This document shows positions 1 to 64,000 of a stretch of 64,000 nt of DNA, piece by piece; within the stretch, counting starts at the first letter, position 1, and every line of letters starts with the position of its first letter. Both the position numbers and the translations under genes were made by a program. A model generated the notes under the pieces. It was not told the DNA's origin. It saw nothing but the letters and a program-made list of their open reading frames with translations, and searched no databases. This stretch comes from Bacillus sp. ISL-55 (GTDB lineage Bacteria > Bacillota > Bacilli > Bacillales > Cytobacillaceae). Where the stretch lies: the NCBI RefSeq assembly GCF_018613155.1, contig NZ_JAGGQU010000001.1, positions 187,848-251,847 of the forward strand, given 5' to 3'.

Positions 1-810
1 AAAGTTGCGTTCACAGGATCTACGCCAATCGGCAAGGATATCATGGCGAGGGCTTCCCAAACGCTAAAGCGTGTGACGCTTGAGCTTGGCGGAAAGTCAC
101 CGAGCATCGTTTTTGAAGATGCGGATGTTGATGCTGCAGTAGCGGGCTCTCTATTCGGGATTTTCTACAATACAGGACAATCATGCGAAGCGCGTTCTCG
201 TTTGTATGTACATGAGGATGTATACGATGAGTTCATCGAGAAATTCGTCGCAAAAACAAAGCAGCTTAAGCTTGGCAACCCATTTGATAAAGAAACGCAT
301 GTTGGTGCTGTCATCAGCCAGGACCAAATGAATGTCATCGACGGTTATGTAAAATCAGCTGTTGCTGACGGAGCACAAGTTTTAACAGGCGGAAAGGCTG
401 CTAACCTGGAAGGCTATGAAAATGGCTACTGGTATGAGCCAACCATCATCGCCGAAACAGACCACAGCATGAAAGCTGTAAAAGAAGAAATTTTCGGACC
501 AGTTGTCGTGGTCATGAAGTTCAAGGATGAAAAAGAAGCTGTAAAACTAGCGAATGACAGTGAATATGGACTGGGATCTGCCATCTGGACGAAGGACTAC
601 GGTCGTGCTACGAGAGTTTCCAAGTTGATCCAGGCAGGTATCGTCATGATCAACTGTCCATTCTCAGCTTTCCCTGGCACACCATTCGGAGGATATAAGC
701 AATCTGGATTCGGCCGTGAACTCTGCATCGAAACACTAGATTTATATACAGAAACTAAGAGTATCGTCTCTTATTACGGCAGCCGCCCGCTTAACCCGTT
801 TAACGTATAA
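1..810 (+). CDS. Aldehyde dehydrogenase (5' end outside window)
   Basis: This is the C-terminal part of an NAD(P)-dependent aldehyde dehydrogenase. The reading frame is open from base 1, so the N-terminal portion lies upstream of the window. The general-base Glu is seen in LELGGKSP and the nucleophilic Cys in GQSCEARSR. The terminal block (EEIFGPVVVV, PFGGYKQSGFGRE) is typical of the superfamily. Directly downstream are 3-hydroxyacyl-CoA dehydrogenase, thiolase, enoyl-CoA hydratase and paaX, so an aldehyde-oxidising role in phenylacetate or related aryl-CoA catabolism is likely. The exact substrate (phenylacetaldehyde or an open-ring semialdehyde) cannot be read from the sequence. Family assignment is secure and the pathway role is inferred. 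Confidence 0.93.
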   Translation, partial: KVAFTGSTPIGKDIMARASQTLKRVTLELGGKSPSIVFEDADVDAAVAGSLFGIFYNTGQSCEARSRLYVHEDVYDEFIEKFVAKTKQLKLGNPFDKETHVGAVISQDQMNVIDGYVKSAVADGAQVLTGGKAANLEGYENGYWYEPTIIAETDHSMKAVKEEIFGPVVVVMKFKDEKEAVKLANDSEYGLGSAIWTKDYGRATRVSKLIQAGIVMINCPFSAFPGTPFGGYKQSGFGRELCIETLDLYTETKSIVSYYGSRPLNPFNV

Positions 811-816
811 AAAAGA

Positions 817-847
817 GGCGAGCACTCCTCGATTCGGGTGCTCGCCT
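817..847 (+). terminator. Intercistronic hairpin after aldehyde dehydrogenase
   Basis: A 9-bp perfect stem GGCGAGCAC/GTGCTCGCC encloses a 12-nt loop and is followed only by TTTC. With so short a T run it is more likely an attenuator or mRNA-stabilising hairpin inside the operon than a full terminator. Confidence 0.5.
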
Positions 848-876
848 TTCAATGTTTATTACAGGAGGTTTATATA

Positions 877-1740
877 ATGAAGAAACTCGTCGTAACCGGT
901 TCAGGCGTCATGGGCCGAGGAATTGCCTATGTCAGCTGCCTGGGCGGTTTTGATACTGTACTGATTGATGTCGATGAAAAACAACTACGCAACGCCGAAC
1001 AGGAAATCAACAACATTTTTGAAAAAGGGATCGCCAGAGGAAAAGTGTCGTTAGATGAGGCGGAGTCTGCAAAAGCCAGTCTAAGGTATTCTAATTTCCT
1101 TGCTGAGAACGTTAAGGATGCTGACTTAGTCATTGAAGCGGTTCCTGAAAAAATAGATATCAAGAAAGCGATATTTGAAGTGATTGACCAGCATGCACCC
1201 GAACATTGCCTGTTTGCGTCCAATACTTCGACAATGAGCCCTACTGAAATTGCCTCTTTTACCAAGCGTCCTGAGAAGGTCATCGCCATGCATTTCTTTA
1301 ATCCTGTCCACAAAATGCCGCTTGTTGAGATCATTCGCGGACTGGAAACGAGCGATGAAACCTCTGAAGCTGTCCAAAAGGCCGCAATCCAGATGGGCAA
1401 GGAAACCGTCATCGTCAATGAATTCCCGGGTTTTGTCACAAGTCGAATCAGCGCGCTAGTCGGCAATGAAGCCTTTTACATGCTGCAGGAGGGATTAGGC
1501 AGTCCTGAGGATATCGACAAGGCAATTAAGTTAGGTCTGAATTATCCGATGGGTCCATTCGAGCTGGGTGATCTTGTTGGACTGGATACACGCTTGAACA
1601 ATTTGAAGTACCTTCATGAGAAACTCGGTGAAAAATACCGCCCGGCACCATTGCTTGAGCAATACGTTAAAGCTGGCCGTCTTGGCAGAAAGACCGGGCG
1701 CGGTGTGTACGATTATAGAGAGTCTGTCACAACTAAATAA
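877..1740 (+). CDS. 3-hydroxyacyl-CoA (3-hydroxybutyryl-CoA) dehydrogenase
   Basis: A 287-residue NAD-dependent 3-hydroxyacyl-CoA dehydrogenase. The N-terminal Rossmann motif is VVTGSGVMGRGIA. The catalytic-His block HFFNPVHKMPLVEI and the C-terminal dimerisation domain (NYPMGPFELGDLVGLD) are present, and the length matches stand-alone Hbd/PaaH enzymes. The start is ATG 877, seven bases after AGGAGG; an upstream in-frame ATG at 838 lies in the hairpin and has no ribosome site. It sits between aldehyde dehydrogenase and a PaaJ-type thiolase, which fits the PaaH step (oxidation of 3-hydroxyadipyl-CoA). It could equally serve general beta-oxidation. Confidence 0.9.
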   Translation: MKKLVVTGSGVMGRGIAYVSCLGGFDTVLIDVDEKQLRNAEQEINNIFEKGIARGKVSLDEAESAKASLRYSNFLAENVKDADLVIEAVPEKIDIKKAIFEVIDQHAPEHCLFASNTSTMSPTEIASFTKRPEKVIAMHFFNPVHKMPLVEIIRGLETSDETSEAVQKAAIQMGKETVIVNEFPGFVTSRISALVGNEAFYMLQEGLGSPEDIDKAIKLGLNYPMGPFELGDLVGLDTRLNNLKYLHEKLGEKYRPAPLLEQYVKAGRLGRKTGRGVYDYRESVTTK

Positions 1741-1752
1741 AGGGGGATGAAG

Positions 1753-2961
1753 ATGAAGGAAGTTGTAATTGTCGATGCAGTCAGGACACCAATTGGTAGG
1801 TACAATGGCAGCCTTCGCCATATCCGCCCGGATGATCTGGGTGCGGTTGTCATCAAGGCGTTGGTCGAGCGCAATCCAGACGTTCCTGCAGCTGAAATTG
1901 AAGAAGTAGTTTTGGGTAATGCGAACCAGGCAGGTGAAGATAATCGAAATGTCGCAAGAATGTCATCCCTCTTGGCTGGACTGCCAGTCGAGGTTGCCGG
2001 TACAACAATCAACCGTTTGTGCGGATCCGGACTTGACGCCGTCAACTATGCGGCGAGGGCGATTTTGGCTGGAGAAGGTGACATCTTCATTGCCGGCGGT
2101 ACTGAAAGCATGACACGGGCGCCGTTTGTGATGGCAAAGCCAGAAAAAGACTTTCCGCGCGGCAATATGGAAATGTTCGATACAACCATCGGCTGGCGTT
2201 TTGTGAACAGCAAGCTGAAGGAAATGTACGGTACGGACAGCATGCCTGAGACAGCAGAGAACGTGGCTAAAAAGTATAGCATCTCCCGTGAAGCTCAGGA
2301 CGAGTTTGCAGCAGAAAGCCAGCTTCGCGCCAAAAAGGCAATGGAAGCCGGTCGTTTTGAAAACGAGATCGTTCCAGTTGTTTACGAAGATAAAAAAGGT
2401 AATAAGACAGTGATTGATACTGACGAACATCCACGCCCAGGCACGACAGCCGAAAAGCTGGCAAACCTGAAACCATTATTCAAGGACGGCACAGTGACAG
2501 CAGGAAATGCTTCGGGAGTCAATGACGGTGCATCCGCACTGCTGCTGATGAGCCGGGAAAAAGCGGAGGAGCTTGGCTTGAAGCCGCTGGCAAAATATAT
2601 TGTGTCAGCGACAGCAGGATTGGAACCTTCCATCATGGGAATGGGTCCTGTTTATGCAGTTCAAAAGGCGTTAAAGCGTGCAAATCTCTCTGTTGGAGAT
2701 ATTGACTTGATTGAATTGAACGAGGCGTTCGCAGCCCAATCACTAGGATGCATCCAGGAATTGGGGCTGGACCAATCCAGGGTCAATGTAAACGGCGGGG
2801 CCATTGCGTTCGGCCATCCGCTCGGTGCAAGCGGTGCGCGAATTTTGACGACCCTTTTATATGAAATGAAAAAACGGGATTCCAAGTACGGACTTGCGAC
2901 GATGTGTGTAGGTGTCGGCCAGGGAATCGCCACGATTATCGAGAATATAGGAGAGAGATAA
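1753..2961 (+). CDS. paaJ: Acyl-CoA thiolase, 3-oxoadipyl-CoA (PaaJ/PcaF) type
   Basis: A thiolase of 402 residues that cleaves a 3-oxoacyl-CoA with CoA to release acetyl-CoA. The nucleophilic Cys90 is in NRLCGSG, the catalytic His in [16 protein letters not shown], and the second Cys in CVGVGQG. The blocks DTTIGWRF and [10 protein letters not shown] are, from knowledge of the family, characteristic of the PaaJ/PcaF branch, which supports a role on 3-oxoadipyl-CoA or its dehydro analogue. I chose ATG 1753 rather than 1747 because GGGGG abuts the first ATG but is well spaced from the second. The gene is followed by an enoyl-CoA hydratase gene with no gap. Confidence 0.88.
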
Positions 2962-3738
<777 letters not shown>

Positions 3739-3739
3739 T

Positions 3740-3767
3740 CCATAGGGAGAAATCCCTATGGTTTTTT
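3740..3767 (+). terminator. Rho-independent terminator of the catabolic operon
   Basis: An 8-bp stem CCATAGGG/CCCTATGG with a 6-nt loop is followed by six T. It begins two bases after the enoyl-CoA hydratase stop and ends the operon ahead of paaX. Confidence 0.88.
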
Positions 3768-3809
3768 CGCTTTTAAGCAAATTGTTTTTGCAAAATAATG
3801 ATAATACTG

Positions 3810-3821
3810 TAAAATATTTTA
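3810..3821. promoter_or_regulatory. AT-rich palindrome upstream of paaX
   Basis: The perfect 12-bp palindrome TAAAATATTTTA lies about 48 bp before the chosen paaX start, in the only non-coding space between the operon terminator and paaX. It could be part of the promoter or an autoregulatory site. AT-rich palindromes occur by chance, so confidence is low. Confidence 0.2.
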
Positions 3822-3868
3822 TAACGGTTTTATTACGTACAACAAAAACGGATGAGGATGACACAAGC

Positions 3869-4744
3869 TTGAATACAAGATCAATGATTTTTACCTTATA
3901 CGGTGACTATATCTCCCATTATGGAAGCAAGATTTGGATTGGCAGCCTGATCCGGCTGCTGAATGAATTCGGCCACAATGACCAGTCAGTAAGAGCGGCG
4001 ATTTCGCGCATGAACAAACAGGGCTGGGTGCAGGCAGAAAAAATCGGTAATAAGAGCTATTACTCCCTGACGCCGCGAGGCCAAAAGAGGATTGATGAGG
4101 CAGGAAAGCGTATTTTCAAATTGAAGCCTGAAGACTGGGACGGAAAGTGGAGAATCCTAATGTATACGATTCCCGAGGAAATCCGCAATGTCCGTGACGA
4201 GCTGCGCAAGGAATTAATCTGGAGCGGCTTCGGGTCGATGTCGAACAGCTTCTGGATTTCAGCCAATAATCTCGAGAGACAGGTAAGGGACCTGATCGAG
4301 AAATATGAAATCGAAGAATATGTCGATTTCTTTGTAGCCGAATACAAAGGCCCGCATGAAAATCAGCGCCTTGTTGAGAAAAGCTGGGACCTAGGCGAGA
4401 TTAACGCGAAATATCAGGATTTTATTAGTGAATACAGTCAGAAATACATCATTGATAAAAACAAGATCCAGAAGGGCAGCATGACTGACGCCGAATGCTT
4501 CGTCGAGCGCACGAAACTGGTGCATGAATACAGGAAGTTCCTCTTCTTTGACCCAGGACTTCCTGAAGAACTTTTACCTGAAAAATGGCTGGGCAGCCAT
4601 GCCGCCGCATTGTTCAGCGAATACTACAAAGAACTCGCAGAACCAGCATCCCGTTTCTTTGAGTCCGTCTTCAAAGAAGGAAATGAAATCAAGCATAAAG
4701 ACGTGGACTATAACGTTATGGACCACCCGTATATCTTAGAATAG
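3869..4744 (+). CDS. paaX: PaaX-family transcriptional regulator
   Basis: A 291-residue PaaX-type repressor, which in known systems binds DNA until phenylacetyl-CoA releases it. The N-terminal winged helix (MIFTLYGDYI, IGSLIRLLNEFGHNDQSVRAAISRMNKQGW) and the PaaX C-terminal region (WDGKWRILMYTIPE) are clear. The frame is open from 3758, but that ATG lies inside the preceding terminator. TTG 3869, with GAGG about a dozen bases upstream, gives the usual family length; ATG 3884 is the alternative. Its place just after a PaaJ-type thiolase operon supports control of aryl-CoA catabolism. Confidence 0.9.
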   Translation: MNTRSMIFTLYGDYISHYGSKIWIGSLIRLLNEFGHNDQSVRAAISRMNKQGWVQAEKIGNKSYYSLTPRGQKRIDEAGKRIFKLKPEDWDGKWRILMYTIPEEIRNVRDELRKELIWSGFGSMSNSFWISANNLERQVRDLIEKYEIEEYVDFFVAEYKGPHENQRLVEKSWDLGEINAKYQDFISEYSQKYIIDKNKIQKGSMTDAECFVERTKLVHEYRKFLFFDPGLPEELLPEKWLGSHAAALFSEYYKELAEPASRFFESVFKEGNEIKHKDVDYNVMDHPYILE

Positions 4745-4749
4745 CATCA

Positions 4750-4782
4750 AGCCATCCTTGCACCGCCTTGGGTGGCTTTCTT
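4750..4782 (+). terminator. Terminator after paaX
   Basis: The stem AGCCATCC/GGGTGGCT (8 bp, one G-T) with a 12-nt loop is followed by TTCTTG. It begins six bases after the paaX stop. The T tract is short, so confidence is moderate. Confidence 0.6.
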
Positions 4783-4847
4783 GCATCAACTTATAGGAGA
4801 GATTGGTGCTGGGCAACTTAATTTTAAGTGAGGAGTCCTGTGTTCAG

Positions 4848-5664
4848 ACAGGTTTGGAGGAAGAAGGGGAAAAGCTGTCTGAAGTAGCCTCAAGTTCGGA
4901 CAGGTTTAGCGGTGAAACAGGAAAAGCTGTCCGAAGTAGCCCCGAGTTCGGACAGGTTTTGAGGCAGAAGGAGAAAAGCTGTCTGAAGTAGCCCTGAGTT
5001 CGGACAGGTTTAGAGGAAGAAGGAGAAAAGCTGTCTGAAGTAGCCGTGAGTTCGGACAGGTTTAGCGGTGAAACAGGAAAAGCTGTCTGAAGTAGCCCTG
5101 AGTTCGGACAGGTTTTGAGGGAGAAGGAGAAAAGCTGTCTGAAGTAGCCTCAAGTTCGGACAGGTTTGGAGGAAGAAGGGGAAAAGCTGTCTGAAGTAAC
5201 CCCGAGTTCGGACAGGTTTTGAGGGAGAAGGAGAAAAGCTGTCTGAAGTAGCCTCAAGTTCGAACAGGTTTGAAGGAAGAAGGGGAAAAGCTGTCAGAAG
5301 TAGCCCCGAGTTCGGACAGGTTTTAGAGGAAGAAGAGGAAAAGCTGTCTGAAGTAGCCCCGAGTTCGGACAGGTTTTGAGGGAGAAGGAGAAAAGCTGTC
5401 TGAAGTAGCCTCAAGTTCGGACAGGTTTGGAGGAAGAAGGGGAAAAGCTGTCTGAAGTAGCCCCGAGTTCGGACAGGTTTTGAGGGAGAAGGAGAAAAGC
5501 TGTCTGAAGTAGCCTCAAGTTCGGACAGGTTTGAAGGAAGAAGGGGAAAAGCTGTCTGAAGTAGCTCCGAGTTCGGACAGGTTTTGAGGGAGAAGGAGAA
5601 AAGCTGTCTGAAGTAGCCCTGAGTTCGGACAGGTTTGCAGTGGAAAGGGAAAAAGCTGTCCGAA
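4848..5664 (+). repeat. 52-bp tandem repeat array, about 15 copies (family 1)
   Basis: About fifteen head-to-tail units with a period of 52 bp: CTGTC repeats from 4875 to 5656 average 52.07 bp apart. Each unit has the left arm TTCGGACAG, a purine-rich spacer of about 23 nt (GAGGGAGAAGGAGAAAAG in many copies) and the right arm CTGTCTGAA. The right arm complements the left with one G-T pair. Two spacer subtypes roughly alternate. The array fills the space between paaX and the nitroreductase gene. Because 52 is not a multiple of three, three units translate without stops in some frames, producing long false ORFs. Bases 5665-5880 hold no recognisable gene. Confidence 0.95.
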
Positions 5665-5880
5665 GGCGAGCGGGCCTCGCACTTGCGGGAGTAGACTTGA
5701 TTTTGCAAAATTAGTTTTCCTAGGAGTTTGCTGCAGAGGAAGCGATATTGAATTCCTTATCACAGGCTGAAACCACTAAAGTGAGAAAAGGCAGAGCGGT
5801 AGAGGCGTATCCTTTTTGCAGGCAATTTTAAATAAAATATGATAAGTTTAAAAAAACAAACCTTGGAAGGAGAGATACAT

Positions 5881-6555
5881 ATGCGAGACAAAGAGACTTT
5901 GAAGCAGGAGATTCTTGACGCTTTCCATTTTAGGCATGCAACAAAGGAGTTTGATCCAAGCAAAAAAATTCCAGAGGAAGACTTCCGTTTTATCCTGGAG
6001 ACAGGCCAGTTATCACCGAGTTCTTTTGGTTTTGAACCTTGGCGCTTTCTAGTTGTCCAGAGTGAAGAGCTTCGCGAAAAAGTTAAAAATACCGCATGGG
6101 GAGCGTTTGGCAAGCTTCCGGAAGCAAGCCATTTTGTGATTATCCTTGCGAGGACTAAAGTCGATACAAAATATGACTCTGAATATTTGCAGGATCATTT
6201 TAAAAATAAGAAGAAAATGCCAGAGGAATTCATGGCGAATTACCTCAAGCGCATCAAGGAATTCCAGAAGTCTGACTTTAAATTGCTTGAAGGTGACCGT
6301 CCGCAGTTTGATTGGGCCTGTAAGCAGACTTATATCGTTTTGGCGAATATGATGACGGCGGCAGCACAAATTGGCATTGATTCATGTCCGATTGAAGGCT
6401 TCAATTCCGAAAATATGAACAAACTTCTGGCAGATGAGGGATTGCTGGAGGATGGCCATTTCGGAATTTCCGTCATGTGTGCGTTTGGCTATCGTGTTAA
6501 AGAGCCTAATCCAAAAACAAGAAGACCATTGGATGATATCGTTAAATGGGTTTAG
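5881..6555 (+). CDS. Nitroreductase family NAD(P)H-dependent oxidoreductase
   Basis: A 224-residue FMN enzyme of the nitroreductase family. The N-terminal block FHFRHATKEFDPSKK and the FMN-binding segment LSPSSFGFEPWRFLVV are typical. The C-terminal part (IGIDSCPIEGF, FGYRVKEPNPKTRRPLDDIV) matches the NfsB/YfkO branch, which reduces nitroaromatics, quinones or flavins. The start is ATG 881 of the 5 kb block (5881), which follows AAGGAGAG; the in-frame ATG at 5839 has no ribosome site. It stands alone between the repeat array and a strong terminator. The physiological substrate is unknown. Confidence 0.9.
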   Translation: MRDKETLKQEILDAFHFRHATKEFDPSKKIPEEDFRFILETGQLSPSSFGFEPWRFLVVQSEELREKVKNTAWGAFGKLPEASHFVIILARTKVDTKYDSEYLQDHFKNKKKMPEEFMANYLKRIKEFQKSDFKLLEGDRPQFDWACKQTYIVLANMMTAAAQIGIDSCPIEGFNSENMNKLLADEGLLEDGHFGISVMCAFGYRVKEPNPKTRRPLDDIVKWV

Positions 6556-6575
6556 TGCAGCCTCTATTAAAGCAA

Positions 6576-6609
6576 GAGAGCCAGGCAGACGCCTGGCTCT
6601 CATTTTATT
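6576..6609. terminator. Bidirectional terminator
   Basis: The 11-bp perfect stem GAGAGCCAGGC/GCCTGGCTCTC with loop AGAC is followed by ATTTTATTT. It lies between convergent genes (nitroreductase and the gamma-carbonic-anhydrase-like gene) and ends at the latter's stop codon. Confidence 0.88.
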
Positions 6610-7153
6610 TGATATCTTTTAAAGTTTCGCAGTATTCCTTGCCCTTTTGAACATATGTATCGATTGATAGTTGAATCAGCTCCAGATCCTTATCGCCGAT
6701 TTCCCTTACGACTTTCCCCGGAGCTCCGACAACTAAAGACCGCGGTGGTATTTTTTTGCCCGCAGGAATCAAAGTATTGGCCCCAATGATGCATTCTTCA
6801 CCGATTTCGGCTCCATCAAGGATCGTCGAGCCCATGCCAATAATGCATCTTTTCTTGATGGTACATCCATGCAGGATCGCATTGTGGCCGACGGTGACCT
6901 CATCTTCAATGACGAGCGGAGAGCCCTCATATAAATGGCAAGTTACGTTATCCTGTATACTGCAGCTTTCTCCTATGGTAATTGTATCTTCATCCCCGCG
7001 TAAAACTGCATTGAACCACACGCTGGAATTTTTGCCGATTTTCACATCACCGATGATGTAGCTTCCAGGTGCCTGGAAAACAGATTCATCAACCAAAGGT
7101 TTTTTATCTAAATAACTTAGAATCAATGAAAAATCCCCCTTTTCAATTGTCAT
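6605..7153 (-). CDS. Gamma-carbonic-anhydrase-like hexapeptide protein
   Basis: A 182-residue left-handed beta-helix protein with runs of hexapeptide repeats (IGDVKIGKNSSVWF, VIEDEVTVGHNAIL, IGEECIIGANTLIP). Three His residues in VTCHL and VGHNAILHGC match the trimer-interface metal ligands of the gamma-carbonic anhydrase/PaaY/YrdA family. PaaY proteins are thioesterases that accompany phenylacetate clusters, so the nearby paaX makes that role possible. Carbonic anhydrase activity or an unknown function are alternatives. It is transcribed against its neighbours and has its own 3' terminator. Confidence 0.85.
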   Translation of the reverse strand: MTIEKGDFSLILSYLDKKPLVDESVFQAPGSYIIGDVKIGKNSSVWFNAVLRGDEDTITIGESCSIQDNVTCHLYEGSPLVIEDEVTVGHNAILHGCTIKKRCIIGMGSTILDGAEIGEECIIGANTLIPAGKKIPPRSLVVGAPGKVVREIGDKDLELIQLSIDTYVQKGKEYCETLKDIK

Positions 7154-7199
7154 AATTTTAGAACTAGTATAACATTAATTTAACGAAGGGGGAATTTTT

Positions 7200-8147
7200 G
7201 TGAATGGAATTACTTCTGTTCTGGGCATAAAATATCCAATCATTCAGGGTGGAATGGGGAATATCAGCAATGCCATTTTAACAGCGGCTGTTTCCGAAGC
7301 GGGCGGCCTGGGCACAATAGGTGCTGGAACGATGTCTGCTGAAGAAGTGGAGCAAATTATTCTTGAAACAAAGTCGAGGACATCAAAGCCTTTTTCTGTG
7401 AATGTGGCCTTGAGTGTATCACCGAATGTGGTGGAGATCCTCCGCCTGGCTGTCAAACATAAGGTTTATGCAGTAACTTTATCAGCAGGTAATCCTGCGC
7501 CTTTCATTCCTAAGCTAAAAGAGGCTGGAATCAAGATTATTACTGTTGTAGCATCTGTAAAACAAGCCCAAAAAGCCGAAGCTGCAGGTTCTGATATTTT
7601 AGTGGCTGAGGGATATGAAGCAGCAGGGATTAACTCGAACCTGGAAACGACGACATTGGCGCTGATTCCTCAGATTGTCGCCCGGGTAAACATACCGGTT
7701 GTTGCGGCAGGGGGAATTGGGGATGGAAAGGGTCTTGCAGCCATGCTTGCACTTGGAGCGAGCGGCGTACAGATGGGTACGAGGTTCATCGCTACAAAGG
7801 AAGCTCCGTTCCATGAAAACTATAAGCAAAAGCTTTTGCAGGCAAGCGACCATGAAACAGTTATAGTCGGCAGGTCTGTTGGAAGAATCCGCAGGCTGAT
7901 GAATACCTCTTATGCAGGAAAACTGCTGGAAGCTGAAAAGCAGGGAATTACTGTAGAAGAGTTTGCTGAACTGACGACAGAGGATATACATAAAAAAGGT
8001 GCGCTGGAAGGAAGCGAAGAAAACGGATTTATGAATGGAGGCCAGGTATCCGGACTCGTTTCTGATATCCCGACCGTCCAGGAATTATTGGATCGAATGG
8101 TAAAGGAAGCGAAAGAACGCCTGAGAATCGCAACACTTTTATTATAG
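7200..8147 (+). CDS. Nitronate monooxygenase / FabK-like FMN oxidoreductase
   Basis: A 315-residue TIM-barrel FMN protein of the 2-nitropropane dioxygenase/FabK group. Visible motifs are the N-terminal YPIIQGGMGNISN, the flavin-phosphate region PVVAAGGIGDGKGLAAMLALGASGVQMGTRF, and a C-terminal SVGRIRRLMNTSYAGKLL block. The GTG start at 7200 is preceded by AAGGGGG. Members either oxidise alkyl nitronates or act as enoyl-ACP reductases. The FabK branch is usually tied to fatty acid genes, which are absent here, so nitronate detoxification is preferred. Specificity is unproven. Confidence 0.85.
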   Translation: MNGITSVLGIKYPIIQGGMGNISNAILTAAVSEAGGLGTIGAGTMSAEEVEQIILETKSRTSKPFSVNVALSVSPNVVEILRLAVKHKVYAVTLSAGNPAPFIPKLKEAGIKIITVVASVKQAQKAEAAGSDILVAEGYEAAGINSNLETTTLALIPQIVARVNIPVVAAGGIGDGKGLAAMLALGASGVQMGTRFIATKEAPFHENYKQKLLQASDHETVIVGRSVGRIRRLMNTSYAGKLLEAEKQGITVEEFAELTTEDIHKKGALEGSEENGFMNGGQVSGLVSDIPTVQELLDRMVKEAKERLRIATLLL

Positions 8148-8155
8148 ATTTTTCG

Positions 8156-8188
8156 AAGCATGCTTCAAATAGGAGCATGCTTTTTTAT
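8156..8188 (+). terminator. Terminator after nitronate monooxygenase
   Basis: The 9-bp stem AAGCATGCT/AGCATGCTT with a 9-nt loop runs into TTTTTT. It starts nine bases after the stop codon. Confidence 0.9.
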
Positions 8189-8322
8189 ATTATTGTTTTT
8201 TTAATCGGAATTAAATTCAGAATCTTTTAAAAGAAAAAAACATTAGAACCTTATAAATACTGAGTTTTACAGTCGCTTTCGTGCATAAAAGCGAAAAAGT
8301 TTTATTATTTTTAAAAAATGTC

Positions 8323-8351
8323 TTGATAGTTTGCTAAAGTGATGGTTTAAT
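8323..8351 (+). promoter_or_regulatory. Possible distal sigma-A promoter of the ABC importer
   Basis: TTGATA, 17 bp, TTTAAT: each hexamer matches the consensus at 5 of 6 positions. If used, it would give a leader of about 240 nt before the substrate-binding protein. A second promoter lies closer (8390). Confidence 0.4.
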
Positions 8352-8389
8352 AATTAAAAATCATAACATACTAAATTTTCGGAATTTTA

Positions 8390-8428
8390 TTGACTTTAAT
8401 TTATAGCTGGTGTTAATATAACGTTATA
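8390..8428 (+). promoter_or_regulatory. Promoter with overlapping palindromic operator
   Basis: TTGACT, 18 bp, TAATAT, with the perfect palindrome TATAACGTTATA (8417-8428) overlapping the -10 box. A promoter with the same spacing and the same ATAACGTTA element in the same place precedes the thioesterase/PheDH genes at 11530. This suggests a shared repressor for importer and catabolic genes. Confidence 0.55.
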
Positions 8429-8597
8429 TTTACGGTGTCTATAGTGGATATCATACTTTTTGGAATCGCTTTCAAAGACTTTGAAGCTTTTTACCCAACT
8501 AAGAGCAGACAAGTTGAAATTGGTGCGTTCCGGCTGCCTGCTAGTTAAATATCTACATAGTTTTATTGCCGGTTATAAATAATCAAGGGGGATTTTT
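8429..8597 (+). other. Long untranslated leader of the ABC importer
   Basis: About 170 nt separate the proximal promoter from the start codon. A stem AACTA..GCAG / CTGC-TAGTT (8498-8547, with a 3-nt bulge) can form. No T-box signature (TGGNACCGCG) or other known riboswitch core was recognised and no coding sequence is apparent. Confidence 0.3.
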
Positions 8598-9596
8598 ATG
8601 AAAAAATCAGTGAAAGCTATTTCTCTTGTCCTGGCTAGTGCATTGCTTTTAGCAGGATGCGGAGGAAATGAAGCATCAAACGGTTCATCTGACAAAAAGC
8701 AATACAAGATTGGCTTGACTCAATTCGCGGAACATCCATCGCTTGATGCCGCAACTGAAGGCTTCAAGAAAGCTCTTGAGGACAAAGGATTCAAAGAGGG
8801 AGACAATGTAAAGTATGACTTCCAGAACGCACAGGCAGACATGAATAATACGGCAAGCATCGCGAACAATTTTGTAGGTGACAAAGTCGACCTCATTTTC
8901 GCTAACGCTACACCGAGCGCTGTTGCGGCACTTAATGCAACAAAGAATATTCCAATCATTTTCACTTCGGTGACAGACCCTGTCGGAGCAGGACTTGTTG
9001 AAGCATTCGATAAACCTGGCGACAACATCACAGGTACTACTGATAACCATCCAGATGCTACAAAAAAGACGATTGACTTTATGACGAATGAAGTTGGTGC
9101 AAAGAAGATCGGCGTGATCTATAATGCTGGTGAACAAAACTCAGAGGTCCAGTTGAAGGAAGTAAAGAAGCTTGCTGAAGCGAATGGCGCCAAGGTGGTA
9201 GAAGCATCAATCTCGACGTCGGCTGAAGTAAAGCAGGCAGCTGAATCACTGGTTGGACGTGTGGATGCCATCTATGTTCCTACTGATAACACGGTCGTTT
9301 CAGCACTTGAATCTGTCATTTCTGTAGCTAATGAAAAAAAGATCCCGTTATTTGTTGGCGAGCTAGATTCCATGAAGCGTGGAGCAGTTGCAGCTAGTGG
9401 CTTCAACTACTACGACATTGGTTACCAGTCAGGCTTGATGGCTGCGGAAATTTTATCAGGCAACAAAAAAGCCTCTGAAATCCCGGTTGAGCTTCCTGAA
9501 TCATTGACACTGACAATCAACAAAAAGGCCGCTGAGGAACAGGGCGTTGAAGTCAAGGAAGAGTGGGGAGAGGACGCAGAGTTTTACGAAGAATAA
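8598..9596 (+). CDS. ABC transporter substrate-binding lipoprotein (TrpX-like)
   Basis: A 332-residue periplasmic-type binding protein anchored as a lipoprotein: a signal peptide ends in the lipobox LLLAGC. The mature part belongs to the family usually called TrpX (YQFAEHPSLDAATEGF-like start, NIPIIFTSVTDPVGAGLV, YNAGEQNSEVQLKEV, VYVPTDNTVVSALESV-like blocks). With the permease and ATPase that follow it makes a complete importer. In other Firmicutes this type is linked to tryptophan uptake. Here the neighbouring Phe/Tyr catabolic genes and a shared operator suggest an aromatic amino acid or aryl acid substrate. That last point is inference. Confidence 0.88.
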   Translation: MKKSVKAISLVLASALLLAGCGGNEASNGSSDKKQYKIGLTQFAEHPSLDAATEGFKKALEDKGFKEGDNVKYDFQNAQADMNNTASIANNFVGDKVDLIFANATPSAVAALNATKNIPIIFTSVTDPVGAGLVEAFDKPGDNITGTTDNHPDATKKTIDFMTNEVGAKKIGVIYNAGEQNSEVQLKEVKKLAEANGAKVVEASISTSAEVKQAAESLVGRVDAIYVPTDNTVVSALESVISVANEKKIPLFVGELDSMKRGAVAASGFNYYDIGYQSGLMAAEILSGNKKASEIPVELPESLTLTINKKAAEEQGVEVKEEWGEDAEFYEE

Positions 9597-9614
9597 GAGA
9601 AAGGATGATTCAAC

Positions 9615-10646
9615 TTGTTTACTTCAATATTTGGAGCATTTGAGTCAGGCATAATCTATGCGATCATGGCTCTGGGTGTATACTTATCCTTTCGGGTACT
9701 TGATTTTCCTGATTTGACGGTCGATGGCAGCTTCGTAACTGGAGCTGCGGTCGCTGCGATCATGATTGTGAATGGCGCGAATCCATTTGCTGCTACAATG
9801 GTAGCCCTTGTTGCCGGATTCATCGCTGGATGCTTAACAGGCATCATCCATACGGTCGGCAAGGTGAATGCACTTCTATCAGGTATACTGATGATGATTG
9901 CCCTGTATTCTATAAATCTAAGAATTATGGGTAAATCGAATGTCCCCCTGTTGAACACGGATACGGCAATGACCGCAGTGAGGGACTTTTTCGAAAAGAC
10001 GGGAATAGACGGTTTTTTCAATGGCATTTTAACGGCTGTCGGGCTGGGAGACAGTCTCCCGCGAACATGGGGGATCCTTTTGTTCATGATTGTCGTGACA
10101 ATGGCAATTAAATTCCTTACTGATGCGTTCCTTAAGACAGAACTTGGACTTGCAATCAGGGCAACCGGTGATAACAAAAGGATGATCCGCAGCTTCTCGG
10201 CCAATACAAACCTGATGATTATCCTTGGCCTTGGCCTTTCGAATGCAATGGTAGCTTTTTCTGGGGCTTTGATCGCCCAGCAGGGTGGTTTCGCAGACGT
10301 CGGTATGGGTATCGGGATGATTATCATCGGTCTAGCTTCTGTCATTATTGGTGAGGCTCTATTCGGTACAAAATCGATTGCTAGAACAACGCTTGCTGTT
10401 ATTGGCGGAGCTATTATCTATCGAATTGTTGTCACACTCGCATTAAGGGTAGAGTTCCTTGAACCAGGTGACATGAAGCTGATCACAGCGATTATCGTCA
10501 TATTGGCACTGACTGCTCCGAAAATGATAGAAAGCTACAAAGAGAAAAAACGGAAGGTGAAAAGACAGCTTGAAAACATGCAAATGGCAGCTGTTCCTTC
10601 TGAGGGAAAGGGTGAGGCTGGTGCTGCACTTAAATCAGATTCATAG
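9615..10646 (+). CDS. ABC transporter permease (TrpY-like)
   Basis: A 343-residue membrane permease with about nine hydrophobic segments, of the branched-chain/sugar type permease superfamily (GLAIRATGDNKRMIRSF, followed by a C-terminal glycine-rich block). The TTG start at 9615 follows AAAGGATG by seven bases and lies 18 bp after the binding-protein stop. A basic tail (KEKKRKVKRQ) ends the protein. Its last 26 bases overlap the start of the ATPase gene. It would form the transmembrane channel of the importer. Confidence 0.88.
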   Translation: MFTSIFGAFESGIIYAIMALGVYLSFRVLDFPDLTVDGSFVTGAAVAAIMIVNGANPFAATMVALVAGFIAGCLTGIIHTVGKVNALLSGILMMIALYSINLRIMGKSNVPLLNTDTAMTAVRDFFEKTGIDGFFNGILTAVGLGDSLPRTWGILLFMIVVTMAIKFLTDAFLKTELGLAIRATGDNKRMIRSFSANTNLMIILGLGLSNAMVAFSGALIAQQGGFADVGMGIGMIIIGLASVIIGEALFGTKSIARTTLAVIGGAIIYRIVVTLALRVEFLEPGDMKLITAIIVILALTAPKMIESYKEKKRKVKRQLENMQMAAVPSEGKGEAGAALKSDS

Positions 10647-11415
10647 AGTCTTCAATGAGGGTACTCCAGATGAGAAAATCGCCCTGGATGATATTAATTT
10701 AACACTAAAAAAGGGAGACTTTGTTACCGTTATCGGAAGTAATGGCGCCGGCAAATCCACCTTGATGAATATCATTTCCGGTGTAATGCTTCCTGACCAT
10801 GGTCAGGTGGAACTGGACGGTAAGGATGTAACCTACATGACCGAATACAATCGCTCAAAAATGATTGGTCGTGTCTTCCAGGATCCGATGGCTGGCACTG
10901 CACCGAGTATGACCATTGATGAAAACCTTGCGATTGCTTATTCACGGAACAAGCGTCGCTCGCTTCGCCTAGGCGTCACGAAGAAACGCCGTGAGCTTTT
11001 CCAGGAGGTGCTTGAGTCGCTGCACCTTGGGCTTGAAGACAGGCTGAATGCCAAGGTTGGGACGTTATCAGGCGGTGAGCGGCAGGCGCTTTCCCTGCTG
11101 ATGGCGACATTCACGGAACCATCGATTCTATTATTGGATGAGCATACCGCGGCACTCGATCCTGCACGTGCCGAGTTGATTACCAATTTAACAAAAGAGA
11201 TCGTCGACAAATACCATCTCACTACATTGATGGTCACGCATAACATGCAGCAGGCTCTCGACCTAGGCAACAGGCTGATCATGATGGACAAAGGCCAGAT
11301 CATCCTCGAAGTCAATGAAGAACAAAAAGCTAAACTGACAATCGAAGACTTGCTCAACGAATTCCAGCGCATCCGCGGAACAAAAATGGCAAGCGATCGG
11401 GCATTACTAAGCTAA
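10621..11415 (+). CDS. ABC transporter ATP-binding protein (TrpZ-like)
   Basis: A 264-residue ATPase that powers the importer. Walker A is GSNGAGKST, the signature is LSGGERQAL, Walker B is ILLLDEHTAALDP, and the switch His is in VTHNM. The frame is open further upstream (10570), but GTG 10621, about nine bases after AGGGAAAGG, gives the usual N-terminus LHLNQIHRVFNEGTPDEKIAL; GTG 10612 is possible. It overlaps the permease gene. An 11-bp terminator follows. Confidence 0.9.
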   Translation: MLHLNQIHRVFNEGTPDEKIALDDINLTLKKGDFVTVIGSNGAGKSTLMNIISGVMLPDHGQVELDGKDVTYMTEYNRSKMIGRVFQDPMAGTAPSMTIDENLAIAYSRNKRRSLRLGVTKKRRELFQEVLESLHLGLEDRLNAKVGTLSGGERQALSLLMATFTEPSILLLDEHTAALDPARAELITNLTKEIVDKYHLTTLMVTHNMQQALDLGNRLIMMDKGQIILEVNEEQKAKLTIEDLLNEFQRIRGTKMASDRALLS

Positions 11416-11421
11416 ACAAAA

Positions 11422-11457
11422 AACAACCAGCTCAAAGTAGCTGGTTGTTTTTTGTTT
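11422..11457 (+). terminator. Terminator of the ABC importer operon
   Basis: The 11-bp perfect stem AACAACCAGCT/AGCTGGTTGTT with loop CAAAGT is followed by TTTTGTTT. Confidence 0.92.
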
Positions 11458-11529
11458 ATTCTTCAAAAGAGGGATTAATTATTATACCAAAATTATTTTT
11501 AAGAAAATACCAAAATTTCTTACAATTTA

Positions 11530-11578
11530 TTGACCGTTTATTTAACGAAATGTTATGATAACGTTAAATAAACGTTAT
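11530..11578 (+). promoter_or_regulatory. Promoter and operator of the thioesterase/PheDH genes
   Basis: TTGACC, 18 bp, TATGAT. Over and just after the -10 box lie ATAACGTTA (11558-11566) and AAACGTTAT (11570-11578), an inverted pair, plus TAACGAAATGTTA upstream. The block aligns with the promoter at 8390 over TA-ATAACGTTA-AT--ACG, so both are probably bound by the same regulator. Confidence 0.55.
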
Positions 11579-11606
11579 ACATATTTGCAACTTGGAAAGG
11601 TGGGAT

Positions 11607-11999
11607 ATGATGCGAGATGGTTTAATAGCTGGGCGAACGGCCTCCATCGATGTCATTGTTACACCAGATATGTTTGCCCGCTTTGAGGGGAAAGTCGTCC
11701 ATCCAGTATACTCCACTGTATCGATGGTGTATCACATGGAGTGGGTATCGCGTCAAATTATCATTCCCTTTTTAGAGGATCATGAAGAAGGCATGGGCGG
11801 TGCAGTGACAGTTAAACATATAGCTCCATGTATCGAAGGGGCCGGGATTACCGTAACTGCAACCGTGACGGGCCTTCAAGCCAATACCATTCTTACTAAT
11901 GTACGGGCAGAAAGCAAGGGTCGGCTTGTAGGAGTGGGGGAAGTAAAGCAAGTGGTCCTTCCTAAAGAAAAGATAAATGAATTACTTACAGGCAGCTAA
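11607..11999 (+). CDS. Hotdog-fold thioesterase, FlK-like
   Basis: A 130-residue hotdog protein resembling the fluoroacetyl-CoA thioesterase (FlK) group. Visible segments are VVHPVYSTVSMVYHMEWVSRQ, where the family carries its catalytic Thr/Glu neighbourhood, and the TVKHIAPCIEGAGITVTATVTG strand pair. Such enzymes release free acids from acyl- or aryl-CoA. The gene leads the PheDH/2-oxoacid dehydrogenase group, so hydrolysis of phenylacetyl-CoA or a stalled acyl-CoA is plausible. ATG 11607 follows GGAAAGGTGGG; ATG 11610 is an alternative. Confidence 0.72.
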   Translation: MMRDGLIAGRTASIDVIVTPDMFARFEGKVVHPVYSTVSMVYHMEWVSRQIIIPFLEDHEEGMGGAVTVKHIAPCIEGAGITVTATVTGLQANTILTNVRAESKGRLVGVGEVKQVVLPKEKINELLTGS

Positions 12000-12002
12000 A
12001 AA

Positions 12003-12016
12003 TTTTTGCGCAAAAA
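12003..12016. promoter_or_regulatory. Perfect 14-bp palindrome before PheDH
   Basis: TTTTTGCGCAAAAA is a perfect inverted repeat directly after the thioesterase stop and adjoining the cre site. There is no T run after it, so it is more likely a protein-binding site than a terminator. Confidence 0.35.
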
Positions 12017-12031
12017 TGTAAGCGCTAACAT
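12016..12031. promoter_or_regulatory. cre site (CcpA operator)
   Basis: ATGTAAGCGCTAACAT fits the cre consensus WTGNAANCGNWNNCW fully, 30 bp upstream of the phenylalanine dehydrogenase start. Carbon catabolite control of the downstream catabolic operon is expected. Confidence 0.8.
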
Positions 12032-12060
12032 GGTTTAACGGAATAAAGGAGGAAAGAACA

Positions 12061-13167
12061 ATGGATATGTTTGAACAAATTCGTGAGCACGAGCAGGTAG
12101 TATTTTGTAATGATGAAGGAACTGGATTAAAGGCAATCATTGCGATTCATAGTACACGTTTAGGCCCAGCACTGGGCGGTTGCCGTATGTACCCTTATAA
12201 ATCAGTGGACGATGCACTTGAAGATGTATTGAGGCTTTCAAAAGGCATGACGTATAAATGCGCTGCGGCTGATGTCGATTTCGGTGGAGGAAAGGCAGTC
12301 ATCATTGGCGATCCTACAACAGATAAGAGTCCTGAATTGTTTAGGGCATTTGGCCAGTTTGTTGAGTCGATCCAGGGACGTTTCTATACAGGAACAGACA
12401 TGGGCACAGATCCAGAAGATTTTGTCCATGCATTAAAAGAAACAAATTGCATCGTTGGTGTAGATGAGGTATATGGCGGAAGCGGTGATTCATCAGTACC
12501 AACGGCTCAGGGTGTCATCTTTGGCTTGCAGGCAACTAGCAAAGTTCTTTGGGATACGGATGATTTGTCCGGAAAATCCTATGCGATCCAGGGGCTGGGA
12601 AAGGTAGGCTACAAGGTAGCAGAGTATCTTCTTGATAATGGAGCAGACCTGTATGTGACGGATATTAATCAAAAAGCAATCGACCAGATTGTTAAGAAAG
12701 CGGAAGAAATCGGTGCAGGAATTAAAGTCGTGAACAGTGATGAAATTTATTCCCAGCCTGCAGATATTTTCATACCGTGCGCTATGGGTGGAATCATCAA
12801 TGATGACACCATTCCGCAACTTCAGGTAAAAGCAGTCGTTGGCTCTGCGAACAATCAGCTTAAGGAAGAACGTCATGGTCACATTCTTCAGGAGATGGGT
12901 ATCCTTTATGCGCCTGACTACATTGTCAATGCTGGCGGATTGATCCAGGTAGCGGATGAGCTGTATTCACCAAATAAGGAACGAGTTTTAAAGAAGACGA
13001 AGGCTATCTATAATTCTCTGTTAAATATTTATAAGCAGGCAGAGCGGGAGGGAATCACTACTGTTGAAGCCGCTAATAAATTTTGTGATAACCGGATTGA
13101 AGCCAGAACAAGACGAAACAGCTTCTTCTCTCATATGAAGCGTCCAAAATGGGCAGTGAGAATGTAA
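12061..13167 (+). CDS. Phenylalanine dehydrogenase (Glu/Leu/Phe/Val dehydrogenase family)
   Basis: A 368-residue NAD-dependent amino acid dehydrogenase: L-Phe + NAD to phenylpyruvate + NH4+. Catalytic lysines are K66 (GMTYKC) and K78 ([11 protein letters not shown]). The NAD motif is GLGKVG at 178-183. Segments such as [26 protein letters not shown] and [13 protein letters not shown] are, from memory, much closer to the Lysinibacillus phenylalanine dehydrogenase than to leucine dehydrogenases, which have ITAEDVGT and GSSGNPSP here. It heads E1alpha/E1beta/E2 genes that could convert phenylpyruvate onward. Leucine or valine activity remains possible. Confidence 0.85.
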
Positions 13168-13200
13168 TAGAATCATAGACTTTTAAAAAAGGGTGAGCCG

Positions 13201-14268
13201 ATGGAAAAGGATTTTCCGATTTTTCAAGTGATGGACCAAAACGGAAACATTGTTTCCGGGGAACATAAGGATTTGGTGACCGCAGAGCGAGTGAAGAAGT
13301 TTTATTCGGAAATGGTAAGGATCCGGACGCTGGACCGGAAATCAATCAGTCTCCAGCGGCAAGGCAGAATTGGAACATATGCGCCTTTTGAAGGGCAGGA
13401 AGCATCCCAGGTAGGAACGGCTCTGGCGCTTGACAGTGAAGATTGGATGTTCCCAACCTACCGCGATCATGGGGCGGCTACGGTGTTCGGCCACTCCCTG
13501 AGGAATATTCTGCTGTTCTGGAACGGAAGAAATGAAGGCTGTGTCCCGCCGGATGGGAAAAAGATCTTCCCGCCAGCCATCCCGATTGCAACCCAGATTC
13601 CACATGCTGCAGGGGCAGCTTTTGCTGAAAAACAAAAAGGAACAAAGAATGCGGCGATTTGTTATTTCGGTGATGGAGCGACTTCGGAAGGTGATTTTCA
13701 TGAAGGCTTGAACTTTGCAAGTGTCTTCAAATCTCCGGTCGTATATTTTTGCCAGAATAACCAATACGCAATTTCTGTCCCGATAAGCAAGCAGATGAAC
13801 TCCGCAACCATTGCGCAAAAAGCTCTTGCGTATGATATTCCTGGAGTAAGGATTGATGGCAACGATATTTTTGCCGTTTTTGCTGAAACGGAAAAGGCAC
13901 TTGAGCGTGCCCGCAATGGCGAAGGACCGACACTGATTGAAGCGATGACGTGGCGGTATGGATCACATACAACTGCCGATGACGCATCGAAATATCGTGA
14001 CCAGGGAGAAAGTGCGCTGAAGCGTATGGAAACAGATCCTTTGTTAAGGCTTGAACGCTGGATGAAAAACGAAGGACTTTACGATGAAGCATGGGTGAAG
14101 GAAATAGAAGCTCAGGCAGCTGCCGAAATTGATGCCGCTGTACAGGAAATGGAAAAGTTCCCTAAAGCTGACCCAGCAGTGATCTTTGATTATGTGTTCG
14201 AAAAGCCTACATGGACAATTGAGAAGCAAAAGCGGGAATACCTTGAGCTGATCGGAGGTGAGTCATGA
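13201..14268 (+). CDS. 2-oxoacid dehydrogenase E1 component, alpha subunit
   Basis: A 355-residue thiamine diphosphate-binding alpha subunit of a pyruvate/branched-chain type dehydrogenase. The ThDP motif starts with GDG at 157-159 and closes with the Asn pair near 186. RDHG near 89 and the phosphorylation-loop-like YGSHTTADDASKYR are also typical. It begins 33 bp after PheDH and overlaps the beta subunit gene by four bases. With PheDH upstream, the likely substrate is phenylpyruvate, giving phenylacetyl-CoA. Branched-chain oxoacids or pyruvate are alternatives that sequence reading alone cannot exclude. Confidence 0.9.
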   Translation: MEKDFPIFQVMDQNGNIVSGEHKDLVTAERVKKFYSEMVRIRTLDRKSISLQRQGRIGTYAPFEGQEASQVGTALALDSEDWMFPTYRDHGAATVFGHSLRNILLFWNGRNEGCVPPDGKKIFPPAIPIATQIPHAAGAAFAEKQKGTKNAAICYFGDGATSEGDFHEGLNFASVFKSPVVYFCQNNQYAISVPISKQMNSATIAQKALAYDIPGVRIDGNDIFAVFAETEKALERARNGEGPTLIEAMTWRYGSHTTADDASKYRDQGESALKRMETDPLLRLERWMKNEGLYDEAWVKEIEAQAAAEIDAAVQEMEKFPKADPAVIFDYVFEKPTWTIEKQKREYLELIGGES

Positions 14269-15263
14269 TGAATACGGCAATACAGACAAAGACATTGACG
14301 CTTGTCCAGGCGATTACCGATGGACTGGATACGATGCTCGGCGAAAGCAAGGAAGTCATCCTCCTTGGTGAAGATATCGGAAAAAACGGCGGGGTATTCC
14401 GTGCGACTGATGGTCTTCAGGAGAAATATGGAGAGGAGCGCGTGGTAGATACTCCTTTGAGTGAGGCAGGTTTTGTAGGTGCAGCGATTGGCATGGCCGT
14501 TAATGGATTCCGTCCCGTGGTGGAAATTCAGTTCCTGGGCTTCATTTACCCTGCCTATGAACAAATCATGACCCATGCTTCGAGGCTGCGGATGAGGACA
14601 TTGGGGCATTTTACCGTGCCAATGGTTATCCGGGCTCCTTATGGCGCAGGTGTGCGTGCACCTGAAATCCATTGTGACAGCACGGAATCCCTTTTTACCC
14701 ATATGCCGGGAATGAAGGTGGTCTGTCCATCCAATGCCTATGACGCCAAAGGCTTGATGATCGCTGCAATTGAAGATCCGGACCCTGTCCTCTTTTTAGA
14801 GCCAATGAGAAGTTATCGTTCCTCACGAGGTGAGGTTCCGGAAGGGAAGTATACAGTTGAAATAGGAAAAGGAAAGAAATTGACCGAAGGCGACGATGTA
14901 ACGGTTATTGCCTGGGGCGCTATGATACCGGTAGCGATGAAGGCTGCTGAAGATATGAAACAAAAGGGTGTTGAATGTGAGGTTCTCGATTTAAGGACGC
15001 TTTATCCGATCGACAAGGACCTGGTCATTGAGTCCGTCCAAAAGACAGGCCGTACTGTTATTGTCCATGAAGCACACGCAACTGGCGGGACTGGCAGCGA
15101 TCTGATCTCGCTGATCAATGATGAGGCATTCCTTTATCAAAAGGCTCCGGCCGAAAGAGTTACAGGCTATGATACGCCTGTGCCGTATTTTGGGTTTGAA
15201 GATCATTATCTGCCGACCCCGAAAAGAGTCGCAGCTGCAATCGAAAAAGTAATGAAGTTTTAG
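14265..15263 (+). CDS. 2-oxoacid dehydrogenase E1 component, beta subunit
   Basis: A 332-residue transketolase-like beta subunit. LLGEDIGKNGGVFRATDGL, the PLSEAGFVGAAIGMAVNG block and the C-terminal transketolase domain (VIAWGAMIPVAM, CEVLDLRTLYPID, VIVHEAHATGGTGSDL) are clear. The start overlaps the alpha subunit stop as ATGA, with GGAGGTGAG upstream, so the subunits are translationally coupled as expected for a heterotetramer. It works with the E2 protein encoded next. Confidence 0.92.
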   Translation: MMNTAIQTKTLTLVQAITDGLDTMLGESKEVILLGEDIGKNGGVFRATDGLQEKYGEERVVDTPLSEAGFVGAAIGMAVNGFRPVVEIQFLGFIYPAYEQIMTHASRLRMRTLGHFTVPMVIRAPYGAGVRAPEIHCDSTESLFTHMPGMKVVCPSNAYDAKGLMIAAIEDPDPVLFLEPMRSYRSSRGEVPEGKYTVEIGKGKKLTEGDDVTVIAWGAMIPVAMKAAEDMKQKGVECEVLDLRTLYPIDKDLVIESVQKTGRTVIVHEAHATGGTGSDLISLINDEAFLYQKAPAERVTGYDTPVPYFGFEDHYLPTPKRVAAAIEKVMKF

Positions 15264-15274
15264 GAGGCGTGCCG

Positions 15275-16651
15275 ATGGTTGAAGTAAAGCTTCACGACAT
15301 TGGGGAAGGCATGACCGAAGCGGACATCAATTGTTACCTGGTGAAACCAGGAGACTTCGTCAAGGCTGATGATCCATTGGTTGAAGTCCAGACAGACAAA
15401 ATGACCGCGGAGATTCCTGCTCCCCGTTCAGGTGTCATTAAAGAACTATTGCTAACCCCGGGGCAAACGGTAAAGGTAGGGACTACCCTGCTGATCATGG
15501 AGGAAGGTTCCGGCGGCGTTCAAACTAGAGAGTCCCAGAAGGTCGCTGATGTTGTGAAAACAGAAGCAGAACCAGCAGAAGCTTCAGTAGCTGTATTGGA
15601 AAGACCCGCTGTAAGTAAGGTACCGGTTGGTGTTAGTGCACGATTGGGCCAGATTCTTGCTTCTCCTTATACAAGGAAGGTTGCCAGGGAAAATGGTGTC
15701 CACATTATGGAAGTAAAAGGAACTGGACCAGCAGGCCGGATTATCGAAGAAGATATATTGGCATTTGTTAAATTAAGAGATCATGGGGGTGCGAGTACTT
15801 CGGAAGGAGGTTCCGAACAGCAGGTTCCGAACGTTTCGCAGCATGGTTACGAACGAGAGGTTCCGAATGTTTCAAAACCTGCTTCCGAATCCGAGGCTCC
15901 GAATGTTTCGGAACTGGGTTCTGAAGAAAGTGCTCCGACCGAGAAAAAGCTCAGCCACCAGGATACATTGCCATTCCGCGGCCGCCGCAAGCAGATTGCG
16001 AAAAAGATGGTCCAGTCAATGTACACCATCCCTCACTGTACCCACTTTGAGGAAATTGATGTTAGCGAGTTGATCGATTTAAGGTCAGAAATCAAGGCAG
16101 CCGGCAACTCTATCTCAGCCACTGCATTCTTTATTAAAGCACTTTCGATTGGGTTAAAAGAATTCCCGGTCTTTAATGCAAAACTTGATGAAGAAAACGA
16201 AAGCATCCAGCTGCTGCGTGAACATCATATCGGAATTGCTGTGGACACTCCGGATGGCTTGATTGTACCGGTTATCCGCAATGTGGAGAAAAAGAACTTA
16301 AAGAAAATCCATAGTGAAATGAAGCATCTGACAAAGCTTGCACTTGATGACAAGCTTACGGTTAAGGATATATCTGGCGGTACATTTACTATTAGCAATG
16401 TCGGTCCCCTGGGCGGCAGTATTGGAGCAACACCAATCATCCAGCACCCGCAGACAGCGCTCGTTTCTTTTCATAAAACAAAGAAACGGCCCGTTGTAAA
16501 AGATCAAGATGAAATTGCGATCCGTTCTATCATGAATCTATCAATGGCATTTGATCATAGGGTCGCAGATGGGGCAACGGCTGTTGCTTTTACAAACCGT
16601 TTCGCACAGTTGATTGAAAATCCTAAAATGATGCTGTTGGAATTGATGTAA
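15275..16651 (+). CDS. 2-oxoacid dehydrogenase E2 (lipoyl acyltransferase)
   Basis: A 458-residue dihydrolipoamide acyltransferase. Order of parts: one lipoyl domain with K42 in QTDKMTAE; a linker; a peripheral subunit-binding domain near 129-163 (SPYTRKVARENG, GPAGRIIEEDIL); a second linker with a 12-residue repeat (184-219); and the catalytic domain ending with DHRVADG at 427-433. ATG 15275 is preferred to GTG 15269 because AGGAGG ends only one base before the GTG. No E3 (dihydrolipoamide dehydrogenase) gene follows, so E3 must come from another locus. Confidence 0.92.
   Translation: MVEVKLHDIGEGMTEADINCYLVKPGDFVKADDPLVEVQTDKMTAEIPAPRSGVIKELLLTPGQTVKVGTTLLIMEEGSGGVQTRESQKVADVVKTEAEPAEASVAVLERPAVSKVPVGVSARLGQILASPYTRKVARENGVHIMEVKGTGPAGRIIEEDILAFVKLRDHGGASTSEGGSEQQVPNVSQHGYEREVPNVSKPASESEAPNVSELGSEESAPTEKKLSHQDTLPFRGRRKQIAKKMVQSMYTIPHCTHFEEIDVSELIDLRSEIKAAGNSISATAFFIKALSIGLKEFPVFNAKLDEENESIQLLREHHIGIAVDTPDGLIVPVIRNVEKKNLKKIHSEMKHLTKLALDDKLTVKDISGGTFTISNVGPLGGSIGATPIIQHPQTALVSFHKTKKRPVVKDQDEIAIRSIMNLSMAFDHRVADGATAVAFTNRFAQLIENPKMMLLELM
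15824..15931 (+). repeat. 36-bp in-frame repeat in the E2 linker, three copies
   Basis: Three exact-length 36-bp units encode [VA]PNVS followed by seven variable residues (VPNVSQHGYERE, VPNVSKPASESE, APNVSELGSEES). It extends the flexible linker between binding and catalytic domains and keeps the frame. Confidence 0.85.
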
Positions 16652-16709
16652 GTGCTAATAAAGGTTGCTTCTTTACCACACAAAAGCATTATAGCTTTAC
16701 ATCGCGCTC

Positions 16710-16739
16710 TTGAGAGGGCAGGCGTAATTACTGTAAAAT
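16710..16739 (+). promoter_or_regulatory. Likely sigma-A promoter of the tyrosine catabolic operon
   Basis: TTGAGA, 18 bp, TAAAAT (5/6 each) lies 40 bp before the 4-hydroxyphenylpyruvate dioxygenase gene, in the 128-bp gap after E2. Confidence 0.45.
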
Positions 16740-16779
16740 AATTTTAAATATTATAAATATTTATTTCGGAGGTTTTACA

Positions 16780-17895
16780 ATGCAAGAGAAAGTTATGGTA
16801 TCCGGCCAAAGTACTGAGGATTTTTTCCCGGTTCAGGATGTTGATTATTTAGAGCTTTATGTAGGAAATGCCAAGCAGGCGTCTCACTTTTTCCAGACTG
16901 CCTTCGGCTTTAAGGTAGTGGCATATTCAGGTCTTGAAACAGGCAACCGTGAAACGACATCCTATGTGCTTCAGCAGCGCAAGATTCGTCTGGTTGTGAC
17001 TGGAACATACAACGATTCATCTCGAGTAGCACAGTTTGTCAAAACTCATGGAGATGGTGTCAAGGATATCGCGCTGGCTGTTGATGATGTCGAGAAGGCT
17101 TATGAGGGAGCGGTTAAGCGAGGCGCGAACGAAATCCAGCCGCCGCATGAGGTTTCTGATGAGAATGGTACCTTGAAAAAGGCTGTGATCGGTACATATG
17201 GAGATACAATCCATACACTCGTCGAAAGGAAAAATTACAAAGGTTTGTTCATGCCTGGATTTGTTGAGCATACAACAACAGTTCCTGTGAATGACGCTGG
17301 TTTCATCGGCATCGACCATGTTGTCGGCAATGTTGAGAGAATGGAAGAATGGGTTAACTATTATGCCAATGTCATGGGCTTCAAGGAAATGAAGCACTTC
17401 ACTGACAAGGATATCGTGACTGAATATTCAGCGTTGATGTCCAAAGTCATGCACAATGGCGGCCGCATCAAGTTTCCGATCAATGAGCCGGCAGAAGGAA
17501 AGCGCAAATCACAGATCCAGGAATACTTAGAATTCTACAACGGACCAGGCGTCCAGCACCTTGCGATTTTGACAGAGGATATTGTCAGCACCGTAGCACA
17601 ACTCCGCGAGAATGGAGTGGAATTCCTGAGCACACCTGATTCATACTATGAAATGCTTTCAGAGCGTGTCGGTGAAATTGACGAAGAGATCGATAAGCTA
17701 AAAGAACTTAGCATTCTGGTAGACCGTGACGATGAAGGCTATTTGCTGCAGATTTTCACAAAGCCAATCGTAGACCGCCCGACGCTGTTCATTGAGATCA
17801 TCCAGCGTAAAGGCGCAAGAGGTTTCGGCGAAGGAAACTTCAAGGCTCTATTCGAATCAATCGAGCGTGAACAGGAAAGACGCGGCAACCTTTAA
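16780..17895 (+). CDS. hppD: 4-hydroxyphenylpyruvate dioxygenase
   Basis: A 371-residue Fe(II) dioxygenase converting 4-hydroxyphenylpyruvate to homogentisate with CO2 release. Two VOC-type halves are visible. The C-terminal half carries all three iron ligands: H180 (GIDHVVGN), H260 (GVQHLAI) and E339 (LFIEIIQR). C-terminal GFGEGNFKALFESIE closes the active site in this family. ATG 16780 follows CGGAGG. Homogentisate dioxygenase and a fumarylacetoacetase-type hydrolase follow, completing the Tyr route. Confidence 0.97.
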   Translation: MQEKVMVSGQSTEDFFPVQDVDYLELYVGNAKQASHFFQTAFGFKVVAYSGLETGNRETTSYVLQQRKIRLVVTGTYNDSSRVAQFVKTHGDGVKDIALAVDDVEKAYEGAVKRGANEIQPPHEVSDENGTLKKAVIGTYGDTIHTLVERKNYKGLFMPGFVEHTTTVPVNDAGFIGIDHVVGNVERMEEWVNYYANVMGFKEMKHFTDKDIVTEYSALMSKVMHNGGRIKFPINEPAEGKRKSQIQEYLEFYNGPGVQHLAILTEDIVSTVAQLRENGVEFLSTPDSYYEMLSERVGEIDEEIDKLKELSILVDRDDEGYLLQIFTKPIVDRPTLFIEIIQRKGARGFGEGNFKALFESIEREQERRGNL

Positions 17896-17907
17896 TAGCC
17901 GGGACAG

Positions 17908-17930
17908 AAGGGGGCGATTCGCTCCCTTTT
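17908..17930 (+). terminator. Weak hairpin after hppD
   Basis: The stem AAGGGGGCG/CGCTCCCTT (9 bp with one G-T) and a 3-nt loop end in TTTT. It could partly terminate or stabilise the hppD transcript, with read-through into the aminotransferase. Confidence 0.5.
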
Positions 17931-17966
17931 CGTTATAAACGGCGGCAGAAAAAATGGGGGATGAAC

Positions 17967-19058
17967 ATGAACATTAAAGCAAGAGCAGAACTTGAAGGGA
18001 TCACACCATATGCCCTCGGCCAGACGATTGAGGAAATCAAGAAACAGTATGGAATTACGACAGTAAGAAAGCTTTCGGATAATGAAAATGTCTATGGCAC
18101 TTCGCCAAATGTCAAAGAAGCAATCATGCAGGCATCTGCTAATCTGGCATTCTATCCGGACGGAATGACATCAGGAATCGCAGAGAAACTTTCGGCCCAT
18201 TATCAATTAGACCAGAAGCATTTTCTTGTTTCCAACGGTTCAGAAGAAATCATTCGTCTGCTTACAAGGGCTTATATCGATAAAAATGATGAAGCCGTCA
18301 TGGCAGAGGTGACTTTTCCGCGCTATAAAACGAATGTATTGATTGAGGGCGGCAGAGCAGTCAGCATTCCGATGATTGAAGGCAGGCATGATCTCAAAAA
18401 AATGCAGGAAGCCATCAACGAAAAAACAAAAATGGTATTCGTCTGCAACCCAAACAATCCAACTGGGACAATCGTCGGAAAACAGGAATTACTTTCTTTT
18501 ATCGACAATGTACCTTCAAACGTCCTGATCATTATGGATGAGGCTTATTTTGAATATGCGGATTCTGATGAATACCTTGATACGATGCCGCTGCTTGATC
18601 AATATCAAAACATTGTCATCCTCAGGACTTTTTCAAAAATCTATGGTCTTGCGAGCCTGCGTGTTGGCTACGGCATCATGCATGAGGAAATTGCTAAGGA
18701 ACTTCACAAAGTCAGGGATGTATTCAATGTCAACCAGCTCGCTCAGGCGGCAGCGGTGGCTGCGCTGGAAGACCAGGCTTTCGTCCGGGACTGTTCCGCT
18801 AAAAATAATGCAGAAAGAGACTTCCTGAGTGCAAAGTTCAAAGAGTTGGAGATTGAAAGTTTCCCATCGCAATCCAACTTCCTGTTTGCCTTCACGAACA
18901 GGCCGGTCATCCAGACGCTGACGAAAAACGGCGTCCTTGTCAGGGAAATGCAGCTCTCGGGCTACAAGGAAGCATTCCGGATTACTCTCGGCACTCGTGA
19001 AGATCATGAATTCATAGTGCAAATCGTCAGCCAGCTTTTTCACGAAAGGGCGGTGTAA
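17967..19058 (+). CDS. Aminotransferase, histidinol-phosphate/aromatic type
   Basis: A 363-residue class I/II PLP aminotransferase of the HisC-like group. The PLP lysine is in TFSKIYGLASLRVGY; other fold motifs are VCNPNNPTGTIV and MDEAYFEYA. Its position between hppD and homogentisate dioxygenase argues that it converts tyrosine (or phenylalanine) to the arylpyruvate rather than working in histidine synthesis, since Bacillus HisC enzymes are known to act on aromatic substrates. ATG 17967 is chosen over 17961 because the GGGGG site touches the first ATG. Confidence 0.85.
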   Translation: MNIKARAELEGITPYALGQTIEEIKKQYGITTVRKLSDNENVYGTSPNVKEAIMQASANLAFYPDGMTSGIAEKLSAHYQLDQKHFLVSNGSEEIIRLLTRAYIDKNDEAVMAEVTFPRYKTNVLIEGGRAVSIPMIEGRHDLKKMQEAINEKTKMVFVCNPNNPTGTIVGKQELLSFIDNVPSNVLIIMDEAYFEYADSDEYLDTMPLLDQYQNIVILRTFSKIYGLASLRVGYGIMHEEIAKELHKVRDVFNVNQLAQAAAVAALEDQAFVRDCSAKNNAERDFLSAKFKELEIESFPSQSNFLFAFTNRPVIQTLTKNGVLVREMQLSGYKEAFRITLGTREDHEFIVQIVSQLFHERAV

Positions 19059-19061
19059 GCT

Positions 19062-19673
19062 TTGGAAATTAAAACTGACACACTTGAATGGAGAGACGCA
19101 TATAAGCTTTTGCAAGGCTCAGTCCTGCCGCGGCCAATCGCCTTCGTTTCCAGTCAGGATGAAAAAGGGATCGCGAATTTGGCTCCATTCAGTTTCTTTA
19201 CAGTCATCAGCGCGAATCCGATGATGGTCTGCTTTTCGCCAATGAGAAGAGGGACGGATGGCGCGAAAAAAGATACGCTGAAAAATATTGAAAGCACAAA
19301 GGAATTTGTCATCAATATTGTCAGTGAGGAGTTCGTCCAGCAGATGAATGACTGCGCTACCGAATTCACGTCCGATGTCGATGAATTCGAGGCTTCTGGA
19401 CTGAACAAGGTCGATAGTGTGGCGGTAAAGCCATCACGTGTCAAGGAGTCGAAGGTCCACCTTGAATGTGTTCTGGACCAGGTCCTTCACTTTGGCGGGG
19501 AAGAGGCCGGAGCAGGCAGCCTTGTCATCGGCAAGGTTGTACATGTACATGTGGCGGATGAACTTTATGAAAGCGGGCGCGTCAATTCGGAAAAATTGAA
19601 TCCAGTAGGCAGGCTGGCAGGAGCGACCTACACGCTGCCGCTGGCAAAAACCTTTGAACTGCAAAGGAAATAG
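19062..19673 (+). CDS. Flavin reductase-like / FMN-binding split-barrel protein
   Basis: A 203-residue protein of the flavin reductase-like FMN-binding family (SVLPRPIAFVSSQDEKGIANLAPFSFFTVISANPMMVCFSP; KDTLKNIESTKEFVINIVSEE). Members reduce flavin for partner monooxygenases or have unassigned roles. The TTG start follows the aminotransferase stop by three bases. It recurs in homogentisate clusters, but no two-component monooxygenase is nearby, so its contribution here is uncertain. Confidence 0.82.
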   Translation: MEIKTDTLEWRDAYKLLQGSVLPRPIAFVSSQDEKGIANLAPFSFFTVISANPMMVCFSPMRRGTDGAKKDTLKNIESTKEFVINIVSEEFVQQMNDCATEFTSDVDEFEASGLNKVDSVAVKPSRVKESKVHLECVLDQVLHFGGEEAGAGSLVIGKVVHVHVADELYESGRVNSEKLNPVGRLAGATYTLPLAKTFELQRK

Positions 19674-19681
19674 GTGATGAT

Positions 19682-20605
19682 ATGAAGTTCATAACTTTTA
19701 TGAAAAAAGACGGTTCAATCCGTGCAGGCTGGATTACTTCGCAGAATCACGCTGTAGATATGCACGAAGCATCTAACGGTATATTGCCTGACAATATGCT
19801 GGCTTTCATCGAGAACCATGAGGTATACACAGGTTATATCGAGGAAAATAAAGGTCTGATTGAAACTGGCAACGGATCCTATACCTTGGATGAAATCAGC
19901 TTAAAATCGCCGCTGCCGAATCCAAAGAGTGTCCGTGATTTTTACGCTTTCGAGCAGCATGTAAAAACAGCAAGGGAAAACCGAGGCCTTGAAATGATTC
20001 CTGAATGGTACGAGATTCCGGTGTTCTATTTTACCAATCATCTTGCCATCAAGGGTCCTGGGGAAGACATCATACGGCCACAGAACTGTGAATGGATGGA
20101 TTACGAACTGGAAATCGCCTGTGTCATCGGCAAGGAAGGCCGCAACATCAAAGCGGAGGATGCCGAACAGTATATTTTTGGCTTTTTTATCATGAATGAC
20201 TGGAGTGCCCGCGACTTGCAGCGACAGGAAATGAAGGTCGGACTTGGCCCGGCGAAGGGGAAAGATTTCGCTACTTCATTCGGTCCATATCTGGTAACGA
20301 AGGATGAGCTGGAATACCTCAAAGCGGGGAAAGGCTATGACCTTGAAATGGTTGCCCGTGTCAACGGCAGGGTGCTGTCAAAGGGAAATATGAAAGACAT
20401 TTATTATTCATTCGCTGAAATGATCGAGCGTGCATCAGCGGGTACGACTCTGTATCCTGGTGAAGTGATCGGCTCAGGAACAGTCGGAACAGGCTGTATA
20501 CTCGAACTTGGAACGGATGTCCATCGCTGGCTTGAACCTGGCGATGAAGTGGAACTTGAAATTGCGGGGCTCGGTGTTTTGAAAAATAAAATTATAGAAG
20601 AGTAG
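19682..20605 (+). CDS. Fumarylacetoacetate hydrolase family protein
   Basis: A 307-residue FAH-fold hydrolase. The substrate/metal-binding blocks NPKSVRDFYAFEQHV, DYELEIACVIGKEGRNI and FIMNDWSARDLQRQEM are visible, as is the C-terminal GEVIGSGTVGTGC loop. Beside hppD and homogentisate dioxygenase it most likely performs the last step, splitting fumarylacetoacetate (or maleylacetoacetate) to fumarate/maleate and acetoacetate. No maleylacetoacetate isomerase gene lies in the window. It starts eight bases after the flavin reductase gene. Confidence 0.88.
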   Translation: MKFITFMKKDGSIRAGWITSQNHAVDMHEASNGILPDNMLAFIENHEVYTGYIEENKGLIETGNGSYTLDEISLKSPLPNPKSVRDFYAFEQHVKTARENRGLEMIPEWYEIPVFYFTNHLAIKGPGEDIIRPQNCEWMDYELEIACVIGKEGRNIKAEDAEQYIFGFFIMNDWSARDLQRQEMKVGLGPAKGKDFATSFGPYLVTKDELEYLKAGKGYDLEMVARVNGRVLSKGNMKDIYYSFAEMIERASAGTTLYPGEVIGSGTVGTGCILELGTDVHRWLEPGDEVELEIAGLGVLKNKIIEE

Positions 20606-20620
20606 AAAGAAGGTGTTTTC

Positions 20621-21778
20621 ATGTATTACCGCCAGCTGGGAGAAATCCCAAAGAAACGCCATACCATTTTTAAAAAGGAAGATGGTTCGCTGTTCAGGGA
20701 GCAGGTAATGGGAACTAAAGGTTTTTCGGGTACCCAGTCGATTCTTTATCACCACCATATGCCAACAGAGGTAGTGAAGAGCGAATTGATCGGCAGCTAC
20801 CTGCCTGAGTATGAGGAACAGGGCTCATTGAACCATCGGCACTTCCTGACAGACCAGATTACTCAAACTGGGGACGCGTTAAGCGGAAGAGAATATATCC
20901 TTGGCAATGGCGATCTTTTGATTGGATTTGCGAATATTACTGAACCGATGAAACAATTTTACCGAAATGGCGATGGAGACGAGATGTTCTTTTTCCATCA
21001 TGGGTCCGGCAAAGTAGAAACCATGTTTGGAACTATAAACTATCGTCCTGGTGATTATGTCGTGATTCCAATCGGCACGATGTACAGAGTTGTACCAGAT
21101 GATTCCGAGCAGACAAAGGCATTGATTGTCGAATCGTTCAGCCAGATTACGACTCCAAGGCGTTATCGCAATGAATATGGACAGCTGCTCGAACACAGCC
21201 CATTCTGTGAAAGAGATATCCGTGGACCGGAAACGCTGCAAACTTTCTCTGAAAAAGGGGAGCATGAAGTCATTACCAAGACACGCGGTCATCTGCACCG
21301 CCACGTATTGAACCACCACCCGCTTGACGTGGTTGGCTGGGACGGATATCTGTATCCCTGGGCATTCAATATCGAGGACTTCGAGCCGATCACAGGGCGG
21401 ATCCATCAGCCACCGCCAGTTCACCAGACGTTTGAGGGCCATAATTATGTAGTATGTTCCTTTGTGCCAAGGCTTTACGATTATCATCCTGAAGCGATCC
21501 CTGCGCCATATTACCACAGCAACGTCAACAGCGATGAGCTGCTTTACTATGTAGAAGGCAATTTTATGAGCCGCAAGGGAATCAAGGAAGGCTCGATTAC
21601 ATTGCATCCAAGCGGAATCCCGCATGGACCACACCCAGGCAAGACAGAAGCAAGCATCGGCAAAAAAGAAACACTAGAGCTAGCGGTCATGATCGATACC
21701 TTCCGGCCGCTGAAAACAGTAAAGAAAGCCAAAGATATCGAAGACGACCAGTATATGTATACATGGATTGAAAAATAA
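20621..21778 (+). CDS. hmgA: Homogentisate 1,2-dioxygenase
   Basis: A 385-residue cupin-type Fe(II) ring-cleavage enzyme turning homogentisate into maleylacetoacetate. Iron ligands expected for the family fall at H299 and E306 (YHSNVNSDELLYY) and H335 (GIPHGPHPG). The N-terminal HHHMPTE and central FHHGSGKVETMFG blocks also fit. It is somewhat shorter than eukaryotic and proteobacterial enzymes, as is usual in Bacillus. It is the last gene of the operon, ahead of a strong terminator. Confidence 0.93.
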   Translation: MYYRQLGEIPKKRHTIFKKEDGSLFREQVMGTKGFSGTQSILYHHHMPTEVVKSELIGSYLPEYEEQGSLNHRHFLTDQITQTGDALSGREYILGNGDLLIGFANITEPMKQFYRNGDGDEMFFFHHGSGKVETMFGTINYRPGDYVVIPIGTMYRVVPDDSEQTKALIVESFSQITTPRRYRNEYGQLLEHSPFCERDIRGPETLQTFSEKGEHEVITKTRGHLHRHVLNHHPLDVVGWDGYLYPWAFNIEDFEPITGRIHQPPPVHQTFEGHNYVVCSFVPRLYDYHPEAIPAPYYHSNVNSDELLYYVEGNFMSRKGIKEGSITLHPSGIPHGPHPGKTEASIGKKETLELAVMIDTFRPLKTVKKAKDIEDDQYMYTWIEK

Positions 21779-21785
21779 GTAAAGA

Positions 21786-21821
21786 AGGCCAATTCGCTAG
21801 ATAGCGAGTTGGCCTGTTTTT
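21786..21821 (+). terminator. Terminator of the tyrosine catabolic operon
   Basis: A two-part stem AGGCCAA/TTGGCCT and TCGCT/AGCGA (one internal mismatch) is followed by GTTTTT, eight bases after the hmgA stop. Confidence 0.92.
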
Positions 21822-21859
21822 GTGGAGAAACTGGAAAAAAACTATGATTTTTTCCAGTT

Positions 21860-21982
21860 CGCCAATAAAATTTTATTTTCGCCAATAAACTTGTGAAAAT
21901 CGCCAATAAAATCATTTTTTCGCCAATAAATTTGTGAAAACCGCCAATAAAATTAAATTATCGCCAATAAGTGATGAATTAG
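21860..21982 (+). repeat. Phased CGCCAATAA array, six copies
   Basis: CGCCAATAA starts at 21860, 21880, 21901, 21921, 21942 and 21962, i.e. every 20 or 21 bp. Two unit types alternate (an A/T-rich tail, and a CTTGTGAAAA-type tail), giving a 41-bp higher-order unit; the last unit has decayed. It lies between the hmgA terminator and the RNase J gene. Confidence 0.85.
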
Positions 21983-22123
21983 AATCATCTTTAAAAACTC
22001 TAATTTTTCCAATTTCAACTTAGAAATACCTGATTGGTGAAGTCCAATTCCCTCTAGAAACCAAATAATCGGTTGAAAACTGGCAATACTAACAAAATCG
22101 ATTACGGATTAGGAGGGTATGAC

Positions 22124-23782
22124 GTGACTTTATCTATATTAGCCTTGGGCGGAATCAATGAAATCGGAAAAAATATGTATGTTGTCCAATATGAGGACGA
22201 TATTTTTGTGATTGACTGCGGAGGGAAGTTTCCTGATGAGAGTCTATTAGGAATTGATTTAATCATTCCTGAAATGACTTACCTTGAGGAAAATCGCGAA
22301 AAAATCCGCGGTTTGATCATGACCCATGGGCACGAAGACCATATTGGCGGTGTCCCGTATTTCTTCAAAAAATTAAAGGCGCCGGTTTATGCTACGGATT
22401 TTACTCTCGGGTTAATTGAACTGAAACTTGGTGAGCACAAACTCCTGAGAGGGACCGAGCTGAATAAAATCAATTCGGACTCAGTCTTGGATTTCGGCAA
22501 GGTAAAGGTATCTTTTTTCAAAGTAAGCCATAGCATCCCGGACTGTCTTGGAATTGTTTTGCACACTCCTGAGGGGAATGTTGTCCATACAGGTGATTTC
22601 AAATTCGATTTGACGCCTGCAAATGATGAGCAATCAGAAATTCATAAGATGGCGAAGATCGGTACTGAAGGTGTCATGGCGCTGCTATCAGAGAGCACGA
22701 ATGCCGAGCGTACTGGTTTGACGCCTTCGGAGCGAATGGTCGCAAGCCATCTCGAAGAAGCTTTCATGAAGGCAGATGGGAAAATCTTTGTTTCAACCTT
22801 TGCCTCTAACGTTAATCGTGTTCAGCAGGTTGTCGAGGCAGCGATTAAGACGAACAGGAAACTCGCGTTGCTTGGCAGGAGTATGGTGAACGTAGTCGAT
22901 GTGGCGATAGAACGAGGTTACCTGAATGTTCCTGAGGGCATGCTGATTCAGCCAAATGTGGTCGACCAATTGGATCCTGACAAAGTGGCGATTCTTTGTA
23001 CAGGCAGCCAGGGAGAGCCTATGGCTGCACTTTCCCGTCTCGCAACAGGCAATTTCCGCGATGTTTCGATTTATCCTGGAGATACAGTCATCATGGCGGC
23101 CTCCCCGATTCCAGGGAATGAAAAGGATGTTTCCAAGATTATCGATAATTTGTTCAAACTCGGAGCGAAAGTCATTTACGGCTCTGGCAGCACTACTGGC
23201 ATGCATGTTTCCGGCCATGGCTACCAGGAAGATCTCAAGCTGATGCTGACTTTGATGAAGCCAAAGTATTTCATCCCGATTCATGGTGAGTACAGGATGC
23301 TGCATCACCACCGCTTGCTGGCAGAAGCTGTAGGTGTGGAAAAAGGGAATACCTTTATTGTTAAAAATGGTGATATTGTTGACATAGAAAATGGCGAAGC
23401 GCGTCAGACCCGCAATGTTCCAGCGGGTGATACGTATGTTGATGGTGTAAGTGTCGGCGATGTCGGCGAAATCGTGCTCAGGGACAGAAAGCAGCTATCC
23501 GAGGATGGAATGCTAGTCATTGTCCTGACATTAAGCAAAGCAGAAAGGAAAATTATTTCTGGCCCAGATACAATCTCACGCGGGTTTGTTTTTGTGAAAA
23601 ACTCCGAAGACTTGATGAGAGATGTAAATAGTCTTGTGACGAAAACGGTGACCGATCTTCAAGAAGACAATGTACACCGATGGAATGTCATTAAACAGGG
23701 CATCAAAAAAGCAGTTGGTCAGCACATCTTCCAAAAGACAAGAAGAAGGCCGATGATTTTACCGATCATTATTGAGATTTAA
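22124..23782 (+). CDS. Ribonuclease J family protein
   Basis: A 552-residue metallo-beta-lactamase/beta-CASP ribonuclease, the length of Bacillus RNase J1/J2 (about 555). The zinc motif THGHEDHIGG falls at 67-76; later metal and beta-CASP motifs include SHSIPDC, HTGDFKFD, STFASNVNRV and GHGYQEDLKL. It acts in 5'-3' exo- and endonucleolytic mRNA turnover and rRNA maturation. GTG 22124 follows AGGAGGG; an upstream in-frame ATG at 22073 has no site. Whether it is RnjA, RnjB or a third copy cannot be decided here. Confidence 0.93.
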   Translation: MTLSILALGGINEIGKNMYVVQYEDDIFVIDCGGKFPDESLLGIDLIIPEMTYLEENREKIRGLIMTHGHEDHIGGVPYFFKKLKAPVYATDFTLGLIELKLGEHKLLRGTELNKINSDSVLDFGKVKVSFFKVSHSIPDCLGIVLHTPEGNVVHTGDFKFDLTPANDEQSEIHKMAKIGTEGVMALLSESTNAERTGLTPSERMVASHLEEAFMKADGKIFVSTFASNVNRVQQVVEAAIKTNRKLALLGRSMVNVVDVAIERGYLNVPEGMLIQPNVVDQLDPDKVAILCTGSQGEPMAALSRLATGNFRDVSIYPGDTVIMAASPIPGNEKDVSKIIDNLFKLGAKVIYGSGSTTGMHVSGHGYQEDLKLMLTLMKPKYFIPIHGEYRMLHHHRLLAEAVGVEKGNTFIVKNGDIVDIENGEARQTRNVPAGDTYVDGVSVGDVGEIVLRDRKQLSEDGMLVIVLTLSKAERKIISGPDTISRGFVFVKNSEDLMRDVNSLVTKTVTDLQEDNVHRWNVIKQGIKKAVGQHIFQKTRRRPMILPIIIEI

Positions 23783-23789
23783 TTTTCAT

Positions 23790-23829
23790 AGTGGACCAGG
23801 TACATATACTTTGTGCCTGGTCCACTTTA
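23790..23829 (+). terminator. Terminator after RNase J gene
   Basis: The 11-bp perfect stem AGTGGACCAGG/CCTGGTCCACT encloses 15 nt and is followed by TTATTG, just before the next promoter. Confidence 0.8.
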
Positions 23830-23882
23830 TTGACATGACACTAAAAGGTGTTATATATTTATAAAGTGACACCAATTAGTGT
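23830..23882 (+). promoter_or_regulatory. Promoter with two ArsR-type operators
   Basis: A perfect TTGACA (23830) is spaced 16 bp from TATATA. The imperfect palindrome ACACTAAAAGGTGT (23838-23851) lies between the boxes and ACACCAATTAGTGT (23869-23882) lies at the expected start site. Both read ACACY-N4-RGTGT. They probably bind the ArsR-type protein encoded downstream. Confidence 0.7.
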
Positions 23883-23907
23883 TATTACATAATGGAGGCT
23901 GAAAAAC

Positions 23908-24321
23908 ATGGATACACAGAGAGAAATTCGTAAAAGTATCGTTCTAAATGCGCCAATTGAAAAAGTATGGAAAGCAGTTGCAACATCAGAAGGAATTGAA
24001 GCCTGGTGGATGCCAAATACATTTGAAGCCGAGCTTGGCAAGGAGTTCATTCTTCACGCTGGCCCATTTGGTGACTCGCCATGCAAAGTTACAGAATTGG
24101 ACCCACCGAATCGTCTGGGTTTTGATTGGGGGAAGGATTGGCACCTTGTATTCGAACTGAGGGAGTTGGAAGGCAAGACGGAGTTCACCTTAATTCATTC
24201 AGGCTGGGATCCTGAAAAGGTTACGGAATTCGGACAGCCTCATACGATCATTCAGGGAATCATGGATAATGGATGGGATAAAATCGTTAACGAAGCACTT
24301 CCATCCTATATCGAGGGTTAA
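23908..24321 (+). CDS. SRPBCC (AHSA1-like) domain protein
   Basis: A 137-residue START/Bet-v1-like protein of the AHSA1 group (IVLNAPIEKVWKAVATSEGIEAWWMPNTFE near the N-terminus; GWDKIVNEALPSYIEG at the end). Such proteins have a hydrophobic cavity for a small ligand but no fixed enzymatic role. It is paired, one base apart, with an ArsR-type regulator, an arrangement common in Bacillus in which the regulator controls both genes. The ligand is unknown. Confidence 0.85.
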   Translation: MDTQREIRKSIVLNAPIEKVWKAVATSEGIEAWWMPNTFEAELGKEFILHAGPFGDSPCKVTELDPPNRLGFDWGKDWHLVFELRELEGKTEFTLIHSGWDPEKVTEFGQPHTIIQGIMDNGWDKIVNEALPSYIEG

Positions 24322-24322
24322 C

Positions 24323-24649
24323 ATGCCATCTTCTGCAGCGAGACATGATGTGTTCCAGGCTGTCGCGGATCCTACTCGACGTAAAATCCTGAAGCTGCTC
24401 GCAGACAAGGAGATGCCGGTTGCGTCCATAACAGAAGAATTTCCGATTACCAGGACGGCTGTCAACAAACACTTATTTGTGTTATCTGAAGCAGGTTTGG
24501 TATCAAGCAAAAGAATTGGACGTGAAACTCGCTATTCATTACAGCCAGAACCGCTTCAAGAATTGCAGGAATGGCTTTCGTTTTTCGAGATATATTGGGA
24601 TAACAAACTATCAGCACTGAAAAATTTCGTGGAACGTGATGATGAATAA
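24323..24649 (+). CDS. ArsR/SmtB-type winged-helix regulator
   Basis: A 108-residue winged-helix repressor (AVADPTRRKILKLLADKEMPVASITEEFPITRTAVNKHLFVL, then SSKRIGRETRYSL). No cysteine pair for metal sensing is seen, so it is not a classical arsenic or zinc sensor. It more likely belongs to the group paired with SRPBCC proteins. ATG 24323 follows GAGGG; the frame is open upstream but overlaps the SRPBCC gene. The two palindromes in the operon promoter suggest autorepression. Confidence 0.86.
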   Translation: MPSSAARHDVFQAVADPTRRKILKLLADKEMPVASITEEFPITRTAVNKHLFVLSEAGLVSSKRIGRETRYSLQPEPLQELQEWLSFFEIYWDNKLSALKNFVERDDE

Positions 24650-24695
24650 GTTTCACGCAGCATTGAAGCCTGCATTTCCATTTTAAAAATTTCCG

Positions 24696-24724
24696 AGCAT
24701 GGGGTATTCTCCATGCTTTTTATT
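24696..24724 (+). terminator. Terminator after the ArsR gene
   Basis: The 7-bp stem AGCATGG/CCATGCT with an 8-nt loop is followed by TTTTATTTT. Confidence 0.85.
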
Positions 24725-24800
24725 TTCCGCTTAACAAATGAGTACATAAGGTCTACACTAATAATTATCAATTATTGCATCTTCGGGGAGGGAGCAGAGC

Positions 24801-27800
24801 ATGGATATCAAACTAAATCAAAAAGTCATCAAGGATTTATGCGGAACTGTTTCCTTCAAGCGGGGGGATGCGTTTTACCGTGCGGGAAAAGTCGAGTTTA
24901 CTGACTCCAATGAAAATCAGGTGAAAGCAACCGTGACAGGGGCGGATGTATTTCATATCACTGTTACGAAAAATGTGGAAGGCCGTTTCGCAGCTGAGTG
25001 CACATGCCCGAAGCTTGCGTCTGTCAAACATGAGTGCCAGCATGTGGCCGCAGTATTGCTGGCTATTTTGGATGAGCAAAAGCAAGGGACATCAAATGCA
25101 ATTAAAAGTAATGATCGCCCTGGAAATGGGCTCGCAGAAGGACTGCTTACCCTTTTCAGTGAAGAACCTCAAAGGAAAAGCGGCCACCAGCTCCACTTTG
25201 AAACAAGGAAGACCCTGAACACGATGTTCAAGATCGAGCCGGTTGAAACGAGTGATCAGCAAATGATGCTGGGTGTCTCGATGAGCATTGGTCCTATTGT
25301 AATAAAAGATATTTCGGGATTCCTGAAGATTGTGGCGAATCGGGAGACTGCATTACTATCTGACTTATTCACTTATAACCCGAAGCTTCATTGTTTTCAA
25401 AACAATATCGACTCTATCATCAAAATACTTATCCAAATCGTCGATGACTCAGAGTTATCGTTGAAAGATATGAATGACTCTTCCACCTTGATCATTCCTC
25501 CATCCTTTTGGCATCAGCTAGTGCCGCTGCTGGAAAAGGCTCCGGATGTTAAGTTGATAGAGGCGGGGGAAGTTACCGGTCAGTTTTCGATTTCAAACGA
25601 AAGGCTTCCGCTTTTGTTTAACTTTGAAAAAATCACAGAGAAAGACTATTCGTTAAAAATTGCTGGTATTTCTGATCTGATTGTTCTTCAAAAATATAAT
25701 CTCGTTTGGTTGAAAACGCAGTTGATCCAGCTCAGCACTGAGGATTGCAGCAGATTATTTGAATTGAAAAATATGCTCGCGCAATCAAGAACGGATAGCA
25801 TACCAATCTTACAGGAACAGATGGGTTTCTTTGTGGAAAAAGTCGTGCCAGGCCTGCGCCGTATTGGGGAAGTCCAAATAGATGGCGACATAACAAAGCA
25901 ATTTTTAACCGAGCCGTTGATCGCAAAACTTTACCTTGATCGCGTGAATAACCGATTGCTCGCAGGAATCGAATTTCAGTATGGAAAAATCGTTTTCAAT
26001 CCGCTCGAGGAGAAGGAACCGAAAGTCAATACACTGTTAATCAGGGACGTGGTCAAGGAGGATCAGATCCTTGAGTTGCTGAATGATGGTTCTTTCGCGA
26101 AAACGGATGGCGGTTATTTTTTGCATAATGAAGAGCTTGAATATGAATTTCTGTATCATGTCATGCCAAAGCTGCAAAATCTTGTTCAGGTATACGCTAC
26201 AACTGCCGTCAGGAACAGGATTTTCCGGGAACCGGCCAGGCCGCAGATTCGTGTCAAGGTGAAAAAAGAGCGGACAAACTGGCTTGAATTCAAATTTGAA
26301 ATGGATGGGATTCCTGAAAGACATATCAGGGATATCCTTGAAGCTCTTGAAGAAAAACGGAAATATTATCGGTTACAGAATGGGGCATTGATGTCACTGG
26401 AAACGAGGGAATGGGAAGAAATCCAGCGTTTCTTGAAGGCAGGTCCAATCCAGGATGAGGATCTGGAAAAAGGGTTAAATGTCCCGATTGTCCGTGGGAT
26501 GCAAATGCTAGAATCTTTCGAGGATAAATCCATACTGCAGGTAGAGGATTCTTTCCGAAATTTTCTTGATGAAATCAGCACCCCCGGAAAAGTTAAGTTC
26601 GATGTCCCGGAAAAATTGGAGCCAATTTTACGTGAGTACCAGAAACAAGGTTTCCAATGGATGAAAACTCTTGCAAGTTACGGATTTGGCGGAATTTTGG
26701 CAGATGATATGGGTCTTGGTAAAACACTGCAAAGTATCGCGTATATTGCTTCAGAACTGGACGTTGTTAGAGACAGGCAACAGCCAGTGCTGATTGTCTG
26801 TCCATCTTCGCTTGTTTATAACTGGCTCAGTGAATTCCTGAAATTCACTCCTGATATTCAGGCAGTCATCATCGATGGCAATAAAGAGGAGCGGGCAAAA
26901 CTGCTAAAGGATGTTTCGGATATTGATGTGGTGATCACCTCTTACATGCTGCTGCGCAGGGATATTCACCTGTACGAAAAAATCAAATTCCACACTGTGT
27001 TTTTCGATGAAGCACAAGCGTTTAAAAATCCGTTGACTCAAACGGCCAAAGCGGTGATGAACATACAGGCAGACCATCGCTTCGCGTTGACAGGTACACC
27101 GATTGAAAACTCGATTGAGGAGTTATGGTCCATTTTCCGGGTGGTATTTCCTGAGTTATTCCAGGGGTTGAAGGAATACAGCAATCTGACAAGCCAGACG
27201 ATTGCCCGCAGGATCCGGCCATTTTTACTGCGAAGGGTAAAGGAAGAAGTGCTTCGGGAGCTGCCTGAGAAAATCGAATCAATCGATAGGGTTGAATTGC
27301 TGCCTGACCAGAAAAAGCTTTATGCTGCTTACCTGGCAAAGCTTCGCCATCAAACCTTAAAGCAGCTGGATAAGAATACGATCAGGAAAAACCGGATCAA
27401 AATCCTGGCTGGCCTGACAAGATTAAGACAGATTTGCTGCCATCCAGCCTTATTTGTAGATGGATACAAAGGCAGCTCCGCTAAATTTGACCAGTTGAAA
27501 CAAATCATTGAAGAGTCCCGATTTGCCGGGAGAAGGGTACTCATTTTTTCACAGTTCACGAAAATGCTCGATTTGATCGGCAAGGAGTTAGCATATGAGG
27601 GCATTCCTTTCTTCTACTTGGACGGACAAACACCTCCTGAAGAACGAGTGGAGAAATGCGAAAAATTTAATGGAGGAGAGAGGGATTTTTTCCTGATTTC
27701 CTTAAAAGCTGGGGGCACAGGCTTGAACTTAACGGGAGCCGATACAGTCATCCTTTATGATTTATGGTGGAATCCCGCAGTTGAGGAGCAGGCCGCGGAC

Positions 27801-27983
27801 CGTGCCCACCGAATGGGACAGAAGAATCAAGTCCAGGTCATCAAATTGATCGCAAGCGGAACAATTGAAGAAAAAATGAATGAGCTCCAGGATAAAAAGC
27901 GGAATATGATCGAAGAAATTATCGAAGAAAAAAGCTCAGCGTCGCTGACTGAGGAAGATATCCGTGAAATTTTGCAGATATAG
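24801..27983 (+). CDS. SWIM zinc-finger SNF2-family helicase
   Basis: A 1060-residue Swi2/Snf2 ATPase. The N-terminus has a SWIM finger with C67, C69, C79 and H81. A central SNF2_assoc-like region follows. The ATPase core begins near 620: Walker A DDMGLGKT near 635, DEAQ near 735, FALTGTPIEN, then the C-terminal lobe (RVLIFSQFTKMLD, LKAGGTGLNLTGADTVILYD, DRAHRMGQKNQV). ATG 24801 has GGGAGGGAG upstream. Bacterial members are thought to remodel protein-DNA or RNA polymerase complexes; the role in Bacillus is not defined. Monocistronic. Confidence 0.95.
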   Translation: MDIKLNQKVIKDLCGTVSFKRGDAFYRAGKVEFTDSNENQVKATVTGADVFHITVTKNVEGRFAAECTCPKLASVKHECQHVAAVLLAILDEQKQGTSNAIKSNDRPGNGLAEGLLTLFSEEPQRKSGHQLHFETRKTLNTMFKIEPVETSDQQMMLGVSMSIGPIVIKDISGFLKIVANRETALLSDLFTYNPKLHCFQNNIDSIIKILIQIVDDSELSLKDMNDSSTLIIPPSFWHQLVPLLEKAPDVKLIEAGEVTGQFSISNERLPLLFNFEKITEKDYSLKIAGISDLIVLQKYNLVWLKTQLIQLSTEDCSRLFELKNMLAQSRTDSIPILQEQMGFFVEKVVPGLRRIGEVQIDGDITKQFLTEPLIAKLYLDRVNNRLLAGIEFQYGKIVFNPLEEKEPKVNTLLIRDVVKEDQILELLNDGSFAKTDGGYFLHNEELEYEFLYHVMPKLQNLVQVYATTAVRNRIFREPARPQIRVKVKKERTNWLEFKFEMDGIPERHIRDILEALEEKRKYYRLQNGALMSLETREWEEIQRFLKAGPIQDEDLEKGLNVPIVRGMQMLESFEDKSILQVEDSFRNFLDEISTPGKVKFDVPEKLEPILREYQKQGFQWMKTLASYGFGGILADDMGLGKTLQSIAYIASELDVVRDRQQPVLIVCPSSLVYNWLSEFLKFTPDIQAVIIDGNKEERAKLLKDVSDIDVVITSYMLLRRDIHLYEKIKFHTVFFDEAQAFKNPLTQTAKAVMNIQADHRFALTGTPIENSIEELWSIFRVVFPELFQGLKEYSNLTSQTIARRIRPFLLRRVKEEVLRELPEKIESIDRVELLPDQKKLYAAYLAKLRHQTLKQLDKNTIRKNRIKILAGLTRLRQICCHPALFVDGYKGSSAKFDQLKQIIEESRFAGRRVLIFSQFTKMLDLIGKELAYEGIPFFYLDGQTPPEERVEKCEKFNGGERDFFLISLKAGGTGLNLTGADTVILYDLWWNPAVEEQAADRAHRMGQKNQVQVIKLIASGTIEEKMNELQDKKRNMIEEIIEEKSSASLTEEDIREILQI

Positions 27984-27996
27984 AGAGTTGATTCAT

Positions 27997-28022
27997 TAAA
28001 ATATTTTAAGTTAAGCCGATAA
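27997..28022 (+). promoter_or_regulatory. Sigma-D (motility) type promoter
   Basis: TAAA (27997), 14 bp, then GCCGATAA (28015-28022). This fits the sigma-D/FliA consensus TAAA-N14-16-GCCGATAW and lies 38 bp before the start of a gene with a chemotaxis signalling domain. Confidence 0.75.
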
Positions 28023-28059
28023 TAATCTTTGACACAATGTTGTTAGAGGAGAGATTATT

Positions 28060-29394
28060 TTGGCTAATAGAGGTTTGAACGTAGGCAAGCAAGCACCAGA
28101 TTTTGCTTTGCCCGGAACGAATAATGCAAAATACAGCTTATCAGACTTCGCAGGTCAGCCTATAATCATTGTTTTCTTAAGAGGCACATGGTGACCAAAC
28201 TGCCGAAATCAGCTGGTCCAGCTGAATGAACAATATGATTTCTTAAGAGAAAAGGGGATTCAGGTTCTTGGAATTGCCGGACAAAATATCAATGGAATCC
28301 AGGCGTATGTCGATAAGGAAGGCATCAAGATTCCAATTCTGTCTGATGAAAAGAGAACGGTGATCAAGCAATATGAGGTTTTTGTACCAGTAAAATGGGA
28401 TAGTTTCCGGATAGCCATACCTAGCACCTATGTCCTGGACGAAAACCATTTGATTCGCTACAGCTATATAGGAGATTCGCAATTTGATCGTCCAGCGCTG
28501 GATGAAATCTTGAATATCGTCCAGGAAATCCATCAGCCAGGTCAGGATGGAGAAGAAGCAGATGACCAAGGACAGGCAGGCGTATTCGTTGGTGCAATGA
28601 AAGAAACCTTCAATGATATTGTTTTATCCACCCAGAACATTAAACAAAGTGTGAATCGTAATCTGGTTTCTATTAGTGGATTGGAAAACGAACTCACTGA
28701 AAATAAAGAAGCACTATCCCAATTTTTTACCGTATTTGAACAAATGGAATCAAAGATTAGCATGTACAGCGGTGCAATTGAAGAAGTAGCAGAGGGCTCT
28801 GTTGCTGTCATAGAGGATAATCAGCAGGCTGTCGAGCATATGAATCAAACATCAGAATTGTTAAAGGAACTTGTAAGTTTAACTAAAACCATTGGCAGCA
28901 TCAGCTCAACGATTTCATCGATTTCAGGACAAACGAAAATCCTGGCCTTAAATGCTTCCATAGAAGCGGCACGTGCAGGTGAACACGGTAAAGGATTTTC
29001 TGTTGTCGCAAAAGAGGTAGGCAAGCTGGCTGCTGCCTCTGCAGAAGCATCTCAAAATATATCGACACAATTAGAAGGAATAGAGAACAAAATCAGTTCA
29101 AGTTTTTCTTCATTCACTGACTTTGATGACCTAATGCAGCAGATAGACGCTAAGGTGAAATCTCAAAATAAAGAGCTCGAAAATGTTTCGTCTGGTATCT
29201 TATCGATAAGGGCCGATAGCATGTCCCTGGCAGACCGTTTGCGAAAGATCACGGAACAGCACGACACCCAGCAGCGGAAAATCAGTTCAGTCAAACAACA
29301 AGAATTGAATATATCTTCCGAAATAGATGGAATTCATCAGGATATCGAACAAAATAATAAACTAGTGTCTGAGCTCGACAAGAGATTTTTATAG
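28060..29394 (+). CDS. Selenocysteine peroxiredoxin-chemoreceptor (MCP) fusion, in-frame TGA
   Basis: The frame runs from TTG 28060 (AGAGGAGA upstream) to 29394, 444 residues if TGA 28192-28194 is read as Sec45. Residues 1-150 form an AhpC/TSA-type peroxiredoxin domain: [47 protein letters not shown]. Family members have Cys at the TGA position and Cys48 is kept, giving UxxC. A short acidic linker (about 158-175) leads to a coiled-coil methyl-accepting domain with the hairpin tip near 291-318 ([29 protein letters not shown]). No membrane segment is present, so it would be a soluble receptor signalling to CheA. A SECIS-like hairpin follows the TGA, and a sigma-D promoter precedes the gene. The alternative is a nonsense mutation of a Cys codon. 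No Sec-synthesis genes lie in the window. Confidence 0.82.
28209..28225 (+). other. SECIS-like hairpin downstream of the in-frame TGA
   Basis: The 7-bp perfect stem TCAGCTG/CAGCTGA has loop GTC (GGTCC if the closing pair opens). The GU of the loop is 21 nt after the TGA, inside the 16-37 nt window known for bacterial SECIS elements. The GGUC loop equals that of E. coli fdhF. A competing stem GACCA/TGGTC (28193-28218) is also possible. Confidence 0.65.
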
Positions 29395-29402
29395 CCAACA
29401 CG

Positions 29403-29433
29403 AAAGCCCCTATGTAAGGAATAGGGGCTTTTG
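29403..29433. terminator. Bidirectional terminator
   Basis: The 11-bp stem AAAGCCCCTAT/ATAGGGGCTTT with a 7-nt loop sits between the convergent chemoreceptor and STAS-protein genes. Confidence 0.85.
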
Positions 29434-29438
29434 CTATA

Positions 29439-30278
29439 TTATTTCGTAACTTCGTTATCCAGATAGGATCGCAGTGTTTGCTGTAATGTACCTTTGGTTT
29501 CTGCCTTTTGGTCAAAAGTGATACCTGTATGTATCATTTTTCTGACAAGCTCGGGACGCAATCCAGTAATGACAGCGTTTGAACCCATCATCGATACGCC
29601 GCTCAATACTTTTTGGAAATGGGAAATCACATTCATTTCCATGTCTGCGATCCCAGATAGATCCATAATTAATGTTTGGACTTTCAGTCTTGAAATATCC
29701 ATCAAGACCTTCTCTTCGATAATCTGCATTCTGTAATCATCCATCATACCGATTAGAGGAAGTACAGCAACAGAAGTGCTGACTGGGATAATTGGGACGG
29801 ATAAGTGTTCAACCAATTTTCTCTGTGAGTTAAGCAGTTCATCTTTGTACTTTGTATAAGTCAGGAAGAAGGTGTTCAGAAATTGATCTACTCGGTCATT
29901 GATCTTTTTTTCGAGTTGGAAGAATTCCTCGCGGTCAGAAAATCGGTTATACATTTGATCATATTTATTGAGGAAATGCCATAAAGTTCGGCGAATGGCC
30001 TGAATCCATTCCAGCTTGAAAGCAACCGTCAACGAATGTTCTGCCCAGGCAATCCCTTCTTGTTCAGCAAAAGCAACCAGATTCTCTTCTTGCTGCTCCA
30101 CTATGTAGACAATTAAATTTTCAGCGTTCTTTAAAAGGTCGATATTCCCTTTTTGGAGAATCTCATTAATCTTCGAAGCTACATTCACCGCTTCTGATAA
30201 CAAATGTTGTTCGAAAAGTTCCCTATTGGATTGAATGAAATCGGTCACTTCATCTCTTTGGTTAAAAGTTGATTCCAT
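29439..30278 (-). CDS. RsbR-type STAS-domain protein
   Basis: A protein of about 279 residues with an N-terminal helical globin-like region and a C-terminal STAS domain (ISRLKVQTLIMDLSGIADMEMNVISHFQKV, NAVITGLRPELVRKM). This layout is that of RsbR co-antagonist paralogues that form stressosomes controlling sigma-B. The usual phosphorylatable Thr/Ser of the DLSG loop is represented by the Ser of DLSGIAD. ATG 30278 is preferred, eleven bases after GGGGAG; GTG 30290 touches that site. Monocistronic, with its own terminator. Confidence 0.82.
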   Translation of the reverse strand: MESTFNQRDEVTDFIQSNRELFEQHLLSEAVNVASKINEILQKGNIDLLKNAENLIVYIVEQQEENLVAFAEQEGIAWAEHSLTVAFKLEWIQAIRRTLWHFLNKYDQMYNRFSDREEFFQLEKKINDRVDQFLNTFFLTYTKYKDELLNSQRKLVEHLSVPIIPVSTSVAVLPLIGMMDDYRMQIIEEKVLMDISRLKVQTLIMDLSGIADMEMNVISHFQKVLSGVSMMGSNAVITGLRPELVRKMIHTGITFDQKAETKGTLQQTLRSYLDNEVTK

Positions 30279-30504
30279 TTTTATGTACACTCCCCGGCTA
30301 TATACTTAGATTTAGTTAACAACATCTAGATAGGTTTAAGTATCCTTAATTTAACTTTAGCAAACATTGAAAGTAAACTCAAATAATCCAATACCAGACA
30401 GACTGAATTTCAATTTTTTAAAGGATATATGCTCAAAAAACCGAAATAATTATTTATATCAGAATTTAAGGATCAATAATTCAGCATGCTTAAGGAGGAA
30501 AACA

Positions 30505-30618
30505 ATGGGGTGGTTCATCATTGTGATTATTGCATACTTACCGATAATATACCGGATTCATCGACGACTTGATTTTCTGGAAAAAGAGGTTGAGCGATTG
30601 AGTGAAGAAAAGCAATAA
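30505..30618 (+). CDS. Small membrane protein (37 aa)
   Basis: A short ORF with a strong AAGGAGG site eight bases before ATG 30505. It encodes one transmembrane helix (WFIIVIIAYLPIIY) followed by a charged helix of coiled-coil character (RLDFLEKEVERLSEEK). The frame is open upstream to 30367, but without a ribosome site. Function unknown; single-helix proteins of this design often act as small regulators or membrane-complex subunits. Confidence 0.6.
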   Translation: MGWFIIVIIAYLPIIYRIHRRLDFLEKEVERLSEEKQ

Positions 30619-30746
30619 AATGGGGGCAGAGAAGTAAGGAAGATTATAATATTATTATGTTAAGTTGTTTTTAGCTAATCCATGCTGCAAAGCTCATTAT
30701 ACAGTTAATTGGTTCAGCATAGGAAAAAGATATGGGGGAGCAAATT

Positions 30747-31106
30747 GTGTGGAAAAGAATCGAATGTCTTGCAATTTATACAAATGATATTGATAAGTCA
30801 GTGAAATTCTATCAATCAATGGGTTTAAACAATGCTTGGGAAACCTATCAGGATGAGGAAAAACTTTGGCGTCTTATTGGAATGAGATTTCCTGATGGCA
30901 ATTCAGAGTTAGTATTAAAGAACAATCCGAATTTAAATTTTGCTGAAATCGAAATTGTCGTTGAAGATGTTAAGGATTCGTACGAAACATTAAAAACTAA
31001 TACGGAAATAGAGTGGATACGCACTCCATTTCCAAACTCTTTAGGTGGACACGTAGCAGTAATGAAAGCCCCGGATGGCAATGTTTTTGTTTTAGTCGGG
31101 AACTAA
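30747..31106 (+). CDS. VOC-family (glyoxalase-like) protein
   Basis: A protein of about 119 residues with the beta-alpha-beta-beta-beta pattern of the vicinal oxygen chelate fold (RIECLAIYTNDIDKSVKFYQSMGL, GGHVAVMKAPDGNVFVLVG). GTG 30747, six bases after GGGGGAG, is preferred; ATG 30732 would add five residues and cover the ribosome site. No substrate can be proposed. A strong terminator follows. Confidence 0.75.
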   Translation: MWKRIECLAIYTNDIDKSVKFYQSMGLNNAWETYQDEEKLWRLIGMRFPDGNSELVLKNNPNLNFAEIEIVVEDVKDSYETLKTNTEIEWIRTPFPNSLGGHVAVMKAPDGNVFVLVGN

Positions 31107-31164
31107 TTTAATAGACACTTATTCAAAGGGGTATTTATCTTTAATATGGATTGATAATAGAAGT

Positions 31165-31197
31165 TGCCTGGAGCTTTATGCTCCAGGCATTTTTTTT
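31165..31197 (+). terminator. Terminator after the VOC gene
   Basis: The 10-bp stem TGCCTGGAGC/GCTCCAGGCA with loop TTTAT is followed by eight T. Confidence 0.93.
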
Positions 31198-31244
31198 GCT
31201 AATTTACTTTCCTTTCCCAATTAATCGTAAGGTAGTATTTAACT

Positions 31245-32699
31245 TTAAAATGAATCTATATAAATTTTCTCTTCAAGTCTCGTTTTGGCAGAAGTAAATT
31301 TGTCTTTCTGGAAGTATTCTAAATCAGGTTTTATAAAGACAAGTTCAAATTGACCTGTTAAAGCAGAGTATATGATAACCGCTTTTTTATCATCAATATT
31401 GCCAGATGAGGCTGTTAAATCGACTGCATCCAAATCATCGAATGAAGGAACATGACGATTGTGATCAAAGCTTTCAAGCTTACCGTTCCTGGCATTTAAA
31501 TTTAACAAAGTCTCAGTTTCTAAAGGGGTATACAATGTATAACCTTCTACTTTAGGCACAGCTTTGAAGCTATAAACCTTATATCTGGAATCATCCGCAA
31601 AAGAGTTGAAATTAAATCCCAAAGAAACGAGTTCAAGATTTAAAACTTTTCCATAAATTTTTTCTAAATATAACATGGCTTTTTTTTCTGCTTCTTTTTG
31701 GTCCATGATTGGCCCATCACTTAGTGGTCCAGTATCCCCATGGTAATTGGTTATTTGGCCGGTGACTGCATCAATTTCTCCTCCATTGCCATTTTCACCT
31801 ATATCAAAACGGTAGACATACATGGCATTTAGTGGGCTTTCCTTTTTTAAGTCGATATCATCTTTATTAATCTCCAGAGCGGACGCGATCCTACTTTTTA
31901 ACTCGGACTCTCTCAGCACTTTGATTTGTTCAGGCATTTTGTGAAAACGGGTATAGCTGTAGCTTAATAAATTTACATTCTCATAAAATTTATCCATCTT
32001 TTTTACATCCAGAATGTGGAGGTATGAGCTGTAGCCATGGTGAGTTTTCCCGTATTCCACACTAGTGATTTCCTCCTGTTTCTTAAAGTATTCTTTAAGT
32101 GCCTGGAATGCTGCTTCATCAGTTTCTGACCATCTACCCTGGTTATAGCGAGTTTTCATTACTTGGATCATGGAATTTAATCTTTGGGTATTCAGGCTGA
32201 GAAGAAAGGTTGTCGAGTCATAAAATTTGCTTTCAATAAAGTTCATATACTCTTCAATCTCCATAATTCCCTCGGATAACTGGTAAAAAGTTTGCTCAAT
32301 ATGCATAAGGTCGCTCTGTTCTTTATTTTTAATAGAATCAAACATTTGTGGTGAGTTTTCGATCGCAACATAATAATCGCTGACAGCCATGAACATTTTT
32401 TCCCGTTCATTTACATAGTCAGTTAAAATCATAGAAAAAATGATTGCTGCTAGCACGACAGAAATAAGCCGCAGACGAGTCAGTTTCATTCTAAGAATGA
32501 TCTTTTCATCTAGTGATTGTGGTGCTGCAGGCTCTTCAATTTTATTTATTTGAAATGATTTCTCCCCTGTTTCGTAAAAAGACTTGCATTCCTCACATTC
32601 CTTCAGATGCTCATCAACTGAGGTTTTTACTGAAGGACTTAAATCGTTTTCTATATATAGCGGATATAAATCCTGTACAACATCATGCTCCAGCTTCAT
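31245..32699 (-). CDS. Zinc-finger anti-sigma factor with large extracellular domain
   Basis: A 484-residue membrane protein, cotranscribed with and overlapping (ATGA) the ECF sigma gene. The N-terminal zinc-finger motif is H31-x3-C35-x2-C38, typical of ZAS anti-sigma factors. One transmembrane helix spans about 77-94. The long outer part (about 390 residues) contains a YcdB/PepSY-like stretch (DAVTGQITNYHGDTG, DQKEAEKKAMLYLEKIYG). It should hold the sigma factor inactive until an envelope signal arrives. The outer domain is much larger than in most anti-sigma factors; its ligand is unknown. Confidence 0.85.
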   Translation of the reverse strand: MKLEHDVVQDLYPLYIENDLSPSVKTSVDEHLKECEECKSFYETGEKSFQINKIEEPAAPQSLDEKIILRMKLTRLRLISVVLAAIIFSMILTDYVNEREKMFMAVSDYYVAIENSPQMFDSIKNKEQSDLMHIEQTFYQLSEGIMEIEEYMNFIESKFYDSTTFLLSLNTQRLNSMIQVMKTRYNQGRWSETDEAAFQALKEYFKKQEEITSVEYGKTHHGYSSYLHILDVKKMDKFYENVNLLSYSYTRFHKMPEQIKVLRESELKSRIASALEINKDDIDLKKESPLNAMYVYRFDIGENGNGGEIDAVTGQITNYHGDTGPLSDGPIMDQKEAEKKAMLYLEKIYGKVLNLELVSLGFNFNSFADDSRYKVYSFKAVPKVEGYTLYTPLETETLLNLNARNGKLESFDHNRHVPSFDDLDAVDLTASSGNIDDKKAVIIYSALTGQFELVFIKPDLEYFQKDKFTSAKTRLEEKIYIDSF

Positions 32700-33193
32700 T
32701 CTCCATCCTCCATTTCTCTGTAGATTTCCCTGAATCTCTTACGTGCTCGGTATAATCCAACTTTCACCTGGCCGATTGATTCGTTTGTTATGACAGCAAC
32801 TTCTTCATAGGTTAGGTCATTGACATCCCGTAAAATAATATACGTCCTGTAATTTTCGGGAAGCCTTAGTAATGTCAGTTCAATTACTTGCTGGTCCTCA
32901 GAACGTTTGTATAGATTTTGCTGTTCGGACCATTGCTGGTCGATCAAATCAGACTGGAACTCCATTTTATTCTGTTTCTTTTTGCTGTAATTGATATATG
33001 TGTTCCGTGCTATTTTAAGAAGCCAGGTTTTCAAAGAGGATTCACTACGAAAGCTGGATAGTGACTGGAAAGCCTTCAAAAATGTATCCTGGGTAAGATC
33101 TTCGGCAATATGTTGATTCAAAGTAGAGCGATACAAGTATAAGAAAATCGCATTCTTGTAGGTCTCATATAATTCAATTCTTGGGTCTGACAT
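32696..33193 (-). CDS. ECF-type RNA polymerase sigma factor
   Basis: A 165-residue sigma-70 family ECF factor. Region 2 (HIAEDLTQDTFLKAFQSLSSFRSESSLKTWLLKIARNTYINY) and region 4 (LPENYRTYIILRDVNDLTYEEVAVITNESIGQVKVGLYRARKR) are intact. ATG 33193 follows GAGAGGGGGATGAA. An upstream ATG in frame has no site. The stop overlaps the start of the anti-sigma gene. An ECF-type promoter lies directly upstream, implying positive autoregulation, as with SigM/SigX-type factors. Confidence 0.92.
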   Translation of the reverse strand: MSDPRIELYETYKNAIFLYLYRSTLNQHIAEDLTQDTFLKAFQSLSSFRSESSLKTWLLKIARNTYINYSKKKQNKMEFQSDLIDQQWSEQQNLYKRSEDQQVIELTLLRLPENYRTYIILRDVNDLTYEEVAVITNESIGQVKVGLYRARKRFREIYREMEDGE

Positions 33194-33214
33194 TTCATCC
33201 CCCTCTCTGGAAAA

Positions 33215-33244
33215 CATAGACAGTTGAAACCAGGAAAAGTTACA
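33215..33244 (-). promoter_or_regulatory. ECF-type autoregulatory promoter
   Basis: On the minus strand TGTAAC is followed after about 16 bp by TGTCTATG, close to the extracytoplasmic-function pattern TGAAAC-N16-CGTC. It lies about 20 bp upstream of the ECF sigma start. Confidence 0.55.
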
Positions 33245-33371
33245 CGTGTATTTTAGAAAATTTTATAAAGAAGGGTAAGAATTCACGAGTTAATGGTAAA
33301 ATCAGTTAAAATAATAACATGAATTACATCGGTTAAGATTTTTATTTTTGTAGATAAATAGGAGTGATTTT

Positions 33372-33821
33372 ATGGTGTTGACGTTAAAACCGATTACAAA
33401 GGATAACTGGGAAGATGCAATTCAGTTAAAGGTTAAGGAACAGCAAAAGGATTTTATCGCGTCCAACCTGTACTCCATCGCAGAAGTCCAATTTCTTGAA
33501 CAGTTCACTGCAAGTGGTATTTATGCAGGAGATCAAATGGTGGGTTTTGCGATGTACGGAATTGACCCTGACGACAATAATTATTGGATTTATCGTTTAA
33601 TGATCGATGAGCTGCACCAGGGTAAAGGCTTTGGGACTGCGGCGGTAACATTAGTAATTGAAGAGATTAAGAGAATGAACACGACCGAAATCCCAACGAT
33701 CATGATTGGCTATAATCAGGAGAATGAATGGGCAAGAGCTGCGTATAAGAAAGCCGGATTTATGGAGACAGAAATAGCACCCTGGGGAGAGCAGTTGGCT
33801 GCTTACAACCTTAAGGCTTAG
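33372..33821 (+). CDS. GNAT acetyltransferase, BltD/spermidine-type
   Basis: A 149-residue GNAT enzyme with the acetyl-CoA motif LHQGKGFGTAAV and the C-terminal NEWARAAYKKAGF helix-turn. The N-terminal part (KDNWEDAIQLKVKEQQKDFIASNLYSI-like) and the FAMYGIDPDDNNYWIYRLMID block resemble spermine/spermidine acetyltransferases such as BltD. Polyamine acetylation is therefore a reasonable guess, not shown. ATG 33372 follows GGAGTGA. It stands alone ahead of a repeat array. Confidence 0.85.
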   Translation: MVLTLKPITKDNWEDAIQLKVKEQQKDFIASNLYSIAEVQFLEQFTASGIYAGDQMVGFAMYGIDPDDNNYWIYRLMIDELHQGKGFGTAAVTLVIEEIKRMNTTEIPTIMIGYNQENEWARAAYKKAGFMETEIAPWGEQLAAYNLKA

Positions 33822-33833
33822 GTTCACTGATAT

Positions 33834-34085
33834 GACGGACAACAATCATTGAAAGCAATGGAAAAGTGTCCGTCATCGAGAGGTTTGACGGACAAAAATC
33901 CGAGGAAACATGGAGAAAGTGTCCGTCATCGAGGGTTTGACGGACAAAAAACCGAGGAAACTTGGAGAAAGTGTCCGTCATCAAGGCCATGACGGACAGA
34001 AATCAGAGGAAACACCGAAAAAGTGTCCGTCATCAAGGATATGACGGACAGGAATTAGAGGAACTCGAAGTAATTTGTCCGATAT
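33834..34085 (+). repeat. 52-bp tandem repeat array, five copies (family 2)
   Basis: Units of 52 bp begin with TGACGGACA and carry a purine-rich spacer (GAGGAAACATGGAGAAAG) and the right arm TGTCCGTCA, a perfect 9-bp complement of the left arm. The first unit has a divergent spacer and the last has lost its right arm. It fills the gap between the acetyltransferase gene and the convergent PAP2 gene. Confidence 0.93.
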
Positions 34086-34090
34086 TAATG

Positions 34091-34612
34091 TTAGTTGGCT
34101 TCCGGCTTGTTCCCGAACTTGCTGAATGAAAAAATGCGTGTCACGAAACTGGTCAGTGATCCAAGAAGTGCGCTTCCGATGATATCGGATGGATAGTGGT
34201 GGCCAACCCATATGCGTGAAAATCCAGTTAGCGCTGACATCAACATCATGATTGTTCCTAATTTACGATGGAACATTAGTATAGTAGTCGAAGCAGCAAA
34301 GGCCAGGATTGTATGCTTGCTTGGGAAGGATGAATCCGTTTTAGACGGAATCAGAATTCCTACTCGTCTTTTTACGAAAGGGCGAGGTTTATTGTAAAAC
34401 AATTTTATAAAGAATTGCACAACAAGACCTAGTAGTACTGAGCTTCCCGTTTCAAGTGCAATTCGATTGTTTCTCCGGTTTTTTAACAGCAGTACAAGGA
34501 GTATAAAAGCATAAACATAGCGGGATTGATTTGAAATGAAAATCATCAGGTTATCTACGGGTGAAATTCGTCCTGACAGCTTGTTAATTTGTTGGAAAAG
34601 TCTTAAGTCCAT
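34091..34612 (-). CDS. PAP2-family lipid phosphatase
   Basis: A 173-residue membrane phosphatase with the full three-part PAP2 signature: KLFYNKPRPF, FPSKH (PSGH-like motif), and SRIWVGHHYPSDIIG. About five hydrophobic helices. Bacillus homologues (BcrC-like) dephosphorylate undecaprenyl diphosphate and can give bacitracin tolerance; phosphatidate or phosphatidylglycerol phosphate are other options. It converges on the repeat array. Confidence 0.88.
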   Translation of the reverse strand: MDLRLFQQINKLSGRISPVDNLMIFISNQSRYVYAFILLVLLLKNRRNNRIALETGSSVLLGLVVQFFIKLFYNKPRPFVKRRVGILIPSKTDSSFPSKHTILAFAASTTILMFHRKLGTIMMLMSALTGFSRIWVGHHYPSDIIGSALLGSLTSFVTRIFSFSKFGNKPEAN

Positions 34613-34779
34613 AATGTACTCCTAATCGTTTTAGTCTTACTTTTCCCGTTATCAGAAATTAAAATGTGAAAAAGAATGACTTGTATTTGGAAACTTATTT
34701 ATTGATGGAGGGTAAGTTGGTTAGAGGGAGAAAGTATCAAAATTATTCGAGGATAAAAATTTTCCCAAGTTTATTTTTA

Positions 34780-34866
34780 TCAAAAAAAAACAAGCACTCT
34801 GGAAGCTGCTTGACCAATGGCGCTAGCAAACTTCTTTCTCTTAGGCTGAGGTATTGATTTTTTCAT
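34780..34866 (-). CDS. Possible 28-aa basic peptide overlapping the next gene
   Basis: An ORF starting in the stop codon (ATGA overlap) of the small membrane protein gene encodes a 28-residue peptide with a basic N-terminal part (KKSIPQPKRKKFASAIGQAA) and ending in the T run of a terminator. The overlap suggests coupling, but the terminator stem explains half of the sequence, so it may be chance. Confidence 0.2.
   Translation of the reverse strand: MKKSIPQPKRKKFASAIGQAASRVLVFF
34782..34812 (-). terminator. Terminator on the minus strand
   Basis: On the minus strand CAAGCA/TGCTTG with a 10-nt loop is followed by nine T. It serves the small membrane protein gene at 34863-35180. The rest of 34613-34862 shows no gene. 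Confidence 0.75.
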
Positions 34867-35180
34867 TTGCCAATATCCTCCCCACCCGCGTTACCGCTTC
34901 CTATTCGAAATAATTCAAGTCCTCTTAGTAAGGCATCACCCCCGAAACCCGCCATGATGGACATCAAAAAAACTCTAAGAAGTGAATCAGCTTCTGAAGA
35001 TACTACCAATAGTGCGGCTGCTAATGAAGCGGTGAGGATTTCTTCCAAGAAACCAAGGTAAATGAATTTCTTTGTTCTTCTCGGCATAATGATCTTGCCT
35101 CGTTTTCTCACATGAGCTGTCAGTCCAACAAATCCACCAATGACCATTGCGAAAATAACGTTTTCTAACAAATTGATCAC
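34863..35180 (-). CDS. Small multi-pass membrane protein (DUF4257-like)
   Basis: A 105-residue protein with about three hydrophobic segments (NVIFAMVIGGFVGLTAHV; YLGFLEEILTASLAAALLVV; VFLMSIMAGFGGDALLRGL) and a basic loop (KRGKIIMPRRTKKF). It resembles Bacillus proteins labelled DUF4257 and has holin-like size and topology, but no lysin partner lies nearby. Function unknown. Confidence 0.65.
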   Translation of the reverse strand: MINLLENVIFAMVIGGFVGLTAHVRKRGKIIMPRRTKKFIYLGFLEEILTASLAAALLVVSSEADSLLRVFLMSIMAGFGGDALLRGLELFRIGSGNAGGEDIGK

Positions 35181-35581
35181 TCTCCTAATTTTGTTGGTCT
35201 ACCTTTGATAACTCTAGGTGTAATACTATTATACAAGTAGTAATGTTGGAAAAGCATGTGTAAATTTATCGAATTTTCAGTAAATTTAATTAGTAAAATT
35301 TATGTGTAACTTTTTGGTAAAAAACGTTAATTGGGCCCTTTGAAAAAAGTTACAGGGCTTTAGGCTTAAAGAAGGGATGCAAATGAGTGTATGCGAATAA
35401 GAGAAGAACAATTGGAAAGGAGCCCATCCCAATGCTCCCATCTGGTTAAAAGAAAGCATTGAAGAGGCAGAGAAAATAAATATCAAACTGCAGTACAAAT
35501 AATCCCGCCTTTACTAGGTGGTTTTATTTTTGCCTAAAAAAGGAAATAGGTGTCAACTTAGCGAATAATGAGGTTACGATT
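35181..35581. other. Gap with a possible decayed gene tail and a terminator
   Basis: Most of this 401-bp stretch shows no gene. From about 35440 to 35502 a frame encoding NAPIWLKESIEEAEKI and ending in TAA looks like the C-terminus of a lost plus-strand gene; a stop precedes it at about 35397. The hairpin CCGCCT/AGGTGG (35506-35522) followed by TTTTATTTTT would be that gene's terminator. Confidence 0.35.
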
Positions 35582-36155
35582 ATGGATGCCGTAGATTTAT
35601 TAATGACAAAAATCGTGTCGGCGGTTCGTCAAAATAAACGCATTATTTTAGGTATAGATGGCCTGAGCAGGTTAAAAAATCCACAATTTGGTCTTTCACC
35701 TGGACGACCATATTGTAGAAAAGTCAAAAAGGTACAGTACCGGCAACGAGGAATGGCAGGAATATTATTTCTTGCAGTGGGATGTAGAGTGGTTAAAGAA
35801 ATCCTTGCTGGATAATTTGATCCATCTAAATGAAATTGAACTCCCATTTTATGATAATAAATTGGATCAACATGTTTATCAAAAGTTGCAGCTGACCGGG
35901 AAAGATGTCTTTATTGTTGAAGGGGTTTTTCTTCAGAGAGAGGAATGGAGACCATATCTTGATTTTAACGTCTTTATAGACTGTCCAAGAGATATAAGGT
36001 TTGCGCGGGAAAGCTATCAAACCCAGCAGAAAATCGAAAAGTTCAGGAACAGGTACTGGAAAGCGGAGGACTACTACATGGAAAACCTCCGGCCAGTAGA
36101 AAAAGCTGATCTTGTCATTCCTTATTATGAACTGATTAACAAAAATTGCAGGTGA
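35582..36155 (+). pseudogene. Uridine kinase-like P-loop kinase, decayed
   Basis: Two frames together encode a uridine kinase-like protein. The first (from 35582) ends at RIILGIDGLSR, just where the P-loop residues SGKT should follow. The second frame then starts within NLVFHLDDHIVEKSKRYSTG and continues to 36155 (QWDVEWLKKSLL, VFIDCPRDIRFARESYQTQ). The ATP-binding GKT and roughly 25-30 codons are missing and the frame shifts, so a small deletion has destroyed the nucleotide site. The remainder is well preserved, suggesting a recent event. Confidence 0.8.
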
Positions 36156-36161
36156 TAGGAA

Positions 36162-36767
36162 ATGAATTGGAAAAGGTTATTTAGCGTTGGCAGGAGTAAA
36201 GAAACCGAATTTAAAGTAGAACAAAGCGGAATCTCACAAGAGGCATTGGTAATAGTCAGAAGCAGTATAAATGGCAGAATTCATCCTTTTTACAAAGTAG
36301 ATTTGTATACTGAAAAACAAGCTGATCTTGTGGGGATTTGTGTGGAAGTCAAACAGGAAGAAGCGGAGCAATTGGTTTTGAATCTTAAAGAGGAACTTAA
36401 GTCAATAGACTACCAGGCTTTTATATGTGATTCTAATCATGAAAAAATCGCCATCATACCTGGATCAGACCAGTTTGATATCCTTAGATTTCAGCAGACG
36501 AATGGGGATAACTACGATATTAGTAATGAAAGGGTTATTTCTAAACTCAAGGATTGGTATAGACGTTATCCATTTATCATCATTGGCTCAGATTACGATT
36601 GGATAGAAGCGAACTTTGAAGTCTTTCCTGAAGGGAAAGCCCTTAAAGCATTTGCAACAGAAATTTATAAATTCTGTCCTGATATCGTCGAACAGGGCTC
36701 AGGAAGCATCAATGGTTTAATTGAAGAAATGAGAGAAACAAGGAAGTTGATTTTATGGTGGGACTGA
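36162..36767 (+). CDS. DUF4253 domain protein
   Basis: A 201-residue cytosolic protein. Its C-terminal half (SDYDWIEANFEVFPE, AFATEIYKFCPDIVEQGSGSINGLIEEMRE, ending in LWWD) matches the DUF4253 family, whose members end in a conserved WWD. The N-terminal part is a separate alpha/beta region. It begins six bases after the kinase pseudogene. No function is established for the family. Confidence 0.75.
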   Translation: MNWKRLFSVGRSKETEFKVEQSGISQEALVIVRSSINGRIHPFYKVDLYTEKQADLVGICVEVKQEEAEQLVLNLKEELKSIDYQAFICDSNHEKIAIIPGSDQFDILRFQQTNGDNYDISNERVISKLKDWYRRYPFIIIGSDYDWIEANFEVFPEGKALKAFATEIYKFCPDIVEQGSGSINGLIEEMRETRKLILWWD

Positions 36768-36768
36768 A

Positions 36769-37104
36769 ATGAAAAATAAAGTGCTGCGACACAAATTATT
36801 AATAGTCTCTATTTTTATTGGCTGGATTGGGGTGACAATTACTCCTCTCTTTGATTCCGTCATTGTCACCTCGAATTATGATCTAACCAAACATAGACTT
36901 GGGCTGCCATTGCCAATAATTGAACAGCATACCTCATTGACACCGATGGAGGATGCCTATCCGTTTGAACTGGGATTCTTCAGTCCACAAGAGCATCCCA
37001 CAACATTAATAGCAGGAAACTATTTGATTCTTGTGGTGACAGCAGTGTTTGGTGTTTATTTGATACTATTTGGTATTGTGTCTTTATATAAAAGGATAAA
37101 GTGA
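36769..37104 (+). CDS. Small membrane protein, two helices
   Basis: A 111-residue protein with an N-terminal hydrophobic helix (LLIVSIFIGWIGVTITPLF), about 55 residues of outer loop with several prolines, and a C-terminal helix (YLILVVTAVFGVYLILFGIV) before a basic end. It starts one base after the DUF4253 stop, so the two are probably cotranscribed. Not recognised. Confidence 0.6.
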   Translation: MKNKVLRHKLLIVSIFIGWIGVTITPLFDSVIVTSNYDLTKHRLGLPLPIIEQHTSLTPMEDAYPFELGFFSPQEHPTTLIAGNYLILVVTAVFGVYLILFGIVSLYKRIK

Positions 37105-37107
37105 TGC

Positions 37108-37254
37108 TTGTTGTCTATATACAATAATATTTACGATGCAAAGCTTCACTTCGATTATTATCTCAATGGACAAGAAAACTTGAACACAATCGGGGAAACC
37201 GAAGGCCATGGCCGTTGGTTCAAACTGAATTTGCAGAATGTTGACATAGGGTGA
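37108..37254 (+). pseudogene. C-terminal remnant, Nudix-like
   Basis: A frame without a start or ribosome site encodes AKLHFDYYLNGQENLNTIGE followed by TEGHGRWFKLNLQNVDIG and a stop. It looks like the end of a Nudix hydrolase-type protein whose first two thirds are gone. The family is suggested only by the general pattern. Confidence 0.4.
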
Positions 37255-37259
37255 TTTAT

Positions 37260-37862
37260 ATGGATAAAGGTTCTTTAATTATTTCCTTCATAGGTATGGC
37301 CGTAATCATTTTATATTCAATTTTTTATTTGTTTATCAGTAAAAAGACAGTTGGATTGGAGCAAGAAGTAAAAGAGGAGATAGAAGCCCGTTCAATCGCC
37401 AACGTTATTCGCTATTTGATCTTCCTTGCTTTCAATTCATTCCTTGCAAATATGTTTTTCGACATTGGCTGGCTGTTATGGATTAGTTTTTTTTCAGCAG
37501 TTGCATTATGGATTTTGCTGGTTAAGCATAAGTTTAATATTTCATATCTAATAAGTGTCATTCTTATTCTTTTAATTTACTTAGGAGCTAGTGTTCCGAA
37601 GCATCAACAATCGTTTCTAAATCATATCAGTGATCATACAGAATACAAATGTTTTAGCATTGAATGTGTGAAAGTGTCTCAGGTGGTTATAGAGGATAAG
37701 TTGAAGACTGAGATCGAAACTTATTCGATCCAGGGCTACTCGTTTGATTGGTATTTGCTGTTTGCCAAAGGAGCATTATTGATAAAAGATGAACAAGGTA
37801 ATATGGAGGAATTCAGAGGTGTTAACATTGGTGGCCTGTGGCTGCTGGAAAAACAACTGTGA
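37260..37862 (+). CDS. Uncharacterised membrane protein
   Basis: A 200-residue protein with about four hydrophobic helices in the first 125 residues (LIISFIGMAVIILYSIFYLF; YLIFLAFNSFLANMFF; WLLWISFFSAVALWILL; YLISVILILLIYLGA) and a soluble C-terminal domain. ATG 37260 is six bases after AGGGTG; GTG 37251 is less well placed. Not recognised. Same strand as its neighbours and closely packed. Confidence 0.65.
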   Translation: MDKGSLIISFIGMAVIILYSIFYLFISKKTVGLEQEVKEEIEARSIANVIRYLIFLAFNSFLANMFFDIGWLLWISFFSAVALWILLVKHKFNISYLISVILILLIYLGASVPKHQQSFLNHISDHTEYKCFSIECVKVSQVVIEDKLKTEIETYSIQGYSFDWYLLFAKGALLIKDEQGNMEEFRGVNIGGLWLLEKQL

Positions 37863-37876
37863 TCAGGAGTGGGAGT

Positions 37877-38305
37877 ATGATTAGCGATGATAAGAGATTA
37901 CTAGCTGAAAGATGGTTCGGTGAATATTTTACAGAGGGTAAACTCGAAGTGATTGAAGAACTGACTACTGAGGACTTTATTTACCATTCGAGAAATGGTG
38001 AAAACTCACGGAGTTCGATGGTGGATTTCATGAAATGGTACCGCTCCGTTTTTCATGACGATATTTGGGTGCTGGATGATTTGATAGAACAGGGCAATAA
38101 GCTGGTGGTGCGTTATACCGGATGGATGACATACAAAGGCGGCTGGTTCGATATCCCGTCAGAAAATCAGCGTGTAAAAGAAACGGGCATCATGATTTTT
38201 ACATTTGAAGGCAGCAAAGTGAAGGAAATGTGGTGTGAGAATAGCGATGCTGGCATTTTATATGATTTAGGTGCATTGAAGAAAAACACTCATGAAGTTT
38301 TTTAA
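37877..38305 (+). CDS. SnoaL-like ester cyclase/NTF2-fold protein
   Basis: A 142-residue cone-fold protein of the SnoaL type (LAERWFGEYFTEGKLEVIEELTTEDFIYHS, MVDFMKWYRSVFHDDIWVLDDLIEQGNKLVVRYTGWMTYKG). ATG 37877 follows AGGAGTGGGAG. Members range from polyketide cyclases to proteins of unknown use; no secondary metabolism genes are near, so the role is open. Confidence 0.78.
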   Translation: MISDDKRLLAERWFGEYFTEGKLEVIEELTTEDFIYHSRNGENSRSSMVDFMKWYRSVFHDDIWVLDDLIEQGNKLVVRYTGWMTYKGGWFDIPSENQRVKETGIMIFTFEGSKVKEMWCENSDAGILYDLGALKKNTHEVF

Positions 38306-38317
38306 GAGGGATGAAAT

Positions 38318-38545
38318 ATGGCAGGGGCAATATTTTGGCTATTGATTGTGGCTTCAGGCTTCCTTTTTATAGGGGGATTGGTAAATAAATCCTCGAAGCT
38401 TCTACTGATGAGCGGAGTGGCCGTTACCCTACCATCCCTTTATTTTCTGGGTGCGGAAAATGGATTTAGGCTGTTAGCTCTCGTTCCATTACTACCCTTT
38501 GGATTGAGTTATTTTTATGCGGAAAAGAGAAATGAAAGCAGATAA
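38318..38545 (+). CDS. Small membrane protein (75 aa)
   Basis: Two or three hydrophobic segments (AIFWLLIVASGFLFIGGLV; LLLMSGVAVTLPSLYFLG; LLALVPLLPFGLSYFY) and a charged end. It starts 12 bases after the SnoaL-like gene with GAGGGATG upstream. Not recognised. Confidence 0.6.
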   Translation: MAGAIFWLLIVASGFLFIGGLVNKSSKLLLMSGVAVTLPSLYFLGAENGFRLLALVPLLPFGLSYFYAEKRNESR

Positions 38546-38604
38546 GTAGGCAGCAAAACTTCACCTAAAAGCAGCGAACATAATTTATACCAGCGGAGGG
38601 GAAT

Positions 38605-39066
38605 ATGAAAATCCGATTAGCCAACCAAGGGGATATTGATCAATTAATAAAAATGAGATGGGACTTTACACTCGAGGATTATCCCGAAATGGGGGAGGGA
38701 GTGGAGTATAGCTCGTTTGAAAAAGAATGCAGAGAGTTTCTTGAATCTGCGCTGGAAAGTGGGCAATGGTTTGTCTGGATTGCCGAGAATAACGGGGAAA
38801 TCATTTCCCATATTTACATTGAATTGATCCATAAGGTGCCACGTCCAGGCAGGATTACCAATCCGTTTGCTTATATGACCAATGTATATACTGTTCCCGA
38901 ATTTAGGGGAAAAGGGATTGGGAGCAGGTTGCTGTCACGTGTCAATGAATGGGCAGAAGAAAAGAAGTTCGAGTTCATCATCGTGTGGCCCAGCGATACG
39001 AGCATCGAGTTTTATGGAAGAAATGGCTACACACAATGTAGAGAGCCAATGGAAAAGCATTCTTAA
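38605..39066 (+). CDS. GNAT acetyltransferase
   Basis: A 153-residue GNAT protein: IRLANQGDIDQLIKMRWDF at the start, the acetyl-CoA loop FRGKGIGSRLLSRV, and the final IEFYGRNGYTQC. ATG 38605 has GGAGGGGA upstream. Substrate unknown. Confidence 0.85.
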   Translation: MKIRLANQGDIDQLIKMRWDFTLEDYPEMGEGVEYSSFEKECREFLESALESGQWFVWIAENNGEIISHIYIELIHKVPRPGRITNPFAYMTNVYTVPEFRGKGIGSRLLSRVNEWAEEKKFEFIIVWPSDTSIEFYGRNGYTQCREPMEKHS

Positions 39067-39168
39067 TGTTGATTGTTCAATGAATTTATCCAGAGTAAAT
39101 TTTTGGAATATTTGAAACCTTCTTCCTTGATAAACGTATTAACAATTATCTAGGGAGAAGGAGGATAA

Positions 39169-39771
39169 ATGATGGCGCGTTTAAGTTTCAGTACAGAGAA
39201 TTCATCTAATATAATCCTTGTGACAGCAATTATTTTGATCATAAGCAGTTTGTTCATGCCTCTAGTTTTTGTTTATATTATTCAGGATTATCTTTACCTG
39301 TCAGCTGATAAATGGTTTTATGATACCCCATCATCTGCATATGTAATTTTCATGATTGGCATGCAGTGGATAGCGGTAACTCTATTTCTGTATTTATTTT
39401 TCACGTGGAAGTTCGAATGGAAAGGCATCAAGTGGATTACACTCCTCATTATGCTAGGATGCGTACCATTCTTCATGTTCGGCGTGTCAAACTATTATTA
39501 CCTTGATGACCAGGGAATGCATTTTAATGATTATAATACGTTCAACACCATTAACTCCTATCATTGGGAGGATATTAAAGAAGCAAAAGAAATTTTCGTG
39601 AAAAGTAATGGAGTAACCATAGTGGACCATTTAAATCTTGTCACAAAAGCTGGAGAAGTGATTGAACTGCCTTACAACAGCAAGGTGCAGAACAACAGAT
39701 TTAAAATCATGGAGAAACTGCAAGAAAACAATATTCCCCTAACTAATAATATGGGAGATTTATATGAATGA
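39169..39771 (+). CDS. Uncharacterised membrane protein
   Basis: A 200-residue protein with three hydrophobic helices (IILVTAIILIISSLFMPLVF; WIAVTLFLYLFFTW; WITLLIMLGCVPFFMFGV) and a C-terminal domain of about 85 residues rich in beta-type sequence, a layout like small PH-domain-type membrane proteins. AAGGAGG precedes ATG 39169; ATG 39172 is also possible. Its end overlaps the DUF402 gene by eight bases. Not recognised. Confidence 0.65.
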   Translation: MMARLSFSTENSSNIILVTAIILIISSLFMPLVFVYIIQDYLYLSADKWFYDTPSSAYVIFMIGMQWIAVTLFLYLFFTWKFEWKGIKWITLLIMLGCVPFFMFGVSNYYYLDDQGMHFNDYNTFNTINSYHWEDIKEAKEIFVKSNGVTIVDHLNLVTKAGEVIELPYNSKVQNNRFKIMEKLQENNIPLTNNMGDLYE

Positions 39772-40339
39772 TAATAAGTTAAAAAGAAAATATGGTGACC
39801 GGGCTGATTGGGCTCGTGTCGTTAAAAGGGAATTCATTCAGGATTTCTTCGATGAAGATGGTTTTAAGGGTCACGTTACCATGTTAAAGGTGATTAAAAT
39901 AACTGAACCTTTATATGCCCAATATGGGGATAAGAAGGTCTGCGTAGTAGACGAAGGGTATACCTGGCTACAGCATTTCCCTGAGGGGACACGTTATTCA
40001 GTCACTACTATGTTTAATGCGGCAGGGGAGATTGCCCAATGGTATATCGATATTTGTTATCGAAATGGCATGGATAACGGCCGCCCGTGGATGGACGATC
40101 TCTTTTTGGACATCATAATCCTTCCTACAGGAGAAGTCTTTCATAAAGATGCCGATGAGCTAAAGTCAGCTTTATCATCTGGTGTTATTGATGAAGAACT
40201 ATATCATATCGCTATCTCTGAGGCCGATGTTATAACAAAGCAGGTCGAAGTAAATGAATTTGATTTACTGCATTTAACGAAGGTACATAAAAAGGATTTG
40301 GAATGGAAGCTGAATTGTCGACGGATTCGAGGTGTGTAA
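39764..40339 (+). CDS. DUF402-domain protein
   Basis: A 191-residue protein of the DUF402/FomD-like group (DEGYTWLQHFPEGTRYSVTTMFNAAGEIAQWYIDIC, PWMDDLFLDIIILPTGEVFHKDADEL). Some relatives are nucleoside di-/triphosphatases. The acidic residues in WMDDLFLDI and the DADEL turn are in the expected metal-binding region. It overlaps the preceding membrane protein gene. Confidence 0.78.
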   Translation: MNDNKLKRKYGDRADWARVVKREFIQDFFDEDGFKGHVTMLKVIKITEPLYAQYGDKKVCVVDEGYTWLQHFPEGTRYSVTTMFNAAGEIAQWYIDICYRNGMDNGRPWMDDLFLDIIILPTGEVFHKDADELKSALSSGVIDEELYHIAISEADVITKQVEVNEFDLLHLTKVHKKDLEWKLNCRRIRGV

Positions 40340-40341
40340 AA

Positions 40342-40659
40342 GTGTTTGTGAAGATATATAGTTACCATGTAAAGTCAGGCAAAGAACAGGAATACCTGAA
40401 TATCCAGGAAGAAGCAGATCAGGTTTATTCTAGATTCCCAGACCAAAAGACAATTCATCTCCAAAGTATGGCAGACAAAACGAAATGGCTTGAGATACAC
40501 ACTTATAAAAATGAAGATATTTATCAAGAAACCATTCAAACCATAGACCAACAGTCTGAAATTCAGGTATTGTACAAGCGGTTTCTTGATGTGATCACCT
40601 CGGTTGAAGAAATGTCAGAAGAAGACTATCAACTGATTGAATTTTTAGGCGATAAATAG
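40342..40659 (+). CDS. Dimeric alpha/beta-barrel-like protein
   Basis: A protein of about 105 residues, two bases after the DUF402 stop. The opening strand (FVKIYSYHVKSGKEQEYLNIQEEADQVY) and the KWLEIHTYKNEDIYQETI segment look like the antibiotic-biosynthesis-monooxygenase/stress-response barrel fold. GTG 40342 follows GAGGTGTG; the longer frame from 40303 overlaps the upstream gene. Function unknown. Confidence 0.55.
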   Translation: MFVKIYSYHVKSGKEQEYLNIQEEADQVYSRFPDQKTIHLQSMADKTKWLEIHTYKNEDIYQETIQTIDQQSEIQVLYKRFLDVITSVEEMSEEDYQLIEFLGDK

Positions 40660-40672
40660 GACGGGGATTGAG

Positions 40673-41089
40673 ATGAAAAAACTTAGTATAGGGCTACTTG
40701 TGATTTTTCTATGCATTGCAGGGTGTAGTGCCAGTGTTGAACCGGAGCTGACTAGGATAGATGTGCAAAAGATATCTGAAGAAGGCCTAAATGATGGTGA
40801 AGAAAAGATCATAGCCTCAAATGAAACGCTAAAGAAGATTCAGCAGGCATTCGATAAAGTTAAGTGGTCACCTAACACGAAAGTGGAAATGGCAAGGAAA
40901 GAAGATGTGTTTGCCACTTTCTTTATCCAAGAAGAAAAGAATATGCCCGAAAGTTTATATCATTATCGTATATGGTTTAAAGGAGAAACGGCTACGATTA
41001 TCAGTGAGAAGGAAAATGAGGGTTACGGAAGGTTAACAGACAAAGAGCAGGTCGAGGTTCTTGAATCTGTACTGTTGGCTGGGGAGTAG
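40673..41089 (+). CDS. Putative lipoprotein
   Basis: A 138-residue secreted protein with a lipoprotein signal peptide (KKLSIGLLVIFLCIAGC; Cys18 would be lipidated). The mature part is not recognised. ATG 40673 has GGGGATTGAG upstream. The following membrane protein gene begins 11 bases after its stop. Confidence 0.75.
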   Translation: MKKLSIGLLVIFLCIAGCSASVEPELTRIDVQKISEEGLNDGEEKIIASNETLKKIQQAFDKVKWSPNTKVEMARKEDVFATFFIQEEKNMPESLYHYRIWFKGETATIISEKENEGYGRLTDKEQVEVLESVLLAGE

Positions 41090-41099
41090 GAGATTGATA

Positions 41100-41489
41100 A
41101 TGGAAAACAAAAAAGAGAAGTGGATTACAATCATACTATATTTAGTATTTCTTATAGGTCTGCTTGTTACGATGTCCATTGTATTAACAGATATCGACAC
41201 TCCGAACTCCATAAGATTTGTAATTGGGTTTGTTATATTCTTGCTTTTATTTGGGCTTTTTCAAATGATCCTTATCGCTATAAATGTTAAGAAGCTGCCT
41301 GGGTTTGATATTAAAAAACGGATATTTAGATTCGCAGGGACTTTTGTATTCCTAATGGCAGTATCTTATATTTCAAATTATTTATTTTGGCCAGAGCGGC
41401 TTGATAACCTGGACTTTGGTGCTCCTTTGGGATTGGCTCTTGGCATAACCTTTTATGATCTATTGTTTACAAAAGGTGAGGAGAGGTAG
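41100..41489 (+). CDS. Small membrane protein, four helices
   Basis: A 129-residue protein with four hydrophobic segments (IILYLVFLIGLLVTMSIVL; FVIGFVIFLLLFGLFQMILI; FAGTFVFLMAVSYISNYLF; GLALGITFYDLLF). ATG 41100 follows GGAG; the longer frame overlaps the lipoprotein gene. Probably cotranscribed with the lipoprotein. Not recognised. Confidence 0.62.
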   Translation: MENKKEKWITIILYLVFLIGLLVTMSIVLTDIDTPNSIRFVIGFVIFLLLFGLFQMILIAINVKKLPGFDIKKRIFRFAGTFVFLMAVSYISNYLFWPERLDNLDFGAPLGLALGITFYDLLFTKGEER

Positions 41490-41511
41490 AGTCACGCTGT
41501 TTCTCCTCACC
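41475..41511. terminator. Hairpin spanning the end of the membrane protein gene
   Basis: The 10-bp stem GGTGAGGAGA/TCTCCTCACC (loop 17 nt) covers the stop codon at 41487-41489 and lies between convergent genes. T runs are weak on the plus strand and present as AAAA on the left, so it may mainly serve the minus strand. Confidence 0.5.
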
Positions 41512-41518
41512 AATAAAA

Positions 41519-42055
41519 CTAACTTACAGCATTAAATGCAGGCGGATACTCAATTTTCCCCTGTAATCCACTTAATGAGCCTTTCTTTAGCTCAAGTGCC
41601 ATGAATACTTCGTCTGGCACAGGAAAAGGAGAATCTATCCCAAACTGGCTTGCTCGCGAAAAGCCAAAGCGAGGGTAAAAGTTTGGGTGCCCAAGAACGA
41701 AAACGTGTTTATACTCTAAAGCTTTGCACACTCTTAATCCTTCAGTAACGAGTGCAGAGCCAATACCGCTATTTTGATAATCAGGTTTCACGGCCATTGG
41801 GGCAAGACCTAAAGTATGTACAGTCCCTTGCTCGGTAACAAGGTTGATGATACTGAAAAGGATATGTCCGATGACTTCTCCGTCATCCTTTACAGCGACT
41901 AGGCTCAATTCAGGGACAAATTGTTCTGATTCCCGTATTAGTTCAACCAAGCGGGCTTCGTTTTCTCCCTTGTCAAAAGCCATTACATTTGTCTCTCTTA
42001 TCCCTGAATAATCATCAGGATGTTCCTGGCGGATGTTGTAATCATTTCTTTTCAT
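41519..42055 (-). CDS. GNAT acetyltransferase, YhbS-like
   Basis: A 178-residue GNAT protein: IRQEHPDDYSGIRETNVMAF, GHILFSIINLV, LGLAPMAVKPDYQNSGIGSALVTEGLR, then VLGHPNFYPRFGFSRAS. This pattern is that of the YhbS-type group. It overlaps the end of the upstream anchored-protein gene by 14 bases. Substrate unknown. Confidence 0.85.
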   Translation of the reverse strand: MKRNDYNIRQEHPDDYSGIRETNVMAFDKGENEARLVELIRESEQFVPELSLVAVKDDGEVIGHILFSIINLVTEQGTVHTLGLAPMAVKPDYQNSGIGSALVTEGLRVCKALEYKHVFVLGHPNFYPRFGFSRASQFGIDSPFPVPDEVFMALELKKGSLSGLQGKIEYPPAFNAVS

Positions 42056-42575
42056 ATTTCTTGTACTCCCTCCATATCAGGTTTGAAGTTTTAGATTCCG
42101 AGTCAGTAAATTCTTTATAATATTGTTTTTCATTTTCGCCCGATATTGAGTCTGCTTTATTTAACAATGTAATAAGAAAGTCTATTTTAAGATTTATTTC
42201 CTCTTGGGTCTGTGCGTAATCCGAATCTTTCTTTACAGAAACTGCTAATTGATAATAATCATCTGCAAGTGAATTGAGAATGTCTCCGATGACTGAGATT
42301 TTTCCGTTCATCATATAATATTGTCTGCTTAGTCGAGTTATTTCTCCAATGTGAGAGGCTAATGTGATTTCCCCTTCCTCTTCTTTCAAAATCTTGATCC
42401 AGATGTTTGGATCACCATCATGTTCCAATATAAATAGGGAGTCCCTCACTGTCTGTTGGAAGTTGGATCCTAGTTGACTCTCAAATTCTGTGATTCTGTT
42501 GTACTGGTAAATATTAATGAAAAACAATAGAGCAATGAGAGCAATCATTATATAAGTGATTTTTTTAGATTTCAT
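42042..42575 (-). CDS. Single-helix anchored extracellular protein
   Basis: A 177-residue protein with one N-terminal transmembrane helix (ITYIMIALIALLFFINIY) and a helical, mostly extracellular remainder. It precedes and overlaps the YhbS-like gene. Not recognised; no enzyme motif seen. Confidence 0.62.
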   Translation of the reverse strand: MKSKKITYIMIALIALLFFINIYQYNRITEFESQLGSNFQQTVRDSLFILEHDGDPNIWIKILKEEEGEITLASHIGEITRLSRQYYMMNGKISVIGDILNSLADDYYQLAVSVKKDSDYAQTQEEINLKIDFLITLLNKADSISGENEKQYYKEFTDSESKTSNLIWREYKKYEKK

Positions 42576-42743
42576 ATAGACTCCCCTTATGCAGATTTAG
42601 GATTATTTTAACAGTTTATTCCTAATAATGGAATTAGAGTTTTTACCTATATTTTATATTTCATTTCTTTCACTAAATGACTGATTATCTGTTATGATAA
42701 AAGCTGGCTTTTTTGCCGGAATCAATAGTCGAGGAGAACCTGA

Positions 42744-44672
42744 ATGACAAATAAACTTCCATTTACAATAAGTAAAAACGATACATTCTTTGATTTATTA
42801 GGCGATTACATTGGTGATGTCTTTTACGATATTCTGCCAGAAAAGGGATATGAACTCCGTGATGAGCAGATTTATATGGCCTTCCAGGTGGAGCAGGCCT
42901 TTAAGAATAAAGGAATTGTTTTCGCCGAAGCTGGCGTGGGCACCGGTAAAACATTCGTCTACCTCATTTATGCCATTCTATACGCAAGATACATGGGCAA
43001 GCCGGCGATTGTTTCCTGCTCTGATGAAACACTGATCGAGCAGCTCGTAAAAGAGGGCGGAGATATCGAAAAACTAGAAAAGGCGTTAGGGTTGAAGGTC
43101 GATGTCCGATTGGCTAAAGCAAGAGAGCAGTACGTGTGCGTGAAAAAGCTTGATGACCTTTCAAACACATCGAATGAAAAAGAAATCCTTGACGTCCATG
43201 ATCAGTTGCCAGATTTCATCTTTGATGAAGGGATTTCAATGAATTCATTCACTCGTTATGGTGACCGAAAGGAATATCCATGGGTCACAAATGAAAATTG
43301 GGCTTCGATGGCCTGGGATCCACTTCAGCAATGCTCAACATGCAGCTGGCGCCACCGTTGCGGCCAAACTTTGAACCGTGATTACTATCGTCATGCAGGC
43401 GATTTAATTATTTGTTCACATGACTTTTACATGGAGCATGTCTGGACGAAAGATTCCCGCAAACGGGAAGGGCAGATGCCATTGCTTCCAGAAGCAAGTA
43501 CAGTGATTTTTGATGAGGGGCACTTGCTTGAGTTCGCAGCGCAAAAGGGGCTAACATACAGGTTCAACTCACAAACTTTGACAACTGTACTGACGGGATA
43601 TATGCACCAGGATGTCCGTGAGGAGTCTCTTTACTTAATTGAGGATATTATAGAGCTTCATGATGCATGGTTTGACCTTTTAGTGGAAAATTCTTCTTCA
43701 ATAGAAGGGTCTAATCGAAAAGAAGTACCAATGCTGCCGAGTATCAGGAGAAATGCAGAAACACTCGAGAAAAAGGTTTCCGATTTAATGGACCAGCTAG
43801 TATTTGACTCGGAAATGTTCCTGATTGACGAATACCATTTAAAAATCATGGAAGAATACCTCGAGTTTTTTGCATATGGTCTTTCAATTTTCTTAAAGAA
43901 CGACGAAGGGATTTTCTGGCTAGAAGAGAATGAAGTGCAAACATCTCTAGTCATCATGCCTCGACTCGTTGAGGATATATTGAAAAAAGAAGTATTTGCA
44001 CAAAACATCCCGTTTGTATTTTCTTCAGCAACCTTGTCTCAAGCTGGAGAATTCAGCTATATAGCGAAAAGCCTGGGAATCGAAAAATACTCCTCCTTTA
44101 CTGTAGCGTCACCATTTGATTATGAAGAACAAATGGAATTGGTGGCACACATTGAGGATGATGAAATGAAGAAATGGAACAAAATAGGGGACGACCTTAT
44201 AAGCAGCAATGGCAGCTCGCTTGTTTTGTTCTCTTCCATGCAGGAAATGGAACGATTCCGAATGTGGTCTGAAAAACAAGAATGGAATTTCCCTATCCTG
44301 TTTGAAGGAGACCGTGAAATCAGTGAAACCGTAAAGGGATTCCAGAATGATATCGAGGCAGTTTTATGTTCTTTCAGTTTATGGGAAGGACTGGACGTAC
44401 CAGGAGAGTCATTGAATCAAGTCATCATTGCATCATTGCCATTCCCGCCTCATGACCCAGTCTTCCAGGCGAAAAGAAAGCATGCAGATAATCCAGCTGC
44501 TGAGGTAGATATACCATATATGCTCCTGCGCCTTAGACAGGGGATGGGCCGATTGATCAGAACCAATCAAGATAGCGGAACCGTACATGTGTGGCTTACT
44601 CAAAGTCAAAAAGCTGCGTACTATGAAGAGTTAAAAGGTGTACTGCCTGTTCAAAATATTCAATGGAAATAG
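42744..44672 (+). CDS. DinG/XPD-type ATP-dependent DNA helicase
   Basis: A 642-residue superfamily 2 helicase without the exonuclease domain of Bacillus DinG. Walker A AEAGVGTGKT is at 61-70 and the DEAH-type box DEGH at 257-260. Four cysteines C132, C197, C200 and C206 are placed as iron-sulfur cluster ligands between them. Motif VI is LRQGMGRLIRTNQDSG. It resembles YoaA/DinG 5'-3' helicases involved in repair of stalled forks or R-loops. ATG 42744 has GAGGAGAA upstream. Monocistronic. Confidence 0.92.
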   Translation: MTNKLPFTISKNDTFFDLLGDYIGDVFYDILPEKGYELRDEQIYMAFQVEQAFKNKGIVFAEAGVGTGKTFVYLIYAILYARYMGKPAIVSCSDETLIEQLVKEGGDIEKLEKALGLKVDVRLAKAREQYVCVKKLDDLSNTSNEKEILDVHDQLPDFIFDEGISMNSFTRYGDRKEYPWVTNENWASMAWDPLQQCSTCSWRHRCGQTLNRDYYRHAGDLIICSHDFYMEHVWTKDSRKREGQMPLLPEASTVIFDEGHLLEFAAQKGLTYRFNSQTLTTVLTGYMHQDVREESLYLIEDIIELHDAWFDLLVENSSSIEGSNRKEVPMLPSIRRNAETLEKKVSDLMDQLVFDSEMFLIDEYHLKIMEEYLEFFAYGLSIFLKNDEGIFWLEENEVQTSLVIMPRLVEDILKKEVFAQNIPFVFSSATLSQAGEFSYIAKSLGIEKYSSFTVASPFDYEEQMELVAHIEDDEMKKWNKIGDDLISSNGSSLVLFSSMQEMERFRMWSEKQEWNFPILFEGDREISETVKGFQNDIEAVLCSFSLWEGLDVPGESLNQVIIASLPFPPHDPVFQAKRKHADNPAAEVDIPYMLLRLRQGMGRLIRTNQDSGTVHVWLTQSQKAAYYEELKGVLPVQNIQWK

Positions 44673-44676
44673 AAAG

Positions 44677-44708
44677 ATCCCGAAAGGACTAATCCTTTCG
44701 GGATTTTT
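44677..44708 (+). terminator. Terminator after the helicase gene
   Basis: The 11-bp perfect stem ATCCCGAAAGG/CCTTTCGGGAT is followed by TTTT. Confidence 0.92.
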
Positions 44709-44718
44709 CTGTTAGGTG

Positions 44719-44922
44719 TTAGTTTCTGCAGCCACATTTCTTGCGGCGGCGGTCACGATCGTCATCCCGATCATCCCGAGCACCGGCTACTAAATCCTCG
44801 ATCAAACAACGGCGCACAGCACGGCAAAGGTCATCAAAATCAACAGTTGCCCTGACTCTGTCTCTGTCACGGTTAGGGTAAAATACGCCTGCTACATCAT
44901 TGTCATTACGATTGTATCCCAT
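44719..44922 (-). CDS. Small Arg/Asp-rich protein (possible spore protein)
   Basis: A 67-residue protein, strongly charged (RDDRDDDRDRRRKK) with a CGC end and a central DLCRAVRRCLIEDLV helix. A good AAAGGAG site precedes the ATG on the minus strand. Composition and small size recall spore coat-associated proteins of Bacillus, but no family is recognised. Confidence 0.6.
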   Translation of the reverse strand: MGYNRNDNDVAGVFYPNRDRDRVRATVDFDDLCRAVRRCLIEDLVAGARDDRDDDRDRRRKKCGCRN

Positions 44923-45054
44923 TAGAAACTCAACTCCTTTCCATCATGAAAGATACTTACACAATATCTTATGTGGAAAGGGACAAGGTGTTAGGGTTCA
45001 TGCCTATGTATTCATAAATGTGCTAGTCTCATATGATAAAAGTTCAATAGAAAG

Positions 45055-45086
45055 AAAAAAAGCAAGCGAAGCCCGCTTGCTTTTTT
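45055..45086 (-). terminator. Terminator of lexA
   Basis: On the minus strand AGCAAGC/GCTTGCT is flanked by runs of A and T and is followed by six or more T. It overlaps the lexA stop codon and can work in both directions. Confidence 0.85.
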
Positions 45087-45708
45087 AATGCATATGCCGG
45101 TATACACCGATGACTTTACCAAGTATGGATACGTTTCGTAGGATGATTGGATCCATCGTAGGGTTTTCCGGCTGGAGCCTGAAATAATCCTTTTCTTTGA
45201 AGAAACGCTTAACTGTTGCTTCATCATCCTCTGTCATTGCTACAACAATATCTCCGTTATTAGCAGTTTTTTGCTGCTTAACAATAACATAGTCACCGTC
45301 GAGGATGCCTGCTTCAATCATACTGTCACCCATGATTTCCAGCATGAAAACCTGCTCATCATGTGGAACAAGTCGATCAGGAAGAGGGAAGTACTCTTCT
45401 ACATTTTCTATGGCCGTGATCGGCATACCAGCTGTTACTTTACCGACAACAGGTACGTTCACCACATTATATTTAGGAATGCGGCTATCTTCTTCTATTT
45501 CCAGAATTTCAATTGCACGCGGCTTGGTAGGATCACGTCGGATCAAGCCTTTGCTTTCAAGTCTTGCAAGGTGTCCATGGACAGTAGAGCTTGATGCAAG
45601 CCCAACCGCTTCACCGATTTCGCGTACGGATGGCGGATACCCTTTTTTCTTGACTTCGCCTTTTATGAATTCAAATATATCTTGTTGCCGCTTAGATAAC
45701 TTTGTCAT
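45085..45708 (-). CDS. lexA: LexA repressor of the SOS response
   Basis: A 207-residue LexA. The N-terminal winged helix ([40 protein letters not shown]) is followed by the cleavage site A93-G94 and the S24-peptidase dyad S129 (GDSM) and K167 (ATVKRF). RecA-stimulated self-cleavage lifts repression of DNA-damage genes. The frame is open for 45 codons upstream, but MTKL at 45708 gives the normal length. It is divergent from yneA with LexA boxes between them. Confidence 0.97.
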
Positions 45709-45765
45709 ATTCACGCACCTCGTATATTTTCTTGTCCTAATTATACCATGTCTATTTAATAGATA

Positions 45766-45846
45766 CAAACATAAGTTCGAATTTTTGAGTTGACACAAAA
45801 CAAGTGTTCGCTTTATAATAAAATCAACTAATCGAACATACATTCG
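45766..45846. promoter_or_regulatory. LexA (SOS) boxes between lexA and yneA
   Basis: Three matches to CGAAC-N4-GTTCG: CAAACATAAGTTCG (45766, one mismatch), AAAACAAGTGTTCG (45797, two mismatches) and CGAACATACATTCG (45833, one mismatch). The yneA -10 region TATAATA lies between the second and third. This is the same arrangement as in B. subtilis. Confidence 0.88.
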
Positions 45847-45862
45847 TTAAGGGGTGCCGTAA

Positions 45863-46177
45863 ATGAAAAAACTATGGGAAAACTATTCATATGCCTTGAT
45901 CCTGCTTGCAGTCAGCTTAATCTTTACATTGGTAGCAAAAGCGCAATTAAATAACGAAGATGCATACATAACTGTTACTATAGAAGAAGGACAATCACTG
46001 TGGGAAATTGCAGAGGAGTTTGCCAGCGAACATAATTTTACCGAAAATGAATTCGTTAGCTGGGTAGAAAAAGAAAACGGAATTATCGGGGAAATGGTCT
46101 TTCCGGGAGATGAACTGGTGATCCCTGTTGTGGCTGAACAGATGGAGCCTACCCAGATTGCCGGAGCAGAAAGATAG
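45863..46177 (+). CDS. yneA: SOS cell-division suppressor YneA
   Basis: A 104-residue protein with one N-terminal transmembrane helix (SYALILLAVSLIFTLVA) and a LysM domain (ITVTIEEGQSLWEIAEEF, GDELVIPV). In Bacillus, YneA delays septation during DNA damage. LexA boxes directly upstream make SOS induction certain in principle. It leads yneB and ynzC. Confidence 0.92.
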   Translation: MKKLWENYSYALILLAVSLIFTLVAKAQLNNEDAYITVTIEEGQSLWEIAEEFASEHNFTENEFVSWVEKENGIIGEMVFPGDELVIPVVAEQMEPTQIAGAER

Positions 46178-46193
46178 ATTGGACTAGAAATAA

Positions 46194-46847
<654 letters not shown>

Positions 46848-46925
46848 CGAAGCTCTATTCTTGTAAAATCGCAAGAAATTTAGTAAGATGTCATTTGACG
46901 TAATTTTTTACAAAGGAGCTTTACA

Positions 46926-47159
46926 ATGCTATCAAGTGATAAAATTGCTAGAATCAATGAACTGGCAAGGAAAGCAAAATCATCTAAGTTGACGGAAGAA
47001 GAAGCGAAGGAACAGACGAAGCTTCGTGCAGAATATCTCCAGTCTTTCCGGTCTTCTATGCTCAATACACTTAAAGGTGTTACCATTGTGGATCCAGAAG
47101 GCAATGACGTTACGCCTGATAAGCTCAAGGAAGAAAAAGCGAAGAATAAGCTTCATTAA
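46926..47159 (+). CDS. ynzC: YnzC, DUF896 protein
   Basis: A 77-residue protein of the DUF896 family ([33 protein letters not shown]), a two-helix bundle with a disordered tail. ATG 46926 follows AAAGGAG. It is the third gene of the SOS operon in Bacillus. A terminator follows. Confidence 0.9.
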
Positions 47160-47172
47160 ATATATACTAATT

Positions 47173-47209
47173 TGGAATACATGCGACATGTATTCCATTT
47201 TTATTTTTG
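47173..47209 (+). terminator. Terminator after ynzC
   Basis: The 11-bp stem TGGAATACATG/CATGTATTCCA with loop CGA is followed by TTTTTATTTTTG. Confidence 0.93.
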
Positions 47210-47493
47210 TTGAATTTATAATAAATAATTCACTAGTTTGTTTCAACTCCCTAAATAATTGGGAAGTAGACTAAGGTAAGATACAGAGATAACCATGCGA
47301 GCACTAAAAAGCGCTTCTTAGGATTTATTTTTTTACTCACAAAGGCTATCATTTACATATCAACAGCGAGTTTGTGTCAAAATAGATAACAATACGGCCA
47401 TTTCTGTCTCTTTCAGGCACAATTTGTTGTATAATAATTTCTCTCGCTATAATATTAAGGATGTAGCCAGTACCTATAGAAAGGATGTATATA
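47210..47493 (+). promoter_or_regulatory. Upstream region of tkt
   Basis: About 280 bp without a gene. Near its end TGTATAATAAT (about 47434) and CGCTATAATATT (47448-47459) supply one or two good -10 boxes for tkt; no clear -35 was found. The rest shows no structure I can name. Confidence 0.4.
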
Positions 47494-49503
47494 ATGTTTA
47501 AAGAAATTGATATGCTTTCAATTGATTCCATTCGTACTTTATCAATTGATGCAATTGAAAAGGCAAATTCCGGCCACCCAGGAATGCCGATGGGGGCAGC
47601 TCCAATGGCATACACATTGTGGACTCGTTACATGAACATCAACCCTAAAAACCCAGAATGGTTTAACCGTGATCGTTTTGTATTGTCAGCTGGACATGGT
47701 TCAATGCTGTTATACAGCTTGCTGCACCTTGCAGGATATGATCTGACAATGGATGATATTAAACAATTCCGCCAGTGGGGAAGCAAGACTCCAGGACACC
47801 CTGAGTTCGGGCATACTGCCGGTGTAGACGCAACAACTGGACCACTTGGCCAGGGTATTGCTATGGCAGTTGGTATGGCCATGGCTGAACGCCACCTTGC
47901 TGCTGTATACAATAAAGATAACTATAATCTCGTTGATCACTATACATATAGTATTTGCGGTGATGGCGATCTAATGGAAGGTGTATCTGCTGAAGCAGCA
48001 TCACTGGCAGCTCACCTGAAACTAGGCAGAATGATCGTCCTTTATGATTCAAACGATATTTCTTTGGATGGAGATCTTGATAAGTCATTCTCTGAAAGTG
48101 TTGAAGGCCGATTCAAGTCGTATGGCTGGCAATACATTCGCGTCGAAGACGGCAACAACCTTGAAGAAATCGCAAGAGCAATTGAAGAAGCTAAGATGGA
48201 TGAAGACCGTCCAACAATGATCGAAGTCAAGACGGTCATCGGATATGGTTCACCTAACCTTTCTGGTAAATCAGATGTTCACGGCGCTCCACTGGGTGCT
48301 GATGAATTGAAGCTTACTAAGGAAGCTTATAAGTGGACTTTTGAAGAAGACTTCCATGTACCAAGTGAGGTATATGAACACTTCAAACAGCAAATCGCTG
48401 ATAAAGGTGAACAAACGGAACAAGCTTGGAACGAGCTTTTCGCAAAATATAAGAGCGAATATCCTGAACTAGGAGCCCAGCTTGAAAAAGCAATGAAGGG
48501 TGAGTTAGTTGTAGGATGGGATAAAGACATTCCAGTATACGAAGAAGGCAAGAGCCTTGCTAGCCGTGCATCTTCAGGAGAAGCACTTAATGGAATCGCG
48601 AAAAACCTTCCTTACCTGGTCGGCGGATCGGCTGACCTTGCCGGATCAAACAAAACAATGATCAAAGGAACGGGTGACTTCTTCCCAGGTTCATTCGATG
48701 GCCGTAACATCTGGTTCGGTGTTCGTGAATTCGCAATGGGTGCTGCAATGAACGGTATGGCACTTCACGGTGGACTTAAGGTATTTGGCGGAACATTCTT
48801 CGTGTTCTCCGACTATTTAAAGCCGGCAATCAGACTTGCTGCACTAATGGGCTTGCCTGTAACATACGTATTTACTCATGACAGCATAGCAGTAGGGGAA
48901 GATGGCCCAACGCATGAGCCAGTTGAACAGCTTGCTGGACTTCGCGCTATGCCGAACCTGTCTGTGATCCGTCCTGCAGACGGCAACGAAACAGCAGCTG
49001 CATGGAAGCTTTCAGTCGAATCAACTAAGACGCCTACAGCTCTTGTGTTGACTCGCCAAAACCTGCCAACAATCAAAGATACTGACAAGAATGCGTACGA
49101 TGGCGTATCAAAAGGTGCTTACGTCATTTCTCCAGCTGGAAAAGAAACTGCAGATGCAATGCTTCTAGCGGCAGGTTCAGAAGTCGGCCTTGCGGTTAAA
49201 GCACAAGAAGCTCTTGCTTCTGAAGGCATAGACGTAGCGGTTGTAAGCATGCCTTCATGGGATCGCTTCGAGCAGCAGTCTAAGGAGTACAAAGAAAGTG
49301 TCATTCCTAAGTCTGTCAAGAAGCGCCTTGGAATCGAAATGGGTTCTTCTCTTGGCTGGCACCGTTATGTTGGTGACGAGGGTGAAGTACTTGCGATCGA
49401 TACATTTGGTGCATCAGCTCCAGGAGACAAGATTTTGGAAGAGTACGGTTTCTCTGTTAACAATGTAGTAGCACGCGTAAAGGCATTGCTAGAGCAAAAC
49501 TAA
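47494..49503 (+). CDS. tkt: Transketolase
   Basis: A 669-residue transketolase, moving two-carbon units between pentose-pathway sugar phosphates with thiamine diphosphate. N-terminal block [21 protein letters not shown], ThDP motif beginning [17 protein letters not shown], and the central [20 protein letters not shown] with catalytic Glu are clear. ATG 47494 is six bases after AAGGATG; 47485 is less well placed. The yneB-ynzC-tkt order matches B. subtilis. Confidence 0.97.
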
Positions 49504-49518
49504 TTAACACTTAAAATG

Positions 49519-49556
49519 ACGAGTATGGGATTTGATTCCGTACTCGTTTTTTTTTG
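49519..49556 (+). terminator. Terminator after tkt
   Basis: Stem ACGAGTA/TACTCGT, extended by GG/CC, followed by nine T. Confidence 0.92.
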
Positions 49557-49661
49557 TTAAATAAAAATTTGTCCGGTAAAGATGATTATTGTATTCTAAT
49601 GGAGTATATGGTAAAATTTAATATAGAACAAATGTTCCTATTTTAAAATTGAGGTGTTGTC

Positions 49662-50087
49662 ATGATAACAGGTATTGTTCCTTATCTTGTAACAAACGGA
49701 AATGGCCAGGAAGCGGTACAATTTTATCAAGATGCTTTAGGCGCAGAGATCATCAGTCTGCAGACATTTGGAGAGATGCCTCCCAATCCAGAGTATCCTC
49801 TTCCTGAAGAAGCAAAAGATCGGGTAATGAATGCACAAATGAAAATTGGCAACGCCAGCATAATGTTATCGGATACTTTTCCCGGTCAACCATACCAGCT
49901 TGGATCCCAGGTAACGATAGCACTTTTGGTAAATGATGAAGCAGAAGCAAAAGAAATTTTTGAGAAGATACAGGTGGATGGAAAGGTTACCATGCCTATC
50001 CAGGAAACCTTCTGGAGCCCTGCATATGGCCAGGTAACGGACAAATTTGGCGTAGAGTGGCAAGTATCAACAGAGAGTGAAAAATAA
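49662..50087 (+). CDS. VOC-family protein, PhnB-like
   Basis: A 141-residue glyoxalase-fold protein of the PhnB/YxeA-like type (IVPYLVTNGNGQEAVQFYQDALGAEIISLQTFGEMP, ending WSPAYGQVTDKFGVEWQVS). Such proteins are often annotated PhnB but are not tied to phosphonate use. ATG 49662 follows GAGGTG. Substrate unknown. Confidence 0.85.
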   Translation: MITGIVPYLVTNGNGQEAVQFYQDALGAEIISLQTFGEMPPNPEYPLPEEAKDRVMNAQMKIGNASIMLSDTFPGQPYQLGSQVTIALLVNDEAEAKEIFEKIQVDGKVTMPIQETFWSPAYGQVTDKFGVEWQVSTESEK

Positions 50088-50088
50088 A

Positions 50089-50126
50089 ATTCAAAGGCCA
50101 GACTGTGCCTAGTCTGGCCTTTGAAT
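50089..50126. terminator. Long perfect hairpin after the VOC gene
   Basis: A 16-bp perfect stem ATTCAAAGGCCAGACT with its complement and a 6-nt loop. There is no T run, so it may terminate poorly or protect the 3' end. The following 250 bp to 50384 shows no gene. Confidence 0.65.
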
Positions 50127-50384
50127 CATAAATATCACCGATTACTTCATATTTTCATTAGTTTTATGATGCTCCTAATAATTTCATCTTTCCACAGCAT
50201 TCTGTGTGTAATCCACCAATTACCTTTTCCTTCGAATCGACGAACAAATTTAATTACGCCATAAACACTTTTTACCACCACTCTTTTTATCCCTTTCCAT
50301 TAATAATACTGAGGGAATTTGTTTTTAGTTTTCATTAATATAAAGATATTGGAGAAGCTATTAAAAAAAGCTGGAGTGTAACTC

Positions 50385-50908
50385 ATGCATTTTATTTACA
50401 ACGGCTTGTTTCTAATAGCGGGAATCATTTGGGGTGATTGGAAACAGTGGCGAGAATATTATCCTACAATCCTCTACTATATTATTGGAGATTTATTAAA
50501 GTTTGCTTTGCTTTACAATTTCTCCATGTGGACCTATCAAGAGACAATTTGGGGTGAGAACATCCTTATGAATCATACCATCATCTCCCTCATGATCATG
50601 GTCATTGTTTATCCTTCAACCATCCTTATATACCTCGGCAGATTTCCACAAACGAGGTGGAAGAAGCTAGCGTGGATTTCCTTTTGGGCATTCCTTTATA
50701 CATTCGTTGAGTTCATCATGAAAAGTATTTAAATTTAATCAATCATCACCATGGCTGGAACATAGGTTGGTCCCTTTTGTTCAACTTCGTTATGTTTTCA
50801 TTGCTAAGAATTCATTTCAAAAATCCTCTTTTAGCATGGGGATTGTCAATTCTATGGGTTATCTATTTACTGAACGTCTTTAATGTCCCGATTGATCGGA
50901 TGAAATAA
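50385..50908 (+). pseudogene. CBO0543-family membrane protein, frameshifted
   Basis: The first frame encodes 115 residues (FLIAGIIWGDWKQWREYYPTI, GRFPQTRWKKLAWISFWAFLY) and stops at 50732. A second frame carries on as YLNLINHHHGWNIGWS and ends at TAA 50906-50908 (LNVFNVPIDRMK). Together they give the usual 170-odd residue, five-helix product of the family. A single-base change near the ATGAAAAG run at 50718-50725 explains the break. A sequencing error at this A run is the alternative. Confidence 0.75.
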
Positions 50909-51049
50909 GCTGGATTTTTATATTATATTGCAACGGTTTTGATAAAGGCGCACTTACTAAAATTGGAGTTATAATGGATAAATATGAGTGATAACAAAAT
51001 AAAAGGGGAAAAGCCAAAAAGATAGATGTGAGGAAGGGGTTTTACAGAA

Positions 51050-51796
51050 ATGAGAGGAACATTAGAGGGAAAGGTAGTCATCGTAACGGGAGGATCGAAT
51101 GGGATTGGCAGAGGAATAGCCGAGGCTTTTGTTAAAGAACGGGCCACTGTTTGCATTGCGGATTTAGATGAGGAAAAGGGCAAAGAAGTTATTCGACTGC
51201 TGGAAGGCATGGATGGACAAGCCGCCTTTTATAAAACAGACGTCAGGAAAGAAGAAGATATTTTAAATCTAGTAGAAAGTGCAATTAAAGATTTCGGCAA
51301 AATTGATATTTTAATCAATAATGCTGGGGTTTCGAGATTCAAGCCTCTATTTGAACTGACGACTGCAGAGTGGGAGGATGTCGTGTTTACTAATCTCAGG
51401 AGTGTTTTCATCGGTTCACGTGAAGCTGCCCGCAGGATGAAGGCAGGAGGCCGGATTATCAATATAGCATCAACAAGAGCAACCATGTCCGAACCCAACT
51501 CAGAAGCTTATGCTTCATCTAAAGGCGGAATCATTGCATTGACCCATGCTCTGGCAGCTTCTCTTCAAGAGAATGGGATCACGGTCAATTCCATAAGTCC
51601 TGGCTGGATTCAAACAGAAGATTATGACCAGCTCAGGGAGAAGGATCATAATCAGCATTGGTCCAATCGTGTAGGAAAACCTGAAGATATAGCCAAAGCC
51701 TGCCTCTATTTAGCGGACCCAGATAATGATTTTATTAATGGACAGGATCTGATCATCGATGGTGGAATGACTCGTAAAATGATTTATGAAGAATAA
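51050..51796 (+). CDS. Short-chain dehydrogenase/reductase
   Basis: A 248-residue classical SDR. Cofactor motif TGGSNGIG, the NNAG block (ILINNAGVS), and the catalytic Tyr-Lys pair in YASSKGG are present. The acidic ADLDEE after the second strand favours NAD over NADP. ATG 51050 has GGAAGGGG upstream. Sugar or alcohol dehydrogenase; substrate unknown. Confidence 0.9.
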   Translation: MRGTLEGKVVIVTGGSNGIGRGIAEAFVKERATVCIADLDEEKGKEVIRLLEGMDGQAAFYKTDVRKEEDILNLVESAIKDFGKIDILINNAGVSRFKPLFELTTAEWEDVVFTNLRSVFIGSREAARRMKAGGRIINIASTRATMSEPNSEAYASSKGGIIALTHALAASLQENGITVNSISPGWIQTEDYDQLREKDHNQHWSNRVGKPEDIAKACLYLADPDNDFINGQDLIIDGGMTRKMIYEE

Positions 51797-51802
51797 TTAA
51801 AT

Positions 51803-51838
51803 GAAAGGGAGCTGCAAAAATGATTGCGGCTCCCTTTC
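51803..51838 (+). terminator. Hairpin terminator after the SDR gene
   Basis: GAAAGGGAGC-TGCAA pairs with TTGCG-GCTCCCTTTC (10 bp plus an inner extension). The T run is poor, so strength is uncertain. Confidence 0.6.
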
Positions 51839-51903
51839 AACTTTCAATATTTTTTTATAAAATAGGAGGAGGAGAAAGTACGCAATTGGGAGAGAAGTAA
51901 TCG

Positions 51904-52599
51904 ATGAAATACACGAAAAAGAAGCCCAAAAAGAAAAAGCAAGTCCAGAGAAACTTCAATCTGGCAATCTTATTCTTTATTGCCTTTATTGGTTTTTTCC
52001 TGCTTGATAGATTCCTGGATTTATATAATCAGAGTTTCAAAAAAATGAATGTTGGTGGAAATAGTTCAATTGGAGAAGTTGCCAAGTATACTCCGATGAT
52101 TGAGGAGGAATTAAAAAAGGTTGGACTGGACGGACATACCGTCACAGTCGCAGCTTTAATGATGCAGGAAAGCCGGGGGAAGGGCGGGGATCCTATGCAA
52201 GCCTCTGAATCTGCTGGCCTTGCACCAAATACAATTCAGGATCCTAAACAAAGCGTCCAACAAGGTGTAAAGTACTTCAATCGAGTTGTTGAATATGGAA
52301 ATAAGAAGCAAGTGGACTTCCCCACAGTCATCCAGTCATACAATATGGGAATCGGCTATATTGACTTTGTAGCAAAAAATGGTGGTAAGCACAGCGAGGA
52401 GCTGGCAAAGAAGGCTTCGATGATCCAGGTTGAAAAAAATCCGCAAACATATAATTGCGGCGGTGATAAGAACAATTTCCGTTATCCTTATTGCTATGGT
52501 GACTTCACCTACAGCACAAAGGTTGCTAAACATATGGAATCAATTACGGTTAGTAATCCAGCTAATTTAAACGAGGCAACTACGAAGCGTTCTTTTTAA
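51904..52599 (+). CDS. Membrane-anchored lysozyme-like transglycosylase
   Basis: A 231-residue protein with a basic N-terminus (KYTKKKPKKKKQVQRN), one transmembrane helix (LAILFFIAFIGFFLLDRFL) and an outer lysozyme-like domain related to the N-terminal half of CwlT (MMQESRGKGGDPMQASESAG, with Glu as the likely catalytic acid; VIQSYNMGIGYIDFVAKNGG). It would cut peptidoglycan glycan strands. CwlT-type enzymes belong to conjugative elements, but no other such gene is near. The signal is therefore a chromosomal muralytic enzyme. Confidence 0.87.
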   Translation: MKYTKKKPKKKKQVQRNFNLAILFFIAFIGFFLLDRFLDLYNQSFKKMNVGGNSSIGEVAKYTPMIEEELKKVGLDGHTVTVAALMMQESRGKGGDPMQASESAGLAPNTIQDPKQSVQQGVKYFNRVVEYGNKKQVDFPTVIQSYNMGIGYIDFVAKNGGKHSEELAKKASMIQVEKNPQTYNCGGDKNNFRYPYCYGDFTYSTKVAKHMESITVSNPANLNEATTKRSF

Positions 52600-52605
52600 A
52601 GTCAA

Positions 52606-52634
52606 AACATCCGAGTATTCGGGTGTTTTTTTAT
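52606..52634 (+). terminator. Terminator after the lysozyme gene
   Basis: Stem AACATCCGA/TCGGGTGTT (9 bp with one G-T), loop GTAT, then TTTTTATTT. Confidence 0.88.
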
Positions 52635-52729
52635 TTAGAAAATTTTTCAGATAAAGCAGGAAAAAAGAATGGACACGGTAAATATATTAGTAACAAATAC
52701 CTATACTAATGATCAGGAGGTGTGTATAT

Positions 52730-52879
52730 ATGTTTGAATATGGCAAGGACATTCCACTGGACGGGGCGGCAGTAACTCAGGCTACTCAACAAGCGAAATC
52801 TAATGAACAGGCAATCTCGGAAGGTGCTGTTTACAGTTTCGACCATCGGATGGACATTCCATTGGATGAAGTAAAATAA
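52730..52879 (+). CDS. 49-aa protein with two DIPLD motifs
   Basis: A short gene with a strong CAGGAGGTG site ten bases before ATG 52730 and its own terminator directly after the stop. The protein has the motif KDIPLDGA near the start and MDIPLDEVK at the end, joined by a polar, Gln/Ala-rich helix-like stretch (VTQATQQAKSNEQAISEG). No cysteine or membrane segment. Not recognised. The complete expression signals make it a real gene. Confidence 0.75.
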   Translation: MFEYGKDIPLDGAAVTQATQQAKSNEQAISEGAVYSFDHRMDIPLDEVK

Positions 52880-52880
52880 A

Positions 52881-52917
52881 ACAGTAAAAAAGCCTGGAAA
52901 CAGGCTTTTTTTACTGT
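52881..52917. terminator. Bidirectional terminator with GAAA tetraloop
   Basis: ACAGTAAAAAAGCCTG pairs with CAGGC followed by seven T and ACTGT, closed by loop GAAA. It lies between the DIPLD gene and the convergent azoreductase gene. Confidence 0.93.
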
Positions 52918-52918
52918 T

Positions 52919-53554
52919 TTAAAATTGTTTCGCAAGCTCGTTCGCGCGTTGAATTGCTTGTTGTTTGATATCCTGAGCTTTATCAGGCGTAGCTGCCATA
53001 CCTTCTACCGCCAGTGTTTCAACATCAGTCACACCCATGAAGGCAAGAACCGCACGAAGATAACGATCGCCAAATTCCAGATCTTTAGCAGGACCTTCTG
53101 AGTAAACACCGCCTCGTGCCTGGATATGAAGGGCTTTTTTACCACCAAGCAAACCAACAGGACCTTCTGCCGTATACTTAAAAGTCTTACCGGCGATTGC
53201 AATATTGTCAATGTAAGCTTTCATTTTTGGAGGGAAACTGAAATTCCATAAAGGAGTTGCAAAGATGTACTTATCCCCTGCGATAAATTGGTCTGTCAAT
53301 TGATTAATCGAGCTGACTTTTTGTTTTTCATCGTCACTAAGCTGTTCGAAAGCAGATCCTTGCTGTAATTTGCCCCAGCCGCTGAAAACGTCGGTATCAA
53401 TGAAAGGCACGTCCATTTTATAAAGGTCCAATCTGACAACCTCATCTTCAGGGTTAATTTCACGGTAGGCTTTAATGAACTCCTCCCCAACCGATAAACT
53501 GAACGATTCTTCAACCGGTTTTGGATTCGCTGTAATGTAAAGTACTGTAGCCAT
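52919..53554 (-). CDS. azoR: FMN-dependent NADH:quinone/azo oxidoreductase
   Basis: A 211-residue flavodoxin-fold enzyme of the AzoR family. The N-terminal [23 protein letters not shown] binds FMN phosphate, [16 protein letters not shown] contacts the isoalloxazine ring, and [13 protein letters not shown] completes the site. It performs two-electron reduction of quinones and azo dyes. The promoter side faces sirA. Confidence 0.93.
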
Positions 53555-53704
53555 GCATAGTCATCCTTTCTCTTTCTAATTAACATTGATATATTCCCCT
53601 GATTACATGCGAGTATTCCATTTTTGAAAGAAAAACTGTATAACCTCTTATTTCGTGACAAAGGAATTGGTGAAAATTATAATAAAAAGTGAGAAAGTTT
53701 TGAA

Positions 53705-53711
53705 TTCGACA
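53705..53711. promoter_or_regulatory. Possible Spo0A box upstream of sirA
   Basis: TTCGACA is the reverse complement of the 0A box core TGTCGAA and lies about 95 bp before sirA. A TATAAT (53765-53770) follows at promoter distance. SirA is known to be under Spo0A control in B. subtilis. Confidence 0.5.
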
Positions 53712-53805
53712 TAATTAGTGGATTTTTTCGGCATCTTTAGACAAACGCAGACTGAACGTTTTCCTATAATAAAGACAAAAGCTTGTCTGCAGAGGAGGGG
53801 ATCAT

Positions 53806-54246
53806 GTGAGATCCTACCAGCTATATCTAATAGAAGATGAATTTGCCTCCCATTATTTCGGAAGAGAACGGATGTTTTATCAATTGTTTTTGGAATATAG
53901 TCAAGCTAACGATGACCTTAAATCTATCATTGCCAAGCAAGTCAAGTTCGTTACAAAATCCATTCCTGTCCTTCGCATCCATCAGCTCCTGCATCAACAG
54001 CTTGCCAAGGCAAAAGGGTTCCATGTTGACAACGGCACATATATTTATGAAAATAACACAAATAACAGTTCAGCCACGCTTAGAGTCCATGAGAGATGGC
54101 TAGAACTGGACTCCCATGGGCAAGTAGACGCGGAAACAGTCTTTTTTGAAATCCTCCGGAAATGTGAATCATCATTCCTGGCTATCGATCTCGAATCAAA
54201 CAAATACGGCTGGCTCAAGCCGATTAAAGAACGTAAATATGTATAA
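53806..54246 (+). CDS. sirA: Sporulation inhibitor of replication SirA
   Basis: A 146-residue protein matching SirA/YneE: MRSYQLYLIEDEFASHYFGRE-like start and LFLEYSQ in the N-terminal half. SirA binds domain I of DnaA and blocks new rounds of replication during sporulation. GTG 53806 follows AGAGGAGGGG. It precedes yneF, as in B. subtilis, though here an accessory segment separates it from tkt. Confidence 0.9.
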   Translation: MRSYQLYLIEDEFASHYFGRERMFYQLFLEYSQANDDLKSIIAKQVKFVTKSIPVLRIHQLLHQQLAKAKGFHVDNGTYIYENNTNNSSATLRVHERWLELDSHGQVDAETVFFEILRKCESSFLAIDLESNKYGWLKPIKERKYV

Positions 54247-54404
54247 TGAAGGCTGATGCACTTAATGCTGATTGCTTTTAGCGTATTTAATGCAAAAAGT
54301 TTTCTAAATAAGCTTATTTAATAGAGAAAAAAACCTACAGATATTGTATAATAGCTGTTGGTTTAGTACACTGTATGTTAGACAACATGAAGGAGGAAGT
54401 TTTT

Positions 54405-54620
54405 ATGTGGACGTATATTCTAGTTGGTATACTGGCATTAATTGTCGGTGTAGCGCTAGGATTTTTCATTGCTCGTAGATACATGGAGAGCTACTTAAAG
54501 AAAAATCCGCCAATCAACGAACAAATGCTTAAAATGATGATGATGCAAATGGGTATGAAACCATCCCAGAAGAAAATCAATCAAATGATGTCAGCAATGA
54601 ACAAGCAGACAGGAAAATAA
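54405..54620 (+). CDS. yneF: YneF family membrane protein
   Basis: A 71-residue protein with a single N-terminal helix ([20 protein letters not shown]) followed by the conserved [18 protein letters not shown] and methionine-rich [18 protein letters not shown] 54405 is eight bases after AGGAGG; the upstream in-frame ATGs lack sites. Function unknown. Confidence 0.92.
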
Positions 54621-54628
54621 TAAAGGAC

Positions 54629-54661
54629 AAGCACTCATTTCTTTCGCGATGGGTGCTTTTC
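54629..54661 (+). terminator. Terminator after yneF
   Basis: Stem AAGCACTCAT/ATGGGTGCTT (10 bp, one G-T), 10-nt loop, then TTCTTATTT. Confidence 0.82.
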
Positions 54662-54679
54662 TTATTTGGAGAGTATCTT

Positions 54680-54887
54680 AAGGACATTTTATGGTTGGTT
54701 GGAATCAAGATGTCTAAGAAGAAGGGTTTAATGGACATTTTGAGGTGTGGATTAGATTGAAATGTCTAAGAAGAAGGGTTTAATGGACATTTTGAGGTGT
54801 GGATTGGCTTGAAATGTCTAAGAAGAAAGGTTTAATGGACATTTTGATGTGTAAATAGAATTGAAATGTCTATTAAGAACTTAATAC
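54680..54887 (+). repeat. 52-bp tandem repeat array, four copies (family 4)
   Basis: Four 52-bp units with left arm TGGACATTT (AAGGACATTT in the first), a G/A-rich spacer and right arm AAATGTCTA, followed by AGAAGGGTTTAA. The arms pair over 9 bp with one G-U. The first and last units are most diverged. It lies between yneF and a convergent small gene. Confidence 0.92.
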
Positions 54888-54913
54888 ATCGCGACCATTA
54901 AAATGTTTGGATA

Positions 54914-54941
54914 AAAATAACGCCGAAAATGGCGTTATTTT
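54914..54941. terminator. Bidirectional terminator
   Basis: The 11-bp stem AAAATAACGCC/GGCGTTATTTT with loop GAAAAT overlaps the stop codon of the minus-strand 53-aa gene. Confidence 0.85.
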
Positions 54942-55096
54942 TGCTTCTTTGCTAGGTCTCCATCTTTATTCTTAGTACCTTGCTGAAAAATAGAATCGAA
55001 AAATTCGTCCGCAGTTTCCATTACGCCTCCATGAAGCTGGCCGTCAGCACCGGCTTTGTTTTTATCGCCTTTAACTGGATTATGGATTCTTACCAT
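54935..55096 (-). CDS. 53-aa hydrophilic protein
   Basis: On the minus strand a strong GGAGGTG site lies ten bases before the ATG (55096). The protein is polar: MVRIHNPVKGDKNKAGADGQ at the start, then HGGVMETADEFFDSIFQQ and a Lys-rich end. Gly/Ala/Asp/Lys composition recalls small spore proteins of Bacillus, but no family is recognised. The terminator overlaps its stop. Confidence 0.7.
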   Translation of the reverse strand: MVRIHNPVKGDKNKAGADGQLHGGVMETADEFFDSIFQQGTKNKDGDLAKKQK

Positions 55097-55236
55097 AGAA
55101 AATACACCTCCTATAATTAGGCTTTGTTATCAAAGAACAAAATAACCAGGCCTGTAGCGAATGTTAAACAATGGCAGGACATCTGATGGTAAATACAGAA
55201 TATGAAACCTAAGGAATTTTTAAAAGGGGATTATAT

Positions 55237-55692
55237 ATGTATCAATATTTCAACGGACTTGTCATAAGGGAAGGCACGGAAGGAATACCGGCGGAAAAGG
55301 TTGAGAAGCTTTTTGAAGACGCGGGCTGGGTAAGGAATACTCCAGATTGGCAAAAGGAAAAGTTTTCTCTGATATTCAAAAATTCCACCTGGGCGTTTAC
55401 AGTGTGGGACCAAAATGAAATGGTCGGAATGGTCAGGGTCATTTCGGATCAGATTATGGCAGCGAATATTATGGACCTGGCCGTTTTAACGGAATATCGT
55501 GGAAAAGGCATTGGCCAGAAGCTCGTGCAGCTTTGCGTTCAAAGACTTCCCCATGGAGACTGGTTTGCCCATACTTCTGCCAACAATTTCAGCTTCTATG
55601 AAAAATGCGGTTTTGAGGTAAAGGACCTTTCGCAAAATGGTACTTGTGCGTATTATGGGTATATTCAGGCGCGTAAAGATGGGCATAGATAG
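55237..55692 (+). CDS. GNAT acetyltransferase
   Basis: A 151-residue GNAT protein. MVGMVRVISDQIMAANIMDLAV, the acetyl-CoA loop YRGKGIGQKLVQL, and NNFSFYEKCGFEV are visible. ATG 55237 has AAAGGGGA upstream; the following DUF2750 gene starts 11 bases after its stop. Substrate unknown. Confidence 0.86.
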   Translation: MYQYFNGLVIREGTEGIPAEKVEKLFEDAGWVRNTPDWQKEKFSLIFKNSTWAFTVWDQNEMVGMVRVISDQIMAANIMDLAVLTEYRGKGIGQKLVQLCVQRLPHGDWFAHTSANNFSFYEKCGFEVKDLSQNGTCAYYGYIQARKDGHR

Positions 55693-55703
55693 GAGTGCTG
55701 TAA

Positions 55704-56078
55704 TTGAATCAACGTGAATTTGATGCAGTCATCAGGCAGCCAGCTGCTGTAAGGTACGAATACTTCATAAAAAAAGCCGCAGATTATGAAGAGGTATGGG
55801 GACTATATAACGAAGGCTTGGCAACTGCTCAAGATGATTTCGGCAATACGCTTCTCCCATTATTCCCTAATGAGAAGTTCGCAAAAGCCTTTGCGAAGAA
55901 AGAATGGGAAGGCTATAGTCCGAAAAGAATTGAATTGGACCACTTCCTCGAAAAGTGGCTTCCGGGAATGGAATCTGGCGGAGTCAAACCTTCCATTTTT
56001 CCAACGGACACAGATTCTGCCGTAATTGATGTGAACACATTAAGGGAAGATTTAGAAACTGAGCTGGAGAACTATTGA
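55704..56078 (+). CDS. DUF2750 family protein
   Basis: A 124-residue protein matching DUF2750 (RYEYFIKKAADYEEVWGLYN, LLPLFPNEKFAKAFA, KRIELDHFLEKWLPGM). TTG 55704 follows AGGAGTG. Likely cotranscribed with the upstream acetyltransferase. Relatives occur with immunity-type proteins, but no toxin gene is nearby. Confidence 0.8.
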   Translation: MNQREFDAVIRQPAAVRYEYFIKKAADYEEVWGLYNEGLATAQDDFGNTLLPLFPNEKFAKAFAKKEWEGYSPKRIELDHFLEKWLPGMESGGVKPSIFPTDTDSAVIDVNTLREDLETELENY

Positions 56079-56086
56079 ATCTACGA

Positions 56087-56129
56087 TTGAATTTAAATGA
56101 TATTCAAATTATACCCAATGTGGTATAAT
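56087..56129 (+). promoter_or_regulatory. Promoter and possible operators of the MFS gene
   Basis: A perfect TATAAT (56124) lies 37 bp before the MFS start. Two inverted repeats flank or overlap it: TTGAAT/ATTCAA (56087-56107) and ATACC/GGTAT (56111-56126). No good -35 box is seen, hinting at activator or repressor control. Confidence 0.45.
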
Positions 56130-56166
56130 TGCTGCATCTTGGTTTTAAGAAAGTGAGAGCTGGAAA

Positions 56167-57462
56167 ATGTCACATCAAACAGATGATGCAGCGGCTTTGG
56201 AGAGTCAACCCGAGTGGCTGCAAGCTTATGTTGAATCACCTGAAAAACAAAAAACATTGTATAAAAAGACATTATTAATAGTTGTTTTATCTCAGATTTT
56301 CGGCGGAGCAGGTCTCGCTGCAGGTATTACCGTTGGTGCGCTGTTGGCTAAAGATATGCTTGGCACGGATAGTGTCGCCGGTCTTCCAATAGCTCTGTTC
56401 ACCCTGGGATCTGCTGGAGCGGCTCTCGTTGTCGGACGTCTTTCGCAACGCTATGGCAGGCGGGCGGGCCTTGCTTCAGGATTTTTAACAGGCGGAATTG
56501 GCGCCATTGGGGTAATCATTGCCGCGGTAACGCACAATATCTTTTTGCTTTTTGCGGCGCTTTTAATATACGGTGCGGGAAGTGCGACAAATTTACAGGC
56601 GCGGTATGCGGGGACAGACCTGGCCAGTTCGAAACAACGTGCGACAGCAGTCAGTATCGCGATGGTGTCCACGACGTTTGGCGCTGTGGCCGGTCCTAAT
56701 CTTGTCGAGGTAATGGGGGAGTTTGCCATTTCTGTAGGGCTACCGGCTTTGTCCGGACCATTCATTCTCGCAGCCGCAGCTTATATCGTTGCTGGATTAG
56801 TGCTATTGTTTTTCCTCCGACCCGATCCGTTTGTGGTCGCAAGGGCGATTGCATTGGCAGAACGAAATGCTAAAGCCAGTTCCCCTGATTATGTAGAGGA
56901 AGAACTCGTAACGGATAAGAAGGGTATCGGAGTTGCCGCCCTTATTATGGTCCTCACACAAATGGTGATGGTAGCGATCATGACGATGACTCCGGTGCAT
57001 ATGGGCAGCCATGGACACGGTTTAAGCGCTGTTGGGATGGTAATTGGGTTCCATATTGGGGCTATGTATCTGCCTTCTTTATTGACTGGTGTACTTGTTG
57101 ATAAAGTTGGGCGTGCGACGATGGCGGTCGCTTCAGGCGTTACACTGCTGATTTCCGGTGTGATGGCTGCTGTTGCTCCGGGTGAATCCATGCTCTGGAT
57201 TACTCTTTCACTCATTCTTCTCGGTCTCGGCTGGAATTTTGGCCTGATCAGCGGAACCGCATTGCTTGTCGATGCAACTAATCCAACCAACCGCGCTAAA
57301 ATGCAAGGAACTGTAGATGTGATGGTCGCGTTGTCGGGAGCCACGGGCGGGATGCTTTCCGGGATGGTTGTAGCGAATTCTAGCTTTGCCTTCCTGTCAC
57401 TGGCAGGAGGCGTACTATCCTTAGTTTTAATACCATTTGTGGTTTGGTCAAATAAAAAGTAA
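56167..57462 (+). CDS. MFS transporter
   Basis: A 431-residue major facilitator protein with about twelve membrane helices. The loop 2-3 signature region is GRLSQRYGRRAG and its repeat in the second half is LVDKVGRATMAV. The N-terminal 45 residues are cytosolic and polar. It most resembles drug-efflux or sugar-type exporters; substrate unknown. ATG 56167 is preceded by GAGAG. Confidence 0.9.
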   Translation: MSHQTDDAAALESQPEWLQAYVESPEKQKTLYKKTLLIVVLSQIFGGAGLAAGITVGALLAKDMLGTDSVAGLPIALFTLGSAGAALVVGRLSQRYGRRAGLASGFLTGGIGAIGVIIAAVTHNIFLLFAALLIYGAGSATNLQARYAGTDLASSKQRATAVSIAMVSTTFGAVAGPNLVEVMGEFAISVGLPALSGPFILAAAAYIVAGLVLLFFLRPDPFVVARAIALAERNAKASSPDYVEEELVTDKKGIGVAALIMVLTQMVMVAIMTMTPVHMGSHGHGLSAVGMVIGFHIGAMYLPSLLTGVLVDKVGRATMAVASGVTLLISGVMAAVAPGESMLWITLSLILLGLGWNFGLISGTALLVDATNPTNRAKMQGTVDVMVALSGATGGMLSGMVVANSSFAFLSLAGGVLSLVLIPFVVWSNKK

Positions 57463-57474
57463 TAGTTCAATCTT

Positions 57475-57503
57475 AAGAGTCTGGATGGCCCAGGCTCTTT
57501 TTA
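57475..57503 (+). terminator. Terminator after the MFS gene
   Basis: AAGAG-CTGG pairs with CCAG-CTCTT (one mismatch), loop of five, then TTTTTATTT. Confidence 0.8.
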
Positions 57504-57581
57504 TTTGGCACTTTTGCAGGTTTTTACAGTTTTATTAGCGAACTTATCATGATGAAAAATTTGCAGAAAGAGTTGGTCTAG

Positions 57582-58223
57582 ATGAGTAAATTAGTGTTGC
57601 TGAGTGATTTAAGAAACATGAATCCTGCGTTAAAAAACAGAATCAAGGAATTAACAGGCTCTAAGCCTTTTAAGTTAGCTTATATCCCATCACGAACTGA
57701 TAAAGAAAGATGGTATTTCGAAAAGGCCAAGCCAGAGTTAACGAGTTGGGGTGTTACAGAATTCTTCTATTTTGATGTAGACGATGAGTTCGAGGAATCC
57801 AAACTGAAGGAGTTCAGAGGCTGTGACGGCATTTTCCTGTCAGGGGGTAATACATATCATTTTTTGAAAAACCTGAAGGAATGGACCGTTGTTAAATATA
57901 TTAAAGAAATGGTGAACGAGGGAAAACCTTTAATCGGTGTTAGTGCGGGAAGCATCATGATGTCAAAGTCGATCAAGATTGCCGAATTCCATGATGAAAA
58001 TGAAGTTCAGTTAAAGGAATTAAATAGCTTAGGATTGGTGGATTTTGAATTTATGCCACATTGGAACAGAGAATATAATCAGCTGGATGAGCTATTAAAA
58101 TATTCTCTTCTCCAGGAAGAAAGCATATTTACCTGCCGTGATGGCGATGGAATTGTCATTGAAGGAGATACAATCGAGTCTTACGGAGAAATAAAAGAAA
58201 TCCGAAAAGGTAAATTGTTATAA
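57582..58223 (+). CDS. Peptidase S51 (dipeptidase E-like) family protein
   Basis: A 213-residue protein of the class I glutamine-amidotransferase fold. The nucleophile elbow GVSAGSIM carries Ser rather than Cys, the mark of S51 peptidases. FLSGGNTYHFL and the His in FMPHWNREYN region complete the expected site. It would cleave Asp-X dipeptides or a related substrate. ATG 57582; a repeat array follows. Confidence 0.86.
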   Translation: MSKLVLLSDLRNMNPALKNRIKELTGSKPFKLAYIPSRTDKERWYFEKAKPELTSWGVTEFFYFDVDDEFEESKLKEFRGCDGIFLSGGNTYHFLKNLKEWTVVKYIKEMVNEGKPLIGVSAGSIMMSKSIKIAEFHDENEVQLKELNSLGLVDFEFMPHWNREYNQLDELLKYSLLQEESIFTCRDGDGIVIEGDTIESYGEIKEIRKGKLL

Positions 58224-58250
58224 ATTTAAAAAAATGCATGATAAACAGTG

Positions 58251-58510
58251 CTCTAACGGACAAACGGAAGGCGGAGACCGAGAAAAATGTCCGATAGAAG
58301 AGCTCTAATGGACAAACGGCAGGCGGAAATCAGCAAAAATGTCCGATAGAAGAGCTCTAACGGACAAACGGAAGGTGGAAACCGAGAAAAGTGTCCGATA
58401 GAAGAGCTCTAACGGACAAACGGAAGGTGGAGACCGAGAGAAGTGTCCGATAGAAGAGCTCTAACGGACAAACGGAAGGTGGAGACCGAGAAAAATGTCC
58501 GATAGAGGTC
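58251..58510 (+). repeat. 52-bp tandem repeat array, five copies (family 3)
   Basis: Five 52-bp units: left arm TCTAACGGACA, purine-rich spacer (GGAAGGTGGAGACCGAGAAAA) shortened here to its core, and right arm TGTCCGATAGA. The arms pair at 10 of 11 positions. It lies between the S51 peptidase gene and the convergent response regulator gene. Confidence 0.94.
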
Positions 58511-58514
58511 TAAA

Positions 58515-58868
58515 CTATAACAGGTCTTTTACTTTCGAAACTACATCCTTCGGGCTGAATGGCTTTAGGATGTATTCACTGGCCCCTAATTCTTCTCCTC
58601 GTTTGAGGTCATGAGCTTCCCCTTTGGCAGAAAGCATGATCACGGGTGTGTTTTTAGTTTTCCTGATTTCCTCTAAAACTGAAAAACCATTTCTTCCTGG
58701 CATTAAAATGTCCAGGATGATGATGTCAAAGGAATCTTGGAGCGCTTTCTCCAAAGCTTCGTCGCCATTGTCCGCGACTTCCACAACAAATGCTTCTCTT
58801 TCTAGGTACATCTTTAATAAATGGCTAATTCTTTGCTCGTCCTCTGCAACTAGCACTCTTTTCCCCAT
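58515..58868 (-). CDS. Stand-alone response regulator receiver domain
   Basis: A 117-residue CheY-like receiver without an output domain. Phosphoacceptor Asp is in IILDILMPGRNG, the acidic pair in VAEDEQ, the Thr/Ser switch in VIMLSAKGE and the Lys in YILKPFSP. No partner kinase is adjacent. It may act through protein contacts, for example in a phosphorelay or chemotaxis-like path. Confidence 0.9.
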   Translation of the reverse strand: MGKRVLVAEDEQRISHLLKMYLEREAFVVEVADNGDEALEKALQDSFDIIILDILMPGRNGFSVLEEIRKTKNTPVIMLSAKGEAHDLKRGEELGASEYILKPFSPKDVVSKVKDLL

Positions 58869-58976
58869 TTTTTCCCCCTGAAATGTCTTTGTTTATAGTA
58901 AGTATACACTATTATTGAGTTGTTTTCTTCGATGCAAAGGGAATTTCATCCCGATAAAATAAATTGATTTAGAAAA

Positions 58977-59034
58977 TTGAGTATGCTAATATGTGACCTA
59001 TACTATTTTAATTCATACTATACATATAGGAATT
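58977..59034 (+). promoter_or_regulatory. Promoter region of the yrrT operon, possible CymR site
   Basis: TTGAGT, 16 bp, TATACT (58977-59004). Downstream, AATTC (59010) and GAATT (59030) form an inverted pair, and ATAGGAATTATA resembles the GGAATT half of the CymR consensus. B. subtilis yrrT is a CymR target. The full consensus is not met. Confidence 0.4.
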
Positions 59035-59061
59035 ATAATAATTAAAAAGTGGGTGAATATT

Positions 59062-59703
59062 TTGGGCAGAGAATTTATCCCCTTGTTTGACGAATGGGCA
59101 GAGTTTTACGATGAAACGGTCTCTGGGCAAGACGCTGAATATAAAGATGTTTTTGAGAATTACGAGGCAATTTTAGATTTAGTAGCTCGAAAGTCAAAGG
59201 GGAAGGTGCTTGAATTTGGTGTTGGAACAGGGAATCTTACAGAGAAACTAATCGGCTTGGGCAGAGAGGTATATGGAGTGGAGCCTTCAAAAGTCATGAG
59301 AGAAAAAACGAAGGCTCGGTTCATGAAGCTAAAATTATACGATGGAGATTTTATTCAATTTTCAAATCTTCCTGAAAAAATAGATTCAATTGTCAGTACT
59401 TATGCTTTTCATCATTTAACTGATGATGAGAAGAATACCGCCATAAAGCTATACAGCGAAATGTTAGAAACAGGTGGAAAGATCGTATTTGCGGATACTG
59501 CTTTTTTAAATGAAAGTGACCGCAATGAAAGGCATAGGATAGTAAAGGAACAAGGCTACGAGAATCTCCTCAAGGATTTGGAGAGGGAGCACTATACGAC
59601 TCTGGAGGTATTAAAGCAAATCTTTGAGATACATGGTTTCCAGGTTAATTTTGAAAAGTTAAACTCCTATGTTTGGCTAATGGAAGCCGTGAAAGAAAAG
59701 TAA
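59062..59703 (+). CDS. yrrT: YrrT-type SAM-dependent methyltransferase
   Basis: A 213-residue class I methyltransferase, identical in length to B. subtilis Yrr[15 protein letters not shown] at the start and the SAM loop [15 protein letters not shown] are clear. TTG 59062 follows GTGGGTGA; the longer frame from 58993 covers the promoter. It is the first gene of yrrT-mtnN-luxS-mccA-mccB, which recycles homocysteine from SAM into cysteine. The methyl acceptor is unknown. Confidence 0.92.
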
Positions 59704-59732
59704 AATTAAAGATAGTATGGGGGAGAGGCACG

Positions 59733-60437
59733 ATGAGAGTTGGGATTATCGGTGCAATGGATGAAGAAGTAGATTTGCTTCGCAGCAAACTAGAAAACAG
59801 GGAAGATCTCTATCTTGCAGGAAGTGAATTTTACCAAGGTGAAATTGATAGCTTGCAAGTAGTCCTGCTGAAGTCAGGAATCGGCAAAGTAAATGCGGCA
59901 ATGGGGACAGCGATCCTTATTGATAAATTCCAACCCGATGTCATCATCAATACAGGTTCTGCAGGCGGATTTCATAAAAATCTGAATGTCGGAGATGTCG
60001 TCATCTCGACAGAAGTAAGGCATCACGATGTCGATGTCACAATCTTTGGATACGAATATGGCCAGGTACCAAGGATGCCTGCTTACTTCGCCCCAGATGA
60101 AAAGCTTGTCACTGTCGCGTTAATGAGCGCTGAAAAGATTGACGGCATTCAGATAGTTAAAGGCTTGATCGCTTCAGGTGATTCCTTCATGAATGACCCG
60201 GAGAGGGTAGAGTTTATCAGAACCAAGCTTCCTAATTTGTATGCAGCAGAAATGGAAGCAGCAGCGATCGCCCAGGTAGCCCATCAGTTCGAAGTTCCAT
60301 TTGTCATTATCAGGTCGCTTTCCGATATTGCAGGAAAAGATTCAAATATCTCGTTTGATCAATTCCTTGAAACGGCCGCAAAAAATTCCGCAGAACTGAT
60401 TTTACTAATGTTAGAGGAGCTGAAGAAGCAATGGTAA
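59733..60437 (+). CDS. mtnN: MTA/SAH nucleosidase
   Basis: A 234-residue 5'-methylthioadenosine/S-adenosylhomocysteine nucleosidase. [16 protein letters not shown] contains the catalytic Glu; [35 protein letters not shown] (ribose-binding Glu) and [13 protein letters not shown] (catalytic Asp) follow. It releases adenine, supplying S-ribosylhomocysteine to LuxS. ATG 59733 follows GGGGGAGAGG. Its end overlaps luxS by seven bases. Confidence 0.95.
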
Positions 60438-60898
60438 AGAAAATGAATGTAGAAAGCTTTAATTTAGATCACACGAAGGTGGCGGCACCATATATCCGTT
60501 TGGCGGGAACAACACAAGGAGCAAGTGGCGATGTCATCCATAAATATGATATCCGATTTTGCCAGCCGAACAAGGAGCATATGGAGATGCCTGGTCTTCA
60601 TTCACTTGAACATTTAATGGCAGAAAATATTCGTAATCATCATGCCAGTGTCGTAGATATCAGTCCAATGGGTTGCCAGACTGGGTTTTATCTATCGGTA
60701 ATCAACCATGATGATTATGACAATATTCTTGAAGTGTTAGAAAAAACTCTGAATGATGTGCTTGAGGCAGATGAGGTTCCTGCCTGCAATGAAATTCAGT
60801 GCGGATGGGCTGCGAGCCACAGCCTGGAGGGTGCAAAAGAAATCGCAGCGAAAATGCTGGCAAAAAAAGATGAGTGGCGCCAGGTATTCGCTGAATAA
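60431..60898 (+). CDS. luxS: S-ribosylhomocysteine lyase
   Basis: A 155-residue LuxS. Metal ligands H57, H61 (HSLEH) and C124 (IQCGW), and the catalytic C82 (GCQTG) and E60 are present. It makes homocysteine and the AI-2 precursor DPD. ATG 60431 overlaps mtnN; ATG 60443 is an alternative. Blocks such as [20 protein letters not shown] and [16 protein letters not shown] look, from memory, more like staphylococcal LuxS than the B. subtilis/B. cereus form. In B. subtilis luxS is not in this operon. Confidence 0.95.
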
Positions 60899-60913
60899 GG
60901 AGAGTTAAATGCA

Positions 60914-61837
60914 ATGACGGTTTACCGCAGTATCCATGAAATTATAGGGCATACACCCATGGTTGAGCTTACCCAATTCCCTGTTCCTGACGAAGTTCGA
61001 ATATTTGCGAAGCTGGAATACTTAAATCCGGGAGGGAGTATTAAAGACCGACTGGGATTAGAGTTGATCGACGAGGCGTTCCGTTCAGGGAAACTGATTA
61101 AAGGCGGTACCCTAATTGAGCCAACTGCAGGTAACACGGGGATCGGGCTGGCGTTGGCTGCAATCAATAAAGGTATTGATGTTGTTTTTGTAGTGCCGGA
61201 AAAATTCAGCATTGAAAAACAGACGATGATGAGGGCTCTCGGCGCTAATATCGTCCATACACCTACTTTGGAAGGGATGGCTGGAGCAATCCGCAAAACT
61301 GAACAATTGCTGGAAGAAATTCCTGATTCCTACTCACCATCCCAATTTTCCAATCCGTCAAATCCGGAAACTTACTATAAAACGCTGGGACCTGAGATTT
61401 GGCAAGACTTAGATGGTGAGATTGATATTTTCGTAGCTGGTGCCGGTACCGGAGGAACATTCATGGGTACTGCGAAGTTTTTAAAAGAAAATAATCCAAT
61501 GATAAAGACCGTCATTGTTGAACCTGAGGGGTCAATCCTAAATGGAGGCCAGTCAGGGTCCCATAAAACAGAAGGAATCGGCATGGAATTCATTCCGCCT
61601 TATATGGATTCTGCTTTATTTGATGAAATCTATACTATTTCCGATAAAGATGCATTTAACACCGTGAAGGAACTCGCGGCTAGAGAGGGAATACTCGCTG
61701 CAAGCTCGTCTGGCGCAGCTCTTCACGCAGCTTTACAAGAAGCATGTAAGGCCCCTCCTGGCACAAACATCGTTACGATCTTCCCAGACGGAAGTGAGCG
61801 GTATCTTAGCAAAAAAATATACGAGGGGGGAATGTAA
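60914..61837 (+). CDS. mccA: O-acetylserine-dependent cystathionine beta-synthase
   Basis: A 307-residue fold-II PLP enzyme. The PLP lysine is K44 (GGSIKDRLG) and the phosphate loop is TAGNTGIGLALAA; GAGTGGTFMG and the ASSSGAA end are typical. It condenses homocysteine with O-acetylserine to cystathionine. It lies between luxS and mccB, with translation linked to mccB (no gap). It could be mistaken for cysteine synthase, but the operon identifies it. Confidence 0.93.
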   Translation: MTVYRSIHEIIGHTPMVELTQFPVPDEVRIFAKLEYLNPGGSIKDRLGLELIDEAFRSGKLIKGGTLIEPTAGNTGIGLALAAINKGIDVVFVVPEKFSIEKQTMMRALGANIVHTPTLEGMAGAIRKTEQLLEEIPDSYSPSQFSNPSNPETYYKTLGPEIWQDLDGEIDIFVAGAGTGGTFMGTAKFLKENNPMIKTVIVEPEGSILNGGQSGSHKTEGIGMEFIPPYMDSALFDEIYTISDKDAFNTVKELAAREGILAASSSGAALHAALQEACKAPPGTNIVTIFPDGSERYLSKKIYEGGM

Positions 61838-62971
<1,134 letters not shown>

Positions 62972-62981
62972 AATACACTTG

Positions 62982-63292
62982 AGCCGATTGGCGCCCTAAA
63001 ATTGAGGATTTGAGAAAAAGAGGTCACCAATGAAGCCGATTGACGCCCTAAAATTCGAAATTTGAGAAAAAGAGGTCACCAATAAAGCCGATTGGCGCCC
63101 TGAAATTCAGGATTTGAGAAAAAGAGGTCACCAATGAAGCCGATTGGCGCCCTGAAATTCAGGATTTGAGAAAAAGAGGTCACCAATAAGCTGATTGGCG
63201 CCCAAAAATTGAGGTTTTGAGAAAAAGAGGTCACCAATGAAGCTGATTGACGCCCAAAAATCCGAGATTTTGTAAACACAGGTCATCAATAG
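62982..63292 (+). repeat. 52-bp tandem repeat array, six copies (family 5)
   Basis: Six units of 52 bp (one of 51), each with left arm ATTGGCGCCC, spacer ending GAGAAAAAGA and right arm GGTCACCAAT; 8 of 10 arm positions pair. It fills the space between mccB and the convergent permease. The last copy is degenerate. Confidence 0.93.
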
Positions 63293-63309
63293 AATAATAA
63301 AATGAAAAT

Positions 63310-63342
63310 AGGCACCGGATTCAACCGGTGCCTTAATTTTAT
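63310..63342. terminator. Terminator between mccB and the permease
   Basis: The 9-bp perfect stem AGGCACCGG/CCGGTGCCT with loop ATTCAA is followed by TAATTTTAT; A-rich on the left, so it may serve both directions. Confidence 0.82.
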
Positions 63343-63364
63343 GCCCAGGTATGTATTAAAACCT

Positions 63365-64000
63365 TCAAGATGCCTTCTGTTCAGCAAAAGAAGATTGCTG
63401 GGCTGCTTGATTACTTTTAAATACATTGAACACCAGATTCAAGACGATGGCGGTTAAGCTTCCGGCGACAATGCCGTTTTCTGTCAGGATCCGGATGCTT
63501 GAAGGCATTTTGGCGAATAATTCCGGTACCGCTGTCACACCGAGTCCCATTCCGACCGAGCAGGCAATGATCAATAGATTCTCCTGAGATGAGAATTCTA
63601 CCGTGCTAAGCATTTTAATCCCATAAGCGACAACCATACCAAACATAGCAACCATTGCTCCTCCTAAAACAGGGGTTGGGATAATCGTAGTCAATGCGCC
63701 AATTTTCGGTACGAGCCCGAGCAACACTAAAAATGCGCCTGCTGAGTATATGACATTCTTTGTTTTCACACCGGACAGTTGAAGAAGACCCACGTTTTGT
63801 GAGTAAGTTGTATAAGGAAAAGCGTTAAAAAATGCTCCGAGGATAATCGCAAGTCCTTCAGCACGGTAGCCACTTGCAAGATCTTTTTCTTCAAGCTTTT
63901 CTTCGCAAATATCTCCTAGAGCAAAGTAGACTCCTGTAGATTCCACAAGGCTGACCATCGCTACGAGAATCATTGTCAGGATTGCTGATAACTCAAATGT
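63365..64000 (-). CDS. Nucleobase:cation symporter-2 (xanthine/uracil permease), partial
   Basis: The C-terminal 211 residues of an NCS2 permease; the N-terminal half lies beyond the window end. The NCS2 signature TTYSQNVGLLQLSGVKTK is present, with about six helices here (VIYSAGAFLVLLGLVPKIGAL, GGAMVAMFGMVVAYGI). STGVYFALGDICE is typical of the xanthine/uric acid branch. Proton-driven purine uptake is likely. Confidence 0.9.
   Translation of the reverse strand, partial: TFELSAILTMILVAMVSLVESTGVYFALGDICEEKLEEKDLASGYRAEGLAIILGAFFNAFPYTTYSQNVGLLQLSGVKTKNVIYSAGAFLVLLGLVPKIGALTTIIPTPVLGGAMVAMFGMVVAYGIKMLSTVEFSSQENLLIIACSVGMGLGVTAVPELFAKMPSSIRILTENGIVAGSLTAIVLNLVFNVFKSNQAAQQSSFAEQKAS

Follow-up and report, generated by a model that had tools for sequence, protein, structure and literature searches.

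A predicted selenoprotein chemoreceptor with a UxxC redox domain and a soluble MCP signalling hairpin in Bacillus sp. ISL-55

Introduction

Does an in-frame TGA in an apparent chemoreceptor gene of Bacillus sp. ISL-55 end a broken gene, or is it read as selenocysteine (Sec), and what would such a receptor respond to? The question arises in a 64,000-nucleotide stretch of this genome (contig NZ_JAGGQU010000001.1, positions 187,848 to 251,847), referred to here as the window. An earlier note on the window had proposed that the TGA encodes the Sec of a peroxiredoxin-type domain fused to a soluble chemoreceptor signalling domain, with peroxide taxis as the outcome. In the parts of a 2026 catalogue of prokaryotic selenoproteins covered here (PMC13188914), many of these proteins are homologues of thiol oxidoreductases or carry redox motifs, and most are thought to have redox functions. 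A receptor with Sec and one Cys as its sole redox pair would extend the use of selenium to sensory signalling.

Results

One frame joins a redox domain to an MCP signalling region

The predicted selenoprotein chemoreceptor gene lies on the forward strand (28060..29394) and has a TTG start, a TGA as codon 45 (28192-28194) and a TAG stop (29392-29394), giving a product of 444 residues. Sequence and translation agreed with the earlier note that this single frame is broken solely by the TGA, the TAG being the next in-frame stop, and the described motif GTW-U-PNCRNQL and the intact Cys48 were both present. A ribosome binding site, AGAGGAGAG, was read from the sequence on the same strand (28045..28053). 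This site and the same TTG were found in all nine full-length fusions of the genus, which supports the TTG as the start. Most of the redox domain is missed by gene calling that takes the TGA as a stop; a plain listing of open reading frames starts at GTG 28360.

Residues 8-134 (28081..28461, forward strand) form an AhpC/TSA-fold redox domain of the peroxiredoxin-like, ResA-like kind (Pfam AhpC-TSA, E 7e-31). A helical MCP hairpin region extends from about residue 176 to residue 444 (28585..29391, forward strand) according to Pfam and alignment, its outer limits being an estimate. Within this region, Pfam MCPsignal matched residues 255-399 (E 2e-25; 90 bits, cut-off 34.6), and a 24-residue MCP tip lies near residues 297-320, giving the protein both the signalling domain and the conserved hairpin tip that mark a chemoreceptor. 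The top 19-residue Kyte-Doolittle mean was 0.99 for the window protein and did not exceed 1.37 in any of the 13 full-length fusions described below, in line with the absence of a membrane helix claimed before. The two Pfam domains and the lack of any sign of a membrane helix also support the soluble chemoreceptor architecture that had been proposed. In the predicted product, a short linker connects a UxxC thioredoxin-fold domain with a soluble MCP signalling hairpin. Rfam (at gathering scores) and ARAGORN returned nothing in the window, and a search with a library of defence genes returned a single weak match, in the coiled coil.

Homologues carry TGA or a Cys codon at position 45

We searched 41 genomes, comprising that of ISL-55, 20 others of the genus and 20 beyond it. 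Full-length fusions were found in nine genomes, all within the genus and at 80-100% identity, and each contained exactly one TGA, at codon 45. The nine genes represent eight distinct coding sequences, L025 being identical to L024. The carriers include Bacillus sp. ISL-37 and Mesobacillus selenatarsenatis SF-1, the latter being our ground for inferring that the window organism belongs to Mesobacillus. The full-length recurrence of the frame, the TGA and the fusion in 9 of the 21 genus genomes (ISL-55 included) argues that the arrangement is not due to chance. The other 12 genomes of the genus lack the full-length gene, which is therefore dispensable. One of them (G008) has a standalone TGA form, L027, and another (G010) has L026, in which the MCP part is mostly deleted. 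In the remaining eight genus genomes that yielded neither these forms nor the remnants described next, the best among the matches listed was the MCP part of another receptor; small remnants may exist in these genomes.

Remnants of the fusion (L110:2665-2895 and L029) were observed in two sister-species genomes, G014 and G012. The G014 remnant is flanked by the STAS-type and SNF2-type genes (named by eye) that also flank the fusion in the window, and the G012 remnant directly follows the SNF2-type gene (likewise named by eye).

When 398 genomes of the class were searched, the top 12 matches, all at E 2e-48 or lower, belonged to the family of the window gene, and the next was at 8e-24. Whole-family searches of two families (7 and 39 genomes) added one further member. 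The earlier note had asked whether the same fusion occurs in homologues with Cys or TGA at this codon, and both were found. TGA is present in the nine genus fusions and in L054, and Cys codons (TGC or TGT) are present in L052, L053 and L097; these last four fusions lie outside the genus, in two other families, and L052 and L053 share 41% identity with the window protein. Among standalone relatives, L028, L058 and L060 have TGA and L055, L056, L057 and L059 have Cys, so that Cys stands at the UGA position in homologues of both architectures. By the note's own account, its proposal would fall if all close relatives had TGC or TGT, leaving this strain unique, and the gene were otherwise decaying. 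Neither was the case: the close relatives carry TGA, and the gene is under purifying selection, as described below. A phylum-wide search of 398 sampled genomes at E 1e-30 returned G000 and G006 only, no plasmid copies were found at E 1e-20, and no gene neighbourhood common to the families was seen by eye.

Position 45 was then masked and a tree built from the redox domain. A branch with support of 100/99 split off all included fusions together with L026 and L027, in a tree that has 10 of its 17 inner branches drawn open and a midpoint root only, and from which L059 was left out as its C-terminus departs. Given this support, a single origin of the fusion, followed by changes between Sec and Cys and by losses of the MCP part, would be the simplest reading. 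L025, which has the coding sequence of L024, was left out of the selection analysis, the tree and the SECIS-rule test. The remnant L029 was left out of the TGA-position, upstream-site, hairpin, tree, SECIS-rule and Cys/Sec-count sets.

Purifying selection acts on both sides of the TGA in the predicted gene

The dN/dS ratio was calculated codon by codon over 444 codons of the eight distinct genes. Upstream of the TGA the median was 0.083; downstream, it was 0.071 for the remaining redox domain and 0.113 for the linker and MCP part (28, 23 and 22 usable pairs of 28, respectively). On this comparison, purifying selection acts on both sides of the TGA, and the in-frame UGA lies within coding sequence that is conserved upstream and downstream of it. 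The low dN/dS downstream makes translation past the UGA the natural inference, and UGA 45 of the predicted gene must be read through if the conserved product is to be made.

A SECIS-like hairpin follows the TGA

As given in the part of the catalogue covered here (PMC13188914), the rules for a bacterial SECIS (bSECIS) element are a loop of 3-9 nt, a stem of 4-16 bp, a G within the first two loop positions, a spacing of 16-37 nt and a folding energy of -7.5 kcal/mol or lower. The hairpin UCAGCUG-GUC-CAGCUGA (28209..28225, forward strand) satisfies all of them. It has 7 bp and the loop GUC, starts 14 nt past the UGA, places the apical loop 21 nt from the UGA and folds alone at -8.3 kcal/mol. The fold is not exceptional when compared with shuffles of its own stretch (z -1.6; 14 of 200 shuffles were as good).

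Covariation and conservation of synonymous sites further mark the hairpin. Across 15 sequences (14 distinct), 94.9% of the cells were paired and three of the seven pairs had two-sided changes. The covariation score was reached by 0 of 500 shuffles; the two-sided pair count (matched by 26 of 500) and the further pair types (matched by 420 of 500) do not stand out. When the partner strand was slid along, pairing fell to 41% or less. In the eight distinct fusions, only 1 of the 17 hairpin sites varied, as against 40% of sites gene-wide, and third positions varied in 208 of the 290 codons with an invariant residue.

The bSECIS rules were satisfied by 11 of 14 Sec genes and by none of seven Cys genes. 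As background, they were satisfied at 241 of 15,325 codons (window frames of 200 or more codons, both strands) and at none of eight terminal TGAs of long frames in the window. Three Sec genes (L026, L027 and L028) have hairpins in register that are weaker than the -7.5 kcal/mol rule, and a fourth (L058) passes only with a hairpin in a different register. In the Cys fusion L053, a 6-pair stem persists in register, but its loop fails the G rule.

The genome encodes the Sec machinery

The earlier note had called for a search for the Sec machinery in the same genome and would have taken its absence as a refutation. We found all four components, namely selA (563 bits), selB (364 bits), selD (395 bits) and a tRNA-SeC gene (selC) with anticodon tca, so that SelA, SelB, SelD and tRNA-Sec are all encoded alongside the candidate gene. 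On contig C1 of this genome (L105:6845-9837), selA adjoins selD on the opposite strand, and the SelD frame contains a TGA close to its start. With this TGA, the genome has at least two predicted selenoproteins.

selB and tRNA-Sec each reach their cut-off in 20 of the 21 genus genomes, as against nine genomes with a full-length fusion; a strict tie between the machinery and the fusion was therefore rejected. The tRNA-Sec cut-off was reached by 14 of the 15 genomes with a Sec form, the exception, G010, being 66% complete. It was missed by five of the six tested genomes with a Cys form, G154 being the one that reaches it and G431 lying outside the test. The tRNA-Sec model is not fully specific, as 5 of 14 control genomes also score over the cut-off and extra above-cut-off matches of 48-56 bits occur in G154 and G217; the selB cut-off was passed by 2 of 14 control genomes. 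In G004, which is 87% complete, the selB match (C232:20379-22151) contains one in-frame TGA, an error or a sign of decay.

The TGA is almost certainly a Sec codon

If the TGA were an ordinary stop, a sequencing error or the mark of a pseudogene, the gene would be broken and only fragments would be made. The MCP-deleted form in G010 and the remnants in G012 and G014 fit such a view, but it is highly improbable, and we rejected it: the TGA recurs in nine genome assemblies (eight distinct coding sequences), the sequence downstream of it is under purifying selection, homologues have Cys codons, and the hairpin is both frozen and covarying. Reading of the TGA as Trp was also rejected, because the homologous fusions without TGA have Cys codons. 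The conserved TGA, the Cys homologues, the SECIS-like hairpin and the Sec machinery all support the Sec claimed in the earlier note at 28192..28194 (forward strand), where it would be Sec45, the first position of UxxC (U45-P-N-C48). The window gene is almost certainly a real selenoprotein gene.

Predicted Sec45 and Cys48 form a ResA-like UxxC motif

The earlier note had placed the TGA exactly at the peroxidatic position, and profile alignments to solved structures disagree with this placement. In these alignments, U45 is paired with the Ser of FSPVC in chain 2cx3_A, the Ser/Thr position of the peroxiredoxin motif, and, in ResA, with the first Cys of CxxC. The Cys of FSPVC, which we take to be the peroxidatic one of that chain, is matched by Cys48. 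By alignment, the predicted Sec therefore opens a UxxC motif of the ResA type. The strict peroxiredoxin motif, PxxxTxxC/U in the part of the catalogue covered here (PMC13188914), is absent, with R41 aligned to its Pro and Sec45 to its Ser/Thr. The combination of PF00578 and UxxC that defines a Prx-like thiol:disulfide oxidoreductase is present in the window protein. ResA was the best NCBIfam match, below cut-off (67 of 170 bits), and the best solved-structure matches include thiol peroxidase and peroxiredoxin chains of strength similar to ResA. In 13 of 13 full-length fusions, positions 45 and 48 (44 and 47 in L053 and L097) are the only Cys or Sec residues; a Sec45-Cys48 switch, or a Cys-Cys switch in the Cys forms, would therefore be the sole possible Cys/Sec redox centre in the chain.

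The Prx-like thiol:disulfide oxidoreductase selenoproteins of the catalogue (PMC13188914) share the Pfam domain PF00578 and Sec as first residue of UxxC with the window protein, whereas no MCP fusion appears in the catalogue table rows covered. A word search of the main text of the same paper gave no occurrence of "chemotaxis" or "methyl-accepting". Standalone ResA and PrxQ (BCP) share the fold and the best solved-structure matches with the window protein but have no signalling domain attached; where the window protein has UxxC, ResA carries CxxC, and in the matched BCP-type chains Ser or Thr stands instead of the first Cys. The Cys fusions L052, L053 and L097 have the same architecture as the window protein, but with Cys instead of Sec45 and without a hairpin that fits the SECIS rules.

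The MCP tip and the upstream region suggest a chemotaxis output

A 16-residue core of the MCP tip is invariant across eight aligned fusions from three families, the alignment covering 8 of the 13 full-length fusions. The tip has QTK and EVG or EVT where we take the usual form to be QTN and EVR, and given these departures its coupling to CheA is not certain.

A promoter-like site of the SigD type (motility sigma factor), TAAA-N14-GCCGATAA, was found at 27997..28022 on the forward strand by a pattern match to what we take to be the SigD-type consensus. It is the only match in the window, where 0.18 are expected; one or more matches occur in 17 of 100 shuffles. The -10 block GCCGATAATA lies upstream of all nine full-length genus fusions and of L026 but not of the standalone L027; at -35, TAA is conserved and the fourth base varies. 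For the four non-genus fusions, the 300 nt upstream contained no such pattern. Genome-wide, there were 12 matches versus six for the reversed control, a mild excess, and four of these matches fall within another frame or opposite one. Elsewhere in the ISL-55 genome (L087, L089 and L093), the pattern stands before flgM and a CheW-response regulator (CheV-type) gene, both identified with Pfam, and before an MCP gene recognised by eye. The site suggests that, in the genus, the fusion is expressed with motility and chemotaxis genes.

The predicted product resembles TlpD of H. pylori and other CZB receptors, as described in the part of PMC6715182 covered here, in being a cytoplasmic chemoreceptor that would be controlled by reversible oxidation of one residue. 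In TlpD, this residue is a Cys in a zinc-binding CZB domain that senses HOCl, whereas the window protein has a UxxC thioredoxin-fold domain. A search with Pfam gave no CZB match in the window protein at E 0.001, which sets it apart from receptors of the TlpD type.

Discussion

From these comparisons, the gene product is very likely a cytoplasmic selenoprotein redox chemoreceptor that would work as follows. An oxidant, which may be peroxide or a disulfide or thiol-redox partner, would oxidise Sec45, and Cys48 would resolve the oxidised Sec45 to give a selenenyl-sulfide. The change in the N-terminal domain would shift the MCP hairpin and so alter CheA activity, and thioredoxin or a similar reductant would reset the Sec45-Cys48 pair. 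Cells would then show redox taxis, moving either away from oxidising zones or towards them. It is likely that the Sec-Cys selenenyl-sulfide switch gates the CheA array directly, which would make selenium chemistry an input of behaviour.

The sequence alone indicates neither ligand nor oxidant, and peroxide and disulfide-type inputs may both be compatible with it. There is somewhat less than an even chance that the receptor, still a selenoprotein, takes as its input the thiol-disulfide or electron-transport state, through a ResA- or thioredoxin-like partner, and not peroxide itself. The alignment of the TGA with the leading Cys of CxxC in ResA, with Sec or Cys replacing the peroxiredoxin Thr/Ser, speaks for such an input, as does ResA as top NCBIfam match, though under its cut-off; the prokaryotic catalogue, in the part covered here, also includes a Prx-like thiol:disulfide oxidoreductase with UxxC (PMC13188914). 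Peroxide, however, is favoured by thiol peroxidase and peroxiredoxin structures that match about as strongly as ResA and by the alignment of Cys48 with the peroxidatic Cys of those chains. Moreover, Sec often serves in peroxide reduction.

Two other readings concern the role of the receptor. The hairpin might no longer serve chemotaxis, the MCP-like coiled coil organising or regulating another pathway and the redox domain acting as an enzyme. The QTK and EVG/EVT tips, judged against the form we recall, would suit this idea, and within 8 kb around the four non-genus fusions we saw by eye no shared or evident chemotaxis neighbours; it is unlikely, however, given the tip core that is invariant in the eight aligned fusions of three families and the SigD-type site in the genus. 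It is quite unlikely that the receptor is a selenium gate, whose level reports selenium supply through UGA decoding, with the redox chemistry secondary. The full-length product does need the Sec machinery, which the genome has, and Mesobacillus selenatarsenatis is among the carriers, but the Cys fusions L052, L053 and L097 exist. Two Cys-fusion genomes were tested, G137 without a tRNA-Sec above cut-off and G154 with one; the design can therefore work without selenium. A redox chemoreceptor with a Sec-Cys switch is thus the reading that we prefer.

A selenoprotein chemoreceptor of this kind would be a new combination of known modules, and the prediction is well supported by comparison. By title or abstract start, among the matches listed, no selenoprotein chemoreceptor was found in the open-licence literature, either in general or in searches for chemoreceptors with peroxiredoxin or thioredoxin and for selenocysteine in Mesobacillus, Bacillales and Brevibacillus. 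The lineages that swap Sec and Cys are natural pairs for asking why a sensor would use selenium, and they make the question testable as one of signal sensitivity or speed, not of catalysis.

The standalone proteins L028, L058 and L060 are Sec UxxC AhpC/TSA proteins from three other families of the class. None of them reaches an NCBIfam cut-off, and they may therefore represent an unnamed selenoprotein family. A more distant AhpC/TSA match with one in-frame TGA was observed in G216 (C30:42341-42829), a genome that has a tRNA-Sec above cut-off.
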